Source: Streptomyces katrae
Lineage (GTDB): Bacteria > Actinomycetota > Actinomycetes > Streptomycetales > Streptomycetaceae
Length of the DNA stretch: 64,000 nucleotides
Direction: 5' to 3'
Assembly: GCF_002028425.1 (NCBI RefSeq)
Contig: NZ_CP020042.1
Span: forward strand, 4,030,001-4,094,000
The notes beneath the pieces are model-generated. The model was not told the origin of the DNA. It saw only the letters and a list, made by a program, of their open reading frames with translations, and did not search any database. The translations under genes were made by a program, and so were the position numbers. Positions 1 through 64,000 of the stretch are shown here, piece by piece (the stretch's first letter is position 1; each line of letters starts with the position of its first letter).

Positions 1-2
1 GC

Positions 3-1390
3 CTGCGCGGCGGGGGCGGCGGCTGGGGGGAGACCGGTGTGGGCCGGCTGTTCTCCGGCACCGTCGGCGGCCAGATCTCCTGGCTGCTGCCGGCGGCGCT
101 GGTGCTGCTGGTGGCGGGGCTGGTGGTGACCTGGCGGGCCGGCCGGGCCACCGACTGCCTCCAGAGCACGGCCCGCGCGGCCTTCCTGGCCTGGGGCGGC
201 TGCCTGCTGATCACCGCCGTGGTGTTCAGCTGGATGCAGGGCATCTTCCACGAGTACTACACGGTCGCGCTGGCTCCGTTCGTGGCCGCGCTGGTGGGCA
301 TGGGCGTGACCGTGCTGTGGGAGGAGCGGGGCGGCAGGGCCGCCGCGCTCACCCTGTCCGGGACCCTCGCCCTGACCGCCGTCTGGTCGTACGTACTGCT
401 CGGCCGCTCCTCCGGCTATCTGCCGTGGCTGCGCTGGACGGTGCTGGTGGCCGGGCTGCTCGCCGCCGCCGCACTGCCGTTCGCCGCCCGGCTGGGCCGC
501 CGGGTACGGCTCGGCGCGGCCGCGCTGGGGCTGGGCGCGGCCCTGGCGGGCCCGTTGGCGTACTGCCTGACCACGATCGGCACCGGTCACACCGGGTCGA
601 TCGTGACGGCCGGTCCGGCGGTGGCCGGGGGCGGGGCGGCCCGGGCGGGATGCGCTTCGGGCCGGGCGGGGAGGGGTTCGGGGGCGGTATGCCGGGCCTG
701 CCCGGGGGCGGGCCGGGCGGCGGAGCGCCGCAGGGAGGCTCGCAGGGAGCGCCGCAGCGAGCGCCGCAGGGAGCACCGCAAGGGGGCCAAGGGGGCGGCG
801 GTACCGCCCAGGGCTTCCCGCGGGGCGCCTGGCCGGGCCCCGGTCAGGCGGGCGGCGCGGCGGGCCGGTCCGGGACCGGGTCCGGGGCCGGGTCCGGGCG
901 GGGCATGCGGGGCGGGGCCGGCGGGCTGCTCGACGGGGCCCGGGTCTCCGCCGGGGCCGAGGCCGCGCTGCGCGCCGACGCGAGCCGGTACACCTGGGCG
1001 GCGGCCGCCATCGGCTCGCAGAACGCGGCGAGTTACCAGCTGGCCTCCGGCCGCCCCGTGATGCCGCTCGGCGGTTTCAACGGCAGCGACCCTTCGCCGA
1101 CGCTGGAGCAGTTCAAGGCCTACGTGAAGGCCGGGAAGATCCACTGGTTCATCGCCCAGGCCGGCCTCGAAGGCGGCGCGGAGTCCCGGGCGGCCGGTCG
1201 GCCGGGCGGTCAGGGCGGCCCCGGCGGTCAGGGAGCCCCCGGCAGTCAGGGAGCCCCCGGCGGTCAGGGCGGCCCGGGCGGGTCGGCCAGTACGGCCGTC
1301 GAGAGCTGGGTGAAGGCCACGTTCAAGGCCGTCACCATCGACGGAGCCACCTTCTACGACCTGACGGCCCCTTCGACCGGCACGTCCTGA
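3..1390 (+). pseudogene. GT39-type membrane glycosyltransferase, 5'-truncated by window edge and frameshifted
   Basis: This is the C-terminal part of an integral-membrane dolichyl-phosphate-mannose/ArnT-like (GT39) glycosyltransferase, expected to move a lipid-linked sugar to an extracytoplasmic acceptor. The frame open from base 3 to about 636 encodes at least five hydrophobic helices and the HEYYTVALAPF segment typical of this family just after a helix. The next frame, about 637-1390, encodes a Gly/Pro/Gln-rich linker and a soluble C-terminal domain (AAIGSQNAASYQLASGRPVM, then a KIHWFIAQ segment). The join needs one extra G in the run at 633-636, which would give AGGGGGPGGMRFG. The gene starts outside the window. 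The family call is confident; whether the frameshift is real or a sequencing error is undecided. Confidence 0.75.
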
Positions 1391-1480
1391 ACCGGCCCCG
1401 ATCCACGCGGCACCCCCTAGCATCAAGAGGGCGGACCGGGCATTCCGGGCTGATCCCCTTGTGATGAGGAGGGCACCTCG

Positions 1481-2125
1481 ATGGTGACCGAGGCTGATCC
1501 GGGCGAGGCCAGGACCAGTGTGTGGCTGGCCGTGCGGCCCGCCGCCCCCGTCAGACGCCGTACCGACGCCCCCTCGGGGCTGGACCGGGACCGGATCACC
1601 GCCGCCACCGTGCGGCTGCTGGACGCACAAGGGCTCGGCCGCTTCTCCATGCGGAGGCTGGCGGCCGAGCTGGGCGTCACCGCGATGTCCCTGTACTGGT
1701 ACGTGGACACCAAGCACGATCTGCTCGAACTGGCCCTGGACCGGGCCCTGGGCCAGCAGCGCCTCCCGGCCGGCCCGTCCCGGGAGGAGCCCTGGGCGAG
1801 CCGGCTGAGGGAACTGGCCTGCGGCTACCGCAGGCTGCTGGCGGAGCACCCGTGGGTGGCTCCGCTCAGCGCGGTCTATCCCAACATCGGCCCGCACGCG
1901 CGGGCCTTCGACGCCGCCCTGCACCGGCTGCTGGAGGCCGCCGGCCTGGCGGACGCCTGCCGGACCGGTGCCCACCTCGCCGTGTCGCAGTTCCTGAACG
2001 GCTGCGCCCTGCACGGCTGCGGGGGCACGGTCCGGCGGGCGCCCGAGGCGGACTTCGCCCTGGCCCTCGACGTCCTCATCGCGGGCATCGAGGCCAAGGC
2101 GGCCGTCCGCGGGGCCCGGGCCTGA
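1481..2125 (+). CDS. TetR/AcrR-family transcriptional regulator
   Basis: A 214-residue one-component regulator. An N-terminal TetR helix-turn-helix occupies roughly residues 30-75 (LDRDRITAATVRLLDAQGL, then FSMRRLAAELGVTAMSLYWY and KHDLLEL). The C-terminal ligand-binding domain resembles the tetracycline-repressor class. The ATG at 1481 follows a strong GAGGAGGG ribosome site at about 1466. A TAGCAT -10-like box lies at 1418-1423. The preceding gene ends 90 bp upstream on the same strand, and the MFS exporter downstream is convergent with a 33-bp gap. That exporter already has its own MarR, so the target of this TetR is unclear. The ligand cannot be predicted. Confidence 0.85.
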   Translation: MVTEADPGEARTSVWLAVRPAAPVRRRTDAPSGLDRDRITAATVRLLDAQGLGRFSMRRLAAELGVTAMSLYWYVDTKHDLLELALDRALGQQRLPAGPSREEPWASRLRELACGYRRLLAEHPWVAPLSAVYPNIGPHARAFDAALHRLLEAAGLADACRTGAHLAVSQFLNGCALHGCGGTVRRAPEADFALALDVLIAGIEAKAAVRGARA

Positions 2126-2158
2126 CCGACCGGAGGACCCGGATCCGGCTGGCCGGCC

Positions 2159-3805
2159 TCAGGCCTGGGACGGGGCCTTGCCGGAGGCCTGGGCCGGGAC
2201 GCCGGGGGTGTCTTCGGTGCCCGGGGCGTGGGCGGCCGGCTTCGACTTCAGCGCGACCTCCTTGATGAAGACCACCAGCACCAGCCCGAGCAGCGCGCTC
2301 GGTGCGGCGTAGAGGAAGACGTCGCCGACGCCGTGCCCGTACGCGGACTCCATGACCTGCCGCAGCGGCGCGGGCAGCTTGTCGAGGTCGGGGATCCCGC
2401 CCCCGCCGGCGCCGCCGTGTGCCAGGGCCGCCGCCTTCGGGCCGAGTGCGGCCAGCCCGTCCTTGACGTAGTGGGTGACCCGGTTGGCCATGACCGCGCC
2501 CAGGGCCGAGACGCCCATGGCGCCGCCGAGGGAGCGGAAGAAGGTGACGACGGAGCTGGCCGCGCCGAGGTCCTGGGGGGCGACCTGGTTCTGGGTGGCG
2601 AGGACCAGGTTCTGCATCATCATGCCGAGGCCGAGGCCGGTCAGCGCCATGAACAGGGCGATGCGCCAGTACGGGGTGTCGTAGCGCAGGGTGCCCAGCA
2701 GTCCGAGTCCGGCGGTCAGCAGCACACCGCCGGAGACCAGGAAGGCCTTCCACTTGCCGGTCTTGGTGATGATCTGGCCGGAGACCGTGGAGGAGACGAA
2801 GAGGCCGCCGATCATCGGGATGGTCAGGATGCCCGACATGGTGGGGGACTCGCCGCGGGCCAGCTGGAAGTACTGGCTGAAGAAGACCGTGCCGGAGAAC
2901 ATCGCGATGCCGACGAAGAGCGAGGCGGCGGAGGCCAGGCTGATGGTCTTGTTGCGGAAGAGGCGCAGCGGGATGATCGGGTCGCTCGCGCGGGACTCCA
3001 CGAGGAGGAACAGCAGGCCGAGCACGAGGGCTCCGCCGGTCATCGCCAGGGTGGTCCAGGAGATCCAGTCGTACGAGTCGCCGGCCTGGGTGACCCAGAT
3101 GAGCAGCAGCGAGACGGCGCCGCTGATCAGGAAGGCGCCCAGCCAGTCGACCTTCACGTCCCGGCGGACGACCGGGAGGTGCAGGGTGCGCTGGAGCACG
3201 ATCAGGGCGATCACCGCGAAGGGCACGCCGACGTAGAAGCACCAGCGCCAGCCGAGCCACGAGGTGTCGGTGATGACGCCGCCGAGCAGCGGGCCGCCGA
3301 CGGTGGCGACGGCGAAGACCGCGCCGAGGTAGCCGCTGTAGCGCCCGCGCTCGCGCGGGGAGATCATCGCGGCCATCACGATCTGGGCGAGGGCGGAGAG
3401 GCCGCCGACGCCGATGCCCTGGACGACGCGGCAGGCGATGAGCATGCCGGTGTTCTGGGACAGGCCCGCGACCACGGAGCCGAGGACGTAGACCACCAGG
3501 GATATCTGGACGAGCAGCTTCTTGCTGAAGAGGTCGGACAGCTTGCCCCACAGCGGGGTGGCGGCCGTCATCGACAGCAGGGCGGCGGTGACGACCCAGG
3601 TGTAGGAGGACTGGGTGCCGCCGAGGTCGCTGATGATCTGGGGCAGGGCGTTGGAGACGATCGTGGAGGACAGGATCGCCACGAACATGCCGAGCATGAG
3701 CCCGGACAGCGCCTTCATGATCTGGGAGTGGGTCATGGGCGCGCCGTCGGACGTGGTCTCCGACTGGCCGCCTCCCCGCACACCGGAGGGTGTGGTCGTA
3801 GCCAT
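2159..3805 (-). CDS. MFS multidrug exporter, DHA2 (EmrB/QacA) family
   Basis: A 548-residue drug:proton antiporter of the 14-helix DHA2 family, acting in the cytoplasmic membrane. Visible landmarks are the first-helix segment LMLGMFVAILSSTIVSNALPQI, motif A LWGKLSDLFSKK in the loop after helix 2, and the motif C-like run with GPLLGGVI around residue 160. The ATG at 3805 is chosen because AAAGGAA lies just upstream; a longer frame reading back to 3943 overlaps the upstream gene and has no ribosome site. It starts 13 bp after the marR stop, so the two form an operon in which the regulator probably represses its own exporter. The substrate is unknown. Confidence 0.9.
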   Translation of the reverse strand: MATTTPSGVRGGGQSETTSDGAPMTHSQIMKALSGLMLGMFVAILSSTIVSNALPQIISDLGGTQSSYTWVVTAALLSMTAATPLWGKLSDLFSKKLLVQISLVVYVLGSVVAGLSQNTGMLIACRVVQGIGVGGLSALAQIVMAAMISPRERGRYSGYLGAVFAVATVGGPLLGGVITDTSWLGWRWCFYVGVPFAVIALIVLQRTLHLPVVRRDVKVDWLGAFLISGAVSLLLIWVTQAGDSYDWISWTTLAMTGGALVLGLLFLLVESRASDPIIPLRLFRNKTISLASAASLFVGIAMFSGTVFFSQYFQLARGESPTMSGILTIPMIGGLFVSSTVSGQIITKTGKWKAFLVSGGVLLTAGLGLLGTLRYDTPYWRIALFMALTGLGLGMMMQNLVLATQNQVAPQDLGAASSVVTFFRSLGGAMGVSALGAVMANRVTHYVKDGLAALGPKAAALAHGGAGGGGIPDLDKLPAPLRQVMESAYGHGVGDVFLYAAPSALLGLVLVVFIKEVALKSKPAAHAPGTEDTPGVPAQASGKAPSQA

Positions 3806-3818
3806 GTGTTTCCTTTGC

Positions 3819-4250
3819 CTAGAAGCTCGATCGGAGTCGGGCCAGCAGGGTGTTGAGTGCGTCGATGTCCTCGGCCGACCAGTCGGCCAGGGCCTTCTCC
3901 AGCGCGTCCGTGTAGCGGGCGCCGAGCTCGGTGAGTACGGCACGCCCCTCGTCGGTCAGGCGCAGGATCCGGCAGCGGCCGTCGCCGGGGTCGGTCTCCC
4001 GGTCGATCCAGCCGCGCTGTGCCACGTGGGCGACGTGCCGGCTGCTGACGGAGATGTCGACGGCCATGTATTCGGTGAGCCGGCTGAGCCGCATCTCGCC
4101 GTGCCGGTCGAGCACGGTGAGGACGGCGGCGGCGCCGGGCGGGCAGTGCGGGGGCAGGATCCGGGCCAGGTCGCGTTTGACCGCCCCGATGCCGGTGAGC
4201 TGGCGGGCCAGCTCCTCGTACCGGGTGTTCTGTGCCGTGTGCGTGGCCAC
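3819..4250 (-). CDS. MarR-family repressor of the adjacent MFS exporter
   Basis: A 143-residue MarR winged-helix regulator. The recognition region is MRLSRLTEYMAVDISVSSRH (residues about 53-72), and the wing is DRETDPGDGRCRILRLTDEG, the usual D-x-R-D-like wing tip. It starts with GTG at 4250 behind a G-rich ribosome site and is the first gene of a two-gene operon with the MFS exporter. The perfect inverted repeat at 4268-4286 lies 18 bp upstream of its start, which fits autorepression released by a small phenolic or cationic ligand. That mechanism is inferred from the family. Confidence 0.9.
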   Translation of the reverse strand: MATHTAQNTRYEELARQLTGIGAVKRDLARILPPHCPPGAAAVLTVLDRHGEMRLSRLTEYMAVDISVSSRHVAHVAQRGWIDRETDPGDGRCRILRLTDEGRAVLTELGARYTDALEKALADWSAEDIDALNTLLARLRSSF

Positions 4251-4267
4251 CGGACCCGCCCCCCATC

Positions 4268-4286
4268 TCGTTGCTTAGGGCAACGA
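4268..4286. promoter_or_regulatory. Probable MarR operator (perfect 7-bp inverted repeat)
   Basis: TCGTTGC, five spacer bases, GCAACGA, placed immediately upstream of the marR-MFS operon. A further GGTTGC half-site lies at about 4298-4303. The size and symmetry suit a MarR dimer. The site also lies between marR and the rightward small gene at 4368, so it may affect both directions. Confidence 0.7.
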
Positions 4287-4367
4287 TAGAAGAGCATGGT
4301 TGCTACAGGCAAATGAATTCGGGGTCGCGGGCGGTAAAGGAATCGGAAAACCCGCTAGGGTCCAGCC

Positions 4368-4601
4368 ATGTCCGCACAGCACAACTCACCTGAAGCCGAG
4401 GGCTCCTACGACCCCGCCGGCAGCACTCAGATGTTCCGCGCGTTCGTGGCGGAGGGCGAGGAACAGGCGGCCCGCACCCCGGCCGTGCCGGGCTCGCGCC
4501 GCCGGCCCAAGGAGCCGGGCGCCCTGTCCGGGGGCCGGATCGCCCTGGTCCTCGCGCTGGTCCTCGCGCTGGGGGCGGCGCTGTGGGTGGTGCTCCACTG
4601 A
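4368..4601 (+). CDS. Small tail-anchored membrane protein
   Basis: A 77-residue protein with a polar, acidic N-terminal half, a basic RRRPK patch and a single C-terminal transmembrane helix (GRIALVLALVLALGAALWVVLH). The topology looks tail-anchored, with the N-terminus in the cytoplasm. I recognise it only as a conserved-type Streptomyces hypothetical. TAGGGT lies at 4356-4361, six bases before the ATG, and there is no Shine-Dalgarno sequence, so the mRNA is probably leaderless. It is divergent from the marR-MFS operon. Confidence 0.7.
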   Translation: MSAQHNSPEAEGSYDPAGSTQMFRAFVAEGEEQAARTPAVPGSRRRPKEPGALSGGRIALVLALVLALGAALWVVLH

Positions 4602-4616
4602 GGCGCCGCGGCCGGG

Positions 4617-5507
4617 TCAGCTCCAGGTCGCGGTGACCGTGCGGGTCTCCACGTGCATGCCGAGGGGCACCCGCCAGGCGTCCAGGCACACCGTGTAGGT
4701 CTGCGTCCTGGAGGTCCGGCCCGCGATGGGGGCGGGCAGGGGCTGGGTCGTGGTGACCGTGGCCCAGTCGATGCCGAGGGCGCCGATGACGTGCGTCGCG
4801 AAGGTGACCGTGCCGGAACGGGCCGCGGTGGTACCGGTGTTGGTGAAGGTCACCGTGACGCGCTCGCACCAGCGGTCGGAAGCCGCCGCGCGGGCCGGGG
4901 TGCTCAGGGTGAGGGACGCGGGGGTGGCGGGCGGGGGTGCGGTGCCGCCGCCCGGGCCTCCTGAGGTCCCGGAGCCCCCTGAGGTCCCGGAGCCTCCTGT
5001 GCCGCCGGATCCGCCCGAGCCTCCTGTGCCGCCCGAGCCTCCAGTGTCGCCCGAGCCGCCTGTGCCGCCCTGCCCCGGTGTCGGGGTGCCGGAGCCGCCC
5101 GTGCCGCCCGGGGTGCCGTTGCCGGTGCCCGCGCCCCCGGCGCCGGGGGCGGTCTCTGGGGTGCCCGGGGCCGGCGGGGTGCCGGGGGCGGGGTCGGAGC
5201 CGCCCTGGGCGGTGGCCGTCGTTCCGGCTCCGGCGGAGCTCCCGCCGGGCCGGGACCCCGGCGCGCCGGGCGCCGTAGTGGCGTAAGCGCCCGCGGAAGG
5301 GGCCGGGCCGGCCGGCCCGGCCGGCTGGTACTCCACCTGCCCCCGCGGCGGTACGTTCTGCCCCGCGCCCCGCTCGGGCCCGGGGGCCGCGGCGCCCACG
5401 GCGGCGTAGCCGTCGCGGACCGGGCCGCCGCATCCGGCGAGGGCGGCGGCGGCCGTGCAGCACAGGGCCAGGGCGAGGGTGCGCGCCGCGCGGGATCCCG
5501 TTGGCAT
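4617..5507 (-). CDS. Gly/Ser/Thr-rich lipoprotein of unknown function
   Basis: A 296-residue predicted lipoprotein. The N-terminus is a basic stretch and hydrophobic helix ending in the lipobox LAGC (Cys about 25). The middle (residues about 90-200) is low-complexity, rich in GTGGSG units plus Pro and Ala, and looks like a cell-wall-spanning linker. The C-terminal ~95 residues form a beta-rich domain containing CERVTVTFTNTGTTAARSG, reminiscent of extracellular beta-sandwich modules, with two Cys that could pair. No enzymatic motif is visible. It lies alone, convergent with the small gene at 4368. Confidence 0.7.
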   Translation of the reverse strand: MPTGSRAARTLALALCCTAAAALAGCGGPVRDGYAAVGAAAPGPERGAGQNVPPRGQVEYQPAGPAGPAPSAGAYATTAPGAPGSRPGGSSAGAGTTATAQGGSDPAPGTPPAPGTPETAPGAGGAGTGNGTPGGTGGSGTPTPGQGGTGGSGDTGGSGGTGGSGGSGGTGGSGTSGGSGTSGGPGGGTAPPPATPASLTLSTPARAAASDRWCERVTVTFTNTGTTAARSGTVTFATHVIGALGIDWATVTTTQPLPAPIAGRTSRTQTYTVCLDAWRVPLGMHVETRTVTATWS

Positions 5508-5568
5508 CGCGCCAGTGTTCCTGACGTGATGTCAAATGTGAACCCCGCGTCGGCGGACGATCGGGGCG

Positions 5569-6408
5569 CTACTCGCCGATCAGGCCCGTGCGCAGCTGCG
5601 CCAGCGTCCGCGTCAGCAGCCGGGAGACGTGCATCTGGGAGATGCCGACCTCCTCGCCGATCTGCGACTGGGTCATGTTCGCGAAGAACCGCAGCATGAT
5701 GATCTGCCGCTCCCTGGGCGGGAGTTTGGCCAGCAGCGGCTTGAGCGATTCGCGGTACTCGACGCCCTCCAGCGCGCTGTCCTCGTACCCGAGCCGGTCG
5801 GCGAGGGAGCCCTCGCCGCCCTCGTCCTCCGGGGAGGGGGAGTCGAGCGAGGAGGCGGTGTAGGCGTTGCCGACGGCGAGCCCGTCGACGACCTCCTCCT
5901 CGGTGACGCCGAGGACGGCCGCCAGCTCCGGCACGGTCGGGGACCGGTCGAGGCGCTGGGCGAGTTCGTCGCTGGCCTTGGTCAGCGCGAGGCGCAGTTC
6001 CTGGAGCCGGCGCGGGACGCGGACGGACCAGGAAGTGTCCCTAAAGAATCGTTTGATCTCGCCCACGACGGTCGGCATCGCGAACGTCGGGAACTCCACT
6101 CCGCGTTCGCAGTCGAACCGGTCGATCGCCTTGATCAGGCCGATGGTGCCGACCTGGACGATGTCTTCCATCGGCTCGTTGCGGCTGCGGAACCGGGCTG
6201 CCGCGTAGCGCACCAGCGGCAGGTTCAGCTCGATCAGGGTGTCGCGTACGTACGCCCGTTCGGGGCTGTCCGGGTCCAGGGTGGCGAGTCGCTGGAAGAG
6301 GGAGCGGGAGAGGGTGCGGGTGTCGATGGCTTCCGAGCGGTCGGCCACTGCCGGCAGCTCACGCTCGACGAGCGTGAGTACCTTGGAGCTGCCCTGGTCT
6401 ACGGACAT
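5569..6408 (-). CDS. sigN: RNA polymerase sigma factor, SigB/SigF family (probable SigN)
   Basis: A 279-residue group-3 sigma factor. Region 2 includes [26 protein letters not shown] and [19 protein letters not shown], region 3 follows, and region 4.2 ends in [21 protein letters not shown]. The ATG at 6408 follows AAGGGGGTGG. A possible upstream extension to 6630 has no ribosome site. It lies 231 bp downstream of a second, closely similar sigma gene in the same orientation; this pair matches the sigF-sigN pair of S. coelicolor as I recall it, so the symbol rests on synteny. Members of this family act in stress response and aerial differentiation and are usually controlled by anti-sigma/anti-anti-sigma proteins. 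None of those is encoded here. Confidence 0.75.
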   Translation of the reverse strand: MSVDQGSSKVLTLVERELPAVADRSEAIDTRTLSRSLFQRLATLDPDSPERAYVRDTLIELNLPLVRYAAARFRSRNEPMEDIVQVGTIGLIKAIDRFDCERGVEFPTFAMPTVVGEIKRFFRDTSWSVRVPRRLQELRLALTKASDELAQRLDRSPTVPELAAVLGVTEEEVVDGLAVGNAYTASSLDSPSPEDEGGEGSLADRLGYEDSALEGVEYRESLKPLLAKLPPRERQIIMLRFFANMTQSQIGEEVGISQMHVSRLLTRTLAQLRTGLIGE

Positions 6409-6639
6409 GCCACCCCCTTGAGGTCGCGGACGGTCGCGTATCGGCGCGTCCGTCGGAGGAACGCAGCCTCCACCTGAATACCGGAGGCGGGGCTGCGGCA
6501 AACGCGGTTCCAGCAGAATGTCACATGTCGGCAACACGCTGTAGCGCCATGTCGACAAGTATCTCCAGCGACAGACGACCGACCGAGCGGAATGAGCCGG
6601 TTCTGTAGGGAATCGCGGGCCGGGCTCCACCCGATCCGG

Positions 6640-7524
6640 TTAAGCCTCGATCCTGTTTGCGGATCTCAGACGGGCGAAGCTGCGTGCGAGCAGCCGTGAG
6701 ACGTGCATCTGGGAGACCCCAAGCTCGGCGCTGATCTGCGACTGCGTCAGGTTGTTGTAGTAGCGCAGCAGGAGGATCCGCTGCTCCCGCTCGGGCAGTT
6801 GTACGAGCAGGTGGCGGACGAGGTCGCGGTGTTCGACACCGGCCAGCTCGGGGTCCTCGTAGCCGAGCCGGTCGAGCAGCCCGGGCATCCCGTCGCCCTC
6901 CTGGGCGGCTTCGAGGGAGGTCGCGTGGTAGCTGCGGCCGGCCTCGATGCAGGAGAGCACCTCGTCCTCGCTGATCCGCAGCCGCTCGGCGATCTCGGGG
7001 GTGGTGGGGGTGCGGCCGTGGAGGGTGGTGAGGTCTTCGGTGGCGGCGTTGACCTGCACCCACAGCTCGTGGAGGCGGCGCGGGACGTGCACGGTGCGGA
7101 CGTTGTCGCGGAAGTATCGTTTGATCTCGCCCACCACGGTCGGCATGGCGAAGGTGGGGAACTGGACGCCGCGCTCGGGGTCGAAGCGGTCGATCGCGTT
7201 GATCAGGCCGATGGTGCCGACCTGTACGACGTCCTCCATCGGCTCGTTGCGGCTGCGGAAGCGGGCGGCCGCGTAGCGCACGAGCGGGAGGTTGGCCTCG
7301 ATCAGGGCCCCGCGCACCCGGTTGTGCTCGCTGGTGCCCGGCACCAGGCCCTTCAGCTGGCCGAAAAGCACCTGTGTCAGGGCCCGGGTGTCCGCACCCC
7401 GGCTCTGCGGTCGCGGCGCGGCAGCGGCGGCCTCCTGGGCCTCGGCGGGAAGCTCGTGCGGCTGTTCCTGGCGGAGCTCTTGCTGGGGAGGCACCTGAGG
7501 CGCAGTACTGGCCGGCACGGTCAC
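6640..7524 (-). CDS. sigF: RNA polymerase sigma factor, SigB/SigF family (probable SigF)
   Basis: A 294-residue paralogue of the neighbouring sigma factor, with the same [30 protein letters not shown] and [23 protein letters not shown] signatures. It has a longer Pro/Gln/Glu/Ala-rich N-terminal tail of about 45 residues. The start is GTG at 7524 behind AAGGGGTGGC, the same ribosome-site pattern as its neighbour, which suggests a tandem duplication including leader sequence. By position next to the tRNA-Ser/tadA region it corresponds to the late-sporulation factor SigF of S. coelicolor (synteny from memory). The two genes differ most in the N-terminus and between regions 3 and 4. Confidence 0.75.
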
Positions 7525-7588
7525 GCCACCCCTTCGGTCAACTCATCCGTCTCATCCGTCAAAAGCGGTCATAGCATCACAAGAGATG

Positions 7589-7601
7589 TGCACTATGTGC
7601 A
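7589..7601. promoter_or_regulatory. Short inverted repeat upstream of the sigma gene
   Basis: TGCAC-TAT-GTGCA, 65 bp upstream of the GTG start at 7524, within an unusually A/T-rich patch (7560-7675) for this genome. It could be an operator of the sigma-factor promoter. No clear -35/-10 pair is seen. Confidence 0.35.
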
Positions 7602-7686
7602 AGCACCGTATATAGCCGTGTTGAGGGCAAGTTGGGCATTTAGGGGTATTCTTTTTACCGCCGGGCATGTGAAAGTCGAACGCGAA

Positions 7687-7715
7687 AGGCCCCCCACCGG
7701 CGGAGTGAGGGGCCT
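7687..7715 (-). terminator. Stem-loop terminator after the small membrane gene
   Basis: AGGCCCC and GGGGCCT arms around a 15-base loop, 32 bases beyond the stop of the leftward gene at 7747. Confidence 0.6.
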
Positions 7716-7746
7716 GGATGTCCGGAAATCGCTTCAGCGTACGGGT

Positions 7747-7908
7747 TCAGGTCACCAGTTCGGTGATGAACTCGCCGATGCCGGAGGCGGCATCCGATAT
7801 GCCCTGGAAGCCTATTCCGACCATCTCCGCCGCCCGCTTGGGCTGGGTGATGATCACGAAGAGGACGAACACCGTGAGGGCGCCCGTGATGAGCTTCTTG
7901 GTGTCCAT
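7747..7908 (-). CDS. Small membrane-associated protein
   Basis: A 53-residue protein beginning MDTKKLITGAL with one hydrophobic helix (LTVFVLFVIIT), then QPKRAAEMVG and an amphipathic C-terminal segment. The ATG at 7908 is preferred over an upstream TTG at 7929; GGGGAGG lies about 13 bases before it. It looks like one of the many short single-helix proteins found next to sigma-factor genes in streptomycetes. I do not recognise a function. It is followed by a stem-loop terminator and precedes the sigma genes on the same strand. Confidence 0.6.
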   Translation of the reverse strand: MDTKKLITGALTVFVLFVIITQPKRAAEMVGIGFQGISDAASGIGEFITELVT

Positions 7909-8052
7909 GAACGGTGTCGGCCTCCCCAACCGGTACTGCGAAGTCGGGTGAGTCTAACCGGTCGGGTTTGGACACTCACCTGTCCTTTAAGGACCAATGA
8001 CCCTGCCGTACGGGCCCTTTGCCGCTGGGTGTCCGGTCGCGGGAGGAGCAGG

Positions 8053-8142
8053 ATGGAACACGAGCCCACCGGTTCTGGCAGGAAACCGGTGGGCGAGGGA
8101 CAGGACCTCACTGCGGGGTCCGGGCCGCGGGCTTCCCCCTGA
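8053..8142 (+). CDS. Candidate 29-residue small ORF
   Basis: An ATG at 8053 directly preceded by GGGAGGAGCAGG, one of the best Shine-Dalgarno matches in the window. It encodes a 29-residue hydrophilic peptide starting MEHEPTGSGRKP and ending at a TGA at 8140-8142. The 11-bp stem-loop at 8064-8094 lies within it and the 12-bp stem-loop at 8176-8212 follows it, an arrangement that resembles a leader peptide or small regulatory transcript. There is no homology recognition. It could be fortuitous. Confidence 0.3.
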   Translation: MEHEPTGSGRKPVGEGQDLTAGSGPRASP

Positions 8143-8222
8143 CCGCGGCCCGGGCCGGCAGGTTCCGTCCTCACCGGGGGAAGTGACGTGTCCCCCCGAT
8201 GTCACTTCCCCCGTACGCGTGG

Positions 8223-8248
8223 AAGGCCCCGGCTCCGGTCGGGGCCTT
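8223..8248 (-). terminator. Stem-loop terminator of the secreted-protein gene
   Basis: AAGGCCCC and GGGGCCTT arms with a 10-base loop, 59 bases beyond the stop of the leftward gene at 8307. It would also stop rightward transcripts, since CTTC follows. Confidence 0.6.
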
Positions 8249-8306
8249 CTTCGTGGGCGGGGGAGCGTGCGCTGCGCGGCCGCGCGTGCCGGGGTACGCG
8301 GGTGCC

Positions 8307-8597
8307 CTACTGGATGGCGCCCAGCAGGTCGACCAGCGGCGCGACGGGGGCGATGGCGGGCTCGAGCTGGTCGGGCAGCGTCGTCAGCTGGTTGAGCTGG
8401 TTGGCCCCCTCGCTGACCTTCGCCCCGATCTCCTGGACCGAGGCCGGCGTGGCCCCCGCGGGCATGCCCGGGGCGGCCGTCGGCAGGTCCGGGAGGGTCA
8501 GCGGGGCGGGCGGCGCGGCGGAGGCGGCAGGTGCGGCGAGGCCCGCGGCGGCCCCCGCGAGGGCGAAGGCGGCGAGGATGCGCTGGGTCTTGGTCAT
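8307..8597 (-). CDS. Small secreted Ala/Pro-rich protein
   Basis: A 96-residue protein with a Sec signal peptide (MTKTQRILAAFALAGAAAGL, cleavage predicted near ASA-AP) and a mature part of about 68 residues that is Pro/Ala/Leu-rich (LPDLPTAAPGMPAG, then VQEIGAKVSEGANQLNQL and a hydrophobic PVAPLVDLLGAIQ end). It has no cysteines. The pattern resembles small extracellular proteins of aerial hyphae or spores, but it is not a chaplin or rodlin. It is flanked by a terminator on each side, so it is a single-gene unit. Confidence 0.7.
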   Translation of the reverse strand: MTKTQRILAAFALAGAAAGLAAPAASAAPPAPLTLPDLPTAAPGMPAGATPASVQEIGAKVSEGANQLNQLTTLPDQLEPAIAPVAPLVDLLGAIQ

Positions 8598-8642
8598 GCC
8601 GTGTCCAACGGCCGAGCCGACGCCCGGTCACGGCGGGCACGC

Positions 8643-8678
8643 ACGAGAGCCCCGGTTCGTACGAACCGGGGCTCTCGT
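8643..8678. terminator. Perfect 18-bp inverted repeat, terminator of tRNA-Ser
   Basis: Two 18-base arms (8643-8660 and 8661-8678) pair without mismatch and with no spacer, beginning ACGAGAGCCCCGG. It lies 9 bases beyond the 3' end of tRNA-Ser and can terminate in both directions. Confidence 0.8.
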
Positions 8679-8686
8679 TTCCAGAG

Positions 8687-8771
8687 CGGTGGTGGAGGGA
8701 TTTGAACCCCCGATGGGTTGCCCCATACTCGCTTTCGAGGCGAGCTCCTTCGGCCACTCGGACACACCACC
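8687..8771 (-). tRNA. tRNA-Ser (anticodon CGA)
   Basis: An 85-nt class II tRNA. The acceptor stem GGTGGTG (8765-8771) pairs with CACCACC (8688-8694). The anticodon arm has CTCGC/GCGAG with anticodon CGA, the variable arm is long, and the T loop is TTCAAAT. CCA is not encoded. It reads UCG codons. Confidence 0.95.
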
Positions 8772-8860
8772 GAGAGAGATCCTAGCCGATGGTGGGGAGT
8801 GCTTCGCAACTTCCTGCCGAGTGGCCCTGCTCACCCGCCACCGCCCGCCCACCACGGTGC

Positions 8861-9382
8861 TCACCGTTCCCGGAAGAACTCCGTCAGCTGCCGCGCGCAC
8901 TCCGCTTCCAGTACCCCGCGGATCACCTCCGGCCGGTGGTTGAGCCTGCGGTCCCGTACGAGGTCCCACAGCGACCCCGCCGCGCCCGCCTTCTCGTCCC
9001 CCGCCCCGTAGACGACACGGGCCACCCGGGACTGGACGAGCGCGCCCGCGCACATCACGCACGGCTCCAGGGTGACCACCAGGGTGCACCCCGTCAGCCG
9101 CCACTCCCCGAGCCGGGCGGCCGCCCGGCGCAGCGCCAGCACCTCGGCGTGCGCCGTGGGATCCGCGACGGCCTCCCGTTCGTTGTGCCCAGTGGAGAGG
9201 AGGTCCCCGTCCGGCCCGAGGACGACGGCACCGACCGGTACGTCACCGGCCGGCACCGCCAGGGCCGCCTCCCGCAGGGCCAGGCGCATGGGGTCCCGCC
9301 ACGGATCCCGTACCGGGTCGGGCCCGGTACCGGAGCCGTGCGGGTCCCGCGTGCCGTACGTGAGGTCGTGCGCGGCGATCAC
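8861..9382 (-). CDS. tadA: tRNA adenosine(34) deaminase TadA
   Basis: A 173-residue zinc deaminase that converts wobble adenosine of tRNA-Arg(ACG) to inosine. The catalytic signature is HAE (His78, Glu80) with PCVMC (Cys108, Cys111). It has about 30 extra N-terminal residues compared with the bacterial average. Its GTG start shares one base with the TAG stop of the upstream gene, so translation is coupled. That upstream partner is the usual actinobacterial TadA-associated protein. It sits close to a tRNA gene but acts on a different tRNA. Confidence 0.95.
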   Translation of the reverse strand: MIAAHDLTYGTRDPHGSGTGPDPVRDPWRDPMRLALREAALAVPAGDVPVGAVVLGPDGDLLSTGHNEREAVADPTAHAEVLALRRAAARLGEWRLTGCTLVVTLEPCVMCAGALVQSRVARVVYGAGDEKAGAAGSLWDLVRDRRLNHRPEVIRGVLEAECARQLTEFFRER

Positions 9383-9933
9383 TAGCGGACGGCCTCCAGT
9401 ACCTCGGTGGCGCCCAGCGCGTCGGCGATCTCCGAGAGCGCGTCCCCGTCCAGGGACATCAGCTCCCTGTGGCCGACGCCGAGGTCGTCCAGCAGCCGGG
9501 GGTCGCCGAGCGGACCGGCCGGCACCGGCTCGGAGCCGGAGCCCGCCCGGTCGTCGTCCGCGTCGTCCTCCTCGTCCGTGTAGGAGGCGACGGGCTCGTC
9601 CTCCCCGTCCTCGGTGCCGTCCAGGTCCAGTTCGTCGAGATCGTCGTCCTCGTCGACGCCGCCCAGCAGCTCCTTGGTCAGCATCGATCCGTAAGAGCTC
9701 CGGTCGGCGGCGGAGGCGTTCGACACGAAGTACCGGGGGTCCTCCTCTCCGTCCACGCGGACGACGCCGAACCAGGCGTCCTCCTGCTCGATGAGGGCGA
9801 CCACCGTGTCGTCGTCGACAGCGGCGGAACGTGCGAGATCGATCAGATCACTGAGGGACTCGACGTCGTCGAGTTCCAGGTCGCTCGCTTCCCACCCGTC
9901 TTCGGTGCGCGCGAGCAGTGCGGCGAAATACAC
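9382..9933 (-). CDS. tRNA adenosine deaminase-associated protein
   Basis: A 183-residue acidic protein always found upstream of tadA in streptomycetes. The N-terminal domain (YFAALLARTEDGWEASDLEL) is followed by a central run very rich in Asp/Glu (residues about 95-145) and a C-terminal helical domain. GTG at 9933 is chosen because GGGAGAG lies 6-7 bases before it; an ATG at 9954 would add seven residues. Its biochemical role is unknown, and the name comes from the conserved coupling with tadA. Confidence 0.8.
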   Translation of the reverse strand: MYFAALLARTEDGWEASDLELDDVESLSDLIDLARSAAVDDDTVVALIEQEDAWFGVVRVDGEEDPRYFVSNASAADRSSYGSMLTKELLGGVDEDDDLDELDLDGTEDGEDEPVASYTDEEDDADDDRAGSGSEPVPAGPLGDPRLLDDLGVGHRELMSLDGDALSEIADALGATEVLEAVR

Positions 9934-10150
9934 CGTGACTCTCCCACTGGTCATAGGCGTGCCGGTTGGAGGTCCCCCCGGCCGGAGGTTGGGGTGTGAA
10001 CGGTCCTGACACAAGCTGTTCGCACCCCGCCCAATCGGCATCGTGGCAGAAACAGCGGCTTTGCGAGAGGTCTTCCGCGCGGCGGCCGTGTCGCGGCGCC
10101 GGGCGGAGGGCCGGTCAGGGGGCCGGTCGCTGCCGTGGGCATCGTGCCCG

Positions 10151-10354
10151 TCACCAACGGAACGTACGCATCCGCATCTGCTGGCGCATCCGGGCCGCCC
10201 GGGCACGCCGCGGCTGCACGCGGTCGCGCAGCGCCCGGGCCTCCATCAGGTCGCGCAAGAACTGCGCGCGTCGCGCCCTGCGCTGCGCCGCCGTCTCCGG
10301 CGGGTCGTCCGCCTCGCTCCCCTTGCCGTCGTTCACGGGCTGCGTCTTGGGCAT
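10151..10354 (-). CDS. Small highly basic hypothetical protein
   Basis: A 67-residue protein from the ATG at 10354. It has a short acidic N-terminus (MPKTQPVNDGKGSEADDP) and an Arg/Ala-rich helical remainder ending in RMRQQMRMRTFRW. The net positive charge is very high, suggesting nucleic-acid or membrane-surface binding. I recall similar short Arg-rich hypotheticals in other streptomycetes. Longer starts to 10450 are possible but have poor ribosome sites. Confidence 0.55.
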   Translation of the reverse strand: MPKTQPVNDGKGSEADDPPETAAQRRARRAQFLRDLMEARALRDRVQPRRARAARMRQQMRMRTFRW

Positions 10355-10532
10355 CGGCACCACCCCAGGCTGGTCCGGTCGTCCTCCTCCGCCGGCGCGA
10401 AGCAGACCCCCCGGCTCCCACCTTCCCCCCGTCGGCGCGTTTGATGCCACCCCTTACCGGATCTGCCCAGGTCAGCGCGTGGGCCGGCTGAAGGGTCAGA
10501 TCACGCCGCGTGGCCGGAGCCGGCCGGTGGGC

Positions 10533-11501
10533 TCAGGCCGCCCCGTCGTCGTGCAGCGCCGGGACGACGGCCACCGGGCCGTGCGCGTGCTGGAGGACGG
10601 CGTGCGCCACCGACCCGATCAGCAGGGACCGCCGCCGCGGATGGTGGCGGCCCACCACGACCAGCGCGGCCGACCGGGACGCCTCCACCAGCCGCCCCGC
10701 CGCGTCCCCGGGCACGGCGGCCTGCTCCACCGGCACGTCCGGGTAGCGGGCCCGCAGCGGGGCCAGCCGCTCCGTCTGGGCCCGCAGCATCTCCCGTTCG
10801 GCCGGCACCCCGTCGGCGCCGTCGGCGAGGGCCTCGGGCGGGATCACCGCGAACGGGCTGTCGATCACCATCATCGGACCGGGCGGCAGGGCGTACGCCG
10901 AGACCACCTGGACGGTGGTCCCCCGGGCGGCGGCTTCCGCGAACGCGAAGGCCAGTACGTCCTCGGGGGTCTCGGCGGCGTGCAGCCCCAATACCACCCG
11001 CCCGGCCGAAGCCCCCTCGGCGTCCCGCGCCGCGCGCCCCTCGTGCGGGACCACGACCACCGGGCAGGACGCGGTGGTGGCCACGGCCCGGCTGCTGGAG
11101 CCGAGCAGCAGCGCCGCGAAGCCGCCGCGCCCCCGGGAGCCCATGACCAGCATCAGCGGCTCCTGCTCCGCGCTGACGGCCCGCAGCGCCTCCGGCACGG
11201 AGCCCTCCAGGGCCTCGTAGCGGACGTCCGCAGGGAGCTCCGGGCCGGACTCCAGCAGGGCGCGGACGCGGTCGCCGACGGGGTCGGCGTACTCCTCGGG
11301 CTCGTTCGGGTCGTGCAGGGCCGAGCGGCGGCCCGCGTACAGCTGGGAGACCTCGGGCAGGACGTGGGCGACCATCAGGCCGGTGCCGTGACGCAGGGCG
11401 GCCAGGCGGGCCCATTCCAGGGCGCGCAGGCTGTGGTCGGACCCGTCGACGGCGGCGATCACCGGACCGCCGCCGCCCTGGCTCCCCTGGCCGTTGCTCA
11501 T
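10533..11501 (-). CDS. Universal stress protein with tandem Usp domains
   Basis: A 322-residue cytoplasmic protein with two Usp domains, residues about 12-150 and 160-315. The ATP-binding signature of the first is GSRGRGGFAALLLGSSSRAV followed by CPVVVVP. The second has VVVGRHHPRRRSLLIGSVAH and GPVAVVP. Both retain the G-2x-G-9x-G(S/T)-like pattern, so nucleotide binding is expected. Such double-domain proteins are common in actinobacteria under dormancy or redox stress control, but nothing here identifies the regulator. It is divergent from upp across 190 bp. Confidence 0.9.
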   Translation of the reverse strand: MSNGQGSQGGGGPVIAAVDGSDHSLRALEWARLAALRHGTGLMVAHVLPEVSQLYAGRRSALHDPNEPEEYADPVGDRVRALLESGPELPADVRYEALEGSVPEALRAVSAEQEPLMLVMGSRGRGGFAALLLGSSSRAVATTASCPVVVVPHEGRAARDAEGASAGRVVLGLHAAETPEDVLAFAFAEAAARGTTVQVVSAYALPPGPMMVIDSPFAVIPPEALADGADGVPAEREMLRAQTERLAPLRARYPDVPVEQAAVPGDAAGRLVEASRSAALVVVGRHHPRRRSLLIGSVAHAVLQHAHGPVAVVPALHDDGAA

Positions 11502-11625
11502 CCGTCAAGGGTGCCGGGCGGCGCGGCGGCCCGCATCCGGAAGGCCCGCGGGCGCGCGCGGGACGCGCCGCGCCGCTTCCACCGCGTAGCCTTTTGGCAG
11601 CAGGTCGCGAACAGGCGGCCGTTTT

Positions 11626-11666
11626 TCGCAGGTAGCAGGGTCGCAGGTCGCAGATCGCAGGTCGAA
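11626..11666. repeat. Three tandem TCGCAGGT-type units upstream of upp
   Basis: TCGCAGGTAGCAGGG, TCGCAGGTCGCAGA and TCGCAGGTCGAA follow one another with periods of 15 and 14 bases. They lie 26-66 bp upstream of the upp start, between upp and the divergent stress-protein gene. This may be an iterated operator. Confidence 0.5.
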
Positions 11667-11691
11667 GCCCGGCTGAGTCTTGGAGGATGTT

Positions 11692-12327
11692 GTGCGTTTG
11701 CAGGTCGTCGATCACCCCTTGGTGGCGCACAAACTGACCGCACTGCGCGACAAGCGCACCGACTCCCCCACGTTCCGGCGGCTCGCCGACGAGCTGGTGA
11801 CGCTCCTCGCCTACGAGGCCACCCGCGACGTGCGCACCGAGCAGTCGGACATCGAGACCCCGGTCGGCCCGACCACCGGCGTCAAGCTGGCGCGTCCGCG
11901 CCCGCTGGTCGTGCCGATCCTGCGCGCCGGCCTCGGCATGCTGGACGGCATGGTCCGGCTGCTGCCGACCGCCGAGGTGGGCTTCCTGGGCATGGTCCGC
12001 AACGAGGAGACCCTGGAGGCCTCCACGTACGCGACGCGCATGCCCGAGGACCTGTCCGGGCGCCAGGTCTACGTCGTCGACCCGATGCTGGCCACGGGCG
12101 GCACGCTGGTCGCCGCGATCCAGGAGCTCATCAAGCGCGGCGCCGACGACGTGACCGCCGTGGTGCTGCTGGCCGCGCCCGAGGGCGTCGAGGTCATGGA
12201 GCGGGAGCTCGCGGGCACGCCGGTGACGGTCGTGACGGCCGCCGTGGACGAGCGGCTCAACGAGCACGGCTACATCGTGCCGGGCCTGGGCGACGCGGGC
12301 GACCGCATGTACGGCTCCGCCGAGTAG
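11692..12327 (+). CDS. upp: Uracil phosphoribosyltransferase
   Basis: A 211-residue enzyme that makes UMP from uracil and PRPP (pyrimidine salvage). Visible motifs are the N-terminal [16 protein letters not shown], the PRPP loop [11 protein letters not shown], and the uracil-binding C-terminal segment [19 protein letters not shown] at 11692 is chosen because GGAGG lies five bases upstream; a TTG at 11680 would add four residues. The gene is a single unit, preceded by an iterated repeat and convergent with the LytR_C gene. Confidence 0.95.
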
Positions 12328-12343
12328 CGGCGCGGTCCGCCGG

Positions 12344-13015
12344 TCAGCACTTCTTCGAGGAGGGCGCGGGTGCGGGGTTGGCCATGACGGCCAGCGCCCT
12401 GTCCGCGTCCTCCTTCTTGTTGAGCTCCTTGAAGGAGTCGCCCAGGATCAGGTCGATGTCCGCGCCCTCGCGGGTGTCGGTCTGCTGGGTGACCCCGGTG
12501 AGCTGGGTGCCGAGGACGGAGTACGCGGCCTTGTCGGTGCGCGGGGAGCCGAGCAGTATCCCGGGCCCGGGGACCTTCTTGTCGAAGTCGGCGGGGGCGT
12601 TGCCGACGTGGCCGACGGTGAAGCCGCGCTTCTTCAGCTCGTCGCCGACGGCCTTGGCGAGGCCCGAGCGCGGGGTGGCGTTGTAGACGTTGACGGTGAT
12701 CTGGCCGGGCTGCGGCAGGACGACCGCGGGGGCACCGGACGCGGCCGGGCCTGGGTTCGCGGCTCCGGCGGGGGTGGCGGAGGCGGCGCCCTTGGTCGGG
12801 CAGTCCTTGGCGGCCGCCGCGCTGTGCTTGCCGCCGTCGCCCCGGAACACGTCGATGAGCTGCAGTGCCCCGTAGCCGAGCAGTGCCAGCGCGAGGACCG
12901 ATCCGAGCAGGGCGAACACGAGCTTCCGGCGTCGCCGCGGCCGGCTCATGCGGGGGTAGGCGGTGCCCGTGACGCGGTACTTTCCGCCCATACCGGGGGG
13001 AGTGAGCATGCTCAT
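12344..13015 (-). CDS. LytR C-terminal domain membrane protein
   Basis: A 223-residue bitopic membrane protein. It has a basic cytoplasmic N-terminus (RPRRRRK), one helix (LVFALLGSVLALALLGYGAL) and an extracellular LytR_C domain at about residues 110-200 (ITVNVYNATPRSGLAKAVGDELKKRGF). It lacks the LytR-CpsA-Psr catalytic domain, so it is not expected to ligate polymers to peptidoglycan itself. It ends 16 bases from the convergent upp gene. The ATG at 13015 is preferred over the internal ATG two codons later. Confidence 0.85.
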   Translation of the reverse strand: MSMLTPPGMGGKYRVTGTAYPRMSRPRRRRKLVFALLGSVLALALLGYGALQLIDVFRGDGGKHSAAAAKDCPTKGAASATPAGAANPGPAASGAPAVVLPQPGQITVNVYNATPRSGLAKAVGDELKKRGFTVGHVGNAPADFDKKVPGPGILLGSPRTDKAAYSVLGTQLTGVTQQTDTREGADIDLILGDSFKELNKKEDADRALAVMANPAPAPSSKKC

Positions 13016-13140
13016 GGGCGCAGCGTAGTGCCGTACCGGAACGATGCCTACTAAATGATCTGTTGATCGGGTAAGGCAGACCCGAAAGGCGCAACCGGCG
13101 CCCCGGCACGTCCTCCGGCCGGCCGCAGGCAGGTCCCCGG

Positions 13141-13437
13141 TCAGTCCATTTCGAGGACGCGCGCGTGCAGCACCTGGCGCTGCTGGAGGGCCGCGCGCAC
13201 GGCGCGGTGCAGCCCGTCCTCCAGGTAGAGGTCGCCCTGCCACTTCACGACGTGTGCGAAGAGGTCGCCGTAGAAGGTGGAGTCCTCGGCGAGCAGCGTC
13301 TCCAGGTCCAGCTGTCCCTTGGTCGTCACGAGCTGGTCCAGCCGGACCGGGCGCGGGGCGACGTCCGCCCACTGCCGGGTGGTTTCCCTGCCGTGGTCGG
13401 GGTACGGCCGTCCGCTACCGATGCGCTTGAAGATCAC
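13141..13437 (-). CDS. VapB-family-like conserved protein
   Basis: A 98-residue protein starting GTG ATC TTC AAG CGC (MIFKRIGSGRPYPDHG), with VRLDQLVTTKGQLDLETLLAED and a C-terminal LEDGLHRAVRAALQQRQVLHARVLEM. The C-terminal EDGLHRAVRA pattern is ParB/sulfiredoxin-like. Genome pipelines commonly call this streptomycete family a type II VapB antitoxin, but no toxin gene is adjacent, so that name is doubtful. It is divergent from the HerA-like ATPase with 88 bp between them. Confidence 0.7.
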   Translation of the reverse strand: MIFKRIGSGRPYPDHGRETTRQWADVAPRPVRLDQLVTTKGQLDLETLLAEDSTFYGDLFAHVVKWQGDLYLEDGLHRAVRAALQQRQVLHARVLEMD

Positions 13438-13525
13438 ACGGAAAGCCTACCGGGCCGGTGCCTCCGGGCGCAGCCTCGCTCCAGCGGTGCAAAAGTGGCA
13501 CACAGGGCTATTCCGGGAGTGACGC

Positions 13526-15145
13526 ATGAGCCAGAGCATCGATCCGCCCGAGCCGGCCGCCACCGCCGGGGGACAAACGGACCCGAACGGTCCGGCCACC
13601 GCCATCGCCGCCGGGTACGCCTTCACGGGGCCCGCGCTGGAGCTGGGGGCCCTGCTCTGGGACGGGGTCTGCGAGCCGGCGCGGCAGATCCGCATCCCGC
13701 TGTCGATGCTGAACCGGCACGGGCTCGTCGCAGGCGCCACCGGCACCGGCAAGACCAAGACCCTCCAGCTGATCGCCGAGCAGCTCTCCGCCAACGGCGT
13801 GCCGGTCTTCCTCGCCGACGTCAAGGGCGACGTCTCGGGGATCTCCGCCCCCGGCGCGCCGGGCACGAGGGCGCAGGAGCGGGCGAAGGACGTCGGCCAG
13901 AGCTGGGAGCCCAGCGGGTACCCCGCCGAGTTCTACTCCCTCGGCGGGATCGGCCCCGGGATCCCGGTCCGGGCGAGCGTGACCGCGTTCGGGCCGGTCC
14001 TGATGTCGAAAGTGCTCCAGCTGAACCAGACGCAGGAGCAGTCGCTCGGCCTGATCTTCCACTACGCCGACTCCAAGGGCCTGGAGCTGATCGACCTCAA
14101 GGACCTGCGGGCGGTCGTCGCCTTCCTCGTCTCCGACAAGGGAAAACCGGAGCTGAAGGGGATCGGCGGGCTCTCCACCGTCACCGCCGGGGTGATTCTG
14201 CGTGCACTCACCGCATTCGAGCAGCAGGGCGCCTCGGAATTCTTCGGCGAACCGGAATTCGACACCAGTGAATTCCTGCGAACGGCTCCGGACGGACGCG
14301 GCCTGATTTCCGTACTGGAACTTCCGGCCGTACAGGACAAACCGCAGCTTTTCTCTACATTTCTCATGTGGCTGCTCGCCGACCTGTACGCCGACCTCCC
14401 GGAAGTCGGCGATCTGGAGCGGCCCAAGCTGGTCTTCTTCTTCGACGAGGCACACCTCCTCTTCAACGGGGCCTCGAAGGCCTTCCTGGAATCCATCACC
14501 CAGACCGTGCGCCTCATCCGCTCCAAAGGCATCGGCGTCTTCTTCGTCACCCAGACCCCCAAGGACGTGCCCTCCGACGTCCTGGCCCAGCTCGGCAACC
14601 GCGTCCAGCACGCCCTCCGCGCCTTCACCCCCGACGACGCCAAGGCCCTCAAGGCCACCGTGCGGACCTTCCCCAACTCCCCCTACGACCTGGAGGAGCT
14701 GCTGACCTCGCTCGGCACCGGCGAGGCCGTCGTCACGGTGCTCAGCGAGAACGGCGCCCCCACCCCCGTCGCCGCCACCCGGCTGCGCGCTCCGCAGTCG
14801 CTGATGGGCCCGGTCGACCCGGCGGCCCTCGACGCCGCCGTCAAGGCCTCGCTCCTGTACTCCCGTTACGCGCAGCCCGTCGACCGGGAGTCCGCCTACG
14901 AGAAGATCACCGCCGAACAGGCGGCCGCCGAGGCCGAAGCGGAGGCCGCCGCCGCGGCGGCTGAGGCCGACAAGCAGGTCAAGGCCGCGGAACGGGCCGG
15001 GCGCGGCGCCCCGAAGCCGGAACCCTCACTGGCGCAACAGGTCGTCGGCAGCGGCCTGTTCCGCTCGCTGGCCCGCTCGGTCGGCACACAGCTGGGGCGC
15101 GAGATCTCCCGTTCTCTCTTCGGCACGGCCCGCCGGCGCCGCTGA
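13526..15145 (+). CDS. HerA-like P-loop ATPase (DUF853)
   Basis: A 539-residue hexameric-type ATPase related to the HerA/FtsK translocases. Walker A is GATGTGKTKT (residues 70-79), Walker B is LVFFFDEAHLLF (about 300-312), and an arginine-finger region follows (TQTPKDVPSDVLAQLGNRVQHALRAFT). A Glu/Ala-rich coiled segment near residues 455-490 precedes a basic C-terminus. No NurA partner is present nearby, unlike archaeal HerA, and its substrate is not known. The sequence at 14200-14350 is less GC-biased at third positions than the rest. Confidence 0.85.
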   Translation: MSQSIDPPEPAATAGGQTDPNGPATAIAAGYAFTGPALELGALLWDGVCEPARQIRIPLSMLNRHGLVAGATGTGKTKTLQLIAEQLSANGVPVFLADVKGDVSGISAPGAPGTRAQERAKDVGQSWEPSGYPAEFYSLGGIGPGIPVRASVTAFGPVLMSKVLQLNQTQEQSLGLIFHYADSKGLELIDLKDLRAVVAFLVSDKGKPELKGIGGLSTVTAGVILRALTAFEQQGASEFFGEPEFDTSEFLRTAPDGRGLISVLELPAVQDKPQLFSTFLMWLLADLYADLPEVGDLERPKLVFFFDEAHLLFNGASKAFLESITQTVRLIRSKGIGVFFVTQTPKDVPSDVLAQLGNRVQHALRAFTPDDAKALKATVRTFPNSPYDLEELLTSLGTGEAVVTVLSENGAPTPVAATRLRAPQSLMGPVDPAALDAAVKASLLYSRYAQPVDRESAYEKITAEQAAAEAEAEAAAAAAEADKQVKAAERAGRGAPKPEPSLAQQVVGSGLFRSLARSVGTQLGREISRSLFGTARRRR

Positions 15146-15204
15146 GGGCGACGCCGAGGGCGCGGCTGGGACGCGGTCCCTCCAGGGGGAATCAAGCGAA
15201 CCGG

Positions 15205-15235
15205 TTGTCCGCTTTACGGCAGCCGCTGACAGACT
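15205..15235 (+). promoter_or_regulatory. Possible leaderless promoter of opcA
   Basis: TTGTCC at 15205-15210 and CAGACT at 15230-15235 (19-base spacer) end seven bases before the ATG at 15243. No Shine-Dalgarno sequence precedes the start. Confidence 0.4.
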
Positions 15236-15242
15236 CGTGTCC

Positions 15243-16178
15243 ATGCGGACCGAACTGACCGACACCACGTCCAGCAAGATCGACCGGGCCCTGCTGGCGG
15301 CCCGGCGGGCCGTGGGCAGCCCCACCATGGGGCTCGTGCTCACCCTCGTCATCGTCACCGACGAGGAGAACGCCTACGACGCCGTACGCGCGGCCTCCGA
15401 GGCCTCCCGCGAACACCCCTGCCGCATCATCGCGGTGATCAAGCGGACCCACCGGGGGCCGGAGCGGCGCCGGCGGACCCGGCTGGACGCCGAGTTGCGC
15501 GTGGGCTCGGACGCCGGGTCCGGGGAGATCGTCATCCTGCGCCTGCACGGGGACCTCACCACCCAGGCCGGGTCGATCGTGCTGCCGCTGCTGGTGCCGG
15601 ACGCGCCGGTGGTCGCCTGGTGGCCGGCCGACGCCCCCGCCGACCCGGCCCGCGACGACCTGGGCGCGCTGGCGCAGCGCCGGATCACCGACGCGCAGGC
15701 CGCGGGGGACCCGGTCGGCGTGCTGGCCGAGCGCGCGGCCGCCTACGCCCCCGGCGACACCGACCTGGCGTGGACCCGGCTCACGCCGTGGCGCTCGCTG
15801 CTGGCCTGCGCCTTCGACCAGAAGACCTCGCCGGTGACCGCGGCGGCGGTGGAAAGCGAGCCCGACAACGCCAGCGCCGAGCTGCTGGCACGCTGGCTGG
15901 AGGACCGCCTCGGCGTGCCGGTGGCCCGGGTGGCCACCGGCGGGCCGGTCATCACCCGGGTCCGGCTGGAGACCGGCGCCGGGGAGGTCGTGGTGGACCG
16001 GCCCACCGGCTCGCTGGCCACGCTGGTCCTGCCGGGCTGGCCGGACCGGAAGGTCGCGCTCAAGATCCGCAGCACGGCGGAGCTGATCGCGGAGGAGCTG
16101 CGGCGCCTCGACGCCGACGAGGTCTACGCCTCGGCGCTGCGCAGCAGGCGGCCCGCCCAGGCCTCGCTCTCGGCGTAG
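15243..16178 (+). CDS. opcA: Glucose-6-phosphate dehydrogenase assembly protein OpcA
   Basis: A 311-residue OpcA-family protein, normally required for assembly or redox activation of glucose-6-phosphate dehydrogenase. Typical segments are LTDTTSSKIDRALLAARRAVG, LTLVIVTDEENAYDAV and the tryptophan-rich VVAWWPADAPADP. ATG at 15243 gives the family's usual N-terminus; a GTG at 15237 would add two residues. It stands alone here: no zwf, pgl, tal or tkt gene lies beside it, so it is either a second paralogue or separated from its partner. Its last 55 bp overlap the convergent cupin gene. Confidence 0.85.
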   Translation: MRTELTDTTSSKIDRALLAARRAVGSPTMGLVLTLVIVTDEENAYDAVRAASEASREHPCRIIAVIKRTHRGPERRRRTRLDAELRVGSDAGSGEIVILRLHGDLTTQAGSIVLPLLVPDAPVVAWWPADAPADPARDDLGALAQRRITDAQAAGDPVGVLAERAAAYAPGDTDLAWTRLTPWRSLLACAFDQKTSPVTAAAVESEPDNASAELLARWLEDRLGVPVARVATGGPVITRVRLETGAGEVVVDRPTGSLATLVLPGWPDRKVALKIRSTAELIAEELRRLDADEVYASALRSRRPAQASLSA

Positions 16179-16600
16179 TGGTTGTCGTACGTGGGCTGGC
16201 TGTCGATGATGTCCTGGACGGTGGCCTCGCCCGCGTGCACCCGGCCGAGCAGGCGGTAGTAGTCGAAGCGGGCCATGCCGGGGGTGAACCCGACGAACAC
16301 CTCGGCGGTGTGGCCGGCGGCGGGGGCGAAGGCGTGCTTCACGCCGGGGGCGATGCTGATGAAGTCCCCCTCGGAGAGGGTGTGGACCTCGTCGCCGACG
16401 AGCACGTCGAGCTTGCCGCCGGTGACGTGGAAGAACTCGGTGGCCTTGGTGTGGAAGTGCACCGGGGCACCGGCGGCGCCGGCCTCGAAGGTGGCCGTGT
16501 TGCAGGTGAGTTCCGGGGTGTCGGTGAGCAGGGTGATGACGCTGCCGGGGGCGTCGGAGACGCGTTCGGCGGTGGTGGCGCGGGTGAGGTTCTCGGTCAT
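16124..16600 (-). CDS. Cupin-domain protein
   Basis: A 158-residue single-cupin protein. Cupin motif 1 is PVHFHTKATEFFHVTGG, with two His and a Glu as metal ligands, and motif 2 is GDFISIAPGVKHAF, which supplies the third His. It is expected to bind a divalent metal and act as a small-molecule dioxygenase, isomerase or sensor. The remainder (TPGMARFDYYRLLGRVHAGEA) is like quercetinase-type cupins, but the substrate is unknown. Its 3' end overlaps opcA by 55 bp on the other strand. Confidence 0.85.
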   Translation of the reverse strand: MTENLTRATTAERVSDAPGSVITLLTDTPELTCNTATFEAGAAGAPVHFHTKATEFFHVTGGKLDVLVGDEVHTLSEGDFISIAPGVKHAFAPAAGHTAEVFVGFTPGMARFDYYRLLGRVHAGEATVQDIIDSQPTYDNHYAESEAWAGRLLRSAEA

Positions 16601-16691
16601 CCGGCCGACGTTACGCGGTCCCGCGCGCGGGCGAGCCGCCCGGCCGGACGGTCCGTCAATTCAGCGTCCCGGCCTGGCGGCTTGCCCCGGC

Positions 16692-16734
16692 GGGGAGGCT
16701 TTCCTCGGGGAGGTTTTCCGGGGGGAGGTTTTCC
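16692..16734. repeat. Three 13-bp repeats at exact 15-bp period
   Basis: GGGGAGGCTTTCC at 16692, GGGGAGGTTTTCC at 16707 and again at 16722, between the HhH-GPD stop and the cupin promoter region. The cupin start is about 90 bp away on the same (leftward) strand. Confidence 0.6.
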
Positions 16735-16742
16735 TCCAGCCC

Positions 16743-17336
16743 CTACTCGGCGGCCTTCGCGGCCTTGGCGGCGGCCTTCGCGGCCTGCTTGTACTCGCGG
16801 ACCTTCGCCAGCGACTCCGGGCCGGTGATGTCCGCCGCCGAGCGGTGGACGTTCGCGGGTCCGTAGCCCCCGGCCGCCTCCCGCCACCCCTTCGGCCGGA
16901 CCCCGTACCGCTTGCCCAGCAGGGCCAGGAAGATCTGGGCCTTCTGCTCCCCGAACCCCGGCAGCGCCTTCAGCCGTTCCAGCAGCTCCGCGCCCGTCCC
17001 CGCGTCCGCCCAGACCGCCTCCGCGTCCCCCGCGTAGTGCTCCACCAGGTACGCGCACAGCTGCTGGATCCGCTTCGCCATCGACCCCGGGTACCGGTGC
17101 ACCGCCGGCTTCTGCGAGAGCAGCGCGGCGAACGCCTCCGGGTCGTACGCGGCGATGGCGTGGGCGTCGAGATCGTCGGCGCCGAGGCGCTGCGCGATCG
17201 TCCAGGGTCCGGAGAACGCCCACTCCATCGGCACCTGCTGGTCCAGCAGCATCCCGGTGAGCGCGGCCAGCGGGCTGCGGGCGAGCAGGGCGTCGGCCTC
17301 GGGCTGCTGCGCGAGCCGGATGGTGATGTCGTCCAT
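16743..17336 (-). CDS. HhH-GPD base-excision DNA repair protein
   Basis: A 197-residue DNA glycosylase-like protein with a helix-hairpin-helix GPD core: LTGMLLDQQVPMEWAFSGPWTIAQRL, then the hairpin LKALPGFGEQKAQIFLALLGKRYG, then an Asp-containing helix (RSAADITGPESLAKV). The C-terminus is a Lys/Ala-rich helix (AAKAAAKAAKAAE) likely to help DNA binding. It lacks the four-cysteine Fe-S cluster of EndoIII/MutY. The target lesion is unknown. It is divergent from the VOC gene. Confidence 0.85.
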   Translation of the reverse strand: MDDITIRLAQQPEADALLARSPLAALTGMLLDQQVPMEWAFSGPWTIAQRLGADDLDAHAIAAYDPEAFAALLSQKPAVHRYPGSMAKRIQQLCAYLVEHYAGDAEAVWADAGTGAELLERLKALPGFGEQKAQIFLALLGKRYGVRPKGWREAAGGYGPANVHRSAADITGPESLAKVREYKQAAKAAAKAAKAAE

Positions 17337-17426
17337 GCCCCCAGCCTCCCCCGGGACCGCCCCCCACGCCCGTTCGCCGCGCGGTTGTCAGACCCTCGCC
17401 CTAGCGTGAGAGGGACCTACGAGCCG

Positions 17427-17480
17427 GACGACACAGACGACACAGACGACACGGACGACACGGACCACACGGACCACACA
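17427..17480. repeat. Six tandem 9-bp units upstream of the VOC gene
   Basis: GACGACACA twice, GACGACACG twice, then GACCACACG and GACCACACA occupy 17427-17480, ending 14 bp before the ATG at 17495. The array fills the expected 5' untranslated region, so copy number could change spacing or mRNA structure. Confidence 0.75.
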
Positions 17481-17494
17481 GGAGTCGATCGACC

Positions 17495-18319
17495 ATGGCC
17501 GAGTTCCCGGAAGGCACCCCCTGCTGGGTGGACGCGATGTTCACCGACGTGGAGGCCGCCAAGGAGTTCTACGCCGACGTACTGGGCTGGACCTTCGGTG
17601 AGGCCAGCAGCGAGTACGGCAACTACACGCAGGCCTACTCCGGCGGCAAGGCGGTTGCGGCCGTCGTCCCGCCGATGCCGGGCGCCGACGCGCCCTCGCA
17701 GTGGTGCCTGTACTTCGCCTCGGACGACGCGGCCGCCACCGCCGAGAAGATCAAGGCCGCGGGCGGCACGCTGATGATGGAGCCGATGCAGGTCGGCACG
17801 TTCGGCACGATGGCGATCGCCAAGGAGCCCAGCGGCGCGGTGTTCGGCGTCTGGCAGCCGGGCGAGCACAAGGGCTTCGAGAAGCAGGGCGAGGCGGGCT
17901 CGTACGCCTGGGCCGAGGTCTACACCCGCGAGCCCGGCAAGGCCGACCCGTTCCTGGAGCGGGTCTTCCCGTACGAGTCCCAGCAGATGGACACCGGCGG
18001 GGCCGAGGGCGACGACGCGGCGGCGGCCGGGATGGACTTCAAGATCTTCAGCGTGGGCGGCGCCGACCACCCGGTGCTGGGCCGGATGAAGATGGGCGAC
18101 GAGTTCCCGCCGCAGGTCCCGTCCTACGTCCAGGTCTACTTCGGCGTCCCGAACTGCGACGTGGCGGTGGAGAAGGCGAAGGCGCGGGGCGGGCGGGTGT
18201 ACTTCGGCCCGATGGACAGCCCCTTCGGCCGCTTCGCCGCGCTGGGCGACCCGCAGGGCGCGGTGTTCGCCGTGATCGACATGGACACGCGGGTCGGGGA
18301 GATGCCGAAGTTCGCCTAG
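17495..18319 (+). CDS. VOC (glyoxalase/bleomycin-resistance fold) protein with two modules
   Basis: A 274-residue protein with two vicinal-oxygen-chelate modules, residues about 8-125 and 135-265. The second ends in VYFGPMDSPFGRFAALGDPQGAVFAVID, parallel to GTFGTMAIAKEPSGAVFGVW in the first. Members are metal-dependent isomerases, dioxygenases or drug-binding proteins; no specific substrate is suggested. AGGAG lies about ten bases before the ATG. A strong terminator follows at 18328. It is a single unit, divergent from the HhH-GPD gene. Confidence 0.85.
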   Translation: MAEFPEGTPCWVDAMFTDVEAAKEFYADVLGWTFGEASSEYGNYTQAYSGGKAVAAVVPPMPGADAPSQWCLYFASDDAAATAEKIKAAGGTLMMEPMQVGTFGTMAIAKEPSGAVFGVWQPGEHKGFEKQGEAGSYAWAEVYTREPGKADPFLERVFPYESQQMDTGGAEGDDAAAAGMDFKIFSVGGADHPVLGRMKMGDEFPPQVPSYVQVYFGVPNCDVAVEKAKARGGRVYFGPMDSPFGRFAALGDPQGAVFAVIDMDTRVGEMPKFA

Positions 18320-18327
18320 CCGAGGGG

Positions 18328-18369
18328 CCCGTGCGCCCGTGTCCCCCGGCCGGGGCACGGGCGCACGGG
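18328..18369 (+). terminator. Strong stem-loop terminator after the VOC gene
   Basis: CCCGTGCGCCCGTG (18328-18341) pairs perfectly with CACGGGCGCACGGG (18356-18369), and the intervening TCCCCCGGCCGGGG can extend the stem. Confidence 0.8.
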
Positions 18370-18373
18370 AGTC

Positions 18374-18484
18374 TCAGCTGACCCCGTAGACCACGTACGC
18401 CGGCTGCACCAGCGGTACGGCGGGCCACAGCAGCGGGGCGAGCCGAGGACACGCTGCGTCACCCGTCTGCCGGAACCGGTTCAC
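18374..18484 (-). CDS. Candidate 36-residue hydrophobic small ORF, coupled to the small membrane gene
   Basis: A GTG at 18484 overlaps the TGA of the upstream small membrane gene (GTGA overlap). It encodes a 36-residue peptide beginning MNRFRQTGDAACPRL and ending in a hydrophobic tail, LLWPAVPLVQPAYVVYGVS. The overlap is the classic arrangement for translational coupling. The peptide could be a bona fide small membrane protein or the remnant tail of a longer decayed gene. There is no homology recognition. Confidence 0.35.
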   Translation of the reverse strand: MNRFRQTGDAACPRLAPLLWPAVPLVQPAYVVYGVS

Positions 18485-18663
18485 CGCAGAAAGGATTGAC
18501 CGCCGTCCTCGTTCCCCCTGCCGGGGGAGGCGGCGCTGTCGGCACGGCGCCGGGCAAGACCCCGCCGGGCCCAGGTGACGGCCCCTATGACGAGGGTGGC
18601 GGCGACCGAGCCGAGCAGGTCGGGCAGGGCGGCGAGGAGGAGCTGCCGGAGGGTGTCGGACAT
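18481..18663 (-). CDS. Small single-helix membrane protein
   Basis: A 60-residue protein (MSDTLRQLLLAALPDLLGSV) with one hydrophobic helix (LLGSVAATLVIGAVTWA) followed by a basic cytoplasmic patch (RRGLARRR). The ATG at 18663 has AAGGGGA six bases upstream; a GTG at 18729 would extend it without a ribosome site. The pattern (amphipathic start, helix, Arg cluster) is seen in many streptomycete hypotheticals. It overlaps the next candidate ORF by four bases. Confidence 0.6.
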   Translation of the reverse strand: MSDTLRQLLLAALPDLLGSVAATLVIGAVTWARRGLARRRADSAASPGRGNEDGGQSFLR

Positions 18664-18866
18664 GGAGTCCCCTTCACGGGAGGGCCGGTGGTGTGAGGAG
18701 AGCGTCCGCTGTTTGAGCCCCGTCCCCACGCGGGCAGGGACCGCCCGGGACGGTGAGGGGCGGGGCGGTGCCCCGGCCTGGGGCCGGCGGTGGCCGGACC
18801 GGATCGTCCCGGGACGGTCGGGGACCGTCGGGGGCTGTGGGGACGGGCTGGGGGAGGCGGGCGCGG

Positions 18867-21310
18867 GTGCGGGATGGAGACGTGCGGGGCGGGGCCGGCC
18901 GGGAGCGGTGGCAGGCGTACGGGGACTACCTGCGGGGGCAGGCCGCGCAGGCGGGGATGGGCTCGCGCGACATGGCGGCGGCCCTCGGGAAGGCGGAGGG
19001 CGGCACGATGGCCTCCTCCAAGTCGCACATCGACCGGATCTACGGCGCGCAGGCCAGGCCGAAGCCGCCGGTGGAGTTCACCGTGGCCTTCCTGCGGATC
19101 ACCAGCATCCGGGCCGGGCTCTCGCAGCAGGAGTTCGGGCGGCGGTGCGAGGAGGCCAAGGCCCTGCTCCGGGCGGCCATCGCGACACCGCCCCCCGTCC
19201 TCGTCGTCGCTCCGGACGGGGGGAGCCCCGCAGAGCTGCGGCTGGAACGGGACCTCGCGCGGGTGGAGCGGGACCTGGAGCGCGCCCTGAGGGCCGAGGA
19301 GCGGCTCAGGTACTCCCTCCGTGACGCGGAGATCCTCCTCTCGACGCTGTTCCAGATCGCCGATGCCCTGCGGGAGATCATCGTCGGGAACGGCGTCCGC
19401 GAGCTGCGGGCCCTGCGGAGCGCCGACGCGGAGGGCCTGGCCCGGGTACGGGCGGAGACCCGCGAAGCCCTGGCCCACCGGTCCACCGGCCAGCGGGAGG
19501 CCGACCGGGTCTCGGCGCGGATGCGGGTCCTGGAGGGCCTCTGGGACCGGGCCCGCACCGAGATCCAGCGCCTGTCCGCCCATCCCGACGCCGCACACCT
19601 GGCCGTCACCCGGTCCGGGCCCGGCGGGGCGGTCCAGCCGCTGGCCCCAGGCGAGTTGTTCACCCGGCCCGCCCTGGACGACATCGCGGCCGCGCTGGCG
19701 AAGGCACACCAGGTGAACGAGCGCGGGGAGCAGACCCTTCAGGACATCGACCGCGCCTTCGCCGAGAGCGGGGGCTTCCTGGAGCCGGACGACGAACTTG
19801 CGGTACTGGTCGCGCAGACGCGTTTCCCTGATCCGGAGTTGCGTTATCCACCCATTGCACGGATCGCTTCCGGCTGGCGTCACTCCGATGCGGCCCGGGA
19901 GGCGGTCCTCCGGCTGACCTACGATCCCGACGCGGGGGTTCGGGCCTCTTTCGCCAACGGTCTCGGTGACGGCTGGCCGGGTGATCCGGGGGTCTACGAG
20001 ATGCACCGCGAACTCCTCGGTGATTCATCCGTGATGGTCCGCCTGACCACGGCGAAATCGCTCGCCCGGACGTGGCCCGACGACCTGCTCGCCTTCGAGG
20101 AACTCCGGTCTCTCCTCGACGACAGACGCCCGCATTTCCGTGAGAGTGCGGTTGCCGCGCTCGCGGAGTTCTGGCCGGGACACCCCGAAGTCCGTGCCGC
20201 CCTGCTGCGGTTCGTCGATGAACCGGGAGGTCAGGACGAGGAGGCCGCCAAGTTGCGCGCGTACGCGGTGACGGCGCTGGCGCAGGGCTGGCCGGATGAC
20301 CCGCGGATCCAGGAGTGCGTGCTGAGGTCGGCCGAGGACCCGGATTTCCGCGTTCGAAGTGCGGTTGCCGGAGCGGTCTGCACCATCTGGCCCGGCACCC
20401 CCTCCGGACGGGACGTGGAGGTCCGGCTCGCAGCCGATCAGAGAGACGGCGTGCGTGAGTCCGTGGTCCACGCGCTCGCGGAGGGCTGGCCCGGAGACCT
20501 GACGGCGCGGGGGATCGTCATGGATCTGACCGGGCCTCCGGACGGGCCGCTGCAATTCAGGCCGTCCGCGCCCTGGCGCACGGCTGGCCCGGTGACGGGA
20601 CGGTGCGCGATGCCCTTCTGCTGATGACGCACGACGGGAGGGAGGCGATGCGCGGGGCCGTGGCGTCCGCGCTTGCCGAGGGCTGGCCGGGTGACCCTTC
20701 GGCTCGTGAGGAGCTGGTGCGGTTGACCGGCGATCCCCTCGCGCGGCAGGAGGCCGTCGCGGCGCTCGTGAAGGGATGGGCGGGTGACCTCCAGGGGCGT
20801 GAAGCGGTCCTGAGGCTGGTCGGTGACCGGGACGCGAACGTTCGGCGGTACACGGCCACAGCTCTCGGCGGCGGCTGGGCCGGCGACTTGACGGCCCGTG
20901 ATGCCGTTCTGGGGCTGGCCGGTGACCTGGTTCCCTCCGTTCGCGGGTCCGTGGCCTCTGCGGCGGCCGAGGGCTGGCCCGGTGATCCGTCGGCCGGTGA
21001 GGTCGTCCGGGGGCTGGCCGGGGACCGGATCCGGGACGTACGGCAGGGCGTGGCCCGTGCGCTCTCGACAGGGTGGGCCGGCGAACCGGCGGCCCGGGAA
21101 GCCCTCCTGCGGCTCGCCCGAGATCCGGACGCCACGGTCCGCGGGGCGGCGGCCGCCGCGCTCGGGGAGGGCTGGCCGGGGGATCCGGCGGCCCGGGCGG
21201 CGTTGGGGCGGCTGGTTGCCGATGTGGCTCCGGCGGTGCGGCGGGCCGCCTGGGAAGGGTCGGAGAAGTGGGCGGAGGCCACCGCAGGGGGCGGACCCGG
21301 GGGTTCGTAG
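18867..21310 (+). pseudogene. HTH/coiled-coil/HEAT-repeat protein, frameshifted
   Basis: A protein of about 814 residues if the frame is restored. Residues about 1-85 form a helix-turn-helix-like domain (WQAYGDYLRGQAAQAGMGSR, LSQQEFGRRCEEAK). An Arg/Glu-rich coiled coil (about 105-250) follows, then 14 HEAT-like units of about 35 residues, each marked by GWPGDP or a variant and L..LA.D....VR. The first frame ends at 20624. The same repeat pattern continues in the -1 frame (AAIQAVRALAHGWPGDG), so one G is missing near 20542-20545. GTG at 18867 has GGGGGAGG upstream. The architecture suggests a scaffold or sensor that binds protein or nucleic acid; no catalytic domain is seen. It is followed by DUF6882 11 bp downstream. 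Confidence 0.7.
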
Positions 21311-21320
21311 GGTTCGGCGC

Positions 21321-22013
21321 ATGACGAATCGTTTCAGTGATGCCTTCCTGCTCGAGGCCGAGCGGCATGCCGCCTGGGGTGCGGAACAGCTCCAGGTGCT
21401 CACCTCCTTCCTCCCCGAGGGCCCGTGGACGGCCGAATTGTCCTCCTGCACCTACCAGCAGGGCGGGCTGGAGCTGCGGGTCGCCGTGCTCGGGACGTAC
21501 GACATGGACGAGCGGTCCTGGATGTGGGGCTGGGCCAACCCGGGCTGGCAGGGCGCCGAGGTGGTCGCTCTGACGGAGGCCGTCGGGCGCTACGGGCGGG
21601 CGCGCGGGATACCCGAGCTGGCCGACGGGCTCGTCGACCTGGCCGGGTTCGACGACCCGCACCGGGCGGCCGAGATGCTCGCCTTCACCGGCATGGGCGT
21701 GGCCGGGGCCCCCGGCTACCTGGGGCAGATGGCCGGCCCGGCCACGAGGGTCTACTTCCTGCCCGACGACCCGCGGGTCCCGCGGGCCGGTCTGGAGCCG
21801 GTGACCCTGCCGCGGGTCCTGCTCACCGGCGCGGGGCTGATCGGCCACTCGGCCCCGCAGGTCGTCCGGGGGTTCTTCGAGCACCACCGGGTGCCGCACC
21901 GGGTGGAGGCCGACCGGATCGTGGCCGAGCTGCCGGACGGGAACACGGCCGAGGTGGGGTTCGACGGCCTCGGGCGGATCTCCGGCGTGGGGGTCGACCG
22001 GATCGGCCGGTGA
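21321..22013 (+). CDS. DUF6882-type hypothetical protein
   Basis: A 230-residue cytoplasmic protein without signal or membrane segments. The N-terminal half carries FSDAFLLEAERHAAWGAEQL and the tryptophan-rich SWMWGWANPGWQGAEV characteristic of this actinobacterial family. The C-terminal half has a beta-rich module. The function is unknown. TAGGGT at 21308-21313, seven bases before the ATG and no ribosome site, suggests its own leaderless promoter inside the end of the HEAT gene, so it need not depend on that gene. Confidence 0.7.
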   Translation: MTNRFSDAFLLEAERHAAWGAEQLQVLTSFLPEGPWTAELSSCTYQQGGLELRVAVLGTYDMDERSWMWGWANPGWQGAEVVALTEAVGRYGRARGIPELADGLVDLAGFDDPHRAAEMLAFTGMGVAGAPGYLGQMAGPATRVYFLPDDPRVPRAGLEPVTLPRVLLTGAGLIGHSAPQVVRGFFEHHRVPHRVEADRIVAELPDGNTAEVGFDGLGRISGVGVDRIGR

Positions 22014-22038
22014 CCGGGTGGGCCACCCCGCTGCCGGC

Positions 22039-22710
22039 TCAGTTGCTGCGGGCGGTGATGTCGCCGTAGGTGGTGGTGGCGCGGAGGGTGAGGGCGGCCG
22101 CGGAGCCGTCGGTGTTGTTGAGGGCGTTGTGGATGCGGCCGTAGCCGGTGCCGGCGTCGAGGGTGGCGGAGACCCCGCGGGCGGCGCCGATGGTGATGTC
22201 GCCGTGCTGGGTGGTGAGGGTGACGGCTCCCTTGGCGGCCTCGGCGACGGTGATGTCGCCCTTCTGGGTGCTGATCTCCGCGGGCCCGTTCAGACGGCCC
22301 AGTACGACGTCACCGGCCTGGACGGTCACCCGCGCGGAGGCGGCCTCGTCCAGCTTGACCTGGGCCTGCGCGCCCTCGAAGACGACGGCCCCGAGCCGTC
22401 CGACGCCCCGGAGGTCGGCCGCGGCCGCCTTCGCCTCGACGCGGGAGCCGGCGGGCAGCTGGACGGTCACCTCGACGGCGCCGGAGTGGCCGAGGAGCCG
22501 GTTCTTCGCGGGGGCGGCCGCGACCCGCAGCACGCCCTCGCGGAAGTCGACCGTGATCTGCTCGGCCGCTTTCACGTCGCGGCTCTTGGCGGGGTTGGCC
22601 GGGCGGACCTCGACGGTGGCGTCGGAGCGGTCCGCGGCGATGAGCTGGACGAGTCCGGCCGGGATGTCGAGGACGGCCGAGACGGGGGCGGTGGCGGCGA
22701 ACTTCTGCAT
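22039..22710 (-). CDS. DUF4097-family beta-strand repeat protein
   Basis: A 223-residue protein predicted to fold as a right-handed beta-helix of short repeated strands (DVVLGRLNGPAEISTQKGDI, then TTQHGDITIGAARGVSATL and TTYGDITARSN). It has no signal peptide. ATG at 22710 has AGGAGA eight bases upstream and gives the family's usual MQKF start; an in-frame ATG at 22755 sits at the predicted transcription start and would add 15 residues without a leader. The family is often co-regulated with adjacent DNA-binding proteins; its function is unknown. Confidence 0.8.
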   Translation of the reverse strand: MQKFAATAPVSAVLDIPAGLVQLIAADRSDATVEVRPANPAKSRDVKAAEQITVDFREGVLRVAAAPAKNRLLGHSGAVEVTVQLPAGSRVEAKAAAADLRGVGRLGAVVFEGAQAQVKLDEAASARVTVQAGDVVLGRLNGPAEISTQKGDITVAEAAKGAVTLTTQHGDITIGAARGVSATLDAGTGYGRIHNALNNTDGSAAALTLRATTTYGDITARSN

Positions 22711-22760
22711 CGTGGTCTCCTGCGCTCGGCGTTTGCTCTTCTGTGTTTCCGACATGAGAA

Positions 22761-22789
22761 ACGCTATGTTGCGTTCAGGGGAGTGGCAA
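22761..22789 (-). promoter_or_regulatory. Promoter of the DUF4097 gene
   Basis: On the leftward strand TTGCCA (22784-22789) and TAGCGT (22761-22766) are separated by exactly 17 bases. Repeated GTTGC/GCAAC half-sites occur within and upstream of it, from about 22768 to 22890. Confidence 0.65.
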
Positions 22790-22924
22790 CAGCGGGGTTG
22801 CATGACTTTGGTGTATGCGCAGGTCAGAGGCGAGAAATCGTTGCAGTGAGCCTGTGGTTTAACGCAACGAATTCCCGTCGTTCGTTGCAATGGAATGGAA
22901 GTGAACGCCACGCCCGGGGCGGGG

Positions 22925-23401
22925 TCAGGGCCCGCAGGACTCCGCGAGGTACGTCGCGGCCAGGGTGCCCGCGCGGGTGAGCCAGTCGTGCAGTACCGCC
23001 ACTTCCTCCGGGCTGTACGTCGCGAACAGCTGCGCGAGGAGCGCGTAGTACGGCTCGTACACGTCGCGGACGCGCTGCGCGGCCTCGGGTACGGCGACCA
23101 CGCGCACGCGGCGGCCGTCGGTGGGGTCGGGCTGCCGGGTCACGTACCCGCCGCGCTCCAGCCGGTTGACGATGCCGGTGACGGCGCCGGTGGTGACGTG
23201 GGCGCGGGCGGCGAGGTCGCCGGCGGTGACGGGGGTGTCCCCGGCCTCGAGGACGTACGCGAAGCAGACGAGGTCCGTCGGGCTGAGGCCCAGGTTCCGG
23301 GCGAACTCCTGCTGGGCCACCATGCTCGTCGCCATCAGGTCGTCCATCGCGCTGATCGCGGCCGGAACCGACGCCTCGGGGCGGGGCGGGCTGCCCTCCA
23401 T
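22925..23401 (-). CDS. MarR-family transcriptional regulator
   Basis: A 158-residue MarR winged-helix protein. The DNA-binding core is VTAGDLAARAHVTTGAVTGIVNRLERGGYV with the wing RQPDPTDGRRVRVVAV. The N-terminal dimerisation helix contains MATSMVAQQEFARNLGLSPTDLVCF. ATG at 23401 is chosen because longer frames run across the operator. Two 13-bp inverted repeats lie 10 and 31 bp upstream, in the gap shared with the divergent HGxxPAAW gene, so it probably controls itself and that gene. It precedes DUF4097 on the same strand, with 214 bp between. Confidence 0.85.
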   Translation of the reverse strand: MEGSPPRPEASVPAAISAMDDLMATSMVAQQEFARNLGLSPTDLVCFAYVLEAGDTPVTAGDLAARAHVTTGAVTGIVNRLERGGYVTRQPDPTDGRRVRVVAVPEAAQRVRDVYEPYYALLAQLFATYSPEEVAVLHDWLTRAGTLAATYLAESCGP

Positions 23402-23410
23402 TGAAAATCC

Positions 23411-23444
23411 CTTAGTACCTAAGATAAATTGCTTACTGGCTAAG
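23411..23444. promoter_or_regulatory. Paired MarR operators
   Basis: CTTAGTACCTAAG (23411-23423) and CTTACTGGCTAAG (23432-23444) are 21 bp apart start to start, two helical turns, in the divergent promoter region of the marR and HGxxPAAW genes. The first has perfect 5-bp arms. Confidence 0.75.
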
Positions 23445-23470
23445 ACATCATAGGTCGACAGGGGTGGCGT

Positions 23471-23794
23471 ATGAGCGCACACGGATACGACGAGGGCCAC
23501 ACGGTCGCCGGCTGGGCGGGAACCGCCGTCGCCTGCGCCGGGGCCGCGGTGATCGGCCTGGGGGTCTGCGGTTGGACGCCCGGCATATGGATCGGGCTCG
23601 CCGTGACGGCGGCGGCCGCCGTGCTCACCTGGGTGCTGCACCTGGCGGGCTGGGGCAAGGGGCCCGGCCCGCGCCCGAAGGAGCACTGGCCCCTGGGTGC
23701 CCGCGACCACACCGCGCGCGAGGGGCACGCCGCATGCCTCGGGTGCCGGATGGCCGGCCGGCGGCCCGTCGCCGCCGGGGCCCTCACTCGATGA
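23471..23794 (+). CDS. HGxxPAAW-like small membrane protein
   Basis: A 107-residue protein with the actinobacterial HGxxPAAW-type start in a divergent form (HGYDEGHTVAGW), two transmembrane helices (TAVACAGAAVIGLGVCGW, IGLAVTAAAAVLTWVLHLAGWG) and a cytoplasmic tail with CLGC. Related proteins commonly lie near tryptophan-biosynthesis or membrane genes; here it is under the MarR operators. Its end overlaps the convergent secreted-protein gene by 11 bp. Confidence 0.7.
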   Translation: MSAHGYDEGHTVAGWAGTAVACAGAAVIGLGVCGWTPGIWIGLAVTAAAAVLTWVLHLAGWGKGPGPRPKEHWPLGARDHTAREGHAACLGCRMAGRRPVAAGALTR

Positions 23795-24089
23795 AGAGGC
23801 TCCGGCCGTGGCCGGTGGTGGTCACGCCCGGGTCGATCTGCTGCGTCACCTGGCCGTCGCAGTCCGTGCCGGACCACACCCACGCCGTCTCGTCCGTGAG
23901 GTTGGCGACCTTCGGCGGGGCGAAGTCGCCCAGCCGGTAGCAGCCTGACGGGTCCTCGTGCTCCGTCCCGTCGATGATCAGGGCCCCTGCCGCCGCCTGC
24001 GCCGCGCCCGCCGGGGTGGCCAGAGCCAGCAGCGCGGCTGCCGCGCACGCTCCCAGGGCCTTACCCGCGCGTCGTGCCGTTCGCCTCAT
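23784..24089 (-). CDS. Small secreted hypothetical protein
   Basis: A 101-residue protein with a twin-basic N-terminus, hydrophobic core (ALGACAAAALLALATPAGAAQA) and probable signal peptidase site after AQA. The mature ~65 residues contain two Cys (GCYRLG and TDCDGQ) that may form a disulfide, and end in GHGRSLFIE. It resembles small extracellular proteins of the peptidase-inhibitor size class, but no family is recognised. Confidence 0.7.
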   Translation of the reverse strand: MRRTARRAGKALGACAAAALLALATPAGAAQAAAGALIIDGTEHEDPSGCYRLGDFAPPKVANLTDETAWVWSGTDCDGQVTQQIDPGVTTTGHGRSLFIE

Positions 24090-24191
24090 CCGTCCGTCCG
24101 CCTCTCGCCCGCGTGACCAGCTGTCGTCGCTGATGGTAGCGAGCGGTGGCGCAGGGTGACGGTCGCTGTGGCGGCAGGGCGGGGCGCGTGT

Positions 24192-24641
24192 TCAGACGCC
24201 GGTCAGCGCCGGGACGTCCAGGGTGCCGAACCAGACGTGGGTCACCGCGCTGACGTAACGGGCGCCGCAGCGGTCGGACGGGACGACCAGCTGGCTGCCC
24301 GAGCCGTCGAGCTCCTCGCCGTCGAGGCGGGTGGCCAGGAGGACCGGGCTCCCGCAGAAGTCGTCGTCCAGCTCCGCCCAGGACAGGACCGTGTGGTGGC
24401 CGTCGCCGCCGCTGACCGCGAGGAGGTAGCGGCCGCGGTCCTTGCGGCGGCGGACGTCGAAGACCGGGCCGGCGCCGGAGATGACGTCCCGCAGCAGCAC
24501 GCCCTCGAATACGTGGTGCTGCGGGCCGTTCGTCGCGCAGTCGAAGACGACCTCCGCCCGGTGCCGGGGCCATCGCCGCAGGTCGGCGACGGTCAGGCGG
24601 GCCGGGTGGTCGAGGTCGCCGTGCAGCAGGAGTGAGGCCAT
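24192..24641 (-). CDS. Small molybdopterin-dependent oxidoreductase (sulfite-oxidase fold)
   Basis: A 149-residue protein matching the oxidoreductase molybdopterin-binding domain. LTVADLRRWPRHRAEVVFDCATNG contains the probable Mo-ligand Cys (about 34), followed by HHVFEGVLLRDVIS and the C-terminal SGSQLVVPSDRCGARYVSAV. It is shorter than sulfite oxidase or MsrP and has no Tat signal, so it is presumably cytoplasmic. It lies 80 bp beyond the xanthine dehydrogenase stop on the same strand, inside a molybdenum-related neighbourhood. The substrate is unknown. Confidence 0.75.
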   Translation of the reverse strand: MASLLLHGDLDHPARLTVADLRRWPRHRAEVVFDCATNGPQHHVFEGVLLRDVISGAGPVFDVRRRKDRGRYLLAVSGGDGHHTVLSWAELDDDFCGSPVLLATRLDGEELDGSGSQLVVPSDRCGARYVSAVTHVWFGTLDVPALTGV

Positions 24642-24721
24642 GGACCAGTCATGCCCCGCTGGAGAGGCAGTGGAACCTCATCTGCGAGGTTGAGATGGTC
24701 CTATGAGCCGCATCTGTGTGA

Positions 24722-27505
24722 TCAATTGGCGTTTCCGCCTCGCAGCTTCTGGTGGATTGCCCGCCACACCACATCACGTGTCACCGGCAACTCGGTGAAG
24801 CGGATCCCCGTCGCGTTCCTCAGCGCGTTCGTGAAGGCCGGAGCCACCGGGTTGAAGGGGCTCTCGCTCATGGACTTGGCGCCCAGCGGGCCGATCGCGT
24901 CCGAGGTCTCCATGAAGTGGACCTCCGTGCGCGGGACGTCCGCGTACTGCGGGAGCCGGTAGCGGCGGAAGGCGGCCGTGGTGACCTCCCCGCGCTCGTC
25001 CACCCGCACCGTCTCGAAGAGCGTGGCGCCCAGGGCCTGGGCCACACCGCCCTCCACCTGCCCCCGGCACTGCATCGGGTTCATGACCTTGCCCGCGTCC
25101 GCCGCGTGCACGCTGCGCAGGATCCTCATCTCGCCCGTGTCCGGGTCCACGGCGAGGCGGAACCACTGGGCGTTGAAGGCGACCGAGCGCGGCGAGCCGC
25201 CCCAGTGGCCGTCCGCCGCGATCTCCTCCAGCGCGCCCCGCTCCCAGGCGGCCTCGTACAGCTCCTTGAGGGTGACGACACGGCCCGCGCAGTCGAAGGC
25301 CTCGGCCTCCAGCCTGCACAGGTGCCGGGCCACGCCGGTGTGGCGGGCGGCGAAGGTCTTCAGGCGCTCCCCCAGCGCGTCGGCCGCCAGCATCACGGCC
25401 TTGCCCGCCACCACCGTGCCGGCCGAGCCGAACGCTCCGGTGTCGTGGCGGACCACGTCGGTGTCGGACTGGCGGACGGTGATCCGGTCGACCGTGGTGT
25501 TCAGCGCGCCCGCGGTGATCTGCTTGTGGACGGTGGTGGTGCCGTTGCCGAACTCCGCGGTGCCCACCGCAATGTCGTACGTGCCGTCGCGCAGCAGGCT
25601 GACCCGGGCGTCGGCGAAGTGGCCGCCGGGAGGACCGGTCGCGATCATGGCGACGGCCGATCCGGTGCCGGTCAGCCAGCCCTCGGGGACGTCCTCGTGG
25701 CTGCGGTCCTCGGCCTCGGCCCTGCGCACGACGTCCAGGCACTGCTTCATCCCGTACGAGGCGATGAAGAGGTCCTCCTCGTGGCCGATCGGGGTCACCA
25801 TGTGGTCGCCCGCGCCGATCACGTTCTTCTCGCGCAGCACCAGCGGGTCCATGCCGAGGCGGAGGGCGAGCTCGTCCATCACCGATTCGAGGGCGAACAG
25901 GACCTGGCCCAGGCCGTAGCCGCGGAAGGCGCCCGCCGGCACGGTGTTGGTGTAGACGGAGTACGCCTCCACCTCCTTGTTCGGCGCCCGGTACACCGCG
26001 AAGGACTCGCCGGCGCTGTGGAACATGACGGCCGGGCCGTGGTTCCCGTAGGCGCCCGTGTTGGCGACGATGCGCATGCGCAGCGCGGTGAGCGTGCCGT
26101 CCCTCTTCGCACCGATCCTGATGGTGATGTTGAACGGATGGCGGGTGGTCGCCCCGTAGAACTGCTCGGCCCGGGTGAACTCCAGCTTCACCGGGCGGCG
26201 CAGCTTCAGGGCGGCCAGGGCCACGATGTCCTCGGTGAGCATCTCCTGCTTGCCGCCGAAGCCGCCGCCCACGCGGCCCGCGACGACGCGGACCTCGTCC
26301 TCGTTCAGGCCGAAGAGCGCGCACAGCGCCCGCCGGGTCAGGAAGGGGGCCTGGCTGGAGGTGCGGACGGTGATGCGTTCGCCGTCGCCCTCCTCCTTGG
26401 GTTCGAAGTAGGCCACGCAGCCGTGGGTCTCCAGGCTGGCGTGCTGTACGCGCTGGGTCTGGAAGGTCTCCTCGTAGACGACGTCCGCCTCGGCGTACCC
26501 CTTCTCCATGTCGCCGATCGTGCCGTGGACCTCGCCGCACACGTTGTTCTCGGCACGGAAGATCCCCGACTCGGGGCCCTTGGGGTGCAGGACCGGCGCC
26601 CCGGGCAGCATCGCCTCCTCCGGGTCGACGACGTACGGAAGCTCCTCGTAGGTGACGACCACGCGCCGGCAGCCCTCCTCGGCGGCCTGCTCGCTGTCGG
26701 CGACCACGGCAGCCACGCGCTGGCCGACGAAGCGGACCACGTCGTCCAGGACCCGGGTGTCCATCGGGTCCTCGGTGGGGTGTTCGTGGCGGGCGGAGGA
26801 GTAGAGGTGAGCGGGGGCGTCGTGGTGGGTGAAGACGGCGTACACGCCCGGGACCTGGAGGGCGTCGCGGGTGTCGATGCCGACGATGCGGGCGTGGGGG
26901 TGCGGGGAGCGCAGCAGCTTCATGTGCAGCATCCCGGGCACCTCGACGTCGAAGGTGTAGCGGGCGGTGCCGGTGACGACCTGGGGGCCGGCCGGGGCGC
27001 CGGGGCTGCGGCCGACGGCCTGGCCAGCCTCGGGCTCCTCGATGTGCCCGACCCCGCGGACGGCGTCCTCGATGGCGCGGTAGCCGGTGCAGCGGCAGAT
27101 GTTGCCCTTGAAGGCGCGCGGGAGGTCGTCGAGCTTGCCGTCGTCGTGGGCGGTGCCCCGCTCGGCCTGGAGGGCGGAGGTGGTCATCAGGAATCCGGCG
27201 GTGCAGAAGCCGCACTGGAAGCCCTGGGCCTCCAGGAACTGCTTCTGCGCCGGGTGGAGGTCGCCGCACGGGGAGGCGAGGCCCTCGACGGTGGTGACGG
27301 AGCGGCCCTCGGCGCGGACGGCGGGGTAGAGGCAGCTGTGCACCGGCTGCCCGTCGACGTGGACGGTGCAGGCCCCGCAGTCGCCCTGGTCGCAGCCCTT
27401 CTTGACGCCGAACCAGCCGCGTTCGCGCAGGTAGGCGCGCAGGCACTGGCCCGCCCGGGGCTCGTCCTCGAAGCGCTGCTCGTTGATCTCGATCTCGTAG
27501 CTCAT
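24722..27505 (-). CDS. Xanthine dehydrogenase, fused 2Fe-2S and molybdopterin-binding subunits
   Basis: A 927-residue molybdenum hydroxylase combining two subunits that are separate in many bacteria. Residues 1-160 hold the plant-type [2Fe-2S] site (Cys38, 43, 46, 58) and the second cluster domain (QCGFCTAGF and NICRCTGYR). The rest is the Mo-cofactor domain, with [20 protein letters not shown] and the catalytic-Glu region near the C-terminus ([12 protein letters not shown]). It should oxidise hypoxanthine or xanthine to urate, or a related N-heterocycle. Its ATG overlaps the stop of the FAD-subunit gene (ATGA). A PucR regulator is divergent upstream. Since the FAD subunit is broken in this sequence, the complex would be inactive unless those breaks are errors. 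Confidence 0.9.
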
Positions 27506-28329
27506 CGGGGTCCCTCCGGAAGGCAGAGTTCACGGCGGATCTGCTCGGCCTGGAGCAGGGCCATGTGCCGCCGCCACTCGGGCAGTCCGTGGATGTCGTC
27601 GAACCACTCGCCGGGGCGGACGGCGGTGTCGATCGCCTCGCGGAGTCCGGCCGCGGTGGGCGGCAGGGCGAACCAGAAGCGGAACGGGCGGGTGGTCGCG
27701 GCGGTGACGGTGACGGCGAGGGAGCCGTCCTGGGGGGTCGCCGGTGCCGATCACCAGGGAGCCGGAGCGGCCGAGTCCGTAGAGGGAGGCCTGGCGGAAG
27801 GCCGTACGGGCCTCCAGGGCGCGGGCGGGCAGGCGGACCGAGCGCAGCATCTCGCCGTCGCGCAGGTCCTTGACGCCGGCGCCGCGGATGAACTCGGTGA
27901 CGGGCATGCGGCGGGTGGCGCCGTCCTGGCCCTGGAGCAGGACGGTGCCGTCGAGGGCGGCGGTCAGGGAGATGACCGGGCCGGCCGGGAGGCCGTTGCA
28001 GAGGTTCCCGCCGACGGTGGCCATGTTCCAGATCTTGAAGCTGGCCAGGAAGGCCCGGCAGCACTGCTCGAAGAGCGGGGCGGCGGGGGCGGGCAGGCTG
28101 CGGCCGAAGCGGGACAGTTCGGTGATGGTGCAGGTCGCGGCGATGTCGAGGGAGCCGTCGGGCTGCCAGGACAGCGGTGGCCAGCCCATCCGGGACAGGT
28201 CGACGAGGCGGCGGATGTGGGGCTGCGGCTCGGAGAAGAGGTAGGTGCCCCGCCGAGGAAGGCGTCGCCGGGGCGCCAGGGTTCGCGGCGGCGGGCATCG
28301 CGCACGGCGACCACCGTGTTGAGGTCCAT
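27502..28329 (-). pseudogene. Xanthine dehydrogenase FAD-binding subunit, two frameshifts
   Basis: A molybdopterin dehydrogenase FAD-binding subunit that would be about 276 residues with the frame restored. The N-terminus starts MDLNTVVAVRDARRREPW at 28329. After DAFLGG the frame must gain one G (run 28248-28251) to read GGTYLFSEPQPHIRRLVDLS. The central TVGGNLCNGLPAGPV is the FAD motif. After LVIGTGD a surplus base in the six-base run at 27732-27737 must be removed to read PQDGSLAVTVTAA and then [20 protein letters not shown]. Its stop overlaps the next gene's start (ATGA). Two opposite-sign indels in G/C runs point to sequencing error as much as to decay. Confidence 0.85.
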
Positions 28330-28563
28330 TTCGCGCCACCAGCCTCTCTGTCGTCCGGGCGTGGACTTCAGTGAAGCAACGGCGAAGGGGGCGAAACGAC
28401 TGGTCCAGGCCACGGAAACGAACGAGTCCCGAGGGGGTCGCCCTGGGTGATTCACCAAGGGGCACAGACAGGGCTTAGGCGGGTAGTGTCCTTGCATTTA
28501 CGATGAGGTTCCTCGTATTCACCTGGCGAATGTGGGCCACCCCCACCGCAAGGAGTCTCTGCC

Positions 28564-30030
28564 ATGCACGTCCTCGACCTGCTCCGGTCCGACAATCTCG
28601 GCCTCACCCTCCTCTGGGGCGAAGAAGCGCTTCTCGGCCAGGAGGTCAGCGGGGTCACCGCCACCGACCTGGAGGACCCGGGCCGCTTCCTGGGGCCCGG
28701 CGAGCTCGTGCTGAGCGGGCTGGTGTGGTGGGCGGACGGCGACCTGGCAAAGGCGGACCGTTTCGTCTCCGCGCTCGCCGACGCCGGGGCCACCGCCCTG
28801 CTGGCCGGGGAGGAGACCCACGGGCGGGTTCCCGAGGCCCTTGTGGACGCCTGCCGGGCGTACCGGGTGCCGATCGTGGCCGTCCCGGCGCGGACCAGCT
28901 TCCGGGCCGTCACCGAGGCCGTCTACCTCAGGCATTGGGGGGACCTGAGCCGCCGGCCCACCCGGACCTTCGCCCTCCCCGCGAACGTGCGCGCCGAGCT
29001 GAGCCGGCTGCTGGAGAACGGAGCCGGGCCCGGCGAACTGCTGGAGCGGGCCTGCGCGCACCTGGGCCGCGTGGACTGCTACCTGCTCACCGCGAGCGGG
29101 CGCACCGTGGCCCGTACGCCCGCCGCGCCGGCGATCCCCGCCCAGCGGGCGGCGTCCCCCTCGCGGGGCGGGCTCACGCTGCGGATCGGGGCCGACGGCT
29201 CCCCGTACGACGCCTGGCAGCTCCACGTCCCCGACGCGGACGCGGCTCCCCCGCGCGTGCTGCACGAGATCGCCGAGGTGCTGGCCCAGCACCGCGACGG
29301 GCCGGCCCACCGCCGGACCGCCGCCGCGCGGGCGGCCGGGCGGGAGCTGGCCGGGCCGCTGGCCGGCGACTGCGAACCGGCCGCGCTGGACGAGGCCCTC
29401 ACCGCCGCCGGACTTCCCGCGCGCGGACCGTACCGGGTGCTGGTGGCGACCTCCGGCCCGGCCCTGGCCGAGGCCCTTGAACACCTGGAGGGGCTGCCGT
29501 GGGCGCTGGGCGAGGCACCCGGGGGCGAAGCCGTGGCCGTCCTCTACGAGGACCCCCGCGCGCAGACCGACACGGTGGCCGGGCTGCGCGCCCTGTGGCC
29601 GCTGCTCCAGGTCTGCGGGGGCCCGGAGGCCGACCTGCGCCTGGGCGCGGGCGCCACCGCGGTCGGCCCGGAGGACCTGCGGGCCTCCCTGACCCAGGCC
29701 CGCTTCGCGCTGACGGCCGCCGACGCGGTGGCCCCCGTGCGGGGCGTCGAGCAACTGGAGACCCTGGGCGGGCTGATGGCCGGGGTGCCCGAGGAGGTCC
29801 GGGCGGTGTTCGGCGAACGGGTGCTGGGCGCCCTCGGCGACGGGATGCTGCGGGAGACCCTGGAGGTCTTCCTGGCCAACAACTGCTCCTGGGCCCGGAC
29901 CGCGCAGGCGCTCCACCTGCACGTCAACACCGTGCACTACCGGATGGAACGGGTGCAGGTCCTGACCGGCCGCGACCTGTCCCGCCTGGACCACAAGCTG
30001 GACCTGTACGCGGCCCTCCGCTGCCGCTGA
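28564..30030 (+). CDS. PucR-family transcriptional regulator
   Basis: A 488-residue regulator of the PucR/CdaR type. The N-terminal purine-catabolism domain (residues about 8-125; VLDLLRSDNLGLTLLWGEEALL) binds the effector, a GGDEF-like middle domain lies at about 270-390, and the C-terminal HTH_30 is ETLEVFLANNCSWARTAQALHLHVNTVHYRMERV. The ATG at 28564 has AAGGAG upstream. It is divergent from the xanthine dehydrogenase genes across 234 bp, the usual position for a regulator of purine catabolism. A GAGG-TT-CCTC palindrome with partly matching flanks occurs near 28506-28515. Confidence 0.85.
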   Translation: MHVLDLLRSDNLGLTLLWGEEALLGQEVSGVTATDLEDPGRFLGPGELVLSGLVWWADGDLAKADRFVSALADAGATALLAGEETHGRVPEALVDACRAYRVPIVAVPARTSFRAVTEAVYLRHWGDLSRRPTRTFALPANVRAELSRLLENGAGPGELLERACAHLGRVDCYLLTASGRTVARTPAAPAIPAQRAASPSRGGLTLRIGADGSPYDAWQLHVPDADAAPPRVLHEIAEVLAQHRDGPAHRRTAAARAAGRELAGPLAGDCEPAALDEALTAAGLPARGPYRVLVATSGPALAEALEHLEGLPWALGEAPGGEAVAVLYEDPRAQTDTVAGLRALWPLLQVCGGPEADLRLGAGATAVGPEDLRASLTQARFALTAADAVAPVRGVEQLETLGGLMAGVPEEVRAVFGERVLGALGDGMLRETLEVFLANNCSWARTAQALHLHVNTVHYRMERVQVLTGRDLSRLDHKLDLYAALRCR

Positions 30031-30039
30031 CCGAAACCC

Positions 30040-30483
30040 CTACTGCCCGCCGGGCCCACCGGATCCATCGGGGCTCTTGGGCGCGAGGGGCACGTCCACG
30101 TACACCTCCGTCGACTTCACCCGGGCGGTGACGCTGACGCCCACCTCGATGCCCAGCTGCTCCACCGACTCCCGGGTCACCACGGAGACGATCCGGTGCG
30201 GACCCGACTGGATCTCCACCAGGGCCGCCACGTCGTCCAGCCGTACCGCGGTGACGATCCCCGCGAAGGAGTTCCGTACGGAGGTGACCGCGGCACGCTC
30301 GGGCAGCGGGTGCAATCCGGCGGCGCGTTCCTTGGCGAACGCGGCGAGCACCGGCCCGTCGACGGCCCGCGTGCCGTCGGGCGCGCGCAGGGCGGGCAGC
30401 CGCCCGGAGTCGGCCCAGCGGCGGACGGTCTCGGGACTCACGCGCAGCAGACCGGCGGCCTGACCGATGGAGTACGTGGGCAC
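30040..30483 (-). CDS. MerR-like HTH plus Mop/TOBE molybdate-binding regulator
   Basis: A 147-residue protein. Residues 1-60 form a MerR/excisionase-type HTH (YSIGQAAGLLRVSPETVRRW, then LPALRAPDGTRAV). Residues about 67-135 form a Mop (TOBE) domain (VRNSFAGIVTAVRLDDVAALVEI, then VTRESVEQLGIEVGVSVTARVKSTEVYV), which binds molybdate or tungstate. It starts with GTG. It lies next to two molybdoenzyme loci and probably couples their expression, or molybdate uptake, to metal supply; the molybdate transporter itself is not in the window. The C-terminus is Gly/Pro-rich. Confidence 0.85.
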   Translation of the reverse strand: MPTYSIGQAAGLLRVSPETVRRWADSGRLPALRAPDGTRAVDGPVLAAFAKERAAGLHPLPERAAVTSVRNSFAGIVTAVRLDDVAALVEIQSGPHRIVSVVTRESVEQLGIEVGVSVTARVKSTEVYVDVPLAPKSPDGSGGPGGQ

Positions 30484-30492
30484 CCGGCCACC

Positions 30493-30708
30493 CTATCGGC
30501 GGGCGCCCGCGCAACGGCCGGGGCGGAGCACTCGGACGGCCCCTTCCAGCACGCACGCACCGGCCTCGGCGAGGCGGTCGCGGCTGTTATCGGTGAGGGC
30601 GAGCCGCCCCGGCTGCGGGCGCAGGACCCAGCCGCCCGCGAGGACCGCCTCGATGGCGGCGGTCAGGGCCTGGTCGGTGCGGTTGAGCCAGGAGCCGATG
30701 GGTTTCAT
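30493..30708 (-). pseudogene. Internally deleted MarR-like remnant
   Basis: A 71-residue frame whose two ends look like a MarR-family regulator: MKPIGSWLNRTDQALT at the start and AIEAVLAGGWVLRPQPGRLALTDNSRDRLAEAG after it. The dimer helix and recognition helix that should lie between (about 50 residues) are absent, as after an in-frame deletion. The tail AVRVLRPGRCAGARR no longer matches the family. It lies 9 bp from the NmrA-like gene. It probably cannot bind DNA and may be a relic. The identification comes from remembered sequence patterns. Confidence 0.55.
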
Positions 30709-30717
30709 GGCGGGGAG

Positions 30718-31560
30718 TCAGCTCCCGGTGAAGGCAGAGGCGTTCTCGGCGGCCCACTGCGCGTAGGTGCGGGCGGGCCGGCCGAGGAGGGATGCGGTGG
30801 TGTCGGCGATGGCGGCGGGGCCATGGCATGCGGCGGCCCACAGGTCGAGCAGCGAACCGGCCACCCGCGCGGGCATGAAGGCGGACATCTGCCGCTCGGC
30901 GGCCTCACGGGATATCTGCTCGACCGGGATCTCCCGGCCGATGGCCGCGGAGAGCACGGCGAGCTGCGCGCGGAAGGTGAGCGACTCCGGGCCCGTGAGG
31001 GTGAGGGAGCGGCCCGTGAGGGAGTCGCCGGTCAGGGCCTCGACGGCGATGTCGGCGATGTCCTCGGGGTGGATGGGCGCGATGTGCGCGTCGGGGTAGG
31101 CGAGCTGGACCGGCATCGACCGGCCGACGGGGTACGCCCAGGCGAGGGAGTTGCTCGCGAAGGCGTCCGGGCGCAGGAAGGTGCAGGTCAGCGAGGAGGC
31201 CGCGAGGGCGCGCTCGACCTTGAGGCTGTGGCCGGCGAGCGGGTCGGTCTCGGCGTCCGGGCCGAGGACCGAGGAGGAGGACAGCAGCACGACATGCTCG
31301 ACGCCGACGGCCTCGGCGGCCTTGACCAGCTCCTCGATCCCGGAGGGCTCGGGATAGAGGAAGACCTGCCGGACGCCGTCGAGCGCGGCGGCGAAGGTCT
31401 CGGGCCGGTCGAGCGCGAGCTCGAAGACCTCGACCCCGGCCGGGACGGTCAGTTCGGCCGGGCGGGCGCTGGCGGCACGGACGCTGTGACCGGCGGCGTA
31501 CAGGCGGGCGATGACGCCCTGGCCGACCTTGCCGCGGGCACCGGTGATGAGGGTGGTCAT
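30718..31560 (-). CDS. NmrA/SDR-type NAD(P)-binding protein
   Basis: A 280-residue atypical short-chain dehydrogenase. It has the N-terminal dinucleotide motif TLITGARGKVGQGVIARL (G-x-x-G-x-x-G), then LSSSSVLGPDAETD, and a substrate domain typical of NmrA/azoreductase-like proteins. There is no clear YxxxK active site, so it may sense NAD(P) or act as a quinone reductase. ATG at 31560 has GGAG upstream. It is divergent from a MarR gene with a CATGT/ACATG operator between them, a standard arrangement for redox-inducible pairs. Confidence 0.85.
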   Translation of the reverse strand: MTTLITGARGKVGQGVIARLYAAGHSVRAASARPAELTVPAGVEVFELALDRPETFAAALDGVRQVFLYPEPSGIEELVKAAEAVGVEHVVLLSSSSVLGPDAETDPLAGHSLKVERALAASSLTCTFLRPDAFASNSLAWAYPVGRSMPVQLAYPDAHIAPIHPEDIADIAVEALTGDSLTGRSLTLTGPESLTFRAQLAVLSAAIGREIPVEQISREAAERQMSAFMPARVAGSLLDLWAAACHGPAAIADTTASLLGRPARTYAQWAAENASAFTGS

Positions 31561-31655
31561 AGAAGGCTCCGCTCCGCTCGACGCGATCGTGGGACCGTGA
31601 TCGTGGACTGGAATCATTGACTGAAGACATATGCATGCTGTCACGCACACGTTTT

Positions 31656-31669
31656 CATGTCAACACATG
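31656..31669. promoter_or_regulatory. Probable operator between NmrA and MarR genes
   Basis: CATGT-CAAC-ACATG, flanked by T on both sides, 33 bp upstream of the MarR start and about 96 bp from the NmrA start, within an A/T-richer patch. Confidence 0.65.
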
Positions 31670-31701
31670 TCTGCGGAGGGTCACGTAGATACGATGGGCC
31701 C

Positions 31702-32190
31702 ATGAAGAAGCACGAGGGGGAGTCGGCCGTCGAGGCCGCCGTGGCCGATGAACTGCTGAACGCCGTGGGCCCCGCCTTCGGGAAGCTGCGCCGCTCCTCG
31801 CTCCTGGAGGTCGAGCACCCGATCTCCGCGAAGGACCTCAGCAGGACCCTCGTCCTCAACGTCGTCCTGGAGATCGCCCAGGACGACACCCGCGAGGTCA
31901 CCGTCGGCGCCGTCGGCTCGCACCTGGGCGTGGACCCCTCGGTGGCCAGCCGCATGGTGTCCGACTGCATCTCGGCCGGCTACCTGGTCCGCGCCGCCTC
32001 CCAGCGCGACGGCCGCCGCACGGTCCTGCACCTCAGTCCCGGCGGCGAGGAGCTGATGGCCCGCTTCCGCCGTCACCAGCGCTCGGCGTACGAGTACGTC
32101 ACCGCCGACTGGAGCGAGCGCGACCGGCTGGAGCTCGCCCGCCTGATGGTGAAGTACGTCGCCTCCCAGGAGGCCCTGCGCCGCCCGTAG
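31702..32190 (+). CDS. MarR-family transcriptional regulator
   Basis: A 162-residue MarR protein. Winged-helix core VTVGAVGSHLGVDPSVASRMVSDCISAGYLV with wing RAASQRDGRRTVLHLSPGG, and flanking dimerisation helices. ATG at 31702 is chosen; an ATG at 31657 would place the coding region across the operator. It probably represses the divergent NmrA-like gene. The following membrane-protein gene is convergent, 30 bp away. Confidence 0.85.
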   Translation: MKKHEGESAVEAAVADELLNAVGPAFGKLRRSSLLEVEHPISAKDLSRTLVLNVVLEIAQDDTREVTVGAVGSHLGVDPSVASRMVSDCISAGYLVRAASQRDGRRTVLHLSPGGEELMARFRRHQRSAYEYVTADWSERDRLELARLMVKYVASQEALRRP

Positions 32191-32220
32191 CCCCCGTCCG
32201 GCCGCCCGCGCCGGAGCCGT

Positions 32221-32778
32221 TCACCGGGCGGCGGCGGCCCCCGCCTGCAGGGAGGCGACGTAGCGGGAGGTGAAGAGCATCGGCAGGACGAACCCGGCGG
32301 CCTGCACGGCCGTGGCCGCCGTCGAGTGCCCCTGGCCCGCGTGGGCGAGGAGCGCGAGGGCTCCGGCGGTCAGCGCGAAGGCGGCCGTCCAGACGCCGGT
32401 GATGACCGTGTTGGCCCGGACGAAGGGCCGCAGCCCCCAGACCTCGCGCGGGGTGGTGCGCTTGGCGATGCCCAGCGTGAAGGGCCGGCGGATCAGCAGC
32501 GAGACGGCGGCGACCAGGGCCAGGACGCCCGAGGAAAGGGCCGCCGAGTAGTCGTGCACGCCCGAGTGCGGGTCGGTGAAGGCGATGCCCGCCAGGGCCG
32601 CGAAGAAGACCGCCGAGCCGGTCTCGATGATCAGCGCGTCGAACCCGGCCCCCTCGCGCCGCTGCTGGAGGATCATCGCCACCGCGGCCACCAGTGCGGC
32701 GAGCGCGCCCCACTGCCACTGGGCGGACGGGATGACCGCGAAGACGATCCACGGAAGGAAGGTGCGTACGTACGACAT
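32221..32778 (-). CDS. Five- to six-helix membrane protein under PadR control
   Basis: A 185-residue integral membrane protein with about five or six hydrophobic helices (TFLPWIVFAVIPSAQWQWGALAALVAAVAMIL, SAVFFAALAGIAFTD, LALVAAVSLLI and others). A cytoplasmic loop (RRPFTLGIAKRTTPREVWGL) is conserved-looking. No transport motif is recognised. ATG at 32778 has GGGGGT upstream. It is divergent from a PadR gene with a symmetrical operator in the 124-bp gap, so PadR is the likely regulator. Confidence 0.75.
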   Translation of the reverse strand: MSYVRTFLPWIVFAVIPSAQWQWGALAALVAAVAMILQQRREGAGFDALIIETGSAVFFAALAGIAFTDPHSGVHDYSAALSSGVLALVAAVSLLIRRPFTLGIAKRTTPREVWGLRPFVRANTVITGVWTAAFALTAGALALLAHAGQGHSTAATAVQAAGFVLPMLFTSRYVASLQAGAAAAR

Positions 32779-32859
32779 CGAAGACCCCCGGTTGCTGCTG
32801 CTGCCGCTCGCGCGGCCCGCCGCCCTGACGTTCCTGTTCTGACACCCCGAATGTAGACG

Positions 32860-32887
32860 TTCCAAGACTGACATGTCAATGTTGGAA
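32860..32887. promoter_or_regulatory. Probable PadR operator
   Basis: TTCCAA (32860-32865) and TTGGAA (32882-32887) enclose the perfect 10-bp palindrome TGACATGTCA (32869-32878). The site lies just upstream of the padR start, between the divergent genes. The inner ATGT/ACAT-like symmetry is typical of PadR sites. Confidence 0.75.
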
Positions 32888-32902
32888 TGTAAGGTGAAGG
32901 GT

Positions 32903-33415
32903 ATGAGCCTTCGACACGCCCTCCTCGGACTCCTCTCCGAACGCCCGGCCAGTGGCTACGACCTGCTGAAGCGCTTCGAGACCTCACTGGCCAACGTCTG
33001 GCCCGCCACCCAGAGCCAGGTGTACGGCGAACTGGCCAAACTCGCCGCTGCCGGGCTGATCAGCGTCTCGGCGGAGGGCCCGCGCGGCCGCAAGGAGTAC
33101 ACCCTCACCGACGAGGGACTGGCCGAACTGCGTCACTGGCTGACGGAGACCAAGCCGCAGCGCAACACCCGCAGCGACATCCTGCTGAGGGTCTTCTTCC
33201 TCGGCGTCCTGCCCCCCGAGCAGGCCGGCGCCTACCTGACCGGCCTGATGGAACTCTCCGACCAGGAGTACGAGGCCCTGCGCGCCCTGGAGCAGTCGAT
33301 CGACTGGGGCGCGGACAACCTGTCGGTGCACGGCCGGATCGCCCTGGAGTACGGCCTCCGCTTCAACGCGATGCGCCGCGACTGGGCCCGCTGGGCGGCC
33401 GCCCAGCTCGGCTAG
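32903..33415 (+). CDS. PadR-family transcriptional regulator
   Basis: A 170-residue PadR repressor. The winged helix MSLRHALLGLLSERPASGYDLLKRF with YGELAKLAAAGLISVSAEGPRGRKEYTLTDEG is followed by the C-terminal coiled-coil Vir domain. ATG at 32903 follows AAGGTGAAGG; an upstream ATG at 32873 falls inside the operator and is rejected. It is expected to respond to phenolic acids or a drug and to control the divergent membrane gene and itself. Confidence 0.85.
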   Translation: MSLRHALLGLLSERPASGYDLLKRFETSLANVWPATQSQVYGELAKLAAAGLISVSAEGPRGRKEYTLTDEGLAELRHWLTETKPQRNTRSDILLRVFFLGVLPPEQAGAYLTGLMELSDQEYEALRALEQSIDWGADNLSVHGRIALEYGLRFNAMRRDWARWAAAQLG

Positions 33416-33443
33416 GGCCGCCGCCCCCGGCTCGGCAGACGGC

Positions 33444-33481
33444 GAAGAGGGCCGGACCGCCACAGCGGTCCGGCCCTCTTC
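33444..33481. terminator. Bidirectional terminator, copy 1 of a repeated stem
   Basis: A 17-bp perfect stem (33444-33460 with 33465-33481) with CACA loop, between convergent genes. The core AGAGGGCCGGACCGC recurs in the terminators at about 38913 and 39725. Confidence 0.85.
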
Positions 33482-33527
33482 GCCGGCGCGGGCCCACAGG
33501 GGTGGACCGCGTTACGCCGTCACTCCG

Positions 33528-33971
33528 TCACTTCGCACCCATCGCGTACCGGTACGAGAAGTGGACGATCTCCCAGACCGTCTCCAGCTCCTGCGCCGTC
33601 CTCGGCCCGTACACCAGCACCACGGCCTGGACCGGGTGGTGCACGCCCCAGCCCGCGGCGATCACGTCCTCCTCCGCCTCCTTCGGGAGCGTGAGGTGGA
33701 GCGAGCCGTCGTGGTGGGGGTGGATGTGGGCCCACTCCCTACCGCGCTGGAAGGCCTCGACCGGGCCCGTGCCGATGCCCTCGGGGATGAAGAGGGACCG
33801 GGCGTGCGGGACCGAGACCAGCGTGGGGGCCATGTAGACGTACGGCAGCGCGCGCATCCGTCCCCACAGCTCCTCCTGCAGCATGATCGGGGAGATCTGC
33901 GAGCCCTGGCCGTGCGGGGCCGGGCCGAAGACCCGCGGGGCCGCGCCTTCGCGGGGCGTCAGCGTGAGCAT
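33528..33971 (-). CDS. Luciferase-domain (DUF5519-like) protein
   Basis: A 147-residue protein with the motif EWAHIHPHHDGSLHLTLPKEAEEDVIAAGWGVHHP, characteristic of the small luciferase-like domain also found in fungal bioluminescence-associated and phospholipase-like proteins. Despite the name, no light-producing activity is implied. ATG at 33971 has AAAGGAA upstream. It lies 71 bp downstream of the FMN reductase gene on the same strand and may form an operon with it. Confidence 0.8.
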   Translation of the reverse strand: MLTLTPREGAAPRVFGPAPHGQGSQISPIMLQEELWGRMRALPYVYMAPTLVSVPHARSLFIPEGIGTGPVEAFQRGREWAHIHPHHDGSLHLTLPKEAEEDVIAAGWGVHHPVQAVVLVYGPRTAQELETVWEIVHFSYRYAMGAK

Positions 33972-34042
33972 GGCGGTGTTCCTTTCCGGCCGGCGACCCG
34001 GCCGCAGCGTGCGCTTCCCAAGGGGGCTGCGGCGGGTGAGCG

Positions 34043-34594
34043 TCAGGCGTTCGCCTTGGTGGCGAGCTGCTCGAGCACCTGGAGGACCGCGGTGGCGACC
34101 TCGGCGTCGTCGCCGGGGTGGGTCTCGGCGAAGCGGGTGACGGAACCGGCGACGGAGAGGCGGGCCTCCTCGAGCACGGCCGCGCCGGCGATGCCGGCCG
34201 ACTTGCGGGTCTCGTCCTGGGCCCACACGCCGCCGTAGCTGCCGAAGGCGGTACCGATGACGGCGACCGGCTTGCCGGTGATCGCGCCGGTGCCGTACGG
34301 GCGGGACAGCCAGTCGATCGCGTTCTTCAGCACGGCGGGGATGGTGCCGTTGTACTCGGGCGAGACGAGCAGGAGCGCGTCCGCGCCCGCCACCGCCGCC
34401 CGAAGGTCGGCCGCCGCACCGGGCACGGAACCCTCGACGTCGATGTCCTCGTTGTAGAAGGGGATCTCCGCAAGACCCTCGTGGATCTCGACGGAGACGT
34501 GGCCGGGCGCGTGCTTGACGGCCGCCTCGGCCAGTTGACGGTTGTGCGAGCCGGCCCGGAGGCTGCCGACGAGGGCGAGGACGCGCACGGTCAT
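34043..34594 (-). CDS. NADPH-dependent FMN reductase
   Basis: A 183-residue flavodoxin-fold reductase (chromate/quinone reductase class). The FMN phosphate loop is GSLRAGSHNRQLAEAA, the next motif is SPEYNGTIPAVLKNAIDWLSRP, and IGTAFGSYGG contacts flavin. It probably reduces quinones, azo compounds or metals with NADPH and may supply reduced flavin. AAGGAG precedes the ATG. It is divergent from a large LuxR regulator across 275 bp holding two copies of a 33-bp repeat, so its expression may be tied to that regulator. Confidence 0.9.
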   Translation of the reverse strand: MTVRVLALVGSLRAGSHNRQLAEAAVKHAPGHVSVEIHEGLAEIPFYNEDIDVEGSVPGAAADLRAAVAGADALLLVSPEYNGTIPAVLKNAIDWLSRPYGTGAITGKPVAVIGTAFGSYGGVWAQDETRKSAGIAGAAVLEEARLSVAGSVTRFAETHPGDDAEVATAVLQVLEQLATKANA

Positions 34595-34645
34595 GATCGG
34601 ACTCCTTGGTGAGAGACGCTGCAGGTCGGATCCCGCGGCGAACAC

Positions 34646-34678
34646 CGCGATCCCGGTCCCGACGGTAGGCGCGGGCGC
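34646..34678. repeat. 33-bp imperfect direct repeat, copy 1
   Basis: Core TCCCGGTCCCGACGGTAGG; the second copy starts exactly 80 bp later. It carries TACCGT (leftward strand), a plausible -10 for the FMN reductase gene. Confidence 0.65.
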
Positions 34679-34682
34679 CGGA

Positions 34683-34697
34683 GTGCTGCCTGAGCAC
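34683..34697. promoter_or_regulatory. Inverted repeat between the 33-bp repeats
   Basis: GTGCT-GCCTG-AGCAC, centrally placed between the FMN reductase and LuxR genes; possible operator. Confidence 0.45.
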
Positions 34698-34725
34698 CGC
34701 TTGAGGACCAGGTCACGGGGGGTGC

Positions 34726-34758
34726 CGCGAACCCGGTCCCGACCGTAGGCGGGGGCGT
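34726..34758. repeat. 33-bp imperfect direct repeat, copy 2
   Basis: Core ACCCGGTCCCGACCGTAGG, with about four mismatches to copy 1 over 33 bp. It lies 112 bp upstream of the LuxR gene. Confidence 0.65.
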
Positions 34759-34869
34759 CACCGGGCGGATCAGTAAGGTTTCTGGCAGGGGCTACGTAAC
34801 TCCGCCGGGAGCGGCGAGGGTTGCGTAGGTGCGCCGGGGGAGGCGCGGGCAGCGAGGGGGGAGCGGCAC

Positions 34870-37458
34870 ATGCTCTACGGGCGGCAGGCCGAGGAAGCGG
34901 CGCTCGACGCGCTGCTCGAGGCGGCGCGGGAAGGCCGCGGGGGCGCGCTCGTCCTGCGCGGGGAGGCGGGCATCGGCAAGTCCGCCCTGCTGGACCGCAT
35001 CCCGGCCGGCCCGGGGCACACGCTGCTGCGGGTGGGCGGCTGCGAGGCCGAACGCGACCTCGTCGGCGCCGCCATGCTCCAGCTGCTGTGGCCCGTACAG
35101 GACCTGGTCGCCCAGCTGCCCGGCCCACAGGCGCAGGCACTGCGCACCGTACTCGGCGGCTCCGCCGGGCCCGCCGACCGGTACACGACCGGGCTCGCCC
35201 TGCTCACCCTGCTCGCCCGCCTCGCCGAGTCCGGCCCGGTGGTCTGCGTCGTCGACGACGCCCAGTGGCTGGACCAGAGCAGCGCGGACGCCCTGCTCTT
35301 CGCGGCCCGGAGGATCGCCGCCGAGCCGGTGGCCCTCGTCTTCGCCGCGCGCGACGAGGGCTTCGACGCGCGCGGCCTGCCCGAACTCCACCTCCCCCGG
35401 CTGGACCGGCGGGCCGCCTCCGAACTGCTCGACCGCTACCGGCTGTCCGCCCCGCGCCGCGCCCAGGTCCTGGAGAGCGCGGACGGAAACCCCCTGGCCC
35501 TGCTGGAATTCGGCCGCGACGGCCGGGGCGCGGGGCCCTGCGGCGGCCGGCGGGTCACCGACCGCGTGCTCGCCTCCTTCCGCGACACCATCGCCGAACT
35601 GGACGAGGACGTACGGCTGCTGCTGCTCACCGCCGCCGCGGACAGCAGCCGTGACCTGGCCTCCGTACTGGCCACCGTCGACGCGCTCGGCGGCAGCGGG
35701 CCCGAGGCGCTGGAGTCGGCGGAACGGTCGGGACTGCTCCGGGTCGACGTCGCCGGGGCCGCCTTCCGGCACCCGCTGATGCGCGCCGCCGCCTACCAGG
35801 GCGCCGCCTCCGTCCACCGCACCCGCGTCCACCGCGAACTCGCCGCCCGCGCGGCCGACGCCGACGTCCGCGCCCACCACCTGGCCCTGGCCGCCCTCGG
35901 ACCGGACGCCGCCGTGGCCGCCGAGGTCTCCCGGGCGGCCGACCGCGCCCGGGACCGGGCCGCGCCCGCCATCGCCTGCGACCTCTACCAGCGCGCCGCG
36001 GCCCTCTCCACCTCCCTGCCGGACCGCGGACGGAGGCTGCGCCGCGCCGCCGCCGCGGCCGTGGCGGCGGGGGACCTGCCCCTGGCCGCCACCCTGGCCG
36101 CACAGGCGTGCCCCCTCGCCGGCACCGGACCGGAACGGGCCGCCCTCGCCGAGGTCCGCGCCGCCGTGGAGTTCGAGCGTGGCGACCAGGCCGCCGCGGC
36201 ACGGATCCTGGTCGCGGGCGCCCCGGAAGCCGGCCCCGGACCGGCGGCGGCGATGCTGCGCACCGCGGCGACGTACGCCTGGTTCTCCGGGGACGCCGAC
36301 TCGGTACGCGCCTGCGCCCGGCTCCTCCCCGGCGACCACACCGTCCAGGGCATGGCCGGGCTGGTCGACGGCGACCACCGGGCCGGGCTCGCCGCGCTCG
36401 CCGCTGCCGCCGCCGAGGGCGGCCCGGGCATGCGCCCCGTCTACGCGGCGGCCCTGCTCGGCGCCGACGACCGGGTGGAGGAACTGGTCACCGCCGAAGT
36501 GGCCCGCAGACGCCGGGAAGGCCTGGTGGGCGGGCTCCCCGAGGCGCTGCAGATGCTCGCCCGGCTCCAGGTGATCCAGGGCCGCCACCGCGACGCGGAG
36601 GCGTCGGTGGCCGAGGCCCGGGCCGTCGCCGAGGACTGCGGGATGCCCCAGCGCGTCGGCCGGCTGGACGTGGCCCTGGCCCGGATCGCCGCGGTCGAGG
36701 GGGACCCGGAGCGGTGCCGGGCGGCGGCGGGCGGGACCGTCGACGGCGGGATAGCGGTCGCCTGCACGCTCAGCCTGCTCGACCTGGGCCTGGGCCGCTA
36801 CGAGGAGGCACTGGACCGCCTGGAGTCGGCGTGGACCCGCCCGGGCCACTACATGACGGCCCTGGTGTCCGCGACCGGCGACCTGGTCGAGGCCGCCGTC
36901 CGGCTCGGCGCCCCCGAACGCGCCCGGCTCCCGTGGCAGCGCCTGGCGTCCTGGGCGCAGGCCGGCGGGCAGCCCTGGGCCCGGGCCCTCGCGCTGCGCT
37001 GCGAGGCGCAGCTGACGGGACGCGAAGGGGCCTTCGCCGAGGCCGAGCTCCTCCACGGGCAGGGCGGCCGCCCCTTCGAGGCCGCCCGCACGCTGCTGGC
37101 CCACGGGGAGTGGCTGCGCCGCGCCCGCCGCCAGGCGGAAGCGCGGGCCCGCCTGCACCCCGCCCTGGAGGTCTTCGAGCGCCTGCGCGCAACCCCCTGG
37201 GCCGAGCGCACCCGCGCCGAACTCCGCGCCGCGGGGGAATCCGCCGCCCCGGCCGTCCCCACCGCCCGCGCCCTCGCGGACCGCCTCACCCCGCAGGAGC
37301 TCCAGGTGGTGCGCCTGGCGGCCGAGGGCCGCAGCAGCCGCGAGGTCGCCGCCCTGCTCTTCCTGAGCCCGCGCACGGTGGAACACCACCTGTACAAGGC
37401 CTACCCGAAGCTGGGCATCCGCTCCCGCACGGAACTGGCCCGCCTGGACCTGGACTGA
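34870..37458 (+). CDS. Large ATP-binding LuxR-type regulator (LAL family)
   Basis: An 862-residue regulator. An N-terminal AAA/STAND ATPase (Walker A GEAGIGKS at residues 31-38, Walker B VVCVVDDAQW near 125-135) is followed by a long helical, TPR-like Ala/Arg-rich region (about 280-780) and a C-terminal LuxR HTH (LTPQELQVVRLAAEGRSSREVAALLFLSPRTVEHHLYKAY). The class includes pathway-specific activators of antibiotic clusters and MalT-like sensors, but no biosynthetic cluster is adjacent. The divergent FMN reductase and luciferase-domain genes are the best candidate targets. Confidence 0.9.
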   Translation: MLYGRQAEEAALDALLEAAREGRGGALVLRGEAGIGKSALLDRIPAGPGHTLLRVGGCEAERDLVGAAMLQLLWPVQDLVAQLPGPQAQALRTVLGGSAGPADRYTTGLALLTLLARLAESGPVVCVVDDAQWLDQSSADALLFAARRIAAEPVALVFAARDEGFDARGLPELHLPRLDRRAASELLDRYRLSAPRRAQVLESADGNPLALLEFGRDGRGAGPCGGRRVTDRVLASFRDTIAELDEDVRLLLLTAAADSSRDLASVLATVDALGGSGPEALESAERSGLLRVDVAGAAFRHPLMRAAAYQGAASVHRTRVHRELAARAADADVRAHHLALAALGPDAAVAAEVSRAADRARDRAAPAIACDLYQRAAALSTSLPDRGRRLRRAAAAAVAAGDLPLAATLAAQACPLAGTGPERAALAEVRAAVEFERGDQAAAARILVAGAPEAGPGPAAAMLRTAATYAWFSGDADSVRACARLLPGDHTVQGMAGLVDGDHRAGLAALAAAAAEGGPGMRPVYAAALLGADDRVEELVTAEVARRRREGLVGGLPEALQMLARLQVIQGRHRDAEASVAEARAVAEDCGMPQRVGRLDVALARIAAVEGDPERCRAAAGGTVDGGIAVACTLSLLDLGLGRYEEALDRLESAWTRPGHYMTALVSATGDLVEAAVRLGAPERARLPWQRLASWAQAGGQPWARALALRCEAQLTGREGAFAEAELLHGQGGRPFEAARTLLAHGEWLRRARRQAEARARLHPALEVFERLRATPWAERTRAELRAAGESAAPAVPTARALADRLTPQELQVVRLAAEGRSSREVAALLFLSPRTVEHHLYKAYPKLGIRSRTELARLDLD

Positions 37459-37464
37459 CCGTCG

Positions 37465-38100
37465 CTACCGCGCTTCCACGAGCGTCGCGAAGCCGGCGCA
37501 GAGCAGGCGCAGGCTCCGGGTGAACTTCTCGTCCTGGCTCAGGTGCGGCATCGAGGGGCCCATGAGCAGGGGGAACCGCTCGCGCAGTTCGGCGTGGAGC
37601 TCGGGGGTGACGGCGGGGTGCGCGGCCGGCTGGTTCTGTTCCTGGAGGACGAAGCCGGTGACGTGGCTGAGCAGGGTGTCGGCGGCGATGCCGCAGTGCC
37701 CGGCGGGCAGGCCGGCGTCGAGGAGGGTGCGCAGCAGCCGTTCCATCAGGGAGAGGGCGCCGGTGCTGAGCGTGCCGGGGCTCTCGGCGAGGAGCTGGGC
37801 GCCGCCGGGGTGCTCCTTGATGCTCAGGCGCAGGGCGGTGGCCTGTGCCTCGACCTGCTCCTGCCAGGCGGCTGCGGGCGGGAGGCCCGCGAGGGCCTGC
37901 GTTCCGGCGTCGTGCGCCCGCCGGCAGACCCGGTCGGCCATCAGCGCGAGCAGTTCGTCCTTGCCGCGCACGTGGTAGTAGAGGCTGCCCGCATGGGTGT
38001 CGAGGCGGTCGGCGACCTGGCGCATGGACAGGTTCTGGTAGCCGACCTCTGCGAAGACGGCCATGCCCGCGTCGACGATGCGCTCCTTGGTGAGCTTCAT
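37465..38100 (-). CDS. TetR-family regulator with TetR-type C-terminal domain
   Basis: A 211-residue repressor. HTH residues about 3-50 (LTKERIVDAGMAVFAEVGYQNLSMRQVADRLDTHAGSLYYH) and a C-terminal domain of the tetracycline-repressor class. ATG at 38100 gives MKLTKERIV; a GTG at 38109 would add three residues. Two related inverted repeats lie 20 and 65 bp upstream, in the 110-bp gap to the divergent membrane-protein gene, so that gene is the probable target. Its stop is 6 bp from the end of the convergent LuxR gene. Confidence 0.9.
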   Translation of the reverse strand: MKLTKERIVDAGMAVFAEVGYQNLSMRQVADRLDTHAGSLYYHVRGKDELLALMADRVCRRAHDAGTQALAGLPPAAAWQEQVEAQATALRLSIKEHPGGAQLLAESPGTLSTGALSLMERLLRTLLDAGLPAGHCGIAADTLLSHVTGFVLQEQNQPAAHPAVTPELHAELRERFPLLMGPSMPHLSQDEKFTRSLRLLCAGFATLVEAR

Positions 38101-38119
38101 GCGTTCCACCGTACAACGT

Positions 38120-38138
38120 ATTCCAACACTGTTGGAAT
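38120..38138. promoter_or_regulatory. TetR operator 1
   Basis: ATTCCAAC-ACT-GTTGGAAT, a perfect 8-bp inverted repeat. With TAGCTT at 38145-38150 as -10, it would cover the -35 of the rightward membrane gene (TTCCAA at 38121-38126, 18-base spacer). Confidence 0.8.
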
Positions 38139-38164
38139 CTCTGCTAGCTTTGCCCCAACAGATT

Positions 38165-38181
38165 TTCGAACGGTGTTGGAA
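38165..38181. promoter_or_regulatory. TetR operator 2
   Basis: TTCGAAC-GGT-GTTGGAA, one mismatch from operator 1 symmetry, centred 44 bp from it and downstream of the predicted start of the rightward transcript. Confidence 0.7.
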
Positions 38182-38210
38182 ACGCCGTCGCCAGGGGGAG
38201 GAGCCGGAGC

Positions 38211-38882
38211 ATGGAGGCGATCGCCTTCAACGTGACCACGGCCGCGCTGATGGTCATGATGGTCAACTGCGGGCTCGGCGTGGTCGGGCGCGGCACGCTG
38301 CGGTCGCGGCCGCTGCCCTGGGCGGCCGTCGCCCTGACCGCCGTCGCCGTCGGCGGGGTCGTGCTCCAGCTGCTGTGGTCCGGGGCCATGGACGCGCTGG
38401 ACGCGGACCCGGCCAAGTCCGGCTGGTGGCGCGAGTTCACCTCGGTGTTCATGCAGAACGGCGGCCTCTTCGGCGGCCTGTGGAACCTCGTCACCCTGGC
38501 CGCGGTCGCCGCGCTCGCCCAGTGGTACTGGGGCGGCCCGCTGACCCTCGGCTTCTTCCTCGCCGGCATCGTGCTCCCCGGCCGGATCGACGCCCTGCTC
38601 GGCTTCGGCGGCGGCCCGGGCACCGACCCGCGCAACTTCGCCGGCAGCTCGGGCGCCACCTACTTCCTCGGCGCCACCCTCGCCCTCGCCTTCCTCACCC
38701 GCACCCGCCTCCCCAAGGAGATCGCCCTGGCGGTGGGCGTCCCCGCCCTCGGTCTCGCGATGTGGCTGACGCAGGAGAACGGCCACGGCCTGGTGGCCGC
38801 CTACGGCTTCGCCCTCGCAGCGGCAACCTGGACGATCCGCCGCCACCTCCCCCACCCCACGCCGACCCACACGACCACCTGA
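38211..38882 (+). CDS. Integral membrane protein, TetR-regulated
   Basis: A 223-residue protein with about six hydrophobic segments (ALMVMMVNCGLGVVG, AAVALTAVAVGGVVLQLLW, LGFFLAGIVLPGRIDALLGF and others) and a central WWREFTSVFMQNGGLFGGLWN loop. No known transporter motif is recognised. GGGAGGAG lies upstream of the ATG. The two operators in its promoter indicate induction when the divergent TetR binds its ligand. The 3' side carries the repeated terminator at 38900-38946. Confidence 0.75.
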   Translation: MEAIAFNVTTAALMVMMVNCGLGVVGRGTLRSRPLPWAAVALTAVAVGGVVLQLLWSGAMDALDADPAKSGWWREFTSVFMQNGGLFGGLWNLVTLAAVAALAQWYWGGPLTLGFFLAGIVLPGRIDALLGFGGGPGTDPRNFAGSSGATYFLGATLALAFLTRTRLPKEIALAVGVPALGLAMWLTQENGHGLVAAYGFALAAATWTIRRHLPHPTPTHTTT

Positions 38883-38899
38883 CCCCCGCCCGCCCCGAA

Positions 38900-38946
38900 C
38901 CGGGGAAACGCCAGAGGGCCGGACCGCTCGCGCGGTCCGGCCCTCT
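38900..38946. repeat. 47-bp repeat with terminator stem, left copy flanking vapBC
   Basis: CCGGGGAAACGCCAGAGGG followed by a 15-bp stem (38913-38927 with 38932-38946). It differs from 39712-39758 only in the loop. It can terminate the rightward membrane gene and the leftward vapC transcript. Confidence 0.85.
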
Positions 38947-38964
38947 CGCCTGCTTTACGTCTGC

Positions 38965-39393
38965 TTACACCTGCTTACGGCCCTCGGGGCCGTACCACTG
39001 AAGCGGCTGGCCGGTCACAGCGGCGATGCTTTCGAAGTCGTGGTCACAGTGCAGGAGGGTGAGCCCCTGCAACTCGGCAGTCGCGGCGACGACGAGGTCC
39101 ACCGCACCGGCGCTGCGGTGCTTGCCCTGCTTGGTGAGGGCCTCCTGAACCTGCCAGGCGCGGTCGTAAGCCCGGTCGTCGACGGGGACCCAGCCGAAGA
39201 GCAGTCGCACGTCCTCGATACCGCGCGCCCGGTCGGCAGCCGACCGGGCGCTGTAGAAGAACTCCAGCTCGGTGATGGGGCACGTGGCGACCAGGCCGGC
39301 GGCCGCCGCCTGGTCCCAGCCGTACTGCTCCGCGTCGCCCCGCATGAAGCGGGCGAGGGCGCTGGTGTCGATCAGGTAGAGAGCGGCGTTCAA
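38965..39393 (-). CDS. vapC: PIN-domain toxin VapC
   Basis: A 142-residue PIN-domain RNase of a type II toxin-antitoxin pair. Acidic metal-site residues visible are Asp9 (YLIDTSALARF), Glu44 (TELEFFYSA), Asp99 (AGAVDLVVAA) and Asp117/Asp119 (HCDHDFE). Such toxins cut tRNA or rRNA under stress. Its ATG overlaps the vapB stop by four bases. All catalytic acids are present, so the toxin looks intact. Confidence 0.9.
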   Translation of the reverse strand: MNAALYLIDTSALARFMRGDAEQYGWDQAAAAGLVATCPITELEFFYSARSAADRARGIEDVRLLFGWVPVDDRAYDRAWQVQEALTKQGKHRSAGAVDLVVAATAELQGLTLLHCDHDFESIAAVTGQPLQWYGPEGRKQV

Positions 39394-39605
39394 CGTCGGT
39401 AGTTCCGCTTGTCCTCGAAGAGGGTCAGATCGAACGCGCCTTCGTCGGCCGCGGCGCGCAGGCGGGTCAGGGCCAGCGCCCGCCGCCTGTTCTCCAGCAC
39501 CTCGCGCAGGGCTGTGTTGACCGTCTCCTTCTTGGTGCTGGTCCCCAGGGCCTTGGCCACGTCTGCCACCAGCTCGTCATCGAGGTCAATCACTGTCCGA
39601 CTCAT
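39390..39605 (-). CDS. vapB: VapB-family antitoxin
   Basis: A 71-residue ribbon-helix-helix antitoxin (SRTVIDLDDELVADVAKALG, then TKKETVNTALREVLE) with a C-terminal toxin-binding tail (AFDLTLFEDKRNYRR). ATG at 39605 is preceded by a perfect AAGGAGGT. The palindrome CTTGATATCAAG overlaps that ribosome site, suggesting that the VapBC complex represses its own operon. Confidence 0.9.
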   Translation of the reverse strand: MSRTVIDLDDELVADVAKALGTSTKKETVNTALREVLENRRRALALTRLRAAADEGAFDLTLFEDKRNYRR

Positions 39606-39615
39606 GATGCACCTC

Positions 39616-39627
39616 CTTGATATCAAG
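39616..39627. promoter_or_regulatory. VapBC operator candidate
   Basis: CTTGATATCAAG, a perfect 12-bp palindrome whose end merges into the vapB Shine-Dalgarno sequence. Confidence 0.6.
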
Positions 39628-39711
39628 TATGGAACCAAGTGTATCTCGCGCAGTTCATCGATGCCACGGGCGACGGGGGCGACGCGCACGAGGCCCTGAC
39701 CGCGGACGGTG

Positions 39712-39758
39712 CCGGGGAAACGCCAGAGGGCCGGACCGCTGATGCGGTCCGGCCCTCT
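39712..39758. repeat. 47-bp repeat with terminator stem, right copy, tRNA-Ser terminator
   Basis: Same element as 38900-38946 (44 of 47 bases identical, differences only in the loop). It begins four bases beyond the encoded CCA of tRNA-Ser(GGA) and is its transcription terminator. Confidence 0.85.
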
Positions 39759-39762
39759 GGGC

Positions 39763-39850
39763 TGGCGGAGGATACGAGATTCGAACTCGTGAGGGGTTGC
39801 CCCCAACACGCTTTCCAAGCGTGCGCCCTAGGCCTCTAGGCGAATCCTCC
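39763..39850 (-). tRNA. tRNA-Ser (anticodon GGA)
   Basis: An 88-nt class II tRNA including encoded CCA (39763-39765). Acceptor GGAGGAT/ATCCTCC, anticodon arm CACGC-TT-GGA-AA-GCGTG, long variable arm, T loop TTCGAAT. It reads UCC and UCU codons. Confidence 0.95.
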
Positions 39851-39966
39851 GCCGCAAACAATACAAGACGTTGAGGGGTGCTCGCGAACACGATCCGGAT
39901 CGGGGGGCGGGGCGGGGGAGGGCGGTCGGGGCGGGCTCGATTCCGGGGGGTTCCATCCGCTAGGGT

Positions 39967-40065
39967 GGGTGCCAGCCCCTCACGTGGCGCTATCTCACCC
40001 AACTCCCCCAGGGCCGGAAGGCAGCAAGGGTAAGTGGGCTCTGGCGGGTGCGTGGGGGGCGCTTT
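39967..40065 (+). ncRNA. ffs: Signal recognition particle RNA (small bacterial type)
   Basis: It contains the universally conserved helix 8 tetraloop region GGGCCGGAAGGCAGCAAGGG (about 40011-40030), and the outer strands GCCCCTCACG and CGTGGGGGGC pair. TAGGGT at 39961-39966 is a suitable -10. It lies between tRNA-Ser and dnaX, the usual place. The ends are approximate by a few bases. Confidence 0.85.
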
Positions 40066-40123
40066 GCGTTCCGGGGGCGGCGGCGGGCGGCCGTTGTCGG
40101 TGGGCCCGGATAACCTCGTAGAC

Positions 40124-42403
40124 GTGTCGTCCCTTGCGCTGTACCGCCGCTATCGCCCCGAGTCGTTCGCCGAGGTCATCGGGCAGGAGCATGTCACTGT
40201 CCCGCTGATGCAGGCCCTGCGGAACAACCGGGTCAACCACGCGTACCTGTTCAGCGGGCCGCGCGGGTGTGGAAAGACGACCAGCGCGCGCATCCTGGCC
40301 CGCTGCCTCAACTGTGAGCAGGGTCCCACTCCCGACCCCTGCGGCGAGTGCCAGTCCTGCCGTGACCTGGCGAGGAACGGGCCGGGCTCGATCGACGTGA
40401 TCGAGATCGACGCCGCCTCCCACGGTGGTGTCGACGACGCCCGTGACCTGCGCGAGAAGGCCTTCTTCGGGCCCGCGTCCAGCCGGTACAAGATCTACAT
40501 CATCGACGAGGCCCACATGGTCACCTCGGCGGGCTTCAACGCCCTGCTGAAGGTGGTCGAGGAGCCGCCGGAGCACCTCAAGTTCATCTTCGCGACGACC
40601 GAGCCCGAGAAGGTCATCGGGACGATCCGGTCGCGTACGCACCACTATCCGTTCCGGCTCGTGCCGCCCGGGACGCTGAGGGACTACCTCGGCGAGGTGT
40701 GCGGGCGCGAGGGCGCCGAGGTCGAGGACGGGGTGCTGCCGCTCGTCGTGCGGGCCGGCGCCGGGTCCGTGCGTGACTCCATGTCCGTCATGGACCAGCT
40801 CCTCGCCGGTGCGGGCGAGGAGGGTGTGACGTATGCCATGGCCACCTCCCTGCTCGGCTACACCGAGGGCTCGCTGCTCGACTCCGTCGTGGACGCCTTC
40901 GCCGCCGGGGACGGGGCCGCCGCGTTCGAGGTCGTCGACCGGGTGGTCGAGGGCGGGAACGACCCGCGCCGGTTCGTCGCCGACCTGCTGGAGCGGCTGC
41001 GCGACCTGGTGATCCTGGCCGCCGTGCCCGACGCCGGGGAGAAGGGGCTCATCGACGCCCCCGCCGACGTGGTGGAGCGGATGCAGGCGCAGGCTTCGGT
41101 CTTCGGCGCCGCCGAGCTCAGCCGCGCCGCCGACCTGGTCAACGCCGGGCTCACGGAGATGCGCGGGGCCACCTCGCCGCGCCTCCAGCTGGAGCTGATC
41201 TGCGCCCGGGTGCTGCTCCCGGCCGCCTTCGACGACGAGCGGTCCGTGCAGGCCCGGCTCGACCGGCTGGAGCGCAGCGGTCCGCCCGCTGGTGCCGCCT
41301 TCGCCGGCTCGTCCGCCGGGCCGGTGGCCATGGGGTACGTGCCCGGACCCGACGTCCACGGGATGGCCCCGGCCGGGCCGGGGGGCGGGGTGGCCGCCGC
41401 GCGTGCCGCTGTACGGGGCCCCGTGGCGGATGCCGGGCCGGTGCAGGCGCCCGCTCCCGCGGCGGTTCCGGCCCCGGCAGCGGTACCGGCGCCCGTGGCC
41501 GAGCCGGCGCAGGCTCCCGTTCAGGCCCCGGCTCCGGTTCAGGCCCCGGCTCCTCCCGTTCAGACGCCGCCCGCGCAGGCGCCCGGGGCGTGGCCCGGTG
41601 CCGCGCAGCCCGGCAGCGGCGCGCCCGCGCCCGCCGCGCCGCCCGCCGCCACCGCGCCCGGTGCCTGGCCCGGAGCCGGTGGTGGCGCTCCCGCCGCGGG
41701 GGCCTGGCCCACCGCGGCCGCGCCCGGCAGCGGCGCCCCCGCACGGACGCCCGCTCCGGCCCCCGCGCCGGCGCAGGCCGCGCCCGCCGCGGCCGGTTCC
41801 GCCGCGCCCTCCGCCGAGATGGCGGCCGGGGCCGGGCAGGTGCAGGCGATGTGGCCGGGCGTGCTGGAGGCCGTCAAGAACCGCCGCCGCTTCACCTGGA
41901 TCCTGCTCAGCCAGAACGCCCAGGTCACCGGCTTCGACGGGACCACCCTGCAGCTCGCCTTCCCCAACCCCGGAGCCCGCGACAACTTCGCGAGCAGCGG
42001 CAGCGAGGACGTCCTGAAGGCGGTGCTCGCCGAGCAGTTCCAGGTGCACTGGAAGATCGACGCCGTCGTGGGCGGAGGGAGCTCCGCTCCCTCGGCACCC
42101 TCGTACGGGGCCCCGGCCGGCCCCGCCTACAGCCCGCCCCCGGCGCCCGCCTACAGCCCGCCGCCCTCTGCGGCGTCATCCCCGCAGGCCCCCGCCCCGC
42201 AGCAGCAGCCGTCGCAGCCGCCGGCCCCGCAGGCGGCCCCCGCGCCGCAGCCGCCCGTGCAGCACGCGCCGCCGCCGGTGGCCCCCGAGGACGACGTGCC
42301 CGAGGCGGACGATCCCGACCTCGTCGACAGCGCCCTGACCGGACACGACCTGATCGTGCGCGAGCTCGGAGCGACCGTTGTGGAGGAATACACGAACGAG
42401 TAG
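40124..42403 (+). CDS. dnaX: DNA polymerase III gamma/tau subunit
   Basis: A 759-residue clamp-loader ATPase. Walker A GPRGCGKT is at residues 45-52, the zinc module is CLNC...CGECQSC, Walker B is YIIDEAHM, and SRC-like sensor segments follow. Residues about 430-590 are a Pro/Ala/Gln-rich linker, after which a tau-like C-terminal domain ([23 protein letters not shown]) and a further Pro-rich tail continue. There is no A-rich slippery site, so only the long form is expected. GTG at 40124 lies seven bases after TAACCT with no ribosome site, suggesting a leaderless mRNA. Confidence 0.95.
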
Positions 42404-42464
42404 GCCCCCGGTATTGGGGTGGCCGCACGAAACCGGCCACGCCGTCCGGGCTACCCTGGGCGGC

Positions 42465-43718
42465 GTGAAGGTCCTCGTCATCGGCGGCGGCGCCCGCGAA
42501 CATGCCCTGTGCCGCTCTCTGTCCCTCGACCCCGACGTCTCCGCGCTGTACTGCGCCCCCGGCAACGCCGGCATCGCCGAGGTGGCCGAGCTGCGCCCGG
42601 TCGACGCCCTCGACGGCGACGCGGTCGCCGCGCTCGCCACGGAACTCGGCGCCGACCTGGTCGTCGTCGGCCCGGAGGCACCGCTGGTCGCCGGGGTCGG
42701 CGACGCCGTCCGCGCGGCCGGCATCCCCGTCTTCGGCCCGTCCGGCGAGGCGGCGCAGCTGGAGGGCTCCAAGGCCTTCGCCAAGGACGTGATGGCCGCC
42801 GCAGGCGTCCCGACCGCCCGCAGCTACGTCTGCACCACCGCCGAGGAGGTCGACGCGGCCCTGGACGCCTTCGGCGCCCCGTACGTGGTCAAGGACGACG
42901 GCCTCGCCGCAGGCAAGGGCGTCGTCGTCACCGAGGACCGCGAGGCCGCCCGGGCGCACGCCGCCGGCTGCGACCGCGTCGTCATCGAGGAGTACCTCGA
43001 CGGCCCCGAGGTCTCCCTCTTCGCCATCACCGACGGCGTCACCGTGCTGCCGCTCCAGCCCGCGCAGGACTTCAAGCGCGCGCTCGACGGCGACGAGGGC
43101 CCCAACACCGGCGGCATGGGTGCGTACTCCCCGCTCCCGTGGGCCGACCCGAAGCTGGTCGAGGAGGTCCTGGAGACCGTCCTCCAGCCGACCGTGGACG
43201 AGCTCCGCCACCGCGGCACCCCCTTCTCCGGCCTGCTCTACGCCGGTCTCGCGCTCACCGGCCGCGGTACCCGGGTGATCGAGTTCAACGCCCGCTTCGG
43301 CGACCCCGAGACCCAGGTCGTCCTCGCCCGGCTGCGCACCCCGCTGGCGGGCGTGCTGCTGGGCGCCGCGAACGGCACCCTGGACACCCTGCCGCCGCTG
43401 ACCTGGAGCGACGAGGCCGCCGTCACGGTGGTCATCGCCTCGCACAACTACCCCGGCACCCCGCGCACCGGGGACCCGATCGAGGGGCTCGCCGAGGTGG
43501 CGGCCGAGGACGGCCCCGAGGCGTACGTGCTGCACGCCGGGACCCGCCGGGAGGGCGATTCCGTCGTCAGCGCGGGCGGCCGCGTGCTGTCGGTGACGGC
43601 GACCGGCACGGACCTGGCGCAGGCCCGCGAGAGGGCTTATAAGGCCGTCGCACGGATCCGGCTCGACGGTTCCCAGCACCGCACGGACATCGCCGCGAAG
43701 GCGGCCGAGGGCCGCTGA
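42465..43718 (+). CDS. purD: Phosphoribosylamine-glycine ligase (GARS)
   Basis: A 417-residue ATP-grasp ligase for the second step of purine synthesis (PRA + glycine + ATP to GAR). N-terminal [18 protein letters not shown]-grasp motifs [12 protein letters not shown] and GPEVSLFAI, and the active-site [11 protein letters not shown] are all present. GTG at 42465 lies seven bases after TACCCT and has no Shine-Dalgarno sequence, so it is probably leaderless. It follows dnaX by 61 bp. A stem-loop terminator follows. Confidence 0.95.
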
Positions 43719-43740
43719 CCAGCAGGCCCGTGAGTACCGG

Positions 43741-43772
43741 GGGCCCGGGGCGCGACGGCGCGCACCGGGCCC
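43741..43772 (+). terminator. Terminator after purD
   Basis: GGGCCCGG (43741-43748) pairs with CCGGGCCC (43765-43772); the loop can form an inner GCGC/GCGC pairing. Confidence 0.6.
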
Positions 43773-43866
43773 TCGCGTGCCCCCGCGTGCGCCTGCCTCC
43801 AGCGGCGCTCGAGCGCACCCACCTTTGCCCAAAGCCATTCCATCGGGTGATGGTCCCCTTGTCCGC

Positions 43867-43895
43867 CTGACGGCCGCGTGCGCCCCAACTAGGGT
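43867..43895 (+). promoter_or_regulatory. Promoter of the 44007 gene
   Basis: CTGACG (43867-43872), 17-base spacer, TAGGGT (43890-43895). The predicted start is near 43902, giving an untranslated leader of about 100 bases that contains a ten-codon ORF (43936-43968). Confidence 0.6.
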
Positions 43896-44006
43896 GCGGC
43901 GCAAGCATTCCGGCACATGGCCCACCGGCATTGCGATGTCAGTGGCGGGTGTCACAGTGGGGGAGTGAGCAAAGCCGCCGCAGGGCAGAGGGGGTGAGGT
44001 CCGGCC

Positions 44007-45932
44007 GTGTCCGGAACCGGTTCGATCGCAGAAGTGGGCGTGCCGTCCGCGCGCTCCCGGGCCCTCGCCGTGCTGCGGGTCCGCAGCAGGGCGCTGGCCG
44101 CCGTGCTGCTGCCCGCCGCCCTCGCGGTGGTGCTGGTTGCCGCCCGGATGACGGGCCGGCTGGCCGGCGACCCCTGGCCGGCCGTCACCCTGGCCGTCTG
44201 CGCGGTGGCCGCGCTCGTGCTGCTGGCGGGCGGGATCTTCGGTGCCGTGGTGCTGCGGGCGAGGCCCGCCGTGACGCCCACCGTGCCGCTGCCCGAGGCC
44301 GCCGCGCCCGACCTGTACCGGCTCGTACGGGACCTGGCCGACCGGATGGGCGTGCCCGCGCCCTCCGCGATAGCCCTGACCCCTGACTGCGACAGCTGGC
44401 TGGAGGACCGCAGCCACGGTGCGCACCGCCGGGCCGGCGCGCGGATATCCGCCGGCACGAGCGGAGCCGACCGCCCCGAGTCGCAGCCCGGCGCGGCGCC
44501 CGTGCTGGTCATCGGCTCGCCGTTCCTGTGGTGGATGCGGGTCGCGGAGCTACGGGCCCTCCTGGCGCCGGTCGTCGCCGGTACCGGCCCCTCCGCGCAC
44601 CCGGACATAGCCGACGCCCGCGGCTTCGTCCGGGGGCTGGACGCGGCGGTGGACGTGGGCGGACGGCCCGGCCTGGGCTGGCTCGTCGCCCGGCCCGCCC
44701 GGCTGCTGCTGCGGCTGTGCGGTGCGGACGCCGCCGAGATGGAGCGCGGGGTGGCCGCGGCGGCCTCGGATCGTGCACAGGGTGTGGACCAGGCGATGCG
44801 CACCGCCGCCCAGGAGCAGGTCGGCCTCGCCTACGCGGGCTGGGACCGGCTGCTGACCCGGGTCGCGCTGCCCGCCTGGCGGATGGGCCGCTGGCCGGCG
44901 CACCTCGACGCGGGGGTCGTCTCCGCCCTGACCGAGCTGTCCCGGCGCGACCGGCTGGCGGACGGTTTCGCCTCGCGCCTCGGGGAGCGCCCCGCGTGCG
45001 ATCTGCTGGAGCAGCCCGGGCTGATCGACGAGGCGGCCTCGCTGCTGGCGGCCCGGCTGTTCCACGGCGGCCCGGCGGAGGCCGGCCCGGAGTGGTCGCC
45101 GGTGGACTGGGCGGCGTACCCGGAGGAGGTCGTCGACCGCAAGTGGCGCGTGGAGGCGGCCCGGCTCCACGCGGCCCTCGACGCCCTCTCCGTCCCCTCG
45201 GGAGCCGGGCCGTCCCCCGCGTCGGCGGCGGCGCCGGCCGGAGCCCGGGCCGAGGCGCCCGCGCCCGGCGGCGGGCAGACGGCCCGTGCGGCCGGGCAGC
45301 CCGCGGCCCCGGCGACAGCCGCGACGACCGCCCGGTCCGAGACCCCGACCGCGTCCGGAGCCGCCGAGCCCGCGGCCCCCGCCGCCGCGCGGGCGGCCGC
45401 CCGGGGCACCGCTCAGGCCGCCACCCCCCGGCCCACGCCGCCGCCCGGTGCCGAGGGAGCCCCGCCCGCCCCCGAGCCCGTCCACGACGCCTTCGGCGGG
45501 CCGACGCTGGAGCGGGTGCTCGGGTACCTCACGGACCCCGCCGGCGACGGGGCCGCCGGGGAGGCCCTGGCCGGGAGGCTCAGCGGGGACCTCGCGCGGG
45601 AGGAACGTACCGCCGACGCCGGCCCGGCCGGCCGCGGCCCCGGCAGGGGTGCCGACGCCCTCCCCCTGTTCCCGCTCCAGCCCCCGCGCAGTGGCCGGGA
45701 CCTGCTCGCCGACCACGTGACGGCCCTGGTGTGCTGCGCGGCCGTGGACTCGGCGGGCGCCGGCCCCGGCCTGGACTGGCTCGACGGCCCGGTCCTGCTG
45801 GTCGACGGCGAGCGCCGGGCGGACCTGGCCCCCAAGGTCCTCTCCCTCGTCGAGGACGGAGACCCGGACCCCCTCCGCGACTGGCTCGCGGAACTGGGCG
45901 TCCGCCCGGAAAAGCCCGTCCGGCTCGTCTGA
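44007..45932 (+). CDS. Membrane protein with degenerate M48-peptidase-like domain
   Basis: A 641-residue protein with two N-terminal helices (residues about 30-85) then a cytoplasmic region. Residues about 90-200 (LYRLVRDLADRMGVPAPSAIALTPD, then VLVIGSPFLWWMRVAELRALLAPVVAG) follow the pattern of HtpX-like M48 peptidases, but where HExxH should be, PVVAG is found. A long Ala/Pro-rich linker (about 395-490) leads to a C-terminal domain. It is likely catalytically dead, perhaps a scaffold. GTG start with GGGGTGAGG upstream. Similarity to M48 is inferred from pattern only. Confidence 0.6.
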   Translation: MSGTGSIAEVGVPSARSRALAVLRVRSRALAAVLLPAALAVVLVAARMTGRLAGDPWPAVTLAVCAVAALVLLAGGIFGAVVLRARPAVTPTVPLPEAAAPDLYRLVRDLADRMGVPAPSAIALTPDCDSWLEDRSHGAHRRAGARISAGTSGADRPESQPGAAPVLVIGSPFLWWMRVAELRALLAPVVAGTGPSAHPDIADARGFVRGLDAAVDVGGRPGLGWLVARPARLLLRLCGADAAEMERGVAAAASDRAQGVDQAMRTAAQEQVGLAYAGWDRLLTRVALPAWRMGRWPAHLDAGVVSALTELSRRDRLADGFASRLGERPACDLLEQPGLIDEAASLLAARLFHGGPAEAGPEWSPVDWAAYPEEVVDRKWRVEAARLHAALDALSVPSGAGPSPASAAAPAGARAEAPAPGGGQTARAAGQPAAPATAATTARSETPTASGAAEPAAPAAARAAARGTAQAATPRPTPPPGAEGAPPAPEPVHDAFGGPTLERVLGYLTDPAGDGAAGEALAGRLSGDLAREERTADAGPAGRGPGRGADALPLFPLQPPRSGRDLLADHVTALVCCAAVDSAGAGPGLDWLDGPVLLVDGERRADLAPKVLSLVEDGDPDPLRDWLAELGVRPEKPVRLV

Positions 45933-46225
45933 GCCACCTGATTCGGACCCGTAGCACCCCCGCCTCCGGCCCCGGTCGGCCCGCTGCCCCCGCACGCCCA
46001 GGGCGGCGGTGCCGGCGGCGCCACCCCGAGGGCCACCCCGGCGCCACCCCACCCGCCACGCGCAAGCGGCGTCCCGGGTTCCGATCCCGTCAATTCGCGA
46101 CGAACGGTGACGGAGTGAGTGCGTTATGTGATGTGCTGGGATCGGTCGCGACGCGGGTGTCCGAAACCCGCCTCGCACCACCGTGTTCGAGAGACGCGTT
46201 CGGGGGCGCGAGGGAGGGGAGCGGA

Positions 46226-47701
46226 ATGGGTTCGGACCAGATCCGGCGGTGGGAATCGGGTGCGCTCGCGCACGCGGTGAACGACCCCTTCGGCCAGGGC
46301 CCGCTGCCCTGGTTCCGGGGCAGCGAGGTGTACTTCGACGACACCGGCCAGGTCGTCCCCTGGTACGTGGACCCCGCCCTGGCCCCCGGCCAGACCCCCC
46401 CGTCCCGTGGCGGCGGCCCCCGGACCGCCGACGACGTGCACCGGCAGATCAAGGGCTTCACCTCCACCGGGGCCGTCGCCCCGGGCGAGGCCATCGACTT
46501 CCACATCACCGTCGACCCGCCCCAGCAGTTCCAGGTCGACGTCTACCGCATCGGCCACTACGGCGGCGACGGCGCCTCGAAGATCACCACCAGCCCCCGG
46601 CTGTCCGGCATCGTCCAGCCGCCCCCGCTCACCGCCGACCGCACGGTCTCCTGCCACCACTGGTGGCAGTCCTGGCGGCTCCAGGTCCCCTCGTACTGGA
46701 GCATCGGCGCGTACGTGGCCGTCCTCACCACCGCCGACGGCTACCGCTCCCACATCCCCTTCACGGTCCGCGACGACCACCCCGCCGACCTCCTGCTCCT
46801 GCTCCCGGACATCACCTGGCAGGCCTACAACCTCTACCCCGAGGACGGCCGCACCGGCGCCAGCCTCTACCACGCCTGGGACGAGGAGGGCCGGCTCCTC
46901 GGGGAGCAGGACGCGGCCATCACCGTCTCCTTCGACCGCCCCTACGCGGGCGCCGGCCTGCCCCTGCACGTCGGCCACGCCTACGACTTCATCCGCTGGG
47001 CCGAGCGCTACGGCTACGACCTCGCCTACGCCGACACCCGCGACCTGCACGCCGGCCGCGTCGACCCCACCCGCTACCGGGGCCTGGTCTTCCCCGGCCA
47101 CGACGAGTACTGGTCGCTCCCCATGCGCCGCACCGTGGAACGCGCCCGCGACCACGGCACCTCGCTCGTCTTCCTCTCCGCCAACACCATGTACTGGCAG
47201 GTCGAACTGGCCCCCTCCCCCTCCGGTGTACCCGACCGGCTCCTGACCTGCCGAAAACGCCGCGGCCCCGGCCGCCCCAGCCTGTGGCGCGAGGTCGACC
47301 GCCCCGAGCAGCAGCTGCTCGGCATCCAGTACGCGGGCCGCGTCCCCGAGCCCGCCCCCCTGATCGTCCGCAACGCCACGCACTGGCTCTGGGACTCCAC
47401 CGGCGCCGCCGAGAACGACGCCCTCGACGGCCTGGTGGCGGGCGAGGCCGACCGGTACTTCCCGCGCACCCAGCTCCCCGAGCACCAGGACCGGATCCTG
47501 CTCGCGCACTCCCCGTACCTCGACGGCGAGGGCGCCAAGCGGCACCAGGAGACCTCCCTCTACCGGGCCCCCAGCGGCGCCCTCGTCTTCGCCTCCGGCA
47601 CCTTCGCCTGGTCACCCGCCCTGGACCGCCCCGGGCACGTGGACGAACGGATCCAGCGGGCCACGGCCAACCTCCTCGACCGGATCTGCAAGCGCGACTG
47701 A
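46226..47701 (+). CDS. N,N-dimethylformamidase large-subunit-like protein
   Basis: A 491-residue protein similar to the beta subunit of N,N-dimethylformamidase (DMFase). Typical features are QVDVYRIGHYGGDGA, LLLLLPDITWQAYNLY, VFPGHDEYWSLPMRRTVE and NTMYWQVEL; the Tyr/Glu/His residues of the iron site in DMFase map to this part. No small subunit gene is adjacent, and such stand-alone homologues are widespread in actinobacteria with unknown substrates. The ATG at 46226 follows GGGAGGGGAG. The 293 bp upstream is a poorly featured spacer with no gene I can support. Confidence 0.8.
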   Translation: MGSDQIRRWESGALAHAVNDPFGQGPLPWFRGSEVYFDDTGQVVPWYVDPALAPGQTPPSRGGGPRTADDVHRQIKGFTSTGAVAPGEAIDFHITVDPPQQFQVDVYRIGHYGGDGASKITTSPRLSGIVQPPPLTADRTVSCHHWWQSWRLQVPSYWSIGAYVAVLTTADGYRSHIPFTVRDDHPADLLLLLPDITWQAYNLYPEDGRTGASLYHAWDEEGRLLGEQDAAITVSFDRPYAGAGLPLHVGHAYDFIRWAERYGYDLAYADTRDLHAGRVDPTRYRGLVFPGHDEYWSLPMRRTVERARDHGTSLVFLSANTMYWQVELAPSPSGVPDRLLTCRKRRGPGRPSLWREVDRPEQQLLGIQYAGRVPEPAPLIVRNATHWLWDSTGAAENDALDGLVAGEADRYFPRTQLPEHQDRILLAHSPYLDGEGAKRHQETSLYRAPSGALVFASGTFAWSPALDRPGHVDERIQRATANLLDRICKRD

Positions 47702-47815
47702 GGCGGCCGGGGCGCTCCGGGCCGGGGCCGGCGCACCCCCCTGCCCCGGGCACGGCATCCCGTGCGGGAGAATGGTCCCGCGCCCCGCGCTCGTACAGAA
47801 CCACAGGGAGACCCC

Positions 47816-48718
47816 GTGCCCGGATTCGTCGAAAAGCCCGAGCCGGTGCAGGTGCCCGGCCTCGTCCACCTCCACACCGGCAAGGTCCGCGACCTCTACC
47901 GCGACGAGGACGGCAACCTCGTCATGGTCGCCAGCGACCGCATCTCCGCCGCCGACTGGGTGCTGCCCACCGAGATCCCGGAGAAGGGCCGCATCCTGAC
48001 GCAGCTCTCCCTCTGGTGGTTCGAGCAGCTCGTGGACCTGGTCCCGAACCACGTCATCAGCACCGACCTGCCCGCCGGCGCCCCCGCCGACTGGGAGGGC
48101 CGCACGCTGGTCTGCAAGAGCCTCGACATGGTGCCCGTCGAGTGCGTGGCCCGCGGCTACCTCACCGGCTCCGGCCTCAAGGAGTACGTCCAGACCCGCA
48201 CGGTCTGCGGCCTCGCCCTCCCCGAGGGCCTGGTGGACGGCTCCGAGCTGCCCGCCCCGATCTTCACCCCGGCCGCCAAGGCCGAGGTCGGCGACCACGA
48301 CGAGAACGTCTCCTACGAGGAGGTTGCCCGCACCACCGGCGCCGAGACGGCGGCGCTGCTGCGCCAGACCACCCTCGCCGTGTACGGGCGGGCCCGCGAC
48401 ATCGCCCGCGAGCGCGGCATCATCCTCGCGGACACCAAGTTCGAGTTCGGCTTCGACAAGGACGGCACGCTCGTCGCCGCCGACGAGGTCCTCACCCCGG
48501 ACTCGTCCCGCTTCTGGCCCGCCGACCAGTGGCAGCCGGGCCGCACGCAGCCCTCGTTCGACAAGCAGTACGTCCGCGACTGGCTGGCCTCCCCGGCCTC
48601 CGGCTGGGACTCCAAGGGCGAACTCCCGCCGCCGGTCCTCCCGCAGGGGGTCGTGGCGCAGACCCGCGCCAAGTACGTCGAGGCCTACGAGCGCCTGACC
48701 GGCCAGACCTGGAGCTGA
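47816..48718 (+). CDS. purC: SAICAR synthetase
   Basis: A 300-residue phosphoribosylaminoimidazole-succinocarboxamide synthase, step 8 of purine synthesis (CAIR + Asp + ATP). Visible motifs are HTGKVRDLY, PVECVARGYLTGSGLKEY, DTKFEFGFD and DEVLTPDSSRFWP. It is longer than E. coli PurC, as usual for actinobacteria. GTG at 47816 has AGGGAG upstream. A terminator follows at 48724, so it is a single unit apart from purD, which lies 4 kb upstream. Confidence 0.95.
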   Translation: MPGFVEKPEPVQVPGLVHLHTGKVRDLYRDEDGNLVMVASDRISAADWVLPTEIPEKGRILTQLSLWWFEQLVDLVPNHVISTDLPAGAPADWEGRTLVCKSLDMVPVECVARGYLTGSGLKEYVQTRTVCGLALPEGLVDGSELPAPIFTPAAKAEVGDHDENVSYEEVARTTGAETAALLRQTTLAVYGRARDIARERGIILADTKFEFGFDKDGTLVAADEVLTPDSSRFWPADQWQPGRTQPSFDKQYVRDWLASPASGWDSKGELPPPVLPQGVVAQTRAKYVEAYERLTGQTWS

Positions 48719-48723
48719 TACGC

Positions 48724-48755
48724 CGAAGGCCCCGATCAACCGATCGGGGCCTTCG
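48724..48755. terminator. Terminator between purC and tRNA-Gly
   Basis: CGAAGGCCCCGATC with GATCGGGGCCTTCG, 14-bp perfect stem, loop AACC. The core GGCCCCGATC/GATCGGGGCC recurs beside the second tRNA-Gly. Confidence 0.8.
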
Positions 48756-48762
48756 TTCGCTG

Positions 48763-48835
<73 letters not shown>

Positions 48836-48859
48836 CTGTGCGCCGTAGCGCGAGACCTA

Positions 48860-49471
48860 CTATACCCAACCCCGGGACCGGGCGAGACGCACCGCCGTGT
48901 GACGGTTCCCGGCGCCCAGCTTCGTGGCCGCCGAGGACAGGTAGTTCCGCACGGTCCCCGGCGACAGGCGGGCCCGCTCCGCGATCTCCGCGACGGGCGC
49001 CCCGTCCGCGGCGAGTTCCAGCACCTCGGCCTCGCGGGCCGTCAGCGGGGAGTCACCCGCGCTGATCGCGTCGGCCGCCAACCCCGGGTCCACGTAACGG
49101 CCTCCGGCGTGCACGGTACGGATCAGCTCCGCCAGCCGCTGCGCCGAGACCGTCTTCGGGGCGAAGGCCCGCACCCCCGCCGCGAGGGCCCGCTTCAGGT
49201 GCCCGGGACGGCCGTGACTGGTCACGATCATGACCTTGCAGTCGGGCAGTTCGGCCCGCAGTGCCGTGGCGACGCTCACACCGTCCGCCCCCGGCATCTG
49301 GAGGTCCAGCACCGCCACGTCGGGCCGGTGGGCCCGCGCCATGGCCAGCGCCTCCGGCCCGGAGGCCGCCTCGGCGACGACCGCCAGATCGTCCTCCAGA
49401 CCCAGCAGGGCGGCCAGCGCGCCCCGGATCAGGTGCTCGTCATCCGCCAGCAGTACCCGTACGGGGCTCAC
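48860..49471 (-). CDS. NarL/FixJ-type response regulator
   Basis: A 203-residue response regulator. The receiver (residues about 5-120) has phosphoacceptor Asp in VAVLDLQMPG and Lys in FAPKTVSAQ. The C-terminal LuxR HTH is LTAREAEVLELAADGAPVAEIAERARLSPGTVRNYLSSA. Its GTG overlaps the kinase TGA by three bases (GTGA), so the pair is translationally coupled. Together they match DesKR-type systems controlling lipid fluidity or stress; targets are unknown. The gene ends only 24 bp from tRNA-Gly copy 1. Confidence 0.9.
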   Translation of the reverse strand: MSPVRVLLADDEHLIRGALAALLGLEDDLAVVAEAASGPEALAMARAHRPDVAVLDLQMPGADGVSVATALRAELPDCKVMIVTSHGRPGHLKRALAAGVRAFAPKTVSAQRLAELIRTVHAGGRYVDPGLAADAISAGDSPLTAREAEVLELAADGAPVAEIAERARLSPGTVRNYLSSAATKLGAGNRHTAVRLARSRGWV

Positions 49472-50844
49472 GCCCGCACCTCCACTCGTCGTGCGTCCAG
49501 GGGTATCTCGGCACGCAGCCGGAACCGGCCGCCGCCGGCCGGCCCCGCGTGCAGGGTCCCGCCGACGGCCGCGAGCCGCTCCCGCAGCCCCGCGAGCCCG
49601 GATCCGGGCGGTCCGGCGGGCGCCTCGGGCACCCCGTCGTTCTCCACCAGCAGGGTCAGGGTGCCCGCGCCCTCCCGGTTCGTCAGCCGGATCAGGCAGC
49701 TGCGGGCGTCCCCGTGCCGCAGTACGTTCGTGGTCGCCTCCCGGACCACCCAGCCGAGCGCCGACTGCACTTCGGCCGGCAGTTCCCGCCCGGCCGTCGC
49801 GAACTCGACCCGGCAGTCCATCCCGGCCGCGCTGAGTACCCCGCGGGCGCCCTCCAGTTCCACCGCGAGGTCCGCCTCCCGGTAGCCGCGCACGACGTCG
49901 CGCACCTCCATCTGCGACTCGCGCGCGATCCGCTGCACCTCGATCATCTGGTCCACGGCCTCGGGGCGTTCGCGCCGGGCCAGCTGCACCGCCAGCTCGC
50001 TCTTGAGGGCGATGACCGCCAGGTTGCGGCCCATCACGTCGTGCAGGTCCCGCCCGAACCGCAGCCGCTCCTCCGCGACGGCGAGCCGGGCCTGGAGCTC
50101 CCGGGCGTGGTCGAGCTCGTAGACGGTGCGCAGCAGCCAGCCGGAGAACCCGCAGGTGAAGGCGAGGAAGGCAGAGGCCAGCAGGACGCTGACGAAGTAC
50201 CCGACGACCTCGTTCGACGGCAGGCCCAGCGCGGCGGCGGCCACAGCGGTCCCGGCCGCGGCGGCCGGGGGCACGTACCTCATGTGCCGGACCTTCTGCA
50301 GGGTCATCACGAACGATCCGCAGCCGAAGCAGCTCACCCCGACCACCATGCCGGGCGCCGCGGTCGCGTCGAGCCCGGCGAACCGGCGCAGACAGATGAG
50401 GAGGAGCACGGCGGCGGAGGTGAGCACCATGGTCACCACCGCGAGCCGCACGGGCCGTTCGCGCCGGCCGCTCACCCCGTCCAGGGCCCTGGAGGAAAGG
50501 AACCCGACGAGGACGGAGTGCGCGCAGACCACCAGGAAGGCCGCGGTGGGGACGGCCGGGGAGTGCGGGGAGAGCTTCCCCTGGACCGTGAAGGCCATCG
50601 ACCCGAACGAGAAGATCTCCACGAGCACGAAGAAGTGGAACGACCAGCGCGTGTACACCTCGACCTTGCCCGCACTGCTGCGGTTCTTCCACCACCCGGT
50701 CAGCTTCGACACGACCCGTCCCCCCGGCCCTTCCCTCGTCCAACGGCGCGGTTCCCACCGGAACCACCGCTGGACAGCATGCTCCAAGGCTCCCGGCGGG
50801 CCGGGCGGGGGAGCAGTGCGCGTTGTCATCACCCCCGATGACAT
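49468..50844 (-). CDS. DesK-type sensor histidine kinase
   Basis: A 458-residue HisKA_3 kinase. About five or six hydrophobic segments lie within residues 65-240, the phosphorylated His is in RFGRDLHDVMGRNLAVI, the N-box is VVREATTNVLRHG and the G-box is GSGLAGLRERLAAVGG. The start is uncertain: ATG at 50844 lies within an inverted repeat, and ATG at 50829 has GGGGGTG close by. The membrane-embedded sensor without a large extracellular loop suggests it senses membrane state or a small hydrophobic ligand. It lies between two tRNA-Gly genes. Confidence 0.9.
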   Translation of the reverse strand: MSSGVMTTRTAPPPGPPGALEHAVQRWFRWEPRRWTREGPGGRVVSKLTGWWKNRSSAGKVEVYTRWSFHFFVLVEIFSFGSMAFTVQGKLSPHSPAVPTAAFLVVCAHSVLVGFLSSRALDGVSGRRERPVRLAVVTMVLTSAAVLLLICLRRFAGLDATAAPGMVVGVSCFGCGSFVMTLQKVRHMRYVPPAAAAGTAVAAAALGLPSNEVVGYFVSVLLASAFLAFTCGFSGWLLRTVYELDHARELQARLAVAEERLRFGRDLHDVMGRNLAVIALKSELAVQLARRERPEAVDQMIEVQRIARESQMEVRDVVRGYREADLAVELEGARGVLSAAGMDCRVEFATAGRELPAEVQSALGWVVREATTNVLRHGDARSCLIRLTNREGAGTLTLLVENDGVPEAPAGPPGSGLAGLRERLAAVGGTLHAGPAGGGRFRLRAEIPLDARRVEVRA

Positions 50845-50851
50845 TTGTCAT
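50838..50851. promoter_or_regulatory. Inverted repeat at the kinase start
   Basis: ATGAC-ATTT-GTCAT, covering the possible start codon at 50844 on the leftward strand. Candidate operator for the operon, perhaps bound by the response regulator. Confidence 0.5.
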
Positions 50852-50894
50852 GGGGGGTGAGCCGTGCCACAAAGGCGCAACGGCACGACACAAC

Positions 50895-50929
50895 GACAGA
50901 GGCCCCGATCGAAGATCGGGGCCTCTGTC
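50895..50929. terminator. Terminator after tRNA-Gly copy 2
   Basis: A 16-bp perfect stem GACAGAGGCCCCGATC / GATCGGGGCCTCTGTC with loop GAA; related core to the terminator at 48724. Confidence 0.85.
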
Positions 50930-50934
50930 ATCTG

Positions 50935-51007
<73 letters not shown>

Positions 51008-51088
51008 ATACCCAGCTACGACCCGAGAGCCGTTGGCTGTGTGCCTCACTCTACCTGATCCACGACCGTGGTCGGTAAAGCGATGCAG

Positions 51089-51160
51089 AGCGGGTGACAG
51101 GGATTGCACACTGCGCCTCCCCCCTGGAAGGGGGGTGTTCTGCTACTGAACTACACCCGC
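51089..51160 (-). tRNA. Aberrant tRNA-Gly (anticodon TCC)
   Basis: A 72-nt tRNA-like gene. Acceptor GCGGGTG/CACCCGC, D stem GTTC/GAAC, anticodon arm CCCCC-CT-TCC-AG-GGGGG and discriminator T73 are perfect. The T arm is not: CAGTG-TGCAATC-CCTGT has mismatches at 49-65, 50-64 and 52-62, and T55 is G. The D loop AGTAGCA has A where G18 should be. Glycine identity elements remain, so charging is plausible, but EF-Tu binding and folding look compromised. Either a pseudo-tRNA or a tRNA used outside the ribosome. Confidence 0.75.
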
Positions 51161-51247
51161 ACGACTTCGGTTCCCGGCCTTCCGGCCTGGCCCCTCGGCG
51201 TGATCCACACATTAGCCGATCGGAGGGGGTGCATGGCAAATCCGGGG

Positions 51248-51565
51248 TCAGTGGGCGTCGTTGTAGGCCGCGTAGACCGCCTTCGGGATGCGCCCGCGCG
51301 GAGGCACGTCGTGCCCGTTGGAGCGGGCCCAGGCCCGGACGACCGCCGGGTCCGGGGCGACGGCCGTGTGCTTGAAGGCCTTGCCCGAGCGGGACTGGCG
51401 GCGGCCGGCGGCCACGAAGGGCGCCAGGCTCTTCCGCAGTTTCTTTGCGTTCGCCACATTGAGGTCGATCTCGTAGGACTTACCGTCCAGGGCGAACGTG
51501 ACCGTTTCCGACGCTTCCCCGCCGTCGAGGTCGTCGGAGATCGTGACTACTACGCGCTGCGCCAC
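51248..51565 (-). CDS. lsr2: Lsr2-family nucleoid-associated protein
   Basis: A 105-residue H-NS-like protein. The N-terminal oligomerisation domain (QRVVVTISDDLDGGEASETVTFALDGKSYEIDL) is followed by a C-terminal AT-hook-like DNA-binding domain ending in the PRGRIP (RGR) motif. It silences AT-rich or foreign DNA. AAGGGA precedes the ATG. Streptomycetes usually carry two copies; from its position beside purS this is probably the second one (often called LsrL). The upstream 320 bp is the most A/T-rich spacer here and may itself be a target. Confidence 0.9.
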   Translation of the reverse strand: MAQRVVVTISDDLDGGEASETVTFALDGKSYEIDLNVANAKKLRKSLAPFVAAGRRQSRSGKAFKHTAVAPDPAVVRAWARSNGHDVPPRGRIPKAVYAAYNDAH

Positions 51566-51892
51566 GGATATCGGTCCCTTCGTGCGCCTCGCCGCGCGCG
51601 CTGACGTGCGGTGATGTCGCCTGTGTGGATGTTTCGGTGGAATACGTCAAACCGTCGGAATCCCGGCTGATTCCTTTGTACCGCGAATCCCATTGAATTG
51701 CGAAGCCCAGTTAATTCCCCCCGCGTGTCCCGCCGCAATGCCGGGCGAGTGGTTTTCCGGTGGATTTTGCGAAGCGTTGGTGAAGCCGAAACCGCGGGCC
51801 CCTCGCCCCCGCCCGATATCTACCCGCGTAGAAATTTTGGCCGGGTACGCTGAGGGAACCGCCTTGCACCAACCACCTCATCGGGAGTGCCA
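51566..51892. other. A/T-richer divergent promoter region between lsr2 and purS
   Basis: No gene is supported in these 327 bp. It holds TACCCG (51821-51826) and CGGGTA (51842-51847), an inverted repeat with a 15-base spacer whose right arm merges with TACGCT (51846-51851), a possible -10 for purS. Runs such as GATTCCTTTG and CCAGTTAATTCC stand out against the GC-rich background. Confidence 0.55.
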
Positions 51893-52138
51893 GTGGCACG
51901 CGTCGTAGTCGACGTCATGCTCAAGCCGGAGATCCTCGACCCCCAGGGCCAGGCGGTGCAGCGTGCACTGCCGCGCCTGGGCTTCGAGGGGATCGCCGAC
52001 GTCCGCCAGGGGAAGCGCTTCGAACTGGAAGTGGAGGGAGAGGTCGACCAGGCCGCCCTCGACCGCATCCACAAGATGGCCGAAACGTTCCTCGCCAACA
52101 CCGTCATCGAAGACTTCACCGTGAAGGTCGAGGCCTGA
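51893..52138 (+). CDS. purS: FGAM synthase subunit PurS
   Basis: An 81-residue small subunit of phosphoribosylformylglycinamidine synthase, required to hold PurL and PurQ together. [21 protein letters not shown] and [10 protein letters not shown] are typical. GTG at 51893 is chosen because GGGAG lies six bases upstream; a GTG at 51887 would add two residues. purQ begins 2 bp after its stop, so the three genes form one operon. Confidence 0.95.
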
Positions 52139-52140
52139 CG

Positions 52141-52817
52141 GTGACCACTCGCATCGGTGTCGTCACGTTCCCCGGAACGCTCGACGACCGTGACTCGCTG
52201 CGCGCCGTCCGCCTCGCGGGGGCCGAGCCGGTCTCGCTGTGGCACCGCGACAAGGACCTGCACCAGGTCGACGCGGTCGTCCTCGCGGGCGGCTTCTCCT
52301 ACGGGGACTACCTGCGCGCCGGGGCCATCTCCCGCTTCTCGCCGGTGATGGAGACCATCACCGAGCAGGCCAGGGCCGGCATGCCGGTCCTCGGCATCTG
52401 CAACGGCTTCCAGGTCCTCACCGAGGCCCACCTGCTGCCGGGGGCGATGCTCCGCAACAACCACCTCCACTTCATCTGCCGCGACCAGAAGCTGCGCGTG
52501 GAGAACGCGCAGACCGCCTGGACCGGCGACTACGAGCAGGGCCAGGAGATCTCGGTCCCGCTCAAGAACATGGACGGCCGGTACGTCGCCGACGAGCGCA
52601 CGCTCGACGAACTGGAGGCCGAAGGCCGAGTGGCCTTCCGGTACGTGGACATGAACCCGAACGGCTCGCTGCGCGACATCGCCGGGATCACCAACGCCGA
52701 GGGCAACGTCGTCGGCCTGATGCCGCACCCCGAGCACGCGGTCGAGCCGCTGATCGGGACCGGCCGCACCGACGGCCTCCCGTTCTTCACGTCGGTCCTG
52801 AAGAAGCTGGTCAGCGC

Positions 52818-52821
<4 letters not shown>
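52141..52821 (+). CDS. purQ: FGAM synthase glutaminase subunit PurQ
   Basis: A 226-residue class I glutamine amidotransferase that supplies ammonia to PurL. The nucleophilic Cys is in [12 protein letters not shown], the oxyanion region is [12 protein letters not shown], and the His/Glu pair is in [12 protein letters not shown] start 2 bp after purS; its TGA overlaps the purL ATG (ATGA). Confidence 0.95.
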
Positions 52822-55067
<2,246 letters not shown>

Positions 55068-55093
55068 TCCCGCCCCGGCGCCCGCCGCACCGA

Positions 55094-55122
55094 GCCCCCG
55101 TCCGGCCCGTCCGGACGGGGGC
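55094..55122 (+). terminator. Terminator of purSQL
   Basis: GCCCCCGTCC (55094-55103) and GGACGGGGGC (55113-55122) with a nine-base loop, 26 bp after the purL stop. Confidence 0.75.
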
Positions 55123-55246
55123 CCGGCCGTTCCCGGGACCGGTTGGCGGCGAGCCCGGCTCGACGAGGTGTTCAGGGCCTACGCCGCCGCGACGGCCGCA
55201 CGCCGAGGCTGCACGGGGGCTGAGCCTCCCCCAGTAGGGTCGGGGC

Positions 55247-56038
55247 ATGGCGCCCGGGAAGAAGAAGACGCGTACCTACGACCAAGCGAAGATCCGCGCG
55301 GCCGTCACCGCCCAGTTCGGGCATGTCGCCGCAGCCGTGCGGGACTTGGGGGCGGCGGAGCTCGCGCGGCCCAGCGGGGTCGGGGAGTGGAGCGTCGGGG
55401 ACCTCGCCGGGCACATCGCCTGGATCGCGGACTCGCTGGCCGGGGGGCTGGCCCGGCCGCCGGCCGCCATCGCCGAGCTGAGCGCCGTCGAGTGGCCCTT
55501 CGCCACCGCCTCCCTCGCCGGGAAGATCTCCGAGGCCGCCCGGGAGACCCTGGCCGGCGCCCCGCTCGCCGAGCTGTTCGAGCGGGCGGGCGCGCGGATG
55601 GCCGAGGCCCTGGAGGCGAACCCCGGCAGCCGGGTGATGCACCTGTGGATCGGGGACATGACCCTCGCCGACTTCCTGGTCACCCGGACCGTGGAGCTCG
55701 TGGTGCACACCGACGACCTGAACCGGGCCACCGGCCTGGACATCCCCCTGGAGCGGCAGGCCCTGGCCGCCTGCACCCGGCTGCTCGCCGACGCCCTCGC
55801 CGTGAAGGCGCCCGGCGGGGCGGTGGAGGTGCGGATCCCGCCCTTCGCCGTGGTCCAGTGCGTCGAGGGCCCCCGGCACACCCGCGGCACCCCGCCCAAC
55901 GTGGTCGAGACCGACCCGCTGACCTGGCTCCGGCTCGCCACCGGCCGGACCGGCTGGGCCGAGGCCCTGGAGGAGGCCCGGGTCAGCGCCGGCGGCGAGC
56001 GGGCCGACCTGTCCGGGCTGCTGCCGCTGATGAGCTGA
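55247..56038 (+). CDS. Maleylpyruvate isomerase-like mycothiol-dependent/sterol-carrier family protein
   Basis: A 263-residue DinB-like protein. The N-terminal MDMPI domain has VGEWSVGDLAGHIAWIADSL, with His in the metal-binding GH; a second His lies in RTVELVVHTDDL. The C-terminal part resembles a sterol-carrier domain (VEVRIPPFAVVQCVEGPRHTRGTPPNVVETDPLTWLRLATG). Members use mycothiol as cofactor for isomerisation or detoxification. TAGGGT at 55235-55240 ends six bases before the ATG: leaderless. It is followed 37 bp later by the META lipoprotein gene. Confidence 0.85.
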   Translation: MAPGKKKTRTYDQAKIRAAVTAQFGHVAAAVRDLGAAELARPSGVGEWSVGDLAGHIAWIADSLAGGLARPPAAIAELSAVEWPFATASLAGKISEAARETLAGAPLAELFERAGARMAEALEANPGSRVMHLWIGDMTLADFLVTRTVELVVHTDDLNRATGLDIPLERQALAACTRLLADALAVKAPGGAVEVRIPPFAVVQCVEGPRHTRGTPPNVVETDPLTWLRLATGRTGWAEALEEARVSAGGERADLSGLLPLMS

Positions 56039-56075
56039 GGTGGAACCGGAGGCAGCCCGGGCCCGTCCCAGCGGC

Positions 56076-56579
56076 ATGCGCATCCTCAGGCACCCCGCCG
56101 GGCCCGCCGCCGCAGGGCTGGTCCTCGTCCTGGCGGCGCTGACCGGCTGCACGGCGGCCCCGCAGGGCGGGAGCGGCATCCCCGTGACCGGCCGGATCAC
56201 CGCCACGGCCCCGGAACCGGCCGCCGCCGCCCCGCTGACCGTGACCGACTGGACCGTGACCGCCCTGTCCGGCGCCCCGGTCCCCGCCGGAGCGGCCGAC
56301 CGGGCCCGGTTCACCCTGGCCCCCGACGGCACCGCCGGCGGCAGCCTCGGCTGCAACCGGTTCAGCGCCCCGGCCGCCGTCACGGGCAACACCGTCACCT
56401 TCGGCCCGGTCACCAGTACCCGCATGGCGTGCGAGGGCCCGCCCGGCGAGGTCGAGCGGACGCTCACCGGCCTGTTCGGCGCGGGCCCGCTCGCCTGGAA
56501 GATCCACGGGCGCACCCTCACCCTCACGGCCGCCGACGGCCGGACCCTGACCGCCGAGGCGGCCTCGGCCGCCGAGTGA
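56076..56579 (+). CDS. META-domain lipoprotein
   Basis: A 167-residue lipoprotein. The signal peptide ends in lipobox LTGC (Cys about 25 from ATG 56076), and the mature part holds a META domain: TVTDWTVTALSGAPVP, GGSLGCNRFSAPAAVTGNTV, TSTRMACEG and FGAGPLAWKIHG. META (HslJ-like) domains occur in envelope stress proteins. A GTG at 56040 would extend it; ATG 56076 gives a normal signal peptide but lacks a clear ribosome site. Convergent with the sulfatase, 6 bp apart. Confidence 0.8.
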   Translation: MRILRHPAGPAAAGLVLVLAALTGCTAAPQGGSGIPVTGRITATAPEPAAAAPLTVTDWTVTALSGAPVPAGAADRARFTLAPDGTAGGSLGCNRFSAPAAVTGNTVTFGPVTSTRMACEGPPGEVERTLTGLFGAGPLAWKIHGRTLTLTAADGRTLTAEAASAAE

Positions 56580-56585
56580 GCGGGC

Positions 56586-58010
56586 TCAGGCCGGGTACGG
56601 GAGCAGCCCCGCGTCCGTCTTCTCCCAGGCCGCCCGCAGCTCCGCCAGGCGGCCCGGTTCCGCGGCGGCCCGGTCGGCCTGCTCGCGCACGTCCCCGGCC
56701 AGGTCGAACAGCTGGTCCCGGCCCGACCTGCCGCGGTAGTACTTCCAGTCGCCCCGGCGCAGCGCCCGCTCCCCGCGCACCCGCCAGAACAGGTCGCGCT
56801 CGGCGATCCCCTCGCCGCGCAGCAGGTACCCGGCCAGGCTCACCCCGTCCAGCGGGTACGCCGGGTCCGGGCGGGCCCCGGCGACCTCCAGCAGGGTCGC
56901 CGTCCAGTCGGGGCTGAACACCGGGACCCGGCTGACCTGGCCGCCGTCGATCCGGGCGGGCCAGCGCAGGATGTTCGGCACCCTGATCCCGCCCTCCTGG
57001 AGGGAGGCCTTGTTGCCGGAGAGCGGCCAGTTGTAGGAGAAGCGCTCGCCGCCGTTGTCGCTGGAGAAGACGACCAGGGTGTCCTCCTCCTGGCCCGAGC
57101 GCTTCAGCGCGTCCAGCACCTGGCCCACCGAGCGGTCCAGGTCCTCCACCATCTGCCGGTACTTCTCCACCGAGCCGCCGTCCTGGTGCCACAGCGCCCG
57201 GGCGTCGCCCGCCTTGATCCGCCGGACGATCCCGGCGCTCTCCGCGGTGTCCCCCTCGGCGATCCACGGCCAGTGCGGGGTGGTGAAGTTCAGGTTCAGC
57301 AGCCAGGGCTTGCCGTGGTGGTCGCGCGAGACGTACTCGCTCGCCCGCTCCGTGATGATCCTCGTGTAGTAGCGCAGGTCCTTGTACTCGGCGTCGCCCT
57401 CGTACAGGTCGTACTCGCCGCCCAGGCCCAGCTTGGAGTAGTACTCCAGCGCCCCGCCGAAGTTCCCGAAGAACTCCTCCCAGCCCGACCGGGTGGGGCT
57501 GTAGTCCGGCAGGTAGCCGCAGTGCCACTTGCCGATCAGCGCGGTGGCGTACCCGCCGGCGCGCAGCAGCGAGGCGAGGGTGGGGTGCGTGGGCTCCAGT
57601 CCGGCCGACTTGTCGGCGATCGGCTCCGCCAGACCGCCCTTCGTACGGGCCGGGTACCGGCCGGTGTACAGGCTGAAGCGGGTCGGGGAGCAGGTGGCGG
57701 AGCCGGAGTAGGCGTCCGTGAAGCGGACCCCCTCGCGGGCGAGGCGGTCCAGGTTCGGGGTCTTGATGTGCGGGGACCCGTACGAGGACAGATCGGCCCA
57801 GCCGAGGTCGTCGCCCAGGATGAACAGGATGTTCGGGCGCCGCGAGTGGCGGCCCCGCGCGGCGCGGAACGCGCGCTCCCGAGGGGCCGCACCAGGGGCC
57901 TCGGCGGCGTGCGCCGGACCGGCGCCCAGGCCCGCGGCGGCGGCCGCCGCGGTCGCTCCGACGGCACCTCCGAAGGCACGGCGGGACAGCTTGCTGTTGG
58001 ACGAAGACAC
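56586..58010 (-). CDS. Tat-exported arylsulfatase
   Basis: A 474-residue formylglycine-dependent type I sulfatase. It has a twin-arginine signal (SRRAFGGAVG), metal-site Asp pair DDLGW (residues 67-68) and the modification motif CSPTR (Cys107), which an FGE enzyme must convert to formylglycine before folding. KWHCGYLP and later His/Asp/Asn residues (SSDNGG) complete the site. It should release sulfate from organic sulfate esters outside the cell. GTG at 58010 has TGGAG upstream. A cysteine-containing leader ORF and TTGACA promoter precede it, suggesting sulfur-starvation control. Confidence 0.95.
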   Translation of the reverse strand: MSSSNSKLSRRAFGGAVGATAAAAAAGLGAGPAHAAEAPGAAPRERAFRAARGRHSRRPNILFILGDDLGWADLSSYGSPHIKTPNLDRLAREGVRFTDAYSGSATCSPTRFSLYTGRYPARTKGGLAEPIADKSAGLEPTHPTLASLLRAGGYATALIGKWHCGYLPDYSPTRSGWEEFFGNFGGALEYYSKLGLGGEYDLYEGDAEYKDLRYYTRIITERASEYVSRDHHGKPWLLNLNFTTPHWPWIAEGDTAESAGIVRRIKAGDARALWHQDGGSVEKYRQMVEDLDRSVGQVLDALKRSGQEEDTLVVFSSDNGGERFSYNWPLSGNKASLQEGGIRVPNILRWPARIDGGQVSRVPVFSPDWTATLLEVAGARPDPAYPLDGVSLAGYLLRGEGIAERDLFWRVRGERALRRGDWKYYRGRSGRDQLFDLAGDVREQADRAAAEPGRLAELRAAWEKTDAGLLPYPA

Positions 58011-58126
58011 GAATACTCCAGGACAGGGCTCGGCAGCCTACGCCCCGGGCGCGCACGGGACGGCGCGCGGCACGGCGGAGCGGGGCACGGCGGAGCGAAA
58101 TCAGGAAAAGGGAGGAAGAGTTGTGA
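58011..58126 (-). other. Leader region between Cys peptide and sulfatase
   Basis: 116 bp between the leader ORF stop and the sulfatase start. It contains two copies of GGCACGGCGGAGCG (rightward-strand reading, near 58069-58095) and GC-rich inverted segments. No clear intrinsic terminator was identified by eye. Confidence 0.45.
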
Positions 58127-58222
58127 CTACGCGCAGCGGCGACAGATGGCGCTCGCGACACGGACCAGGTCCACGTGTCGGCGCTCTACGAGGGTGACGG
58201 CACGGTCACCGAGGGGCTGCAT
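58127..58222 (-). CDS. Putative cysteine leader peptide of the sulfatase gene
   Basis: A 31-residue ORF: MQPLGDRAVTLVERRHVDLV, then RVASAICRRCA. The RRHVDLVRVASAICRR core is the pattern of the short leader peptides found before sulfur-metabolism genes in streptomycetes; two Cys codons lie close to the stop. ATG at 58222 is only about 4-11 bases from the -10 box, with no Shine-Dalgarno sequence, so it is nearly leaderless. By analogy with actinobacterial Cys-attenuators, stalling at Cys codons when Cys-tRNA is scarce would favour the downstream gene. That last step is inference. Confidence 0.75.
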   Translation of the reverse strand: MQPLGDRAVTLVERRHVDLVRVASAICRRCA

Positions 58223-58232
58223 GGGGCGAGAG

Positions 58233-58260
58233 CCTGTACGAATGCCCTCGTAGATGTCAA
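58233..58260 (-). promoter_or_regulatory. Promoter of leader peptide and sulfatase
   Basis: On the leftward strand a perfect TTGACA (58255-58260), 16-base spacer, TACAGG (58233-58238). Confidence 0.65.
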
Positions 58261-58333
58261 CAAAAGATCCGAATACCGAGACGGAGGCATCCGGTCACCC
58301 TCTGTGCTGTGACATTTCCCGGCCTTCCCCAAT

Positions 58334-58362
58334 TCGGACCAGTGGTCGATCTCGCCTACACT
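58334..58362 (+). promoter_or_regulatory. Leaderless promoter of purF
   Basis: TCGGAC (58334-58339), 17-base spacer, TACACT (58357-58362), seven bases before the GTG start at 58370. Confidence 0.65.
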
Positions 58363-58369
58363 CGGGAAC

Positions 58370-59887
58370 GTGCCTCGTGGTGATGGACGACTCAACCACG
58401 ACCTGCTCCCCGGCGAGAAGGGCCCCCAGGACGCTTGCGGCGTCTTCGGTGTCTGGGCTCCGGGTGAAGAGGTCGCCAAGCTCACCTACTTCGGACTGTA
58501 TGCACTGCAGCACCGCGGACAAGAGTCCGCGGGAATCGCTGTGAGCAACGGTTCCCAGATCCTCGTCTTCAAGGACATGGGCCTCGTTTCCCAGGTCTTC
58601 GACGAAACCTCCCTCGGTTCGCTCCAGGGTCATATCGCGGTCGGTCACGCCCGCTACTCGACCACCGGAGCGTCCGTCTGGGAGAACGCTCAGCCCACTT
58701 TCAGGGCGACCGCCCACGGCTCGATCGCCCTGGGTCACAACGGCAACCTGGTGAACACCGCCGAGCTCGCCGAGATGGTCGCCGACCTCCCCCGTCAGGA
58801 CGGCCGCGCCACCCAGGTGGCGGCCACCAACGACACCGACCTGGTGACCGCCCTCCTCGCCGGCCAGACCGACGACGACGGCACGCCCCTGACCATCGAG
58901 GAGTCGGCCGCCAAGGTCCTCCCCCAGGTCAAGGGCGCCTTCTCGCTGGTGTTCATGGACGAGGGAACCCTCTACACCGCCCGTGACCCGCAGGGCATCC
59001 GCCCGCTGGTCCTCGGCCGCCTGGAGCGCGGCTGGGTGGTCGCGAGCGAGACCGCCGCACTCGACATCGTGGGCGCCAGCTTCGTCCGCGAGGTCGAGCC
59101 GGGCGAGCTCATCGCGATCGACGAGAACGGCCTGCGCACCTCGCGCTTCGCAGAAGCGAAGCCCAAGGGCTGTGTGTTCGAGTACGTCTACCTGGCGCGC
59201 CCGGACACCGACATCGCCGGCCGCAACGTCTACCTCTCGCGCGTCGAGATGGGCCGGCGCCTCGCCAAGGAAGCCCCGGTCGACGCCGACCTGGTGATAG
59301 CGACGCCGGAATCCGGCACGCCCGCCGCCGTCGGCTACGCCGAGGCCAGCGGGATCCCGTACGGCTCCGGCCTGGTCAAGAACGCCTACGTCGGCCGGAC
59401 CTTCATCCAGCCCTCGCAGACGATCCGCCAGCTCGGCATCCGCCTCAAGCTCAACCCGCTCAAGGAAGTCATCCGGGGCAAGCGCCTCGTCGTCGTCGAC
59501 GACTCGATCGTCCGCGGCAACACCCAGCGCGCCCTCGTGAAGATGCTCCGCGAGGCCGGCGCGGCCGAGGTCCACATCCGGATCTCCTCGCCGCCGGTGA
59601 AGTGGCCGTGCTTCTTCGGCATCGACTTCGCCACCCGGGCCGAGCTGATCGCCAACGGCATGACGGTCGACGAGATCGCCACGTCGCTGGGCGCCGACTC
59701 GCTCTCGTACATCTCGCTCGACGCGATGATCGAGGCGACCACCATCCAGAAGCCCAACCTCTGCCGCGCCTGCTTCGACGGCGAGTACCCCATGGAGCTG
59801 CCCGACCCGCAGCTCCTGGGCAAGCAGCTCCTGGAGAACGAGCTCGCGGGCGGCACCGACGCCGCCGACGCGCTCCGCCGCCCGTAG
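58370..59887 (+). CDS. purF: Amidophosphoribosyltransferase
   Basis: A 505-residue enzyme for the first step of purine synthesis (PRPP + Gln to PRA). The N-terminal 22 residues are a propeptide, and cleavage exposes Cys23 (DACGVFG) as the glutaminase nucleophile. HARYSTTGAS and HNGNLVN follow. The PRPP loop is VVVDDSIVRGNTQ. Cys in KGCVFEY, KWPCFFGID and CRACFDG can hold the [4Fe-4S] cluster of the Bacillus-type enzyme. The mRNA appears leaderless. purM follows 118 bp later. Confidence 0.95.
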   Translation: MPRGDGRLNHDLLPGEKGPQDACGVFGVWAPGEEVAKLTYFGLYALQHRGQESAGIAVSNGSQILVFKDMGLVSQVFDETSLGSLQGHIAVGHARYSTTGASVWENAQPTFRATAHGSIALGHNGNLVNTAELAEMVADLPRQDGRATQVAATNDTDLVTALLAGQTDDDGTPLTIEESAAKVLPQVKGAFSLVFMDEGTLYTARDPQGIRPLVLGRLERGWVVASETAALDIVGASFVREVEPGELIAIDENGLRTSRFAEAKPKGCVFEYVYLARPDTDIAGRNVYLSRVEMGRRLAKEAPVDADLVIATPESGTPAAVGYAEASGIPYGSGLVKNAYVGRTFIQPSQTIRQLGIRLKLNPLKEVIRGKRLVVVDDSIVRGNTQRALVKMLREAGAAEVHIRISSPPVKWPCFFGIDFATRAELIANGMTVDEIATSLGADSLSYISLDAMIEATTIQKPNLCRACFDGEYPMELPDPQLLGKQLLENELAGGTDAADALRRP

Positions 59888-60005
59888 GCCCGTGGGCCGG
59901 CCCTTCCCGGGCCGGCCCGGCTCCACCTGCGCCGAGCCCTGTCTTTGAGGCTTCTCCCGGGGCCCGGCACCACACGCAGCAACGACACGAAAGCTCTCGC
60001 CTGTC

Positions 60006-61076
60006 ATGACTGAGAAGACCACCGGGGCCAGCTACGCAGCCGCCGGCGTCGACATCGAAGCGGGCGACCGCGCCGTCGAGCTGATGAAGGAGTGGGTGAA
60101 GAAGACGCAGCGCCCCGAGGTCCTGGGCGGCCTCGGCGGCTTCGCCGGCCTCTTCGACGCCTCCGCCCTCAAGCGCTACGAGCGCCCCCTGCTGGCCTCG
60201 GCCACGGACGGCGTCGGCACCAAGGTGGACATCGCCCGCCAGATGGGCGTGTACGACACCATCGGCCACGACCTGGTCGCCATGGTCATGGACGACATCG
60301 TCGTCTGCGGCGCCGAGCCGCTCTTCATGACGGACTACATCTGCGTCGGCAAGGTCCACCCCGAGCGCGTCGCGGCCATCGTCAAGGGCATCGCCGAGGG
60401 CTGCGTCCTCGCCGGCTGCGCCCTGGTCGGCGGCGAGACCGCCGAGCACCCCGGCCTGCTCGGCCCGGACGACTTCGACGTCGCGGGCGCCGGCACCGGC
60501 GTGGTCGAGTACGACCGCCTCCTCGGCGCCGATCGCATCCGTACGGGGGACGCCGTCATCGCGATGGCTTCGTCCGGCCTTCACTCGAACGGGTACTCGC
60601 TCGTCCGGCACGTCCTCTTCGACCGCGCCGGGATGTCCCTCGACCAGCACGTCGAGGAGTTCGGCCGGACCCTCGGCGAGGAGCTGCTGGAGCCGACCAA
60701 GATCTACTCGCTGGACTGCCTGGCCCTCACCCGTACGGCCGAGGTCCACGCGTACTCGCACATCACCGGCGGCGGCCTCGCCGCGAACCTGGCCCGGGTC
60801 ATCCCCGACCACCTGCACGCCACGGTCGACCGCTCGACCTGGACCCCGGGTGCGGTCTTCGACCTGGTCGGCAAGGCCGGGAACGTGGAGCGGCTGGAGC
60901 TGGAGAAGACCCTGAACATGGGCGTCGGCATGATGGCCGTGGTCCCGCAGGAGTCGGTGGACGTGGCCCTGACCGCCCTGGCCGACCGGGGCGTCGAGGC
61001 CTGGGTCGCCGGCGAGATCCTCGACCGGGGCGACCACACCGAGGGTGCGACCCTGACCGGCGACTACGCGGTCTGA
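60006..61076 (+). CDS. purM: AIR synthetase
   Basis: A 356-residue phosphoribosylformylglycinamidine cyclo-ligase, which closes the imidazole ring of FGAM. Typical segments are YAAAGVDIEAGDRAVELM, SATDGVGTKVDIA, VGGETAEHPG and SSGLHSNGYSLVR. It lies downstream of purF on the same strand and is followed by a strong terminator. No good Shine-Dalgarno sequence precedes the ATG at 60006. Confidence 0.95.
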   Translation: MTEKTTGASYAAAGVDIEAGDRAVELMKEWVKKTQRPEVLGGLGGFAGLFDASALKRYERPLLASATDGVGTKVDIARQMGVYDTIGHDLVAMVMDDIVVCGAEPLFMTDYICVGKVHPERVAAIVKGIAEGCVLAGCALVGGETAEHPGLLGPDDFDVAGAGTGVVEYDRLLGADRIRTGDAVIAMASSGLHSNGYSLVRHVLFDRAGMSLDQHVEEFGRTLGEELLEPTKIYSLDCLALTRTAEVHAYSHITGGGLAANLARVIPDHLHATVDRSTWTPGAVFDLVGKAGNVERLELEKTLNMGVGMMAVVPQESVDVALTALADRGVEAWVAGEILDRGDHTEGATLTGDYAV

Positions 61077-61084
61077 GCAGCGCG

Positions 61085-61121
61085 GAAACCCGGTCCGGGG
61101 CAAGGCCCTGGACCGGGTTTC
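61085..61121 (+). terminator. Terminator after purM
   Basis: GAAACCCGGTCC (61085-61096) and GGACCGGGTTTC (61110-61121), with an inner GGGGC/GCCCT extension. Confidence 0.8.
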
Positions 61122-61188
61122 GACGTTCTTGAGCTGTCAGCCGGCAGGAGCCGGCCTGTGCAGATGCCCGAAGCAGAGGTGCTGCGCG

Positions 61189-61446
61189 TCAGGCCCCACG
61201 ACGGTGCGCCGTCGGACCGGACTCGTCGTCCTCGTCCTCGTCGTCATCGTTGTAGAGATCCGCGTACTTGGCGTACGGGTCGTCGTCGTCCAGATCGTCA
61301 TCGACTTCGACCGGCGCGCTGATCAGCGGCTCTGTCGGCGATGCGCCCAGCTCATTGGCCAGACGCGTCAGGTCGGTCCCGCCGCTGTTGTACTTCAGCT
61401 GGCGGGCGACCTTTGTCTGCTTGGCCTTGGCCCGGCCGCGCCCCAT
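61189..61446 (-). CDS. DUF3073 protein
   Basis: An 85-residue protein. The highly basic start (MGRGRAKAKQTKVARQLKYN) is followed by a very acidic C-terminal half (DDDLDDDDPYAKYADLYNDDDEDEDDE). It is conserved next to purM in streptomycetes and is of unknown function; the charge pattern suggests RNA or ribosome association. GAGGGGG precedes the ATG at 61446. Confidence 0.85.
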   Translation of the reverse strand: MGRGRAKAKQTKVARQLKYNSGGTDLTRLANELGASPTEPLISAPVEVDDDLDDDDPYAKYADLYNDDDEDEDDESGPTAHRRGA

Positions 61447-61756
61447 GGCTCGACCCCCTCGGTGACGGGGCTCGACGGCCCCAGAGTCTGACACGCGTTC
61501 ATGGTTCGGAGCGGGCTCTCCGTGGAGAGACCGTCCGTAGGGGTTTAACGGTACCTGCTTCCGCGGCCATACGGTACGCCGCCCGCATGACGTGCCTCTC
61601 CACAGAACCAGCGGGACACCCCGTACTCGCTGGTCAGCTGCGATTTTAACGCTTTCCTGGCCGCCGACCCGCCGAAGCGCAGTGAGTTCCGTCTCGCCGC
61701 GCTCCGGCGGGTCCCCGGCCGGGGTCAGGCGGGCGTCTGCCCGGACCCCGGCGGGG
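61447..61756. other. Intergenic region upstream of DUF3073
   Basis: No gene is supported in these 310 bp. They contain CTCTCC-GT-GGAGAG (61516-61529) and an A/T-richer stretch GGGGTTTAACGGTACC, probably part of the DUF3073 promoter, plus the downstream spacer of vdh. Confidence 0.4.
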
Positions 61757-62881
61757 CTATGCCTTGCGGGCCGCCGCGCGCGCGGCGAGGGCGTCGGCCA
61801 TCCGCTGCTCGGCGATCCGGTCGGCCGCGGCGGCCGGCGGGATGCCGTCTTTCTTCGCACGTGCGAATATCGCCAGCGTGGTGTCGAAGATCTTCGAGGC
61901 CTTGGCCTTGCACCGGTCGAAGTCGAAGCCGTGCAGCTCGTCGGCGACCTGGATCACGCCGCCCGCGTTGACCACGTAGTCCGGGGCGTAGAGGATCCCG
62001 CGGTCCGCGAGGTCCTTCTCCACGCCCGGGTGGGCCAGCTGGTTGTTGGCCGCGCCGCACACGACCGAGGCCGTGAGCACCGGGACGGAGGCGTCGTTCA
62101 GGGCGCCGCCGAGCGCGCAGGGGGCGTAGATGTCCATGCCCTCGGTGCGGATCAGCGCCTCGGTGTCGGCGACGGCCGAGACCCTGCCGCCGGGGTGCTT
62201 GTCGAGGATCTCGCGCACGGACTCCTCGCGGACGTCCGTGATCACGACCTCGGCCCCGTCCTCCAGGAGGTGCTCCACCAGGTGGCGGCCGACCTTGCCG
62301 ACGCCCGCGACGCCGACCTTGCGGCCGCGCAGGGTCGGGTCGCCCCACAGGTGCTGGGCGCTGGCGCGCATGCCCTGGAAGACGCCGAACGCGGTGAGCA
62401 CCGAGGAGTCGCCGGCGCCGCCGTTCTCGGGGGAGCGGCCGGTGGCCCAGCGGGTCTCGCGGGCGACGACGTCCATGTCGGCGACGTACGTGCCGACGTC
62501 GCAGGCGGTGACGTAGCGGCCGCCGAGGGACTCCACGAAGCGGCCGTAGGCCAGCAGCAGTTCCTCGCTCTTCAGGACGGCCGGGTCGCCGATGATCACG
62601 GCCTTGCCGCCGCCGAGGTCGAGACCGGCGAGGGCGTTCTTGTACGACATGCCGCGCGAGAGGTTCAGCGCGTCCCGGACGGCCTCCTCGTCCGAGGCGT
62701 ACGCGTGGAAGCGCGTGCCGCCGAGGGCGGGGCCCAGGGCGGTGGAGTGGATGGCGATGACGGCCTTGAGTCCGGTGGCCCGGTCCTGGCACAGCACGAC
62801 TTGCTCGTGGCCGCCCTGCTCACTGCGGAACAGGGTGTGCAGGACGCCGTCGGTCATTTCGGTCACGGTGGTGACTCCCAT
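61757..62881 (-). CDS. vdh: Valine (branched-chain amino acid) dehydrogenase
   Basis: A 374-residue Glu/Leu/Phe/Val dehydrogenase that oxidatively deaminates valine, feeding branched-chain acyl-CoA precursors. The catalytic Lys lies in [19 protein letters not shown], the Rossmann motif is [15 protein letters not shown], and the NAD domain ends in [13 protein letters not shown]. Its place between DUF3073 and the next hypothetical matches vdh in S. coelicolor as I recall. No clear ribosome site at ATG 62881. Confidence 0.9.
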
Positions 62882-63089
62882 GGAAGAGATGCGGCGGAAA
62901 GACGCCCGCCCTGCGGGTGGGGGAGGGCGCGCTGGGAGCAGAGTAAGACCTGCGGCGGGCGCTGGTGGCCGTTGTCCGGGGATCGGAACGCCCCGGGGTC
63001 CGGCGCGGGTGCCGCCCCGGTCGCCGGACGGCCTTTCCCGTCCGCGAGTTGGAGGTGAACCGGGGCGCCAAAGCGGGGAGGACGAGGGG

Positions 63090-63959
63090 GTGAGCGAATC
63101 CCCCGACCTCCGGCCGCCGTCGGCGCGGCCCGCGCCGATGGTCCCGTACGCGTCCTACCTGAGGATCTACGAGCCCCTGGCCTCCTTTCCGGAGCCCGAG
63201 CGCACGCACTGGGCGGCGTATGCCCGGCGCGGCCCCGCGCCGACCGCGCAGGACGAACTGCGGCGGTCCCTGTCCGACTTGGTCCGGGTCCCGGTGGTCG
63301 GCGTGCCCGTGCACGAGAGCGGGGACGCCTTCACCGCCGAGCTGGACGGGGTGCTGCTGGTGTGCCCGTGGCGGACGCGGCTGCGCGGGTGGCTGGCCCT
63401 GGAGGAGCTGGTGGCGAGCTTCCCGGCGCCGGTGCTGGACGCGGCGCTGCCGCCGTCGGCCCGGCGCAGGGCCGCCGCGGAGTACGAGGCCTGGCGCGAG
63501 CGGAACCCCGACGCGCGGCCGTGGATCCGGACCGGGGTGTGGCAGGTGCCGCTGCGCTGGTTCGTGCTGGTGGCGGACGAGGAGCGGGAGTACCTGCCGG
63601 GGGAGCGGCTGCGGTACCGGACGCCGATGGTGCAGGCGCGGCGCCGGCTCGCGCGGGGGCTGCGGACGCTGCGCGAGGCGGAGGACCGGGGGCGGCCGGG
63701 GTACGGGCCGCTGGCCGAGGGGCTGGCGGAGGTCGGGCGCTGGCTGGAGGAGTTCCACCCGAGGTCGATGGTCGAACTGGACTACGGCGGGCTGCTCCAC
63801 ACCCTCCCGGCTGACGCACTGGCCGAGGACCGGTCGGCCCGCGACCTCGCGGAGGGGATCGCGGCCCTCCGCGCGGGGGACGAGGAGGGTGCGGTGGCGG
63901 TGTACGGGGAACTGGCCCGGCGCTGGAGGACGGTGAGGGAGAGACTTTTCGCGAACTAG
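63090..63959 (+). CDS. Conserved hypothetical protein (bldC-adjacent type)
   Basis: A 289-residue cytoplasmic protein starting GTG AGC GAA TCC, with GGAGG upstream. The N-terminal part [20 protein letters not shown] is followed by [25 protein letters not shown] and a helical C-terminal half rich in Arg/Leu/Glu. There are no membrane segments or catalytic motifs. In S. coelicolor a similar gene lies between vdh and bldC; bldC would lie just past the window end. The function is unknown. Confidence 0.75.
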
Positions 63960-64000
63960 AGGCAGCCTTGACCCTTTCCGGAGGCGGGGTCTGCGTAGAT

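Follow-up and report, generated by a model that had tools for sequence, protein, structure and literature searches.

A genus-wide tRNA-Gly(UCC) of Streptomyces with an altered elbow and T arm, a candidate glycine donor for cell-wall synthesis

Staphylococcus aureus possesses three tRNA-Gly species in which the T-stem pairs 49-65 and 51-63 are converted to A-U and the D-loop bases 18-19 to UU or CU (PMC4052509). The same review describes the diversion of aminoacyl-tRNAs in other bacteria as somewhat unclear in most instances, and reports that natural-product pathways of Streptomyces draw on aminoacyl-tRNAs (PMC4052509). FemX of Streptomyces coelicolor attaches a single glycine to the precursor, and precursors lacking this residue are reportedly lethal (PMC4790382). 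Pseudo-tRNAs with regulatory roles have also been reported (PMC3399842). Here, we describe a structurally deviant tRNA-Gly gene of Streptomyces, for which a search of the open-licence literature returned no title, and weigh the roles that its conservation and predicted structure suggest.

The window analyzed is a stretch of 64,000 nucleotides from Streptomyces katrae (contig NZ_CP020042.1). The deviant tRNA-Gly(UCC) gene occupies positions 51089..51160 of the minus strand, 72 nt including the discriminator U73, with the CCA not encoded; ARAGORN places it at 51088-51160(-), with the anticodon UCC at 51126..51128 (-). A cloverleaf, U33 and a purine at 37 (A37) are all present, and the intact acceptor, D and anticodon stems, U73 and C35/C36 noted by an earlier sequence-only reading are indeed seen in the window. 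The features of an ordinary elongator that it lacks are a UUC T loop, the G18 G19 pair of bases and an unbulged five-pair T stem: A18 (51144..51144, -) replaces G18, and G55 (51107..51107, -) replaces the usual U55, the pseudouridine site. The two normal tRNA-Gly genes that the same reading had placed nearby are both tRNA-Gly(GCC), one on the same strand 81 nt downstream (50935..51007, -) and the other about 2.1 kb further (48763..48835, -), each called by ARAGORN and Rfam. Against the Rfam tRNA model the deviant gene scores 48.6 bits, compared with 69.7 and 69.6 for these two neighbors. The neighboring proteins are Lsr2, PurS, a PurQ-like amidotransferase and a histidine kinase; elsewhere in the window, Rfam identifies a bacterial small SRP RNA at 39971-40069 (+).

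Besides the deviant gene, the S. katrae genome carries normal tRNA-Gly genes with UCC, CCC and GCC anticodons. Its normal tRNA-Gly(UCC) (G000:C1:2763548) has the same acceptor stem, discriminator, anticodon and, in the bulged register described below, variable-region length. It differs in its G18 G19 D loop, its T loop UUCGAUU and its unbulged T stem GCGGG/CCCGU, and the deviant tRNA is one base longer. Aligned over the D loop, the deviant tRNA reads A14 G15 U16 A18 G19 C20 A21 and the normal UCC species A A U G G U A. All five ordinary glycine tRNA sequences of this genome have G49.U65, C50-G64, G51-C63 and a UUC loop, as opposed to A51-U63 and UGC in the deviant tRNA, and a UGC T loop is absent from the ordinary tRNAs of the genome. 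The possibility that the deviant gene is the sole UCC isoacceptor, and so essential for reading GGA, was rejected for S. katrae since a normal copy exists; a normal UCC gene was found as well in the two further genomes checked (G047 and G050). Three other low-scoring tRNA-like genes of S. katrae (L064, L085 and L086), some with UCGA in the T loop, are perhaps pseudogenes.

The gene is kept throughout the genus. A pattern that fixed the D arm and left the T arm free, so that T-arm invariance could be read among the matches listed, was applied to 392 Streptomyces genomes, and the gene was found in 391 of them: 389 matched exactly, 2 carry variants and 1 had no match. Two of the three genomes missed by the exact pattern carry the gene twice, with an acceptor pair changed in compensation from U-A to C-G. 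The sole genome without a match (G642; 7.7 Mb, 99% complete, 160 contigs) reflects either loss or an assembly gap. BLAST recovered the gene in 61/61 Streptomyces genomes and, in an order-level sample, in 132/132, and a T-loop pattern applied to a class-level sample of 394 genomes recovered it in all 40 of the Streptomyces genomes there; the samples of 61, 40, 132 and 392 overlap. Among the matches listed in a scan of named records, 79 of 80 belong to Streptomyces and one to 'Actinobacteria bacterium OK074'. The class-sample and named-record patterns fixed part of the T arm, and its invariance in those two sets is partly by construction. In all 61 genomes of the first BLAST sample the gene has A18 and an identical T arm except for R57, Y60 and one bulged C. 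Six of these 61 genomes hold tandem arrays of two or three copies; two or three copies occur in several genomes, and Streptomyces sp. I05A-00742 (L209) has four pattern matches in a row. As run, ARAGORN calls the gene in 13 of the 61 genomes and misses it in 48.

Loci from several searches, amounting to 231 overlapping occurrences, were pooled into 45 distinct sequences. The scan that defined them required GCGG..TAGYTYA..UUCC..CCGCT and scored a gene as deviant if its D loop contained AGTAG or its T arm GTGC; under these criteria no gene emerged from one of the 80 named loci. Over the 45 sequences the T arm is nearly invariant, and A18 and G55 are present in every one, confirming these two departures as real. 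U73, C35, C36, the UCC anticodon and a paired acceptor stem are likewise found in 45/45, the acceptor ends and UUCC having been selection criteria. Compensated pairs occur in the acceptor stem (6-66, in gene numbering), the D stem (11-23) and the anticodon stem (26-42, 28-40, 29-39, 30-38 and 31-37). Over 210 contexts, the information content is 1.84 bits per site within the gene, compared with 0.40 for the 100 upstream bases and 0.37 for the 60 downstream bases. The gene is real and, because it is kept across the genus, conserved beyond chance. The Streptomyces-wide search that the sequence-only reading had proposed thus returned a fixed deviant T arm beside compensated changes in the other stems. 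Neither absence from close relatives nor random decay in the stems, two of the outcomes named as counting against a function, was seen. A third such outcome, a normal UCC isoacceptor together with accumulating mutations, was borne out by half: the normal gene exists in S. katrae, and the free accumulation of uncompensated changes that would mark a pseudogene was not found.

Among the class, order and other-family samples searched, the deviant tRNA was found in Streptomyces only. Seven genomes outside the genus match the T-loop pattern in the class sample, none of them tRNA-like on reading. When 78 chosen genomes of other families were scanned with a glycine tRNA pattern containing UUCC, 74 matched, and every tRNA among the matches listed combines a UUC T loop with G18 G19; this pattern requires GCGG/CCGCT and TAGYTYA, so that deviant tRNAs of another build would escape it. 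Two of these other-family genomes carry a second tRNA-Gly(UCC). The one in G061, of the same order (C19:709191; L121 1002-1073), has C37, normal D and T loops and a T stem that is rich in A and U and carries one additional base on its 3' side; the one in G117 (C100:5752-5824; L164) has the T loop UUCGCGA. A phage search gave no match to the deviant tRNA, and a plasmid search gave one weak match, in Methylibium (80.3%).

The distribution of FemAB proteins (PF02388) is wider. In the class sample 179 of 394 genomes have a hit at E <= 0.001, 177 of them over the cut-off; these comprise 40/40 Streptomyces genomes and 139/354 others, and FemAB is also present in 15/15 other-family genomes of the order. 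Since FemAB occurs in many genomes where the deviant tRNA was not found, a one-to-one link between this tRNA and FemX was rejected; FemX therefore does not need such a tRNA. S. katrae encodes a FemAB protein (C1:3937174-3938250) that does not reach the NCBIfam thresholds of named Fem transferases, and which we take to be FemX from its Pfam match and from general knowledge of the genus. The deviant tRNA gene (C1:4081089) lies about 143 kb from it, and not in a femX/VanK locus.

Alignment of the upstream regions revealed a promoter-like block, whose function we infer. In the window it comprises a -10-like element, TAATGT (51209..51214, -), and, separated by a 19 nt spacer, a -35-like element, TTGCCA (51234..51239, -). 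TANNNT followed by CACDCC occurs in 175 of 207 upstream contexts and in 18 of 2000 random windows, the latter drawn from loci that include the deviant gene itself. TAGAGT is the commonest -10-like form in the genus (112/175 contexts), and TTG stands 19 nt (173) or 20 nt (2) ahead of the -10 motif. Among the 32 contexts lacking the block, six of the eight shown belong to the second or third copy of a tandem array and two are slight variants. A generic promoter scan, which accepts only 16-18 nt spacers, reported no promoter at the gene. Downstream, 60 of 61 loci have a tRNA-Gly(GCC) in the same orientation, and so do 79/79 testable loci among the 80 named ones; in the one exception just 128 bases are left. 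This constant arrangement suggests that the two tRNAs are probably made as one transcript. An inverted repeat recognized by eye after the tRNA-Gly(GCC) (50898..50926, -) is a possible transcript end; it has no T run, and a terminator scan found none.

The T arm is the most unusual part of the molecule. The sequence-only reading had taken it as broken, with mismatches at 49-65, 50-64 and 52-62. These mismatches are an artefact of register: with one inserted U, a five-pair stem forms in all 45 sequences. In this register the arm (51097..51114, -) reads G49 C50 A51 G52, a bulged U, G53, the loop UGCAAUC, then C61 C62 U63 G64 U65, with the pairs 49-65 G.U, 50-64 C-G, 51-63 A-U, 52-62 G-C and 53-61 G-C. 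The bulged base between 52 and 53 (51110..51110, -) is U in 44 of the 45 sequences and C in one; pair 49-65 is G.U in 44 and A-U in one, and A51-U63 is present in all 45. The T-stem cells pair in 225/225 cases in the bulged register and in 90/225 in the ungapped one, and the whole-gene model energies, with the other helices held fixed, are -26.0 and -18.5 kcal/mol, respectively; the ungapped register is ruled out on both grounds. Without its bulged U, the T stem (GCAGG/CCUGU) is identical to that of the genome's own tRNA-Pro(GGG) and of one tRNA-Met, and A51-U63 is likewise present in tRNA-Pro and tRNA-Met. The case from the T stem for escape from EF-Tu is weaker than first made, since 49-65 keeps G.U; the differences are confined to pair 51-63, the bulged base and the elbow positions 18 and 55.

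A shifted hairpin, GCGC-AGU-GUGC, competes with this arm and pairs in 179 of 180 cells over the 45 sequences. At -28.0 kcal/mol it is about 2 kcal/mol better than the bulged T arm in the secondary-structure model, and the free minimum-energy prediction for the gene contains it. In two sequences the ensemble gives the T arm pair probabilities of 0.02-0.10 and the shifted hairpin 0.62-0.81; in a third, both fall below 0.01. A G45 to A variant (genomes G189, G667 and G812) disrupts a pair of the shifted hairpin and none of the T arm, and a G47 to A variant is compatible with both. Judged by pairing across the 45 sequences, two mutually exclusive T-arm folds are conserved. In our view the bulged arm is the one that most likely forms once the tRNA is folded, because tertiary contacts, which count there, are absent from the model. 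The T arm may nevertheless be labile, given that the folding model prefers the shifted hairpin.

A second tRNA-like RNA of Streptomyces has a similar loop. S. katrae carries two identical genes for it (L078 61-131 and 15609-15679; G000:C1:4498060 and 4513608), here termed class 2, with the T loop UGCAAGG; among 57 distinct tRNA sequences of the genome, only class 2 and the deviant gene have UGCA there. The two copies score 36.7 bits with the Rfam tRNA model and were not listed in a wider Rfam scan. Relatives occur at 134 places in 68 plasmid records (66 Streptomyces, 2 Streptantibioticus; up to 8 per record) and have the near-invariant T arm GCAGG-UGCAAGG-CCUGC. No protein genes were listed under the plasmid matches shown, two of the records being unannotated and the tables holding no RNA genes. 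Eighteen plasmid regions were fetched (L324-L341; NZ_CP108443 twice), and all carry GGTGCAAG in this T arm. Their anticodon-stem changes preserve pairing (CCCCA/UGGGG, CCCCG/CGGGG), 16 of the 18 have a UUCC loop (not L339 and L340), most have a hairpin, seen by eye, directly downstream, and in three a DUF6009 gene lies upstream. Six plasmid relatives matched no Rfam family, tRNA included, at the gathering score; a pattern scan of viral contigs gave 0 matches to class 2, and a phage search gave none. Class 2 is not scr3559, which is described as 6S-like. Homology between its T arm and that of the deviant tRNA is not claimed: they agree at 14 of 17 positions, but tRNA-Pro and tRNA-Met agree too, and the start of the loop, UGCAA, is all that is special to the pair.

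The persistence of a second, deviant tRNA-Gly, accompanied by a normal one in the genomes checked for it, suggests that it has a role of its own, perhaps the supply of glycine to the cell wall. The acceptor stem, U73 and C35/C36, which we take to be the glycine identity nucleotides for GlyRS, are invariant, and charging by GlyRS is for that reason likely. Under thermodynamic compensation, the weak binding of glycine by EF-Tu has to be offset by a strong T stem. Poor EF-Tu binding would follow from A51-U63, the bulged stem and the replaced 18-55 contact; with G at 55 no pseudouridine is possible, and the contact is replaced by A and G. The normal UCC gene relieves the deviant tRNA of decoding in S. 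katrae. We propose that GlyRS would charge the deviant tRNA with glycine, that the product would bind EF-Tu poorly and stay free, and that its glycine would be handed to FemX, which would place the single glycine bridge on the wall precursor. A FemX donor is plausible because 40/40 Streptomyces genomes of the class sample have FemAB. A dedicated glycine tRNA that is specialized away from decoding, escapes EF-Tu and probably serves FemX is the explanation we put first, at a little under even chances. Somewhat more tentative is its full form, a genus-wide non-ribosomal tRNA-Gly that the bulged T stem and rewired 18-55 elbow bar from EF-Tu and that FemX uses, having arisen independently of the staphylococcal tRNAs by a different structural route. 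Several observations stand against a wall donor: UCC and U33, which such a donor does not strictly need, are kept, FemAB is widespread, femX is distant, G49.U65 is strong, A51-U63 recurs in the genome's own tRNA-Pro and tRNA-Met, and the folding model prefers the shifted hairpin.

The main rival, which we consider rather unlikely, holds that the gene encodes a translation-competent second decoder of GGA whose odd T arm is tolerated, which enlarges the glycine tRNA pool through its shared transcript with tRNA-Gly(GCC), and whose unusual elbow simply became frozen in Streptomyces. Such a decoder fits the retained anticodon, U33 and A37 and the other three stems, kept with compensated changes, as it does the probable common transcript with a decoding tRNA, the retention of G49.U65 and C50-G64, the G53-C61 pair still offered by the bulged stem, and the presence of U54, C56, A58 and G19. 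Set against these are the normal UCC gene in each of the three genomes checked and a UGC T loop shared with no ordinary tRNA of S. katrae; so strict an upkeep of the deviant T arm appears to reflect selection more than tolerance.

The conservation of two exclusive T-arm folds, the non-tRNA one being better in the folding model, raises instead the idea of a tRNA-derived regulatory RNA, charged little or not at all, that acts as a sensor of glycine charging or an mRNA partner in the manner of tRNA-Other of Bacillus cereus. Precedents for pseudo-tRNAs in such roles (PMC3399842) and the UGCAA T loop of other tRNA-like RNAs in the genus fit this idea. The presumed GlyRS identity nucleotides, superfluous in an uncharged RNA, are nonetheless invariant, there is no known target, and the G45 to A variant of three genomes breaks the alternative fold and spares the T arm; we judge a regulatory RNA improbable. 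Slightly less probable still is a glycine donor for a non-ribosomal enzyme other than FemX, such as a natural-product aminoacyl transferase or a lipid-aminoacylating enzyme. Natural-product pathways that use aminoacyl-tRNAs are indeed reported for Streptomyces (PMC4052509); a gene present in 391 of 392 genomes points more to a core process. Such pathways are patchy between species. Finally, a decaying pseudogene, the other role offered by the sequence-only reading, to which the T-arm and D-loop departures from consensus, an intact UCC copy elsewhere and the ARAGORN calls in just 13 of 61 genomes might point, is refuted by the same departures being fixed throughout the genus, alongside compensatory changes in the other stems, and we give it almost no weight.

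The deviant gene amounts to a natural experiment on the tRNA elbow: one RNA in which A18, G55 and an inserted T-stem base have all become fixed. As a candidate it is small, present across the genus and recognizable by its structure, and its host is amenable to genetics, which makes the question of its role testable. Its omission by ARAGORN, as run, in 48 of 61 genomes means that tRNA counts for Streptomyces may be wrong.

Among described systems, tRNA-Other of Bacillus cereus is likewise a tRNA variant and reportedly non-translational. It has a Trp anticodon, lies beside a genomic island and is part of a larger regulatory RNA, whereas the Streptomyces gene lies beside tRNA-Gly(GCC) and is kept across its genus. 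The non-proteinogenic tRNA-Gly species of S. aureus carry a UCC anticodon, and in the wall tRNAs of Staphylococcus epidermidis GUGC replaces GTPsiC, as it does in the deviant tRNA. Further features shared with the S. aureus FemXAB donors are reported to be extra genes beside normal ones, A51-U63, a changed 18-19 region and a glycine-bridge host with Fem enzymes (PMC4052509, PMC9976931, PMC3656896). The resemblance is partial: where S. aureus has A49-U65 the Streptomyces tRNA keeps G.U, and where S. aureus changes G18 G19 to UU or CU the Streptomyces tRNA has A18 G19 in 45/45 sequences, only G18 being changed. The bulged U in the T stem is found in the Streptomyces tRNA, unlike the S. aureus type, and the role of the former is a candidate one. 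If that role is correct, Streptomyces would have arrived at a cell-wall tRNA of its own, separately from Staphylococcus and through other structural changes.
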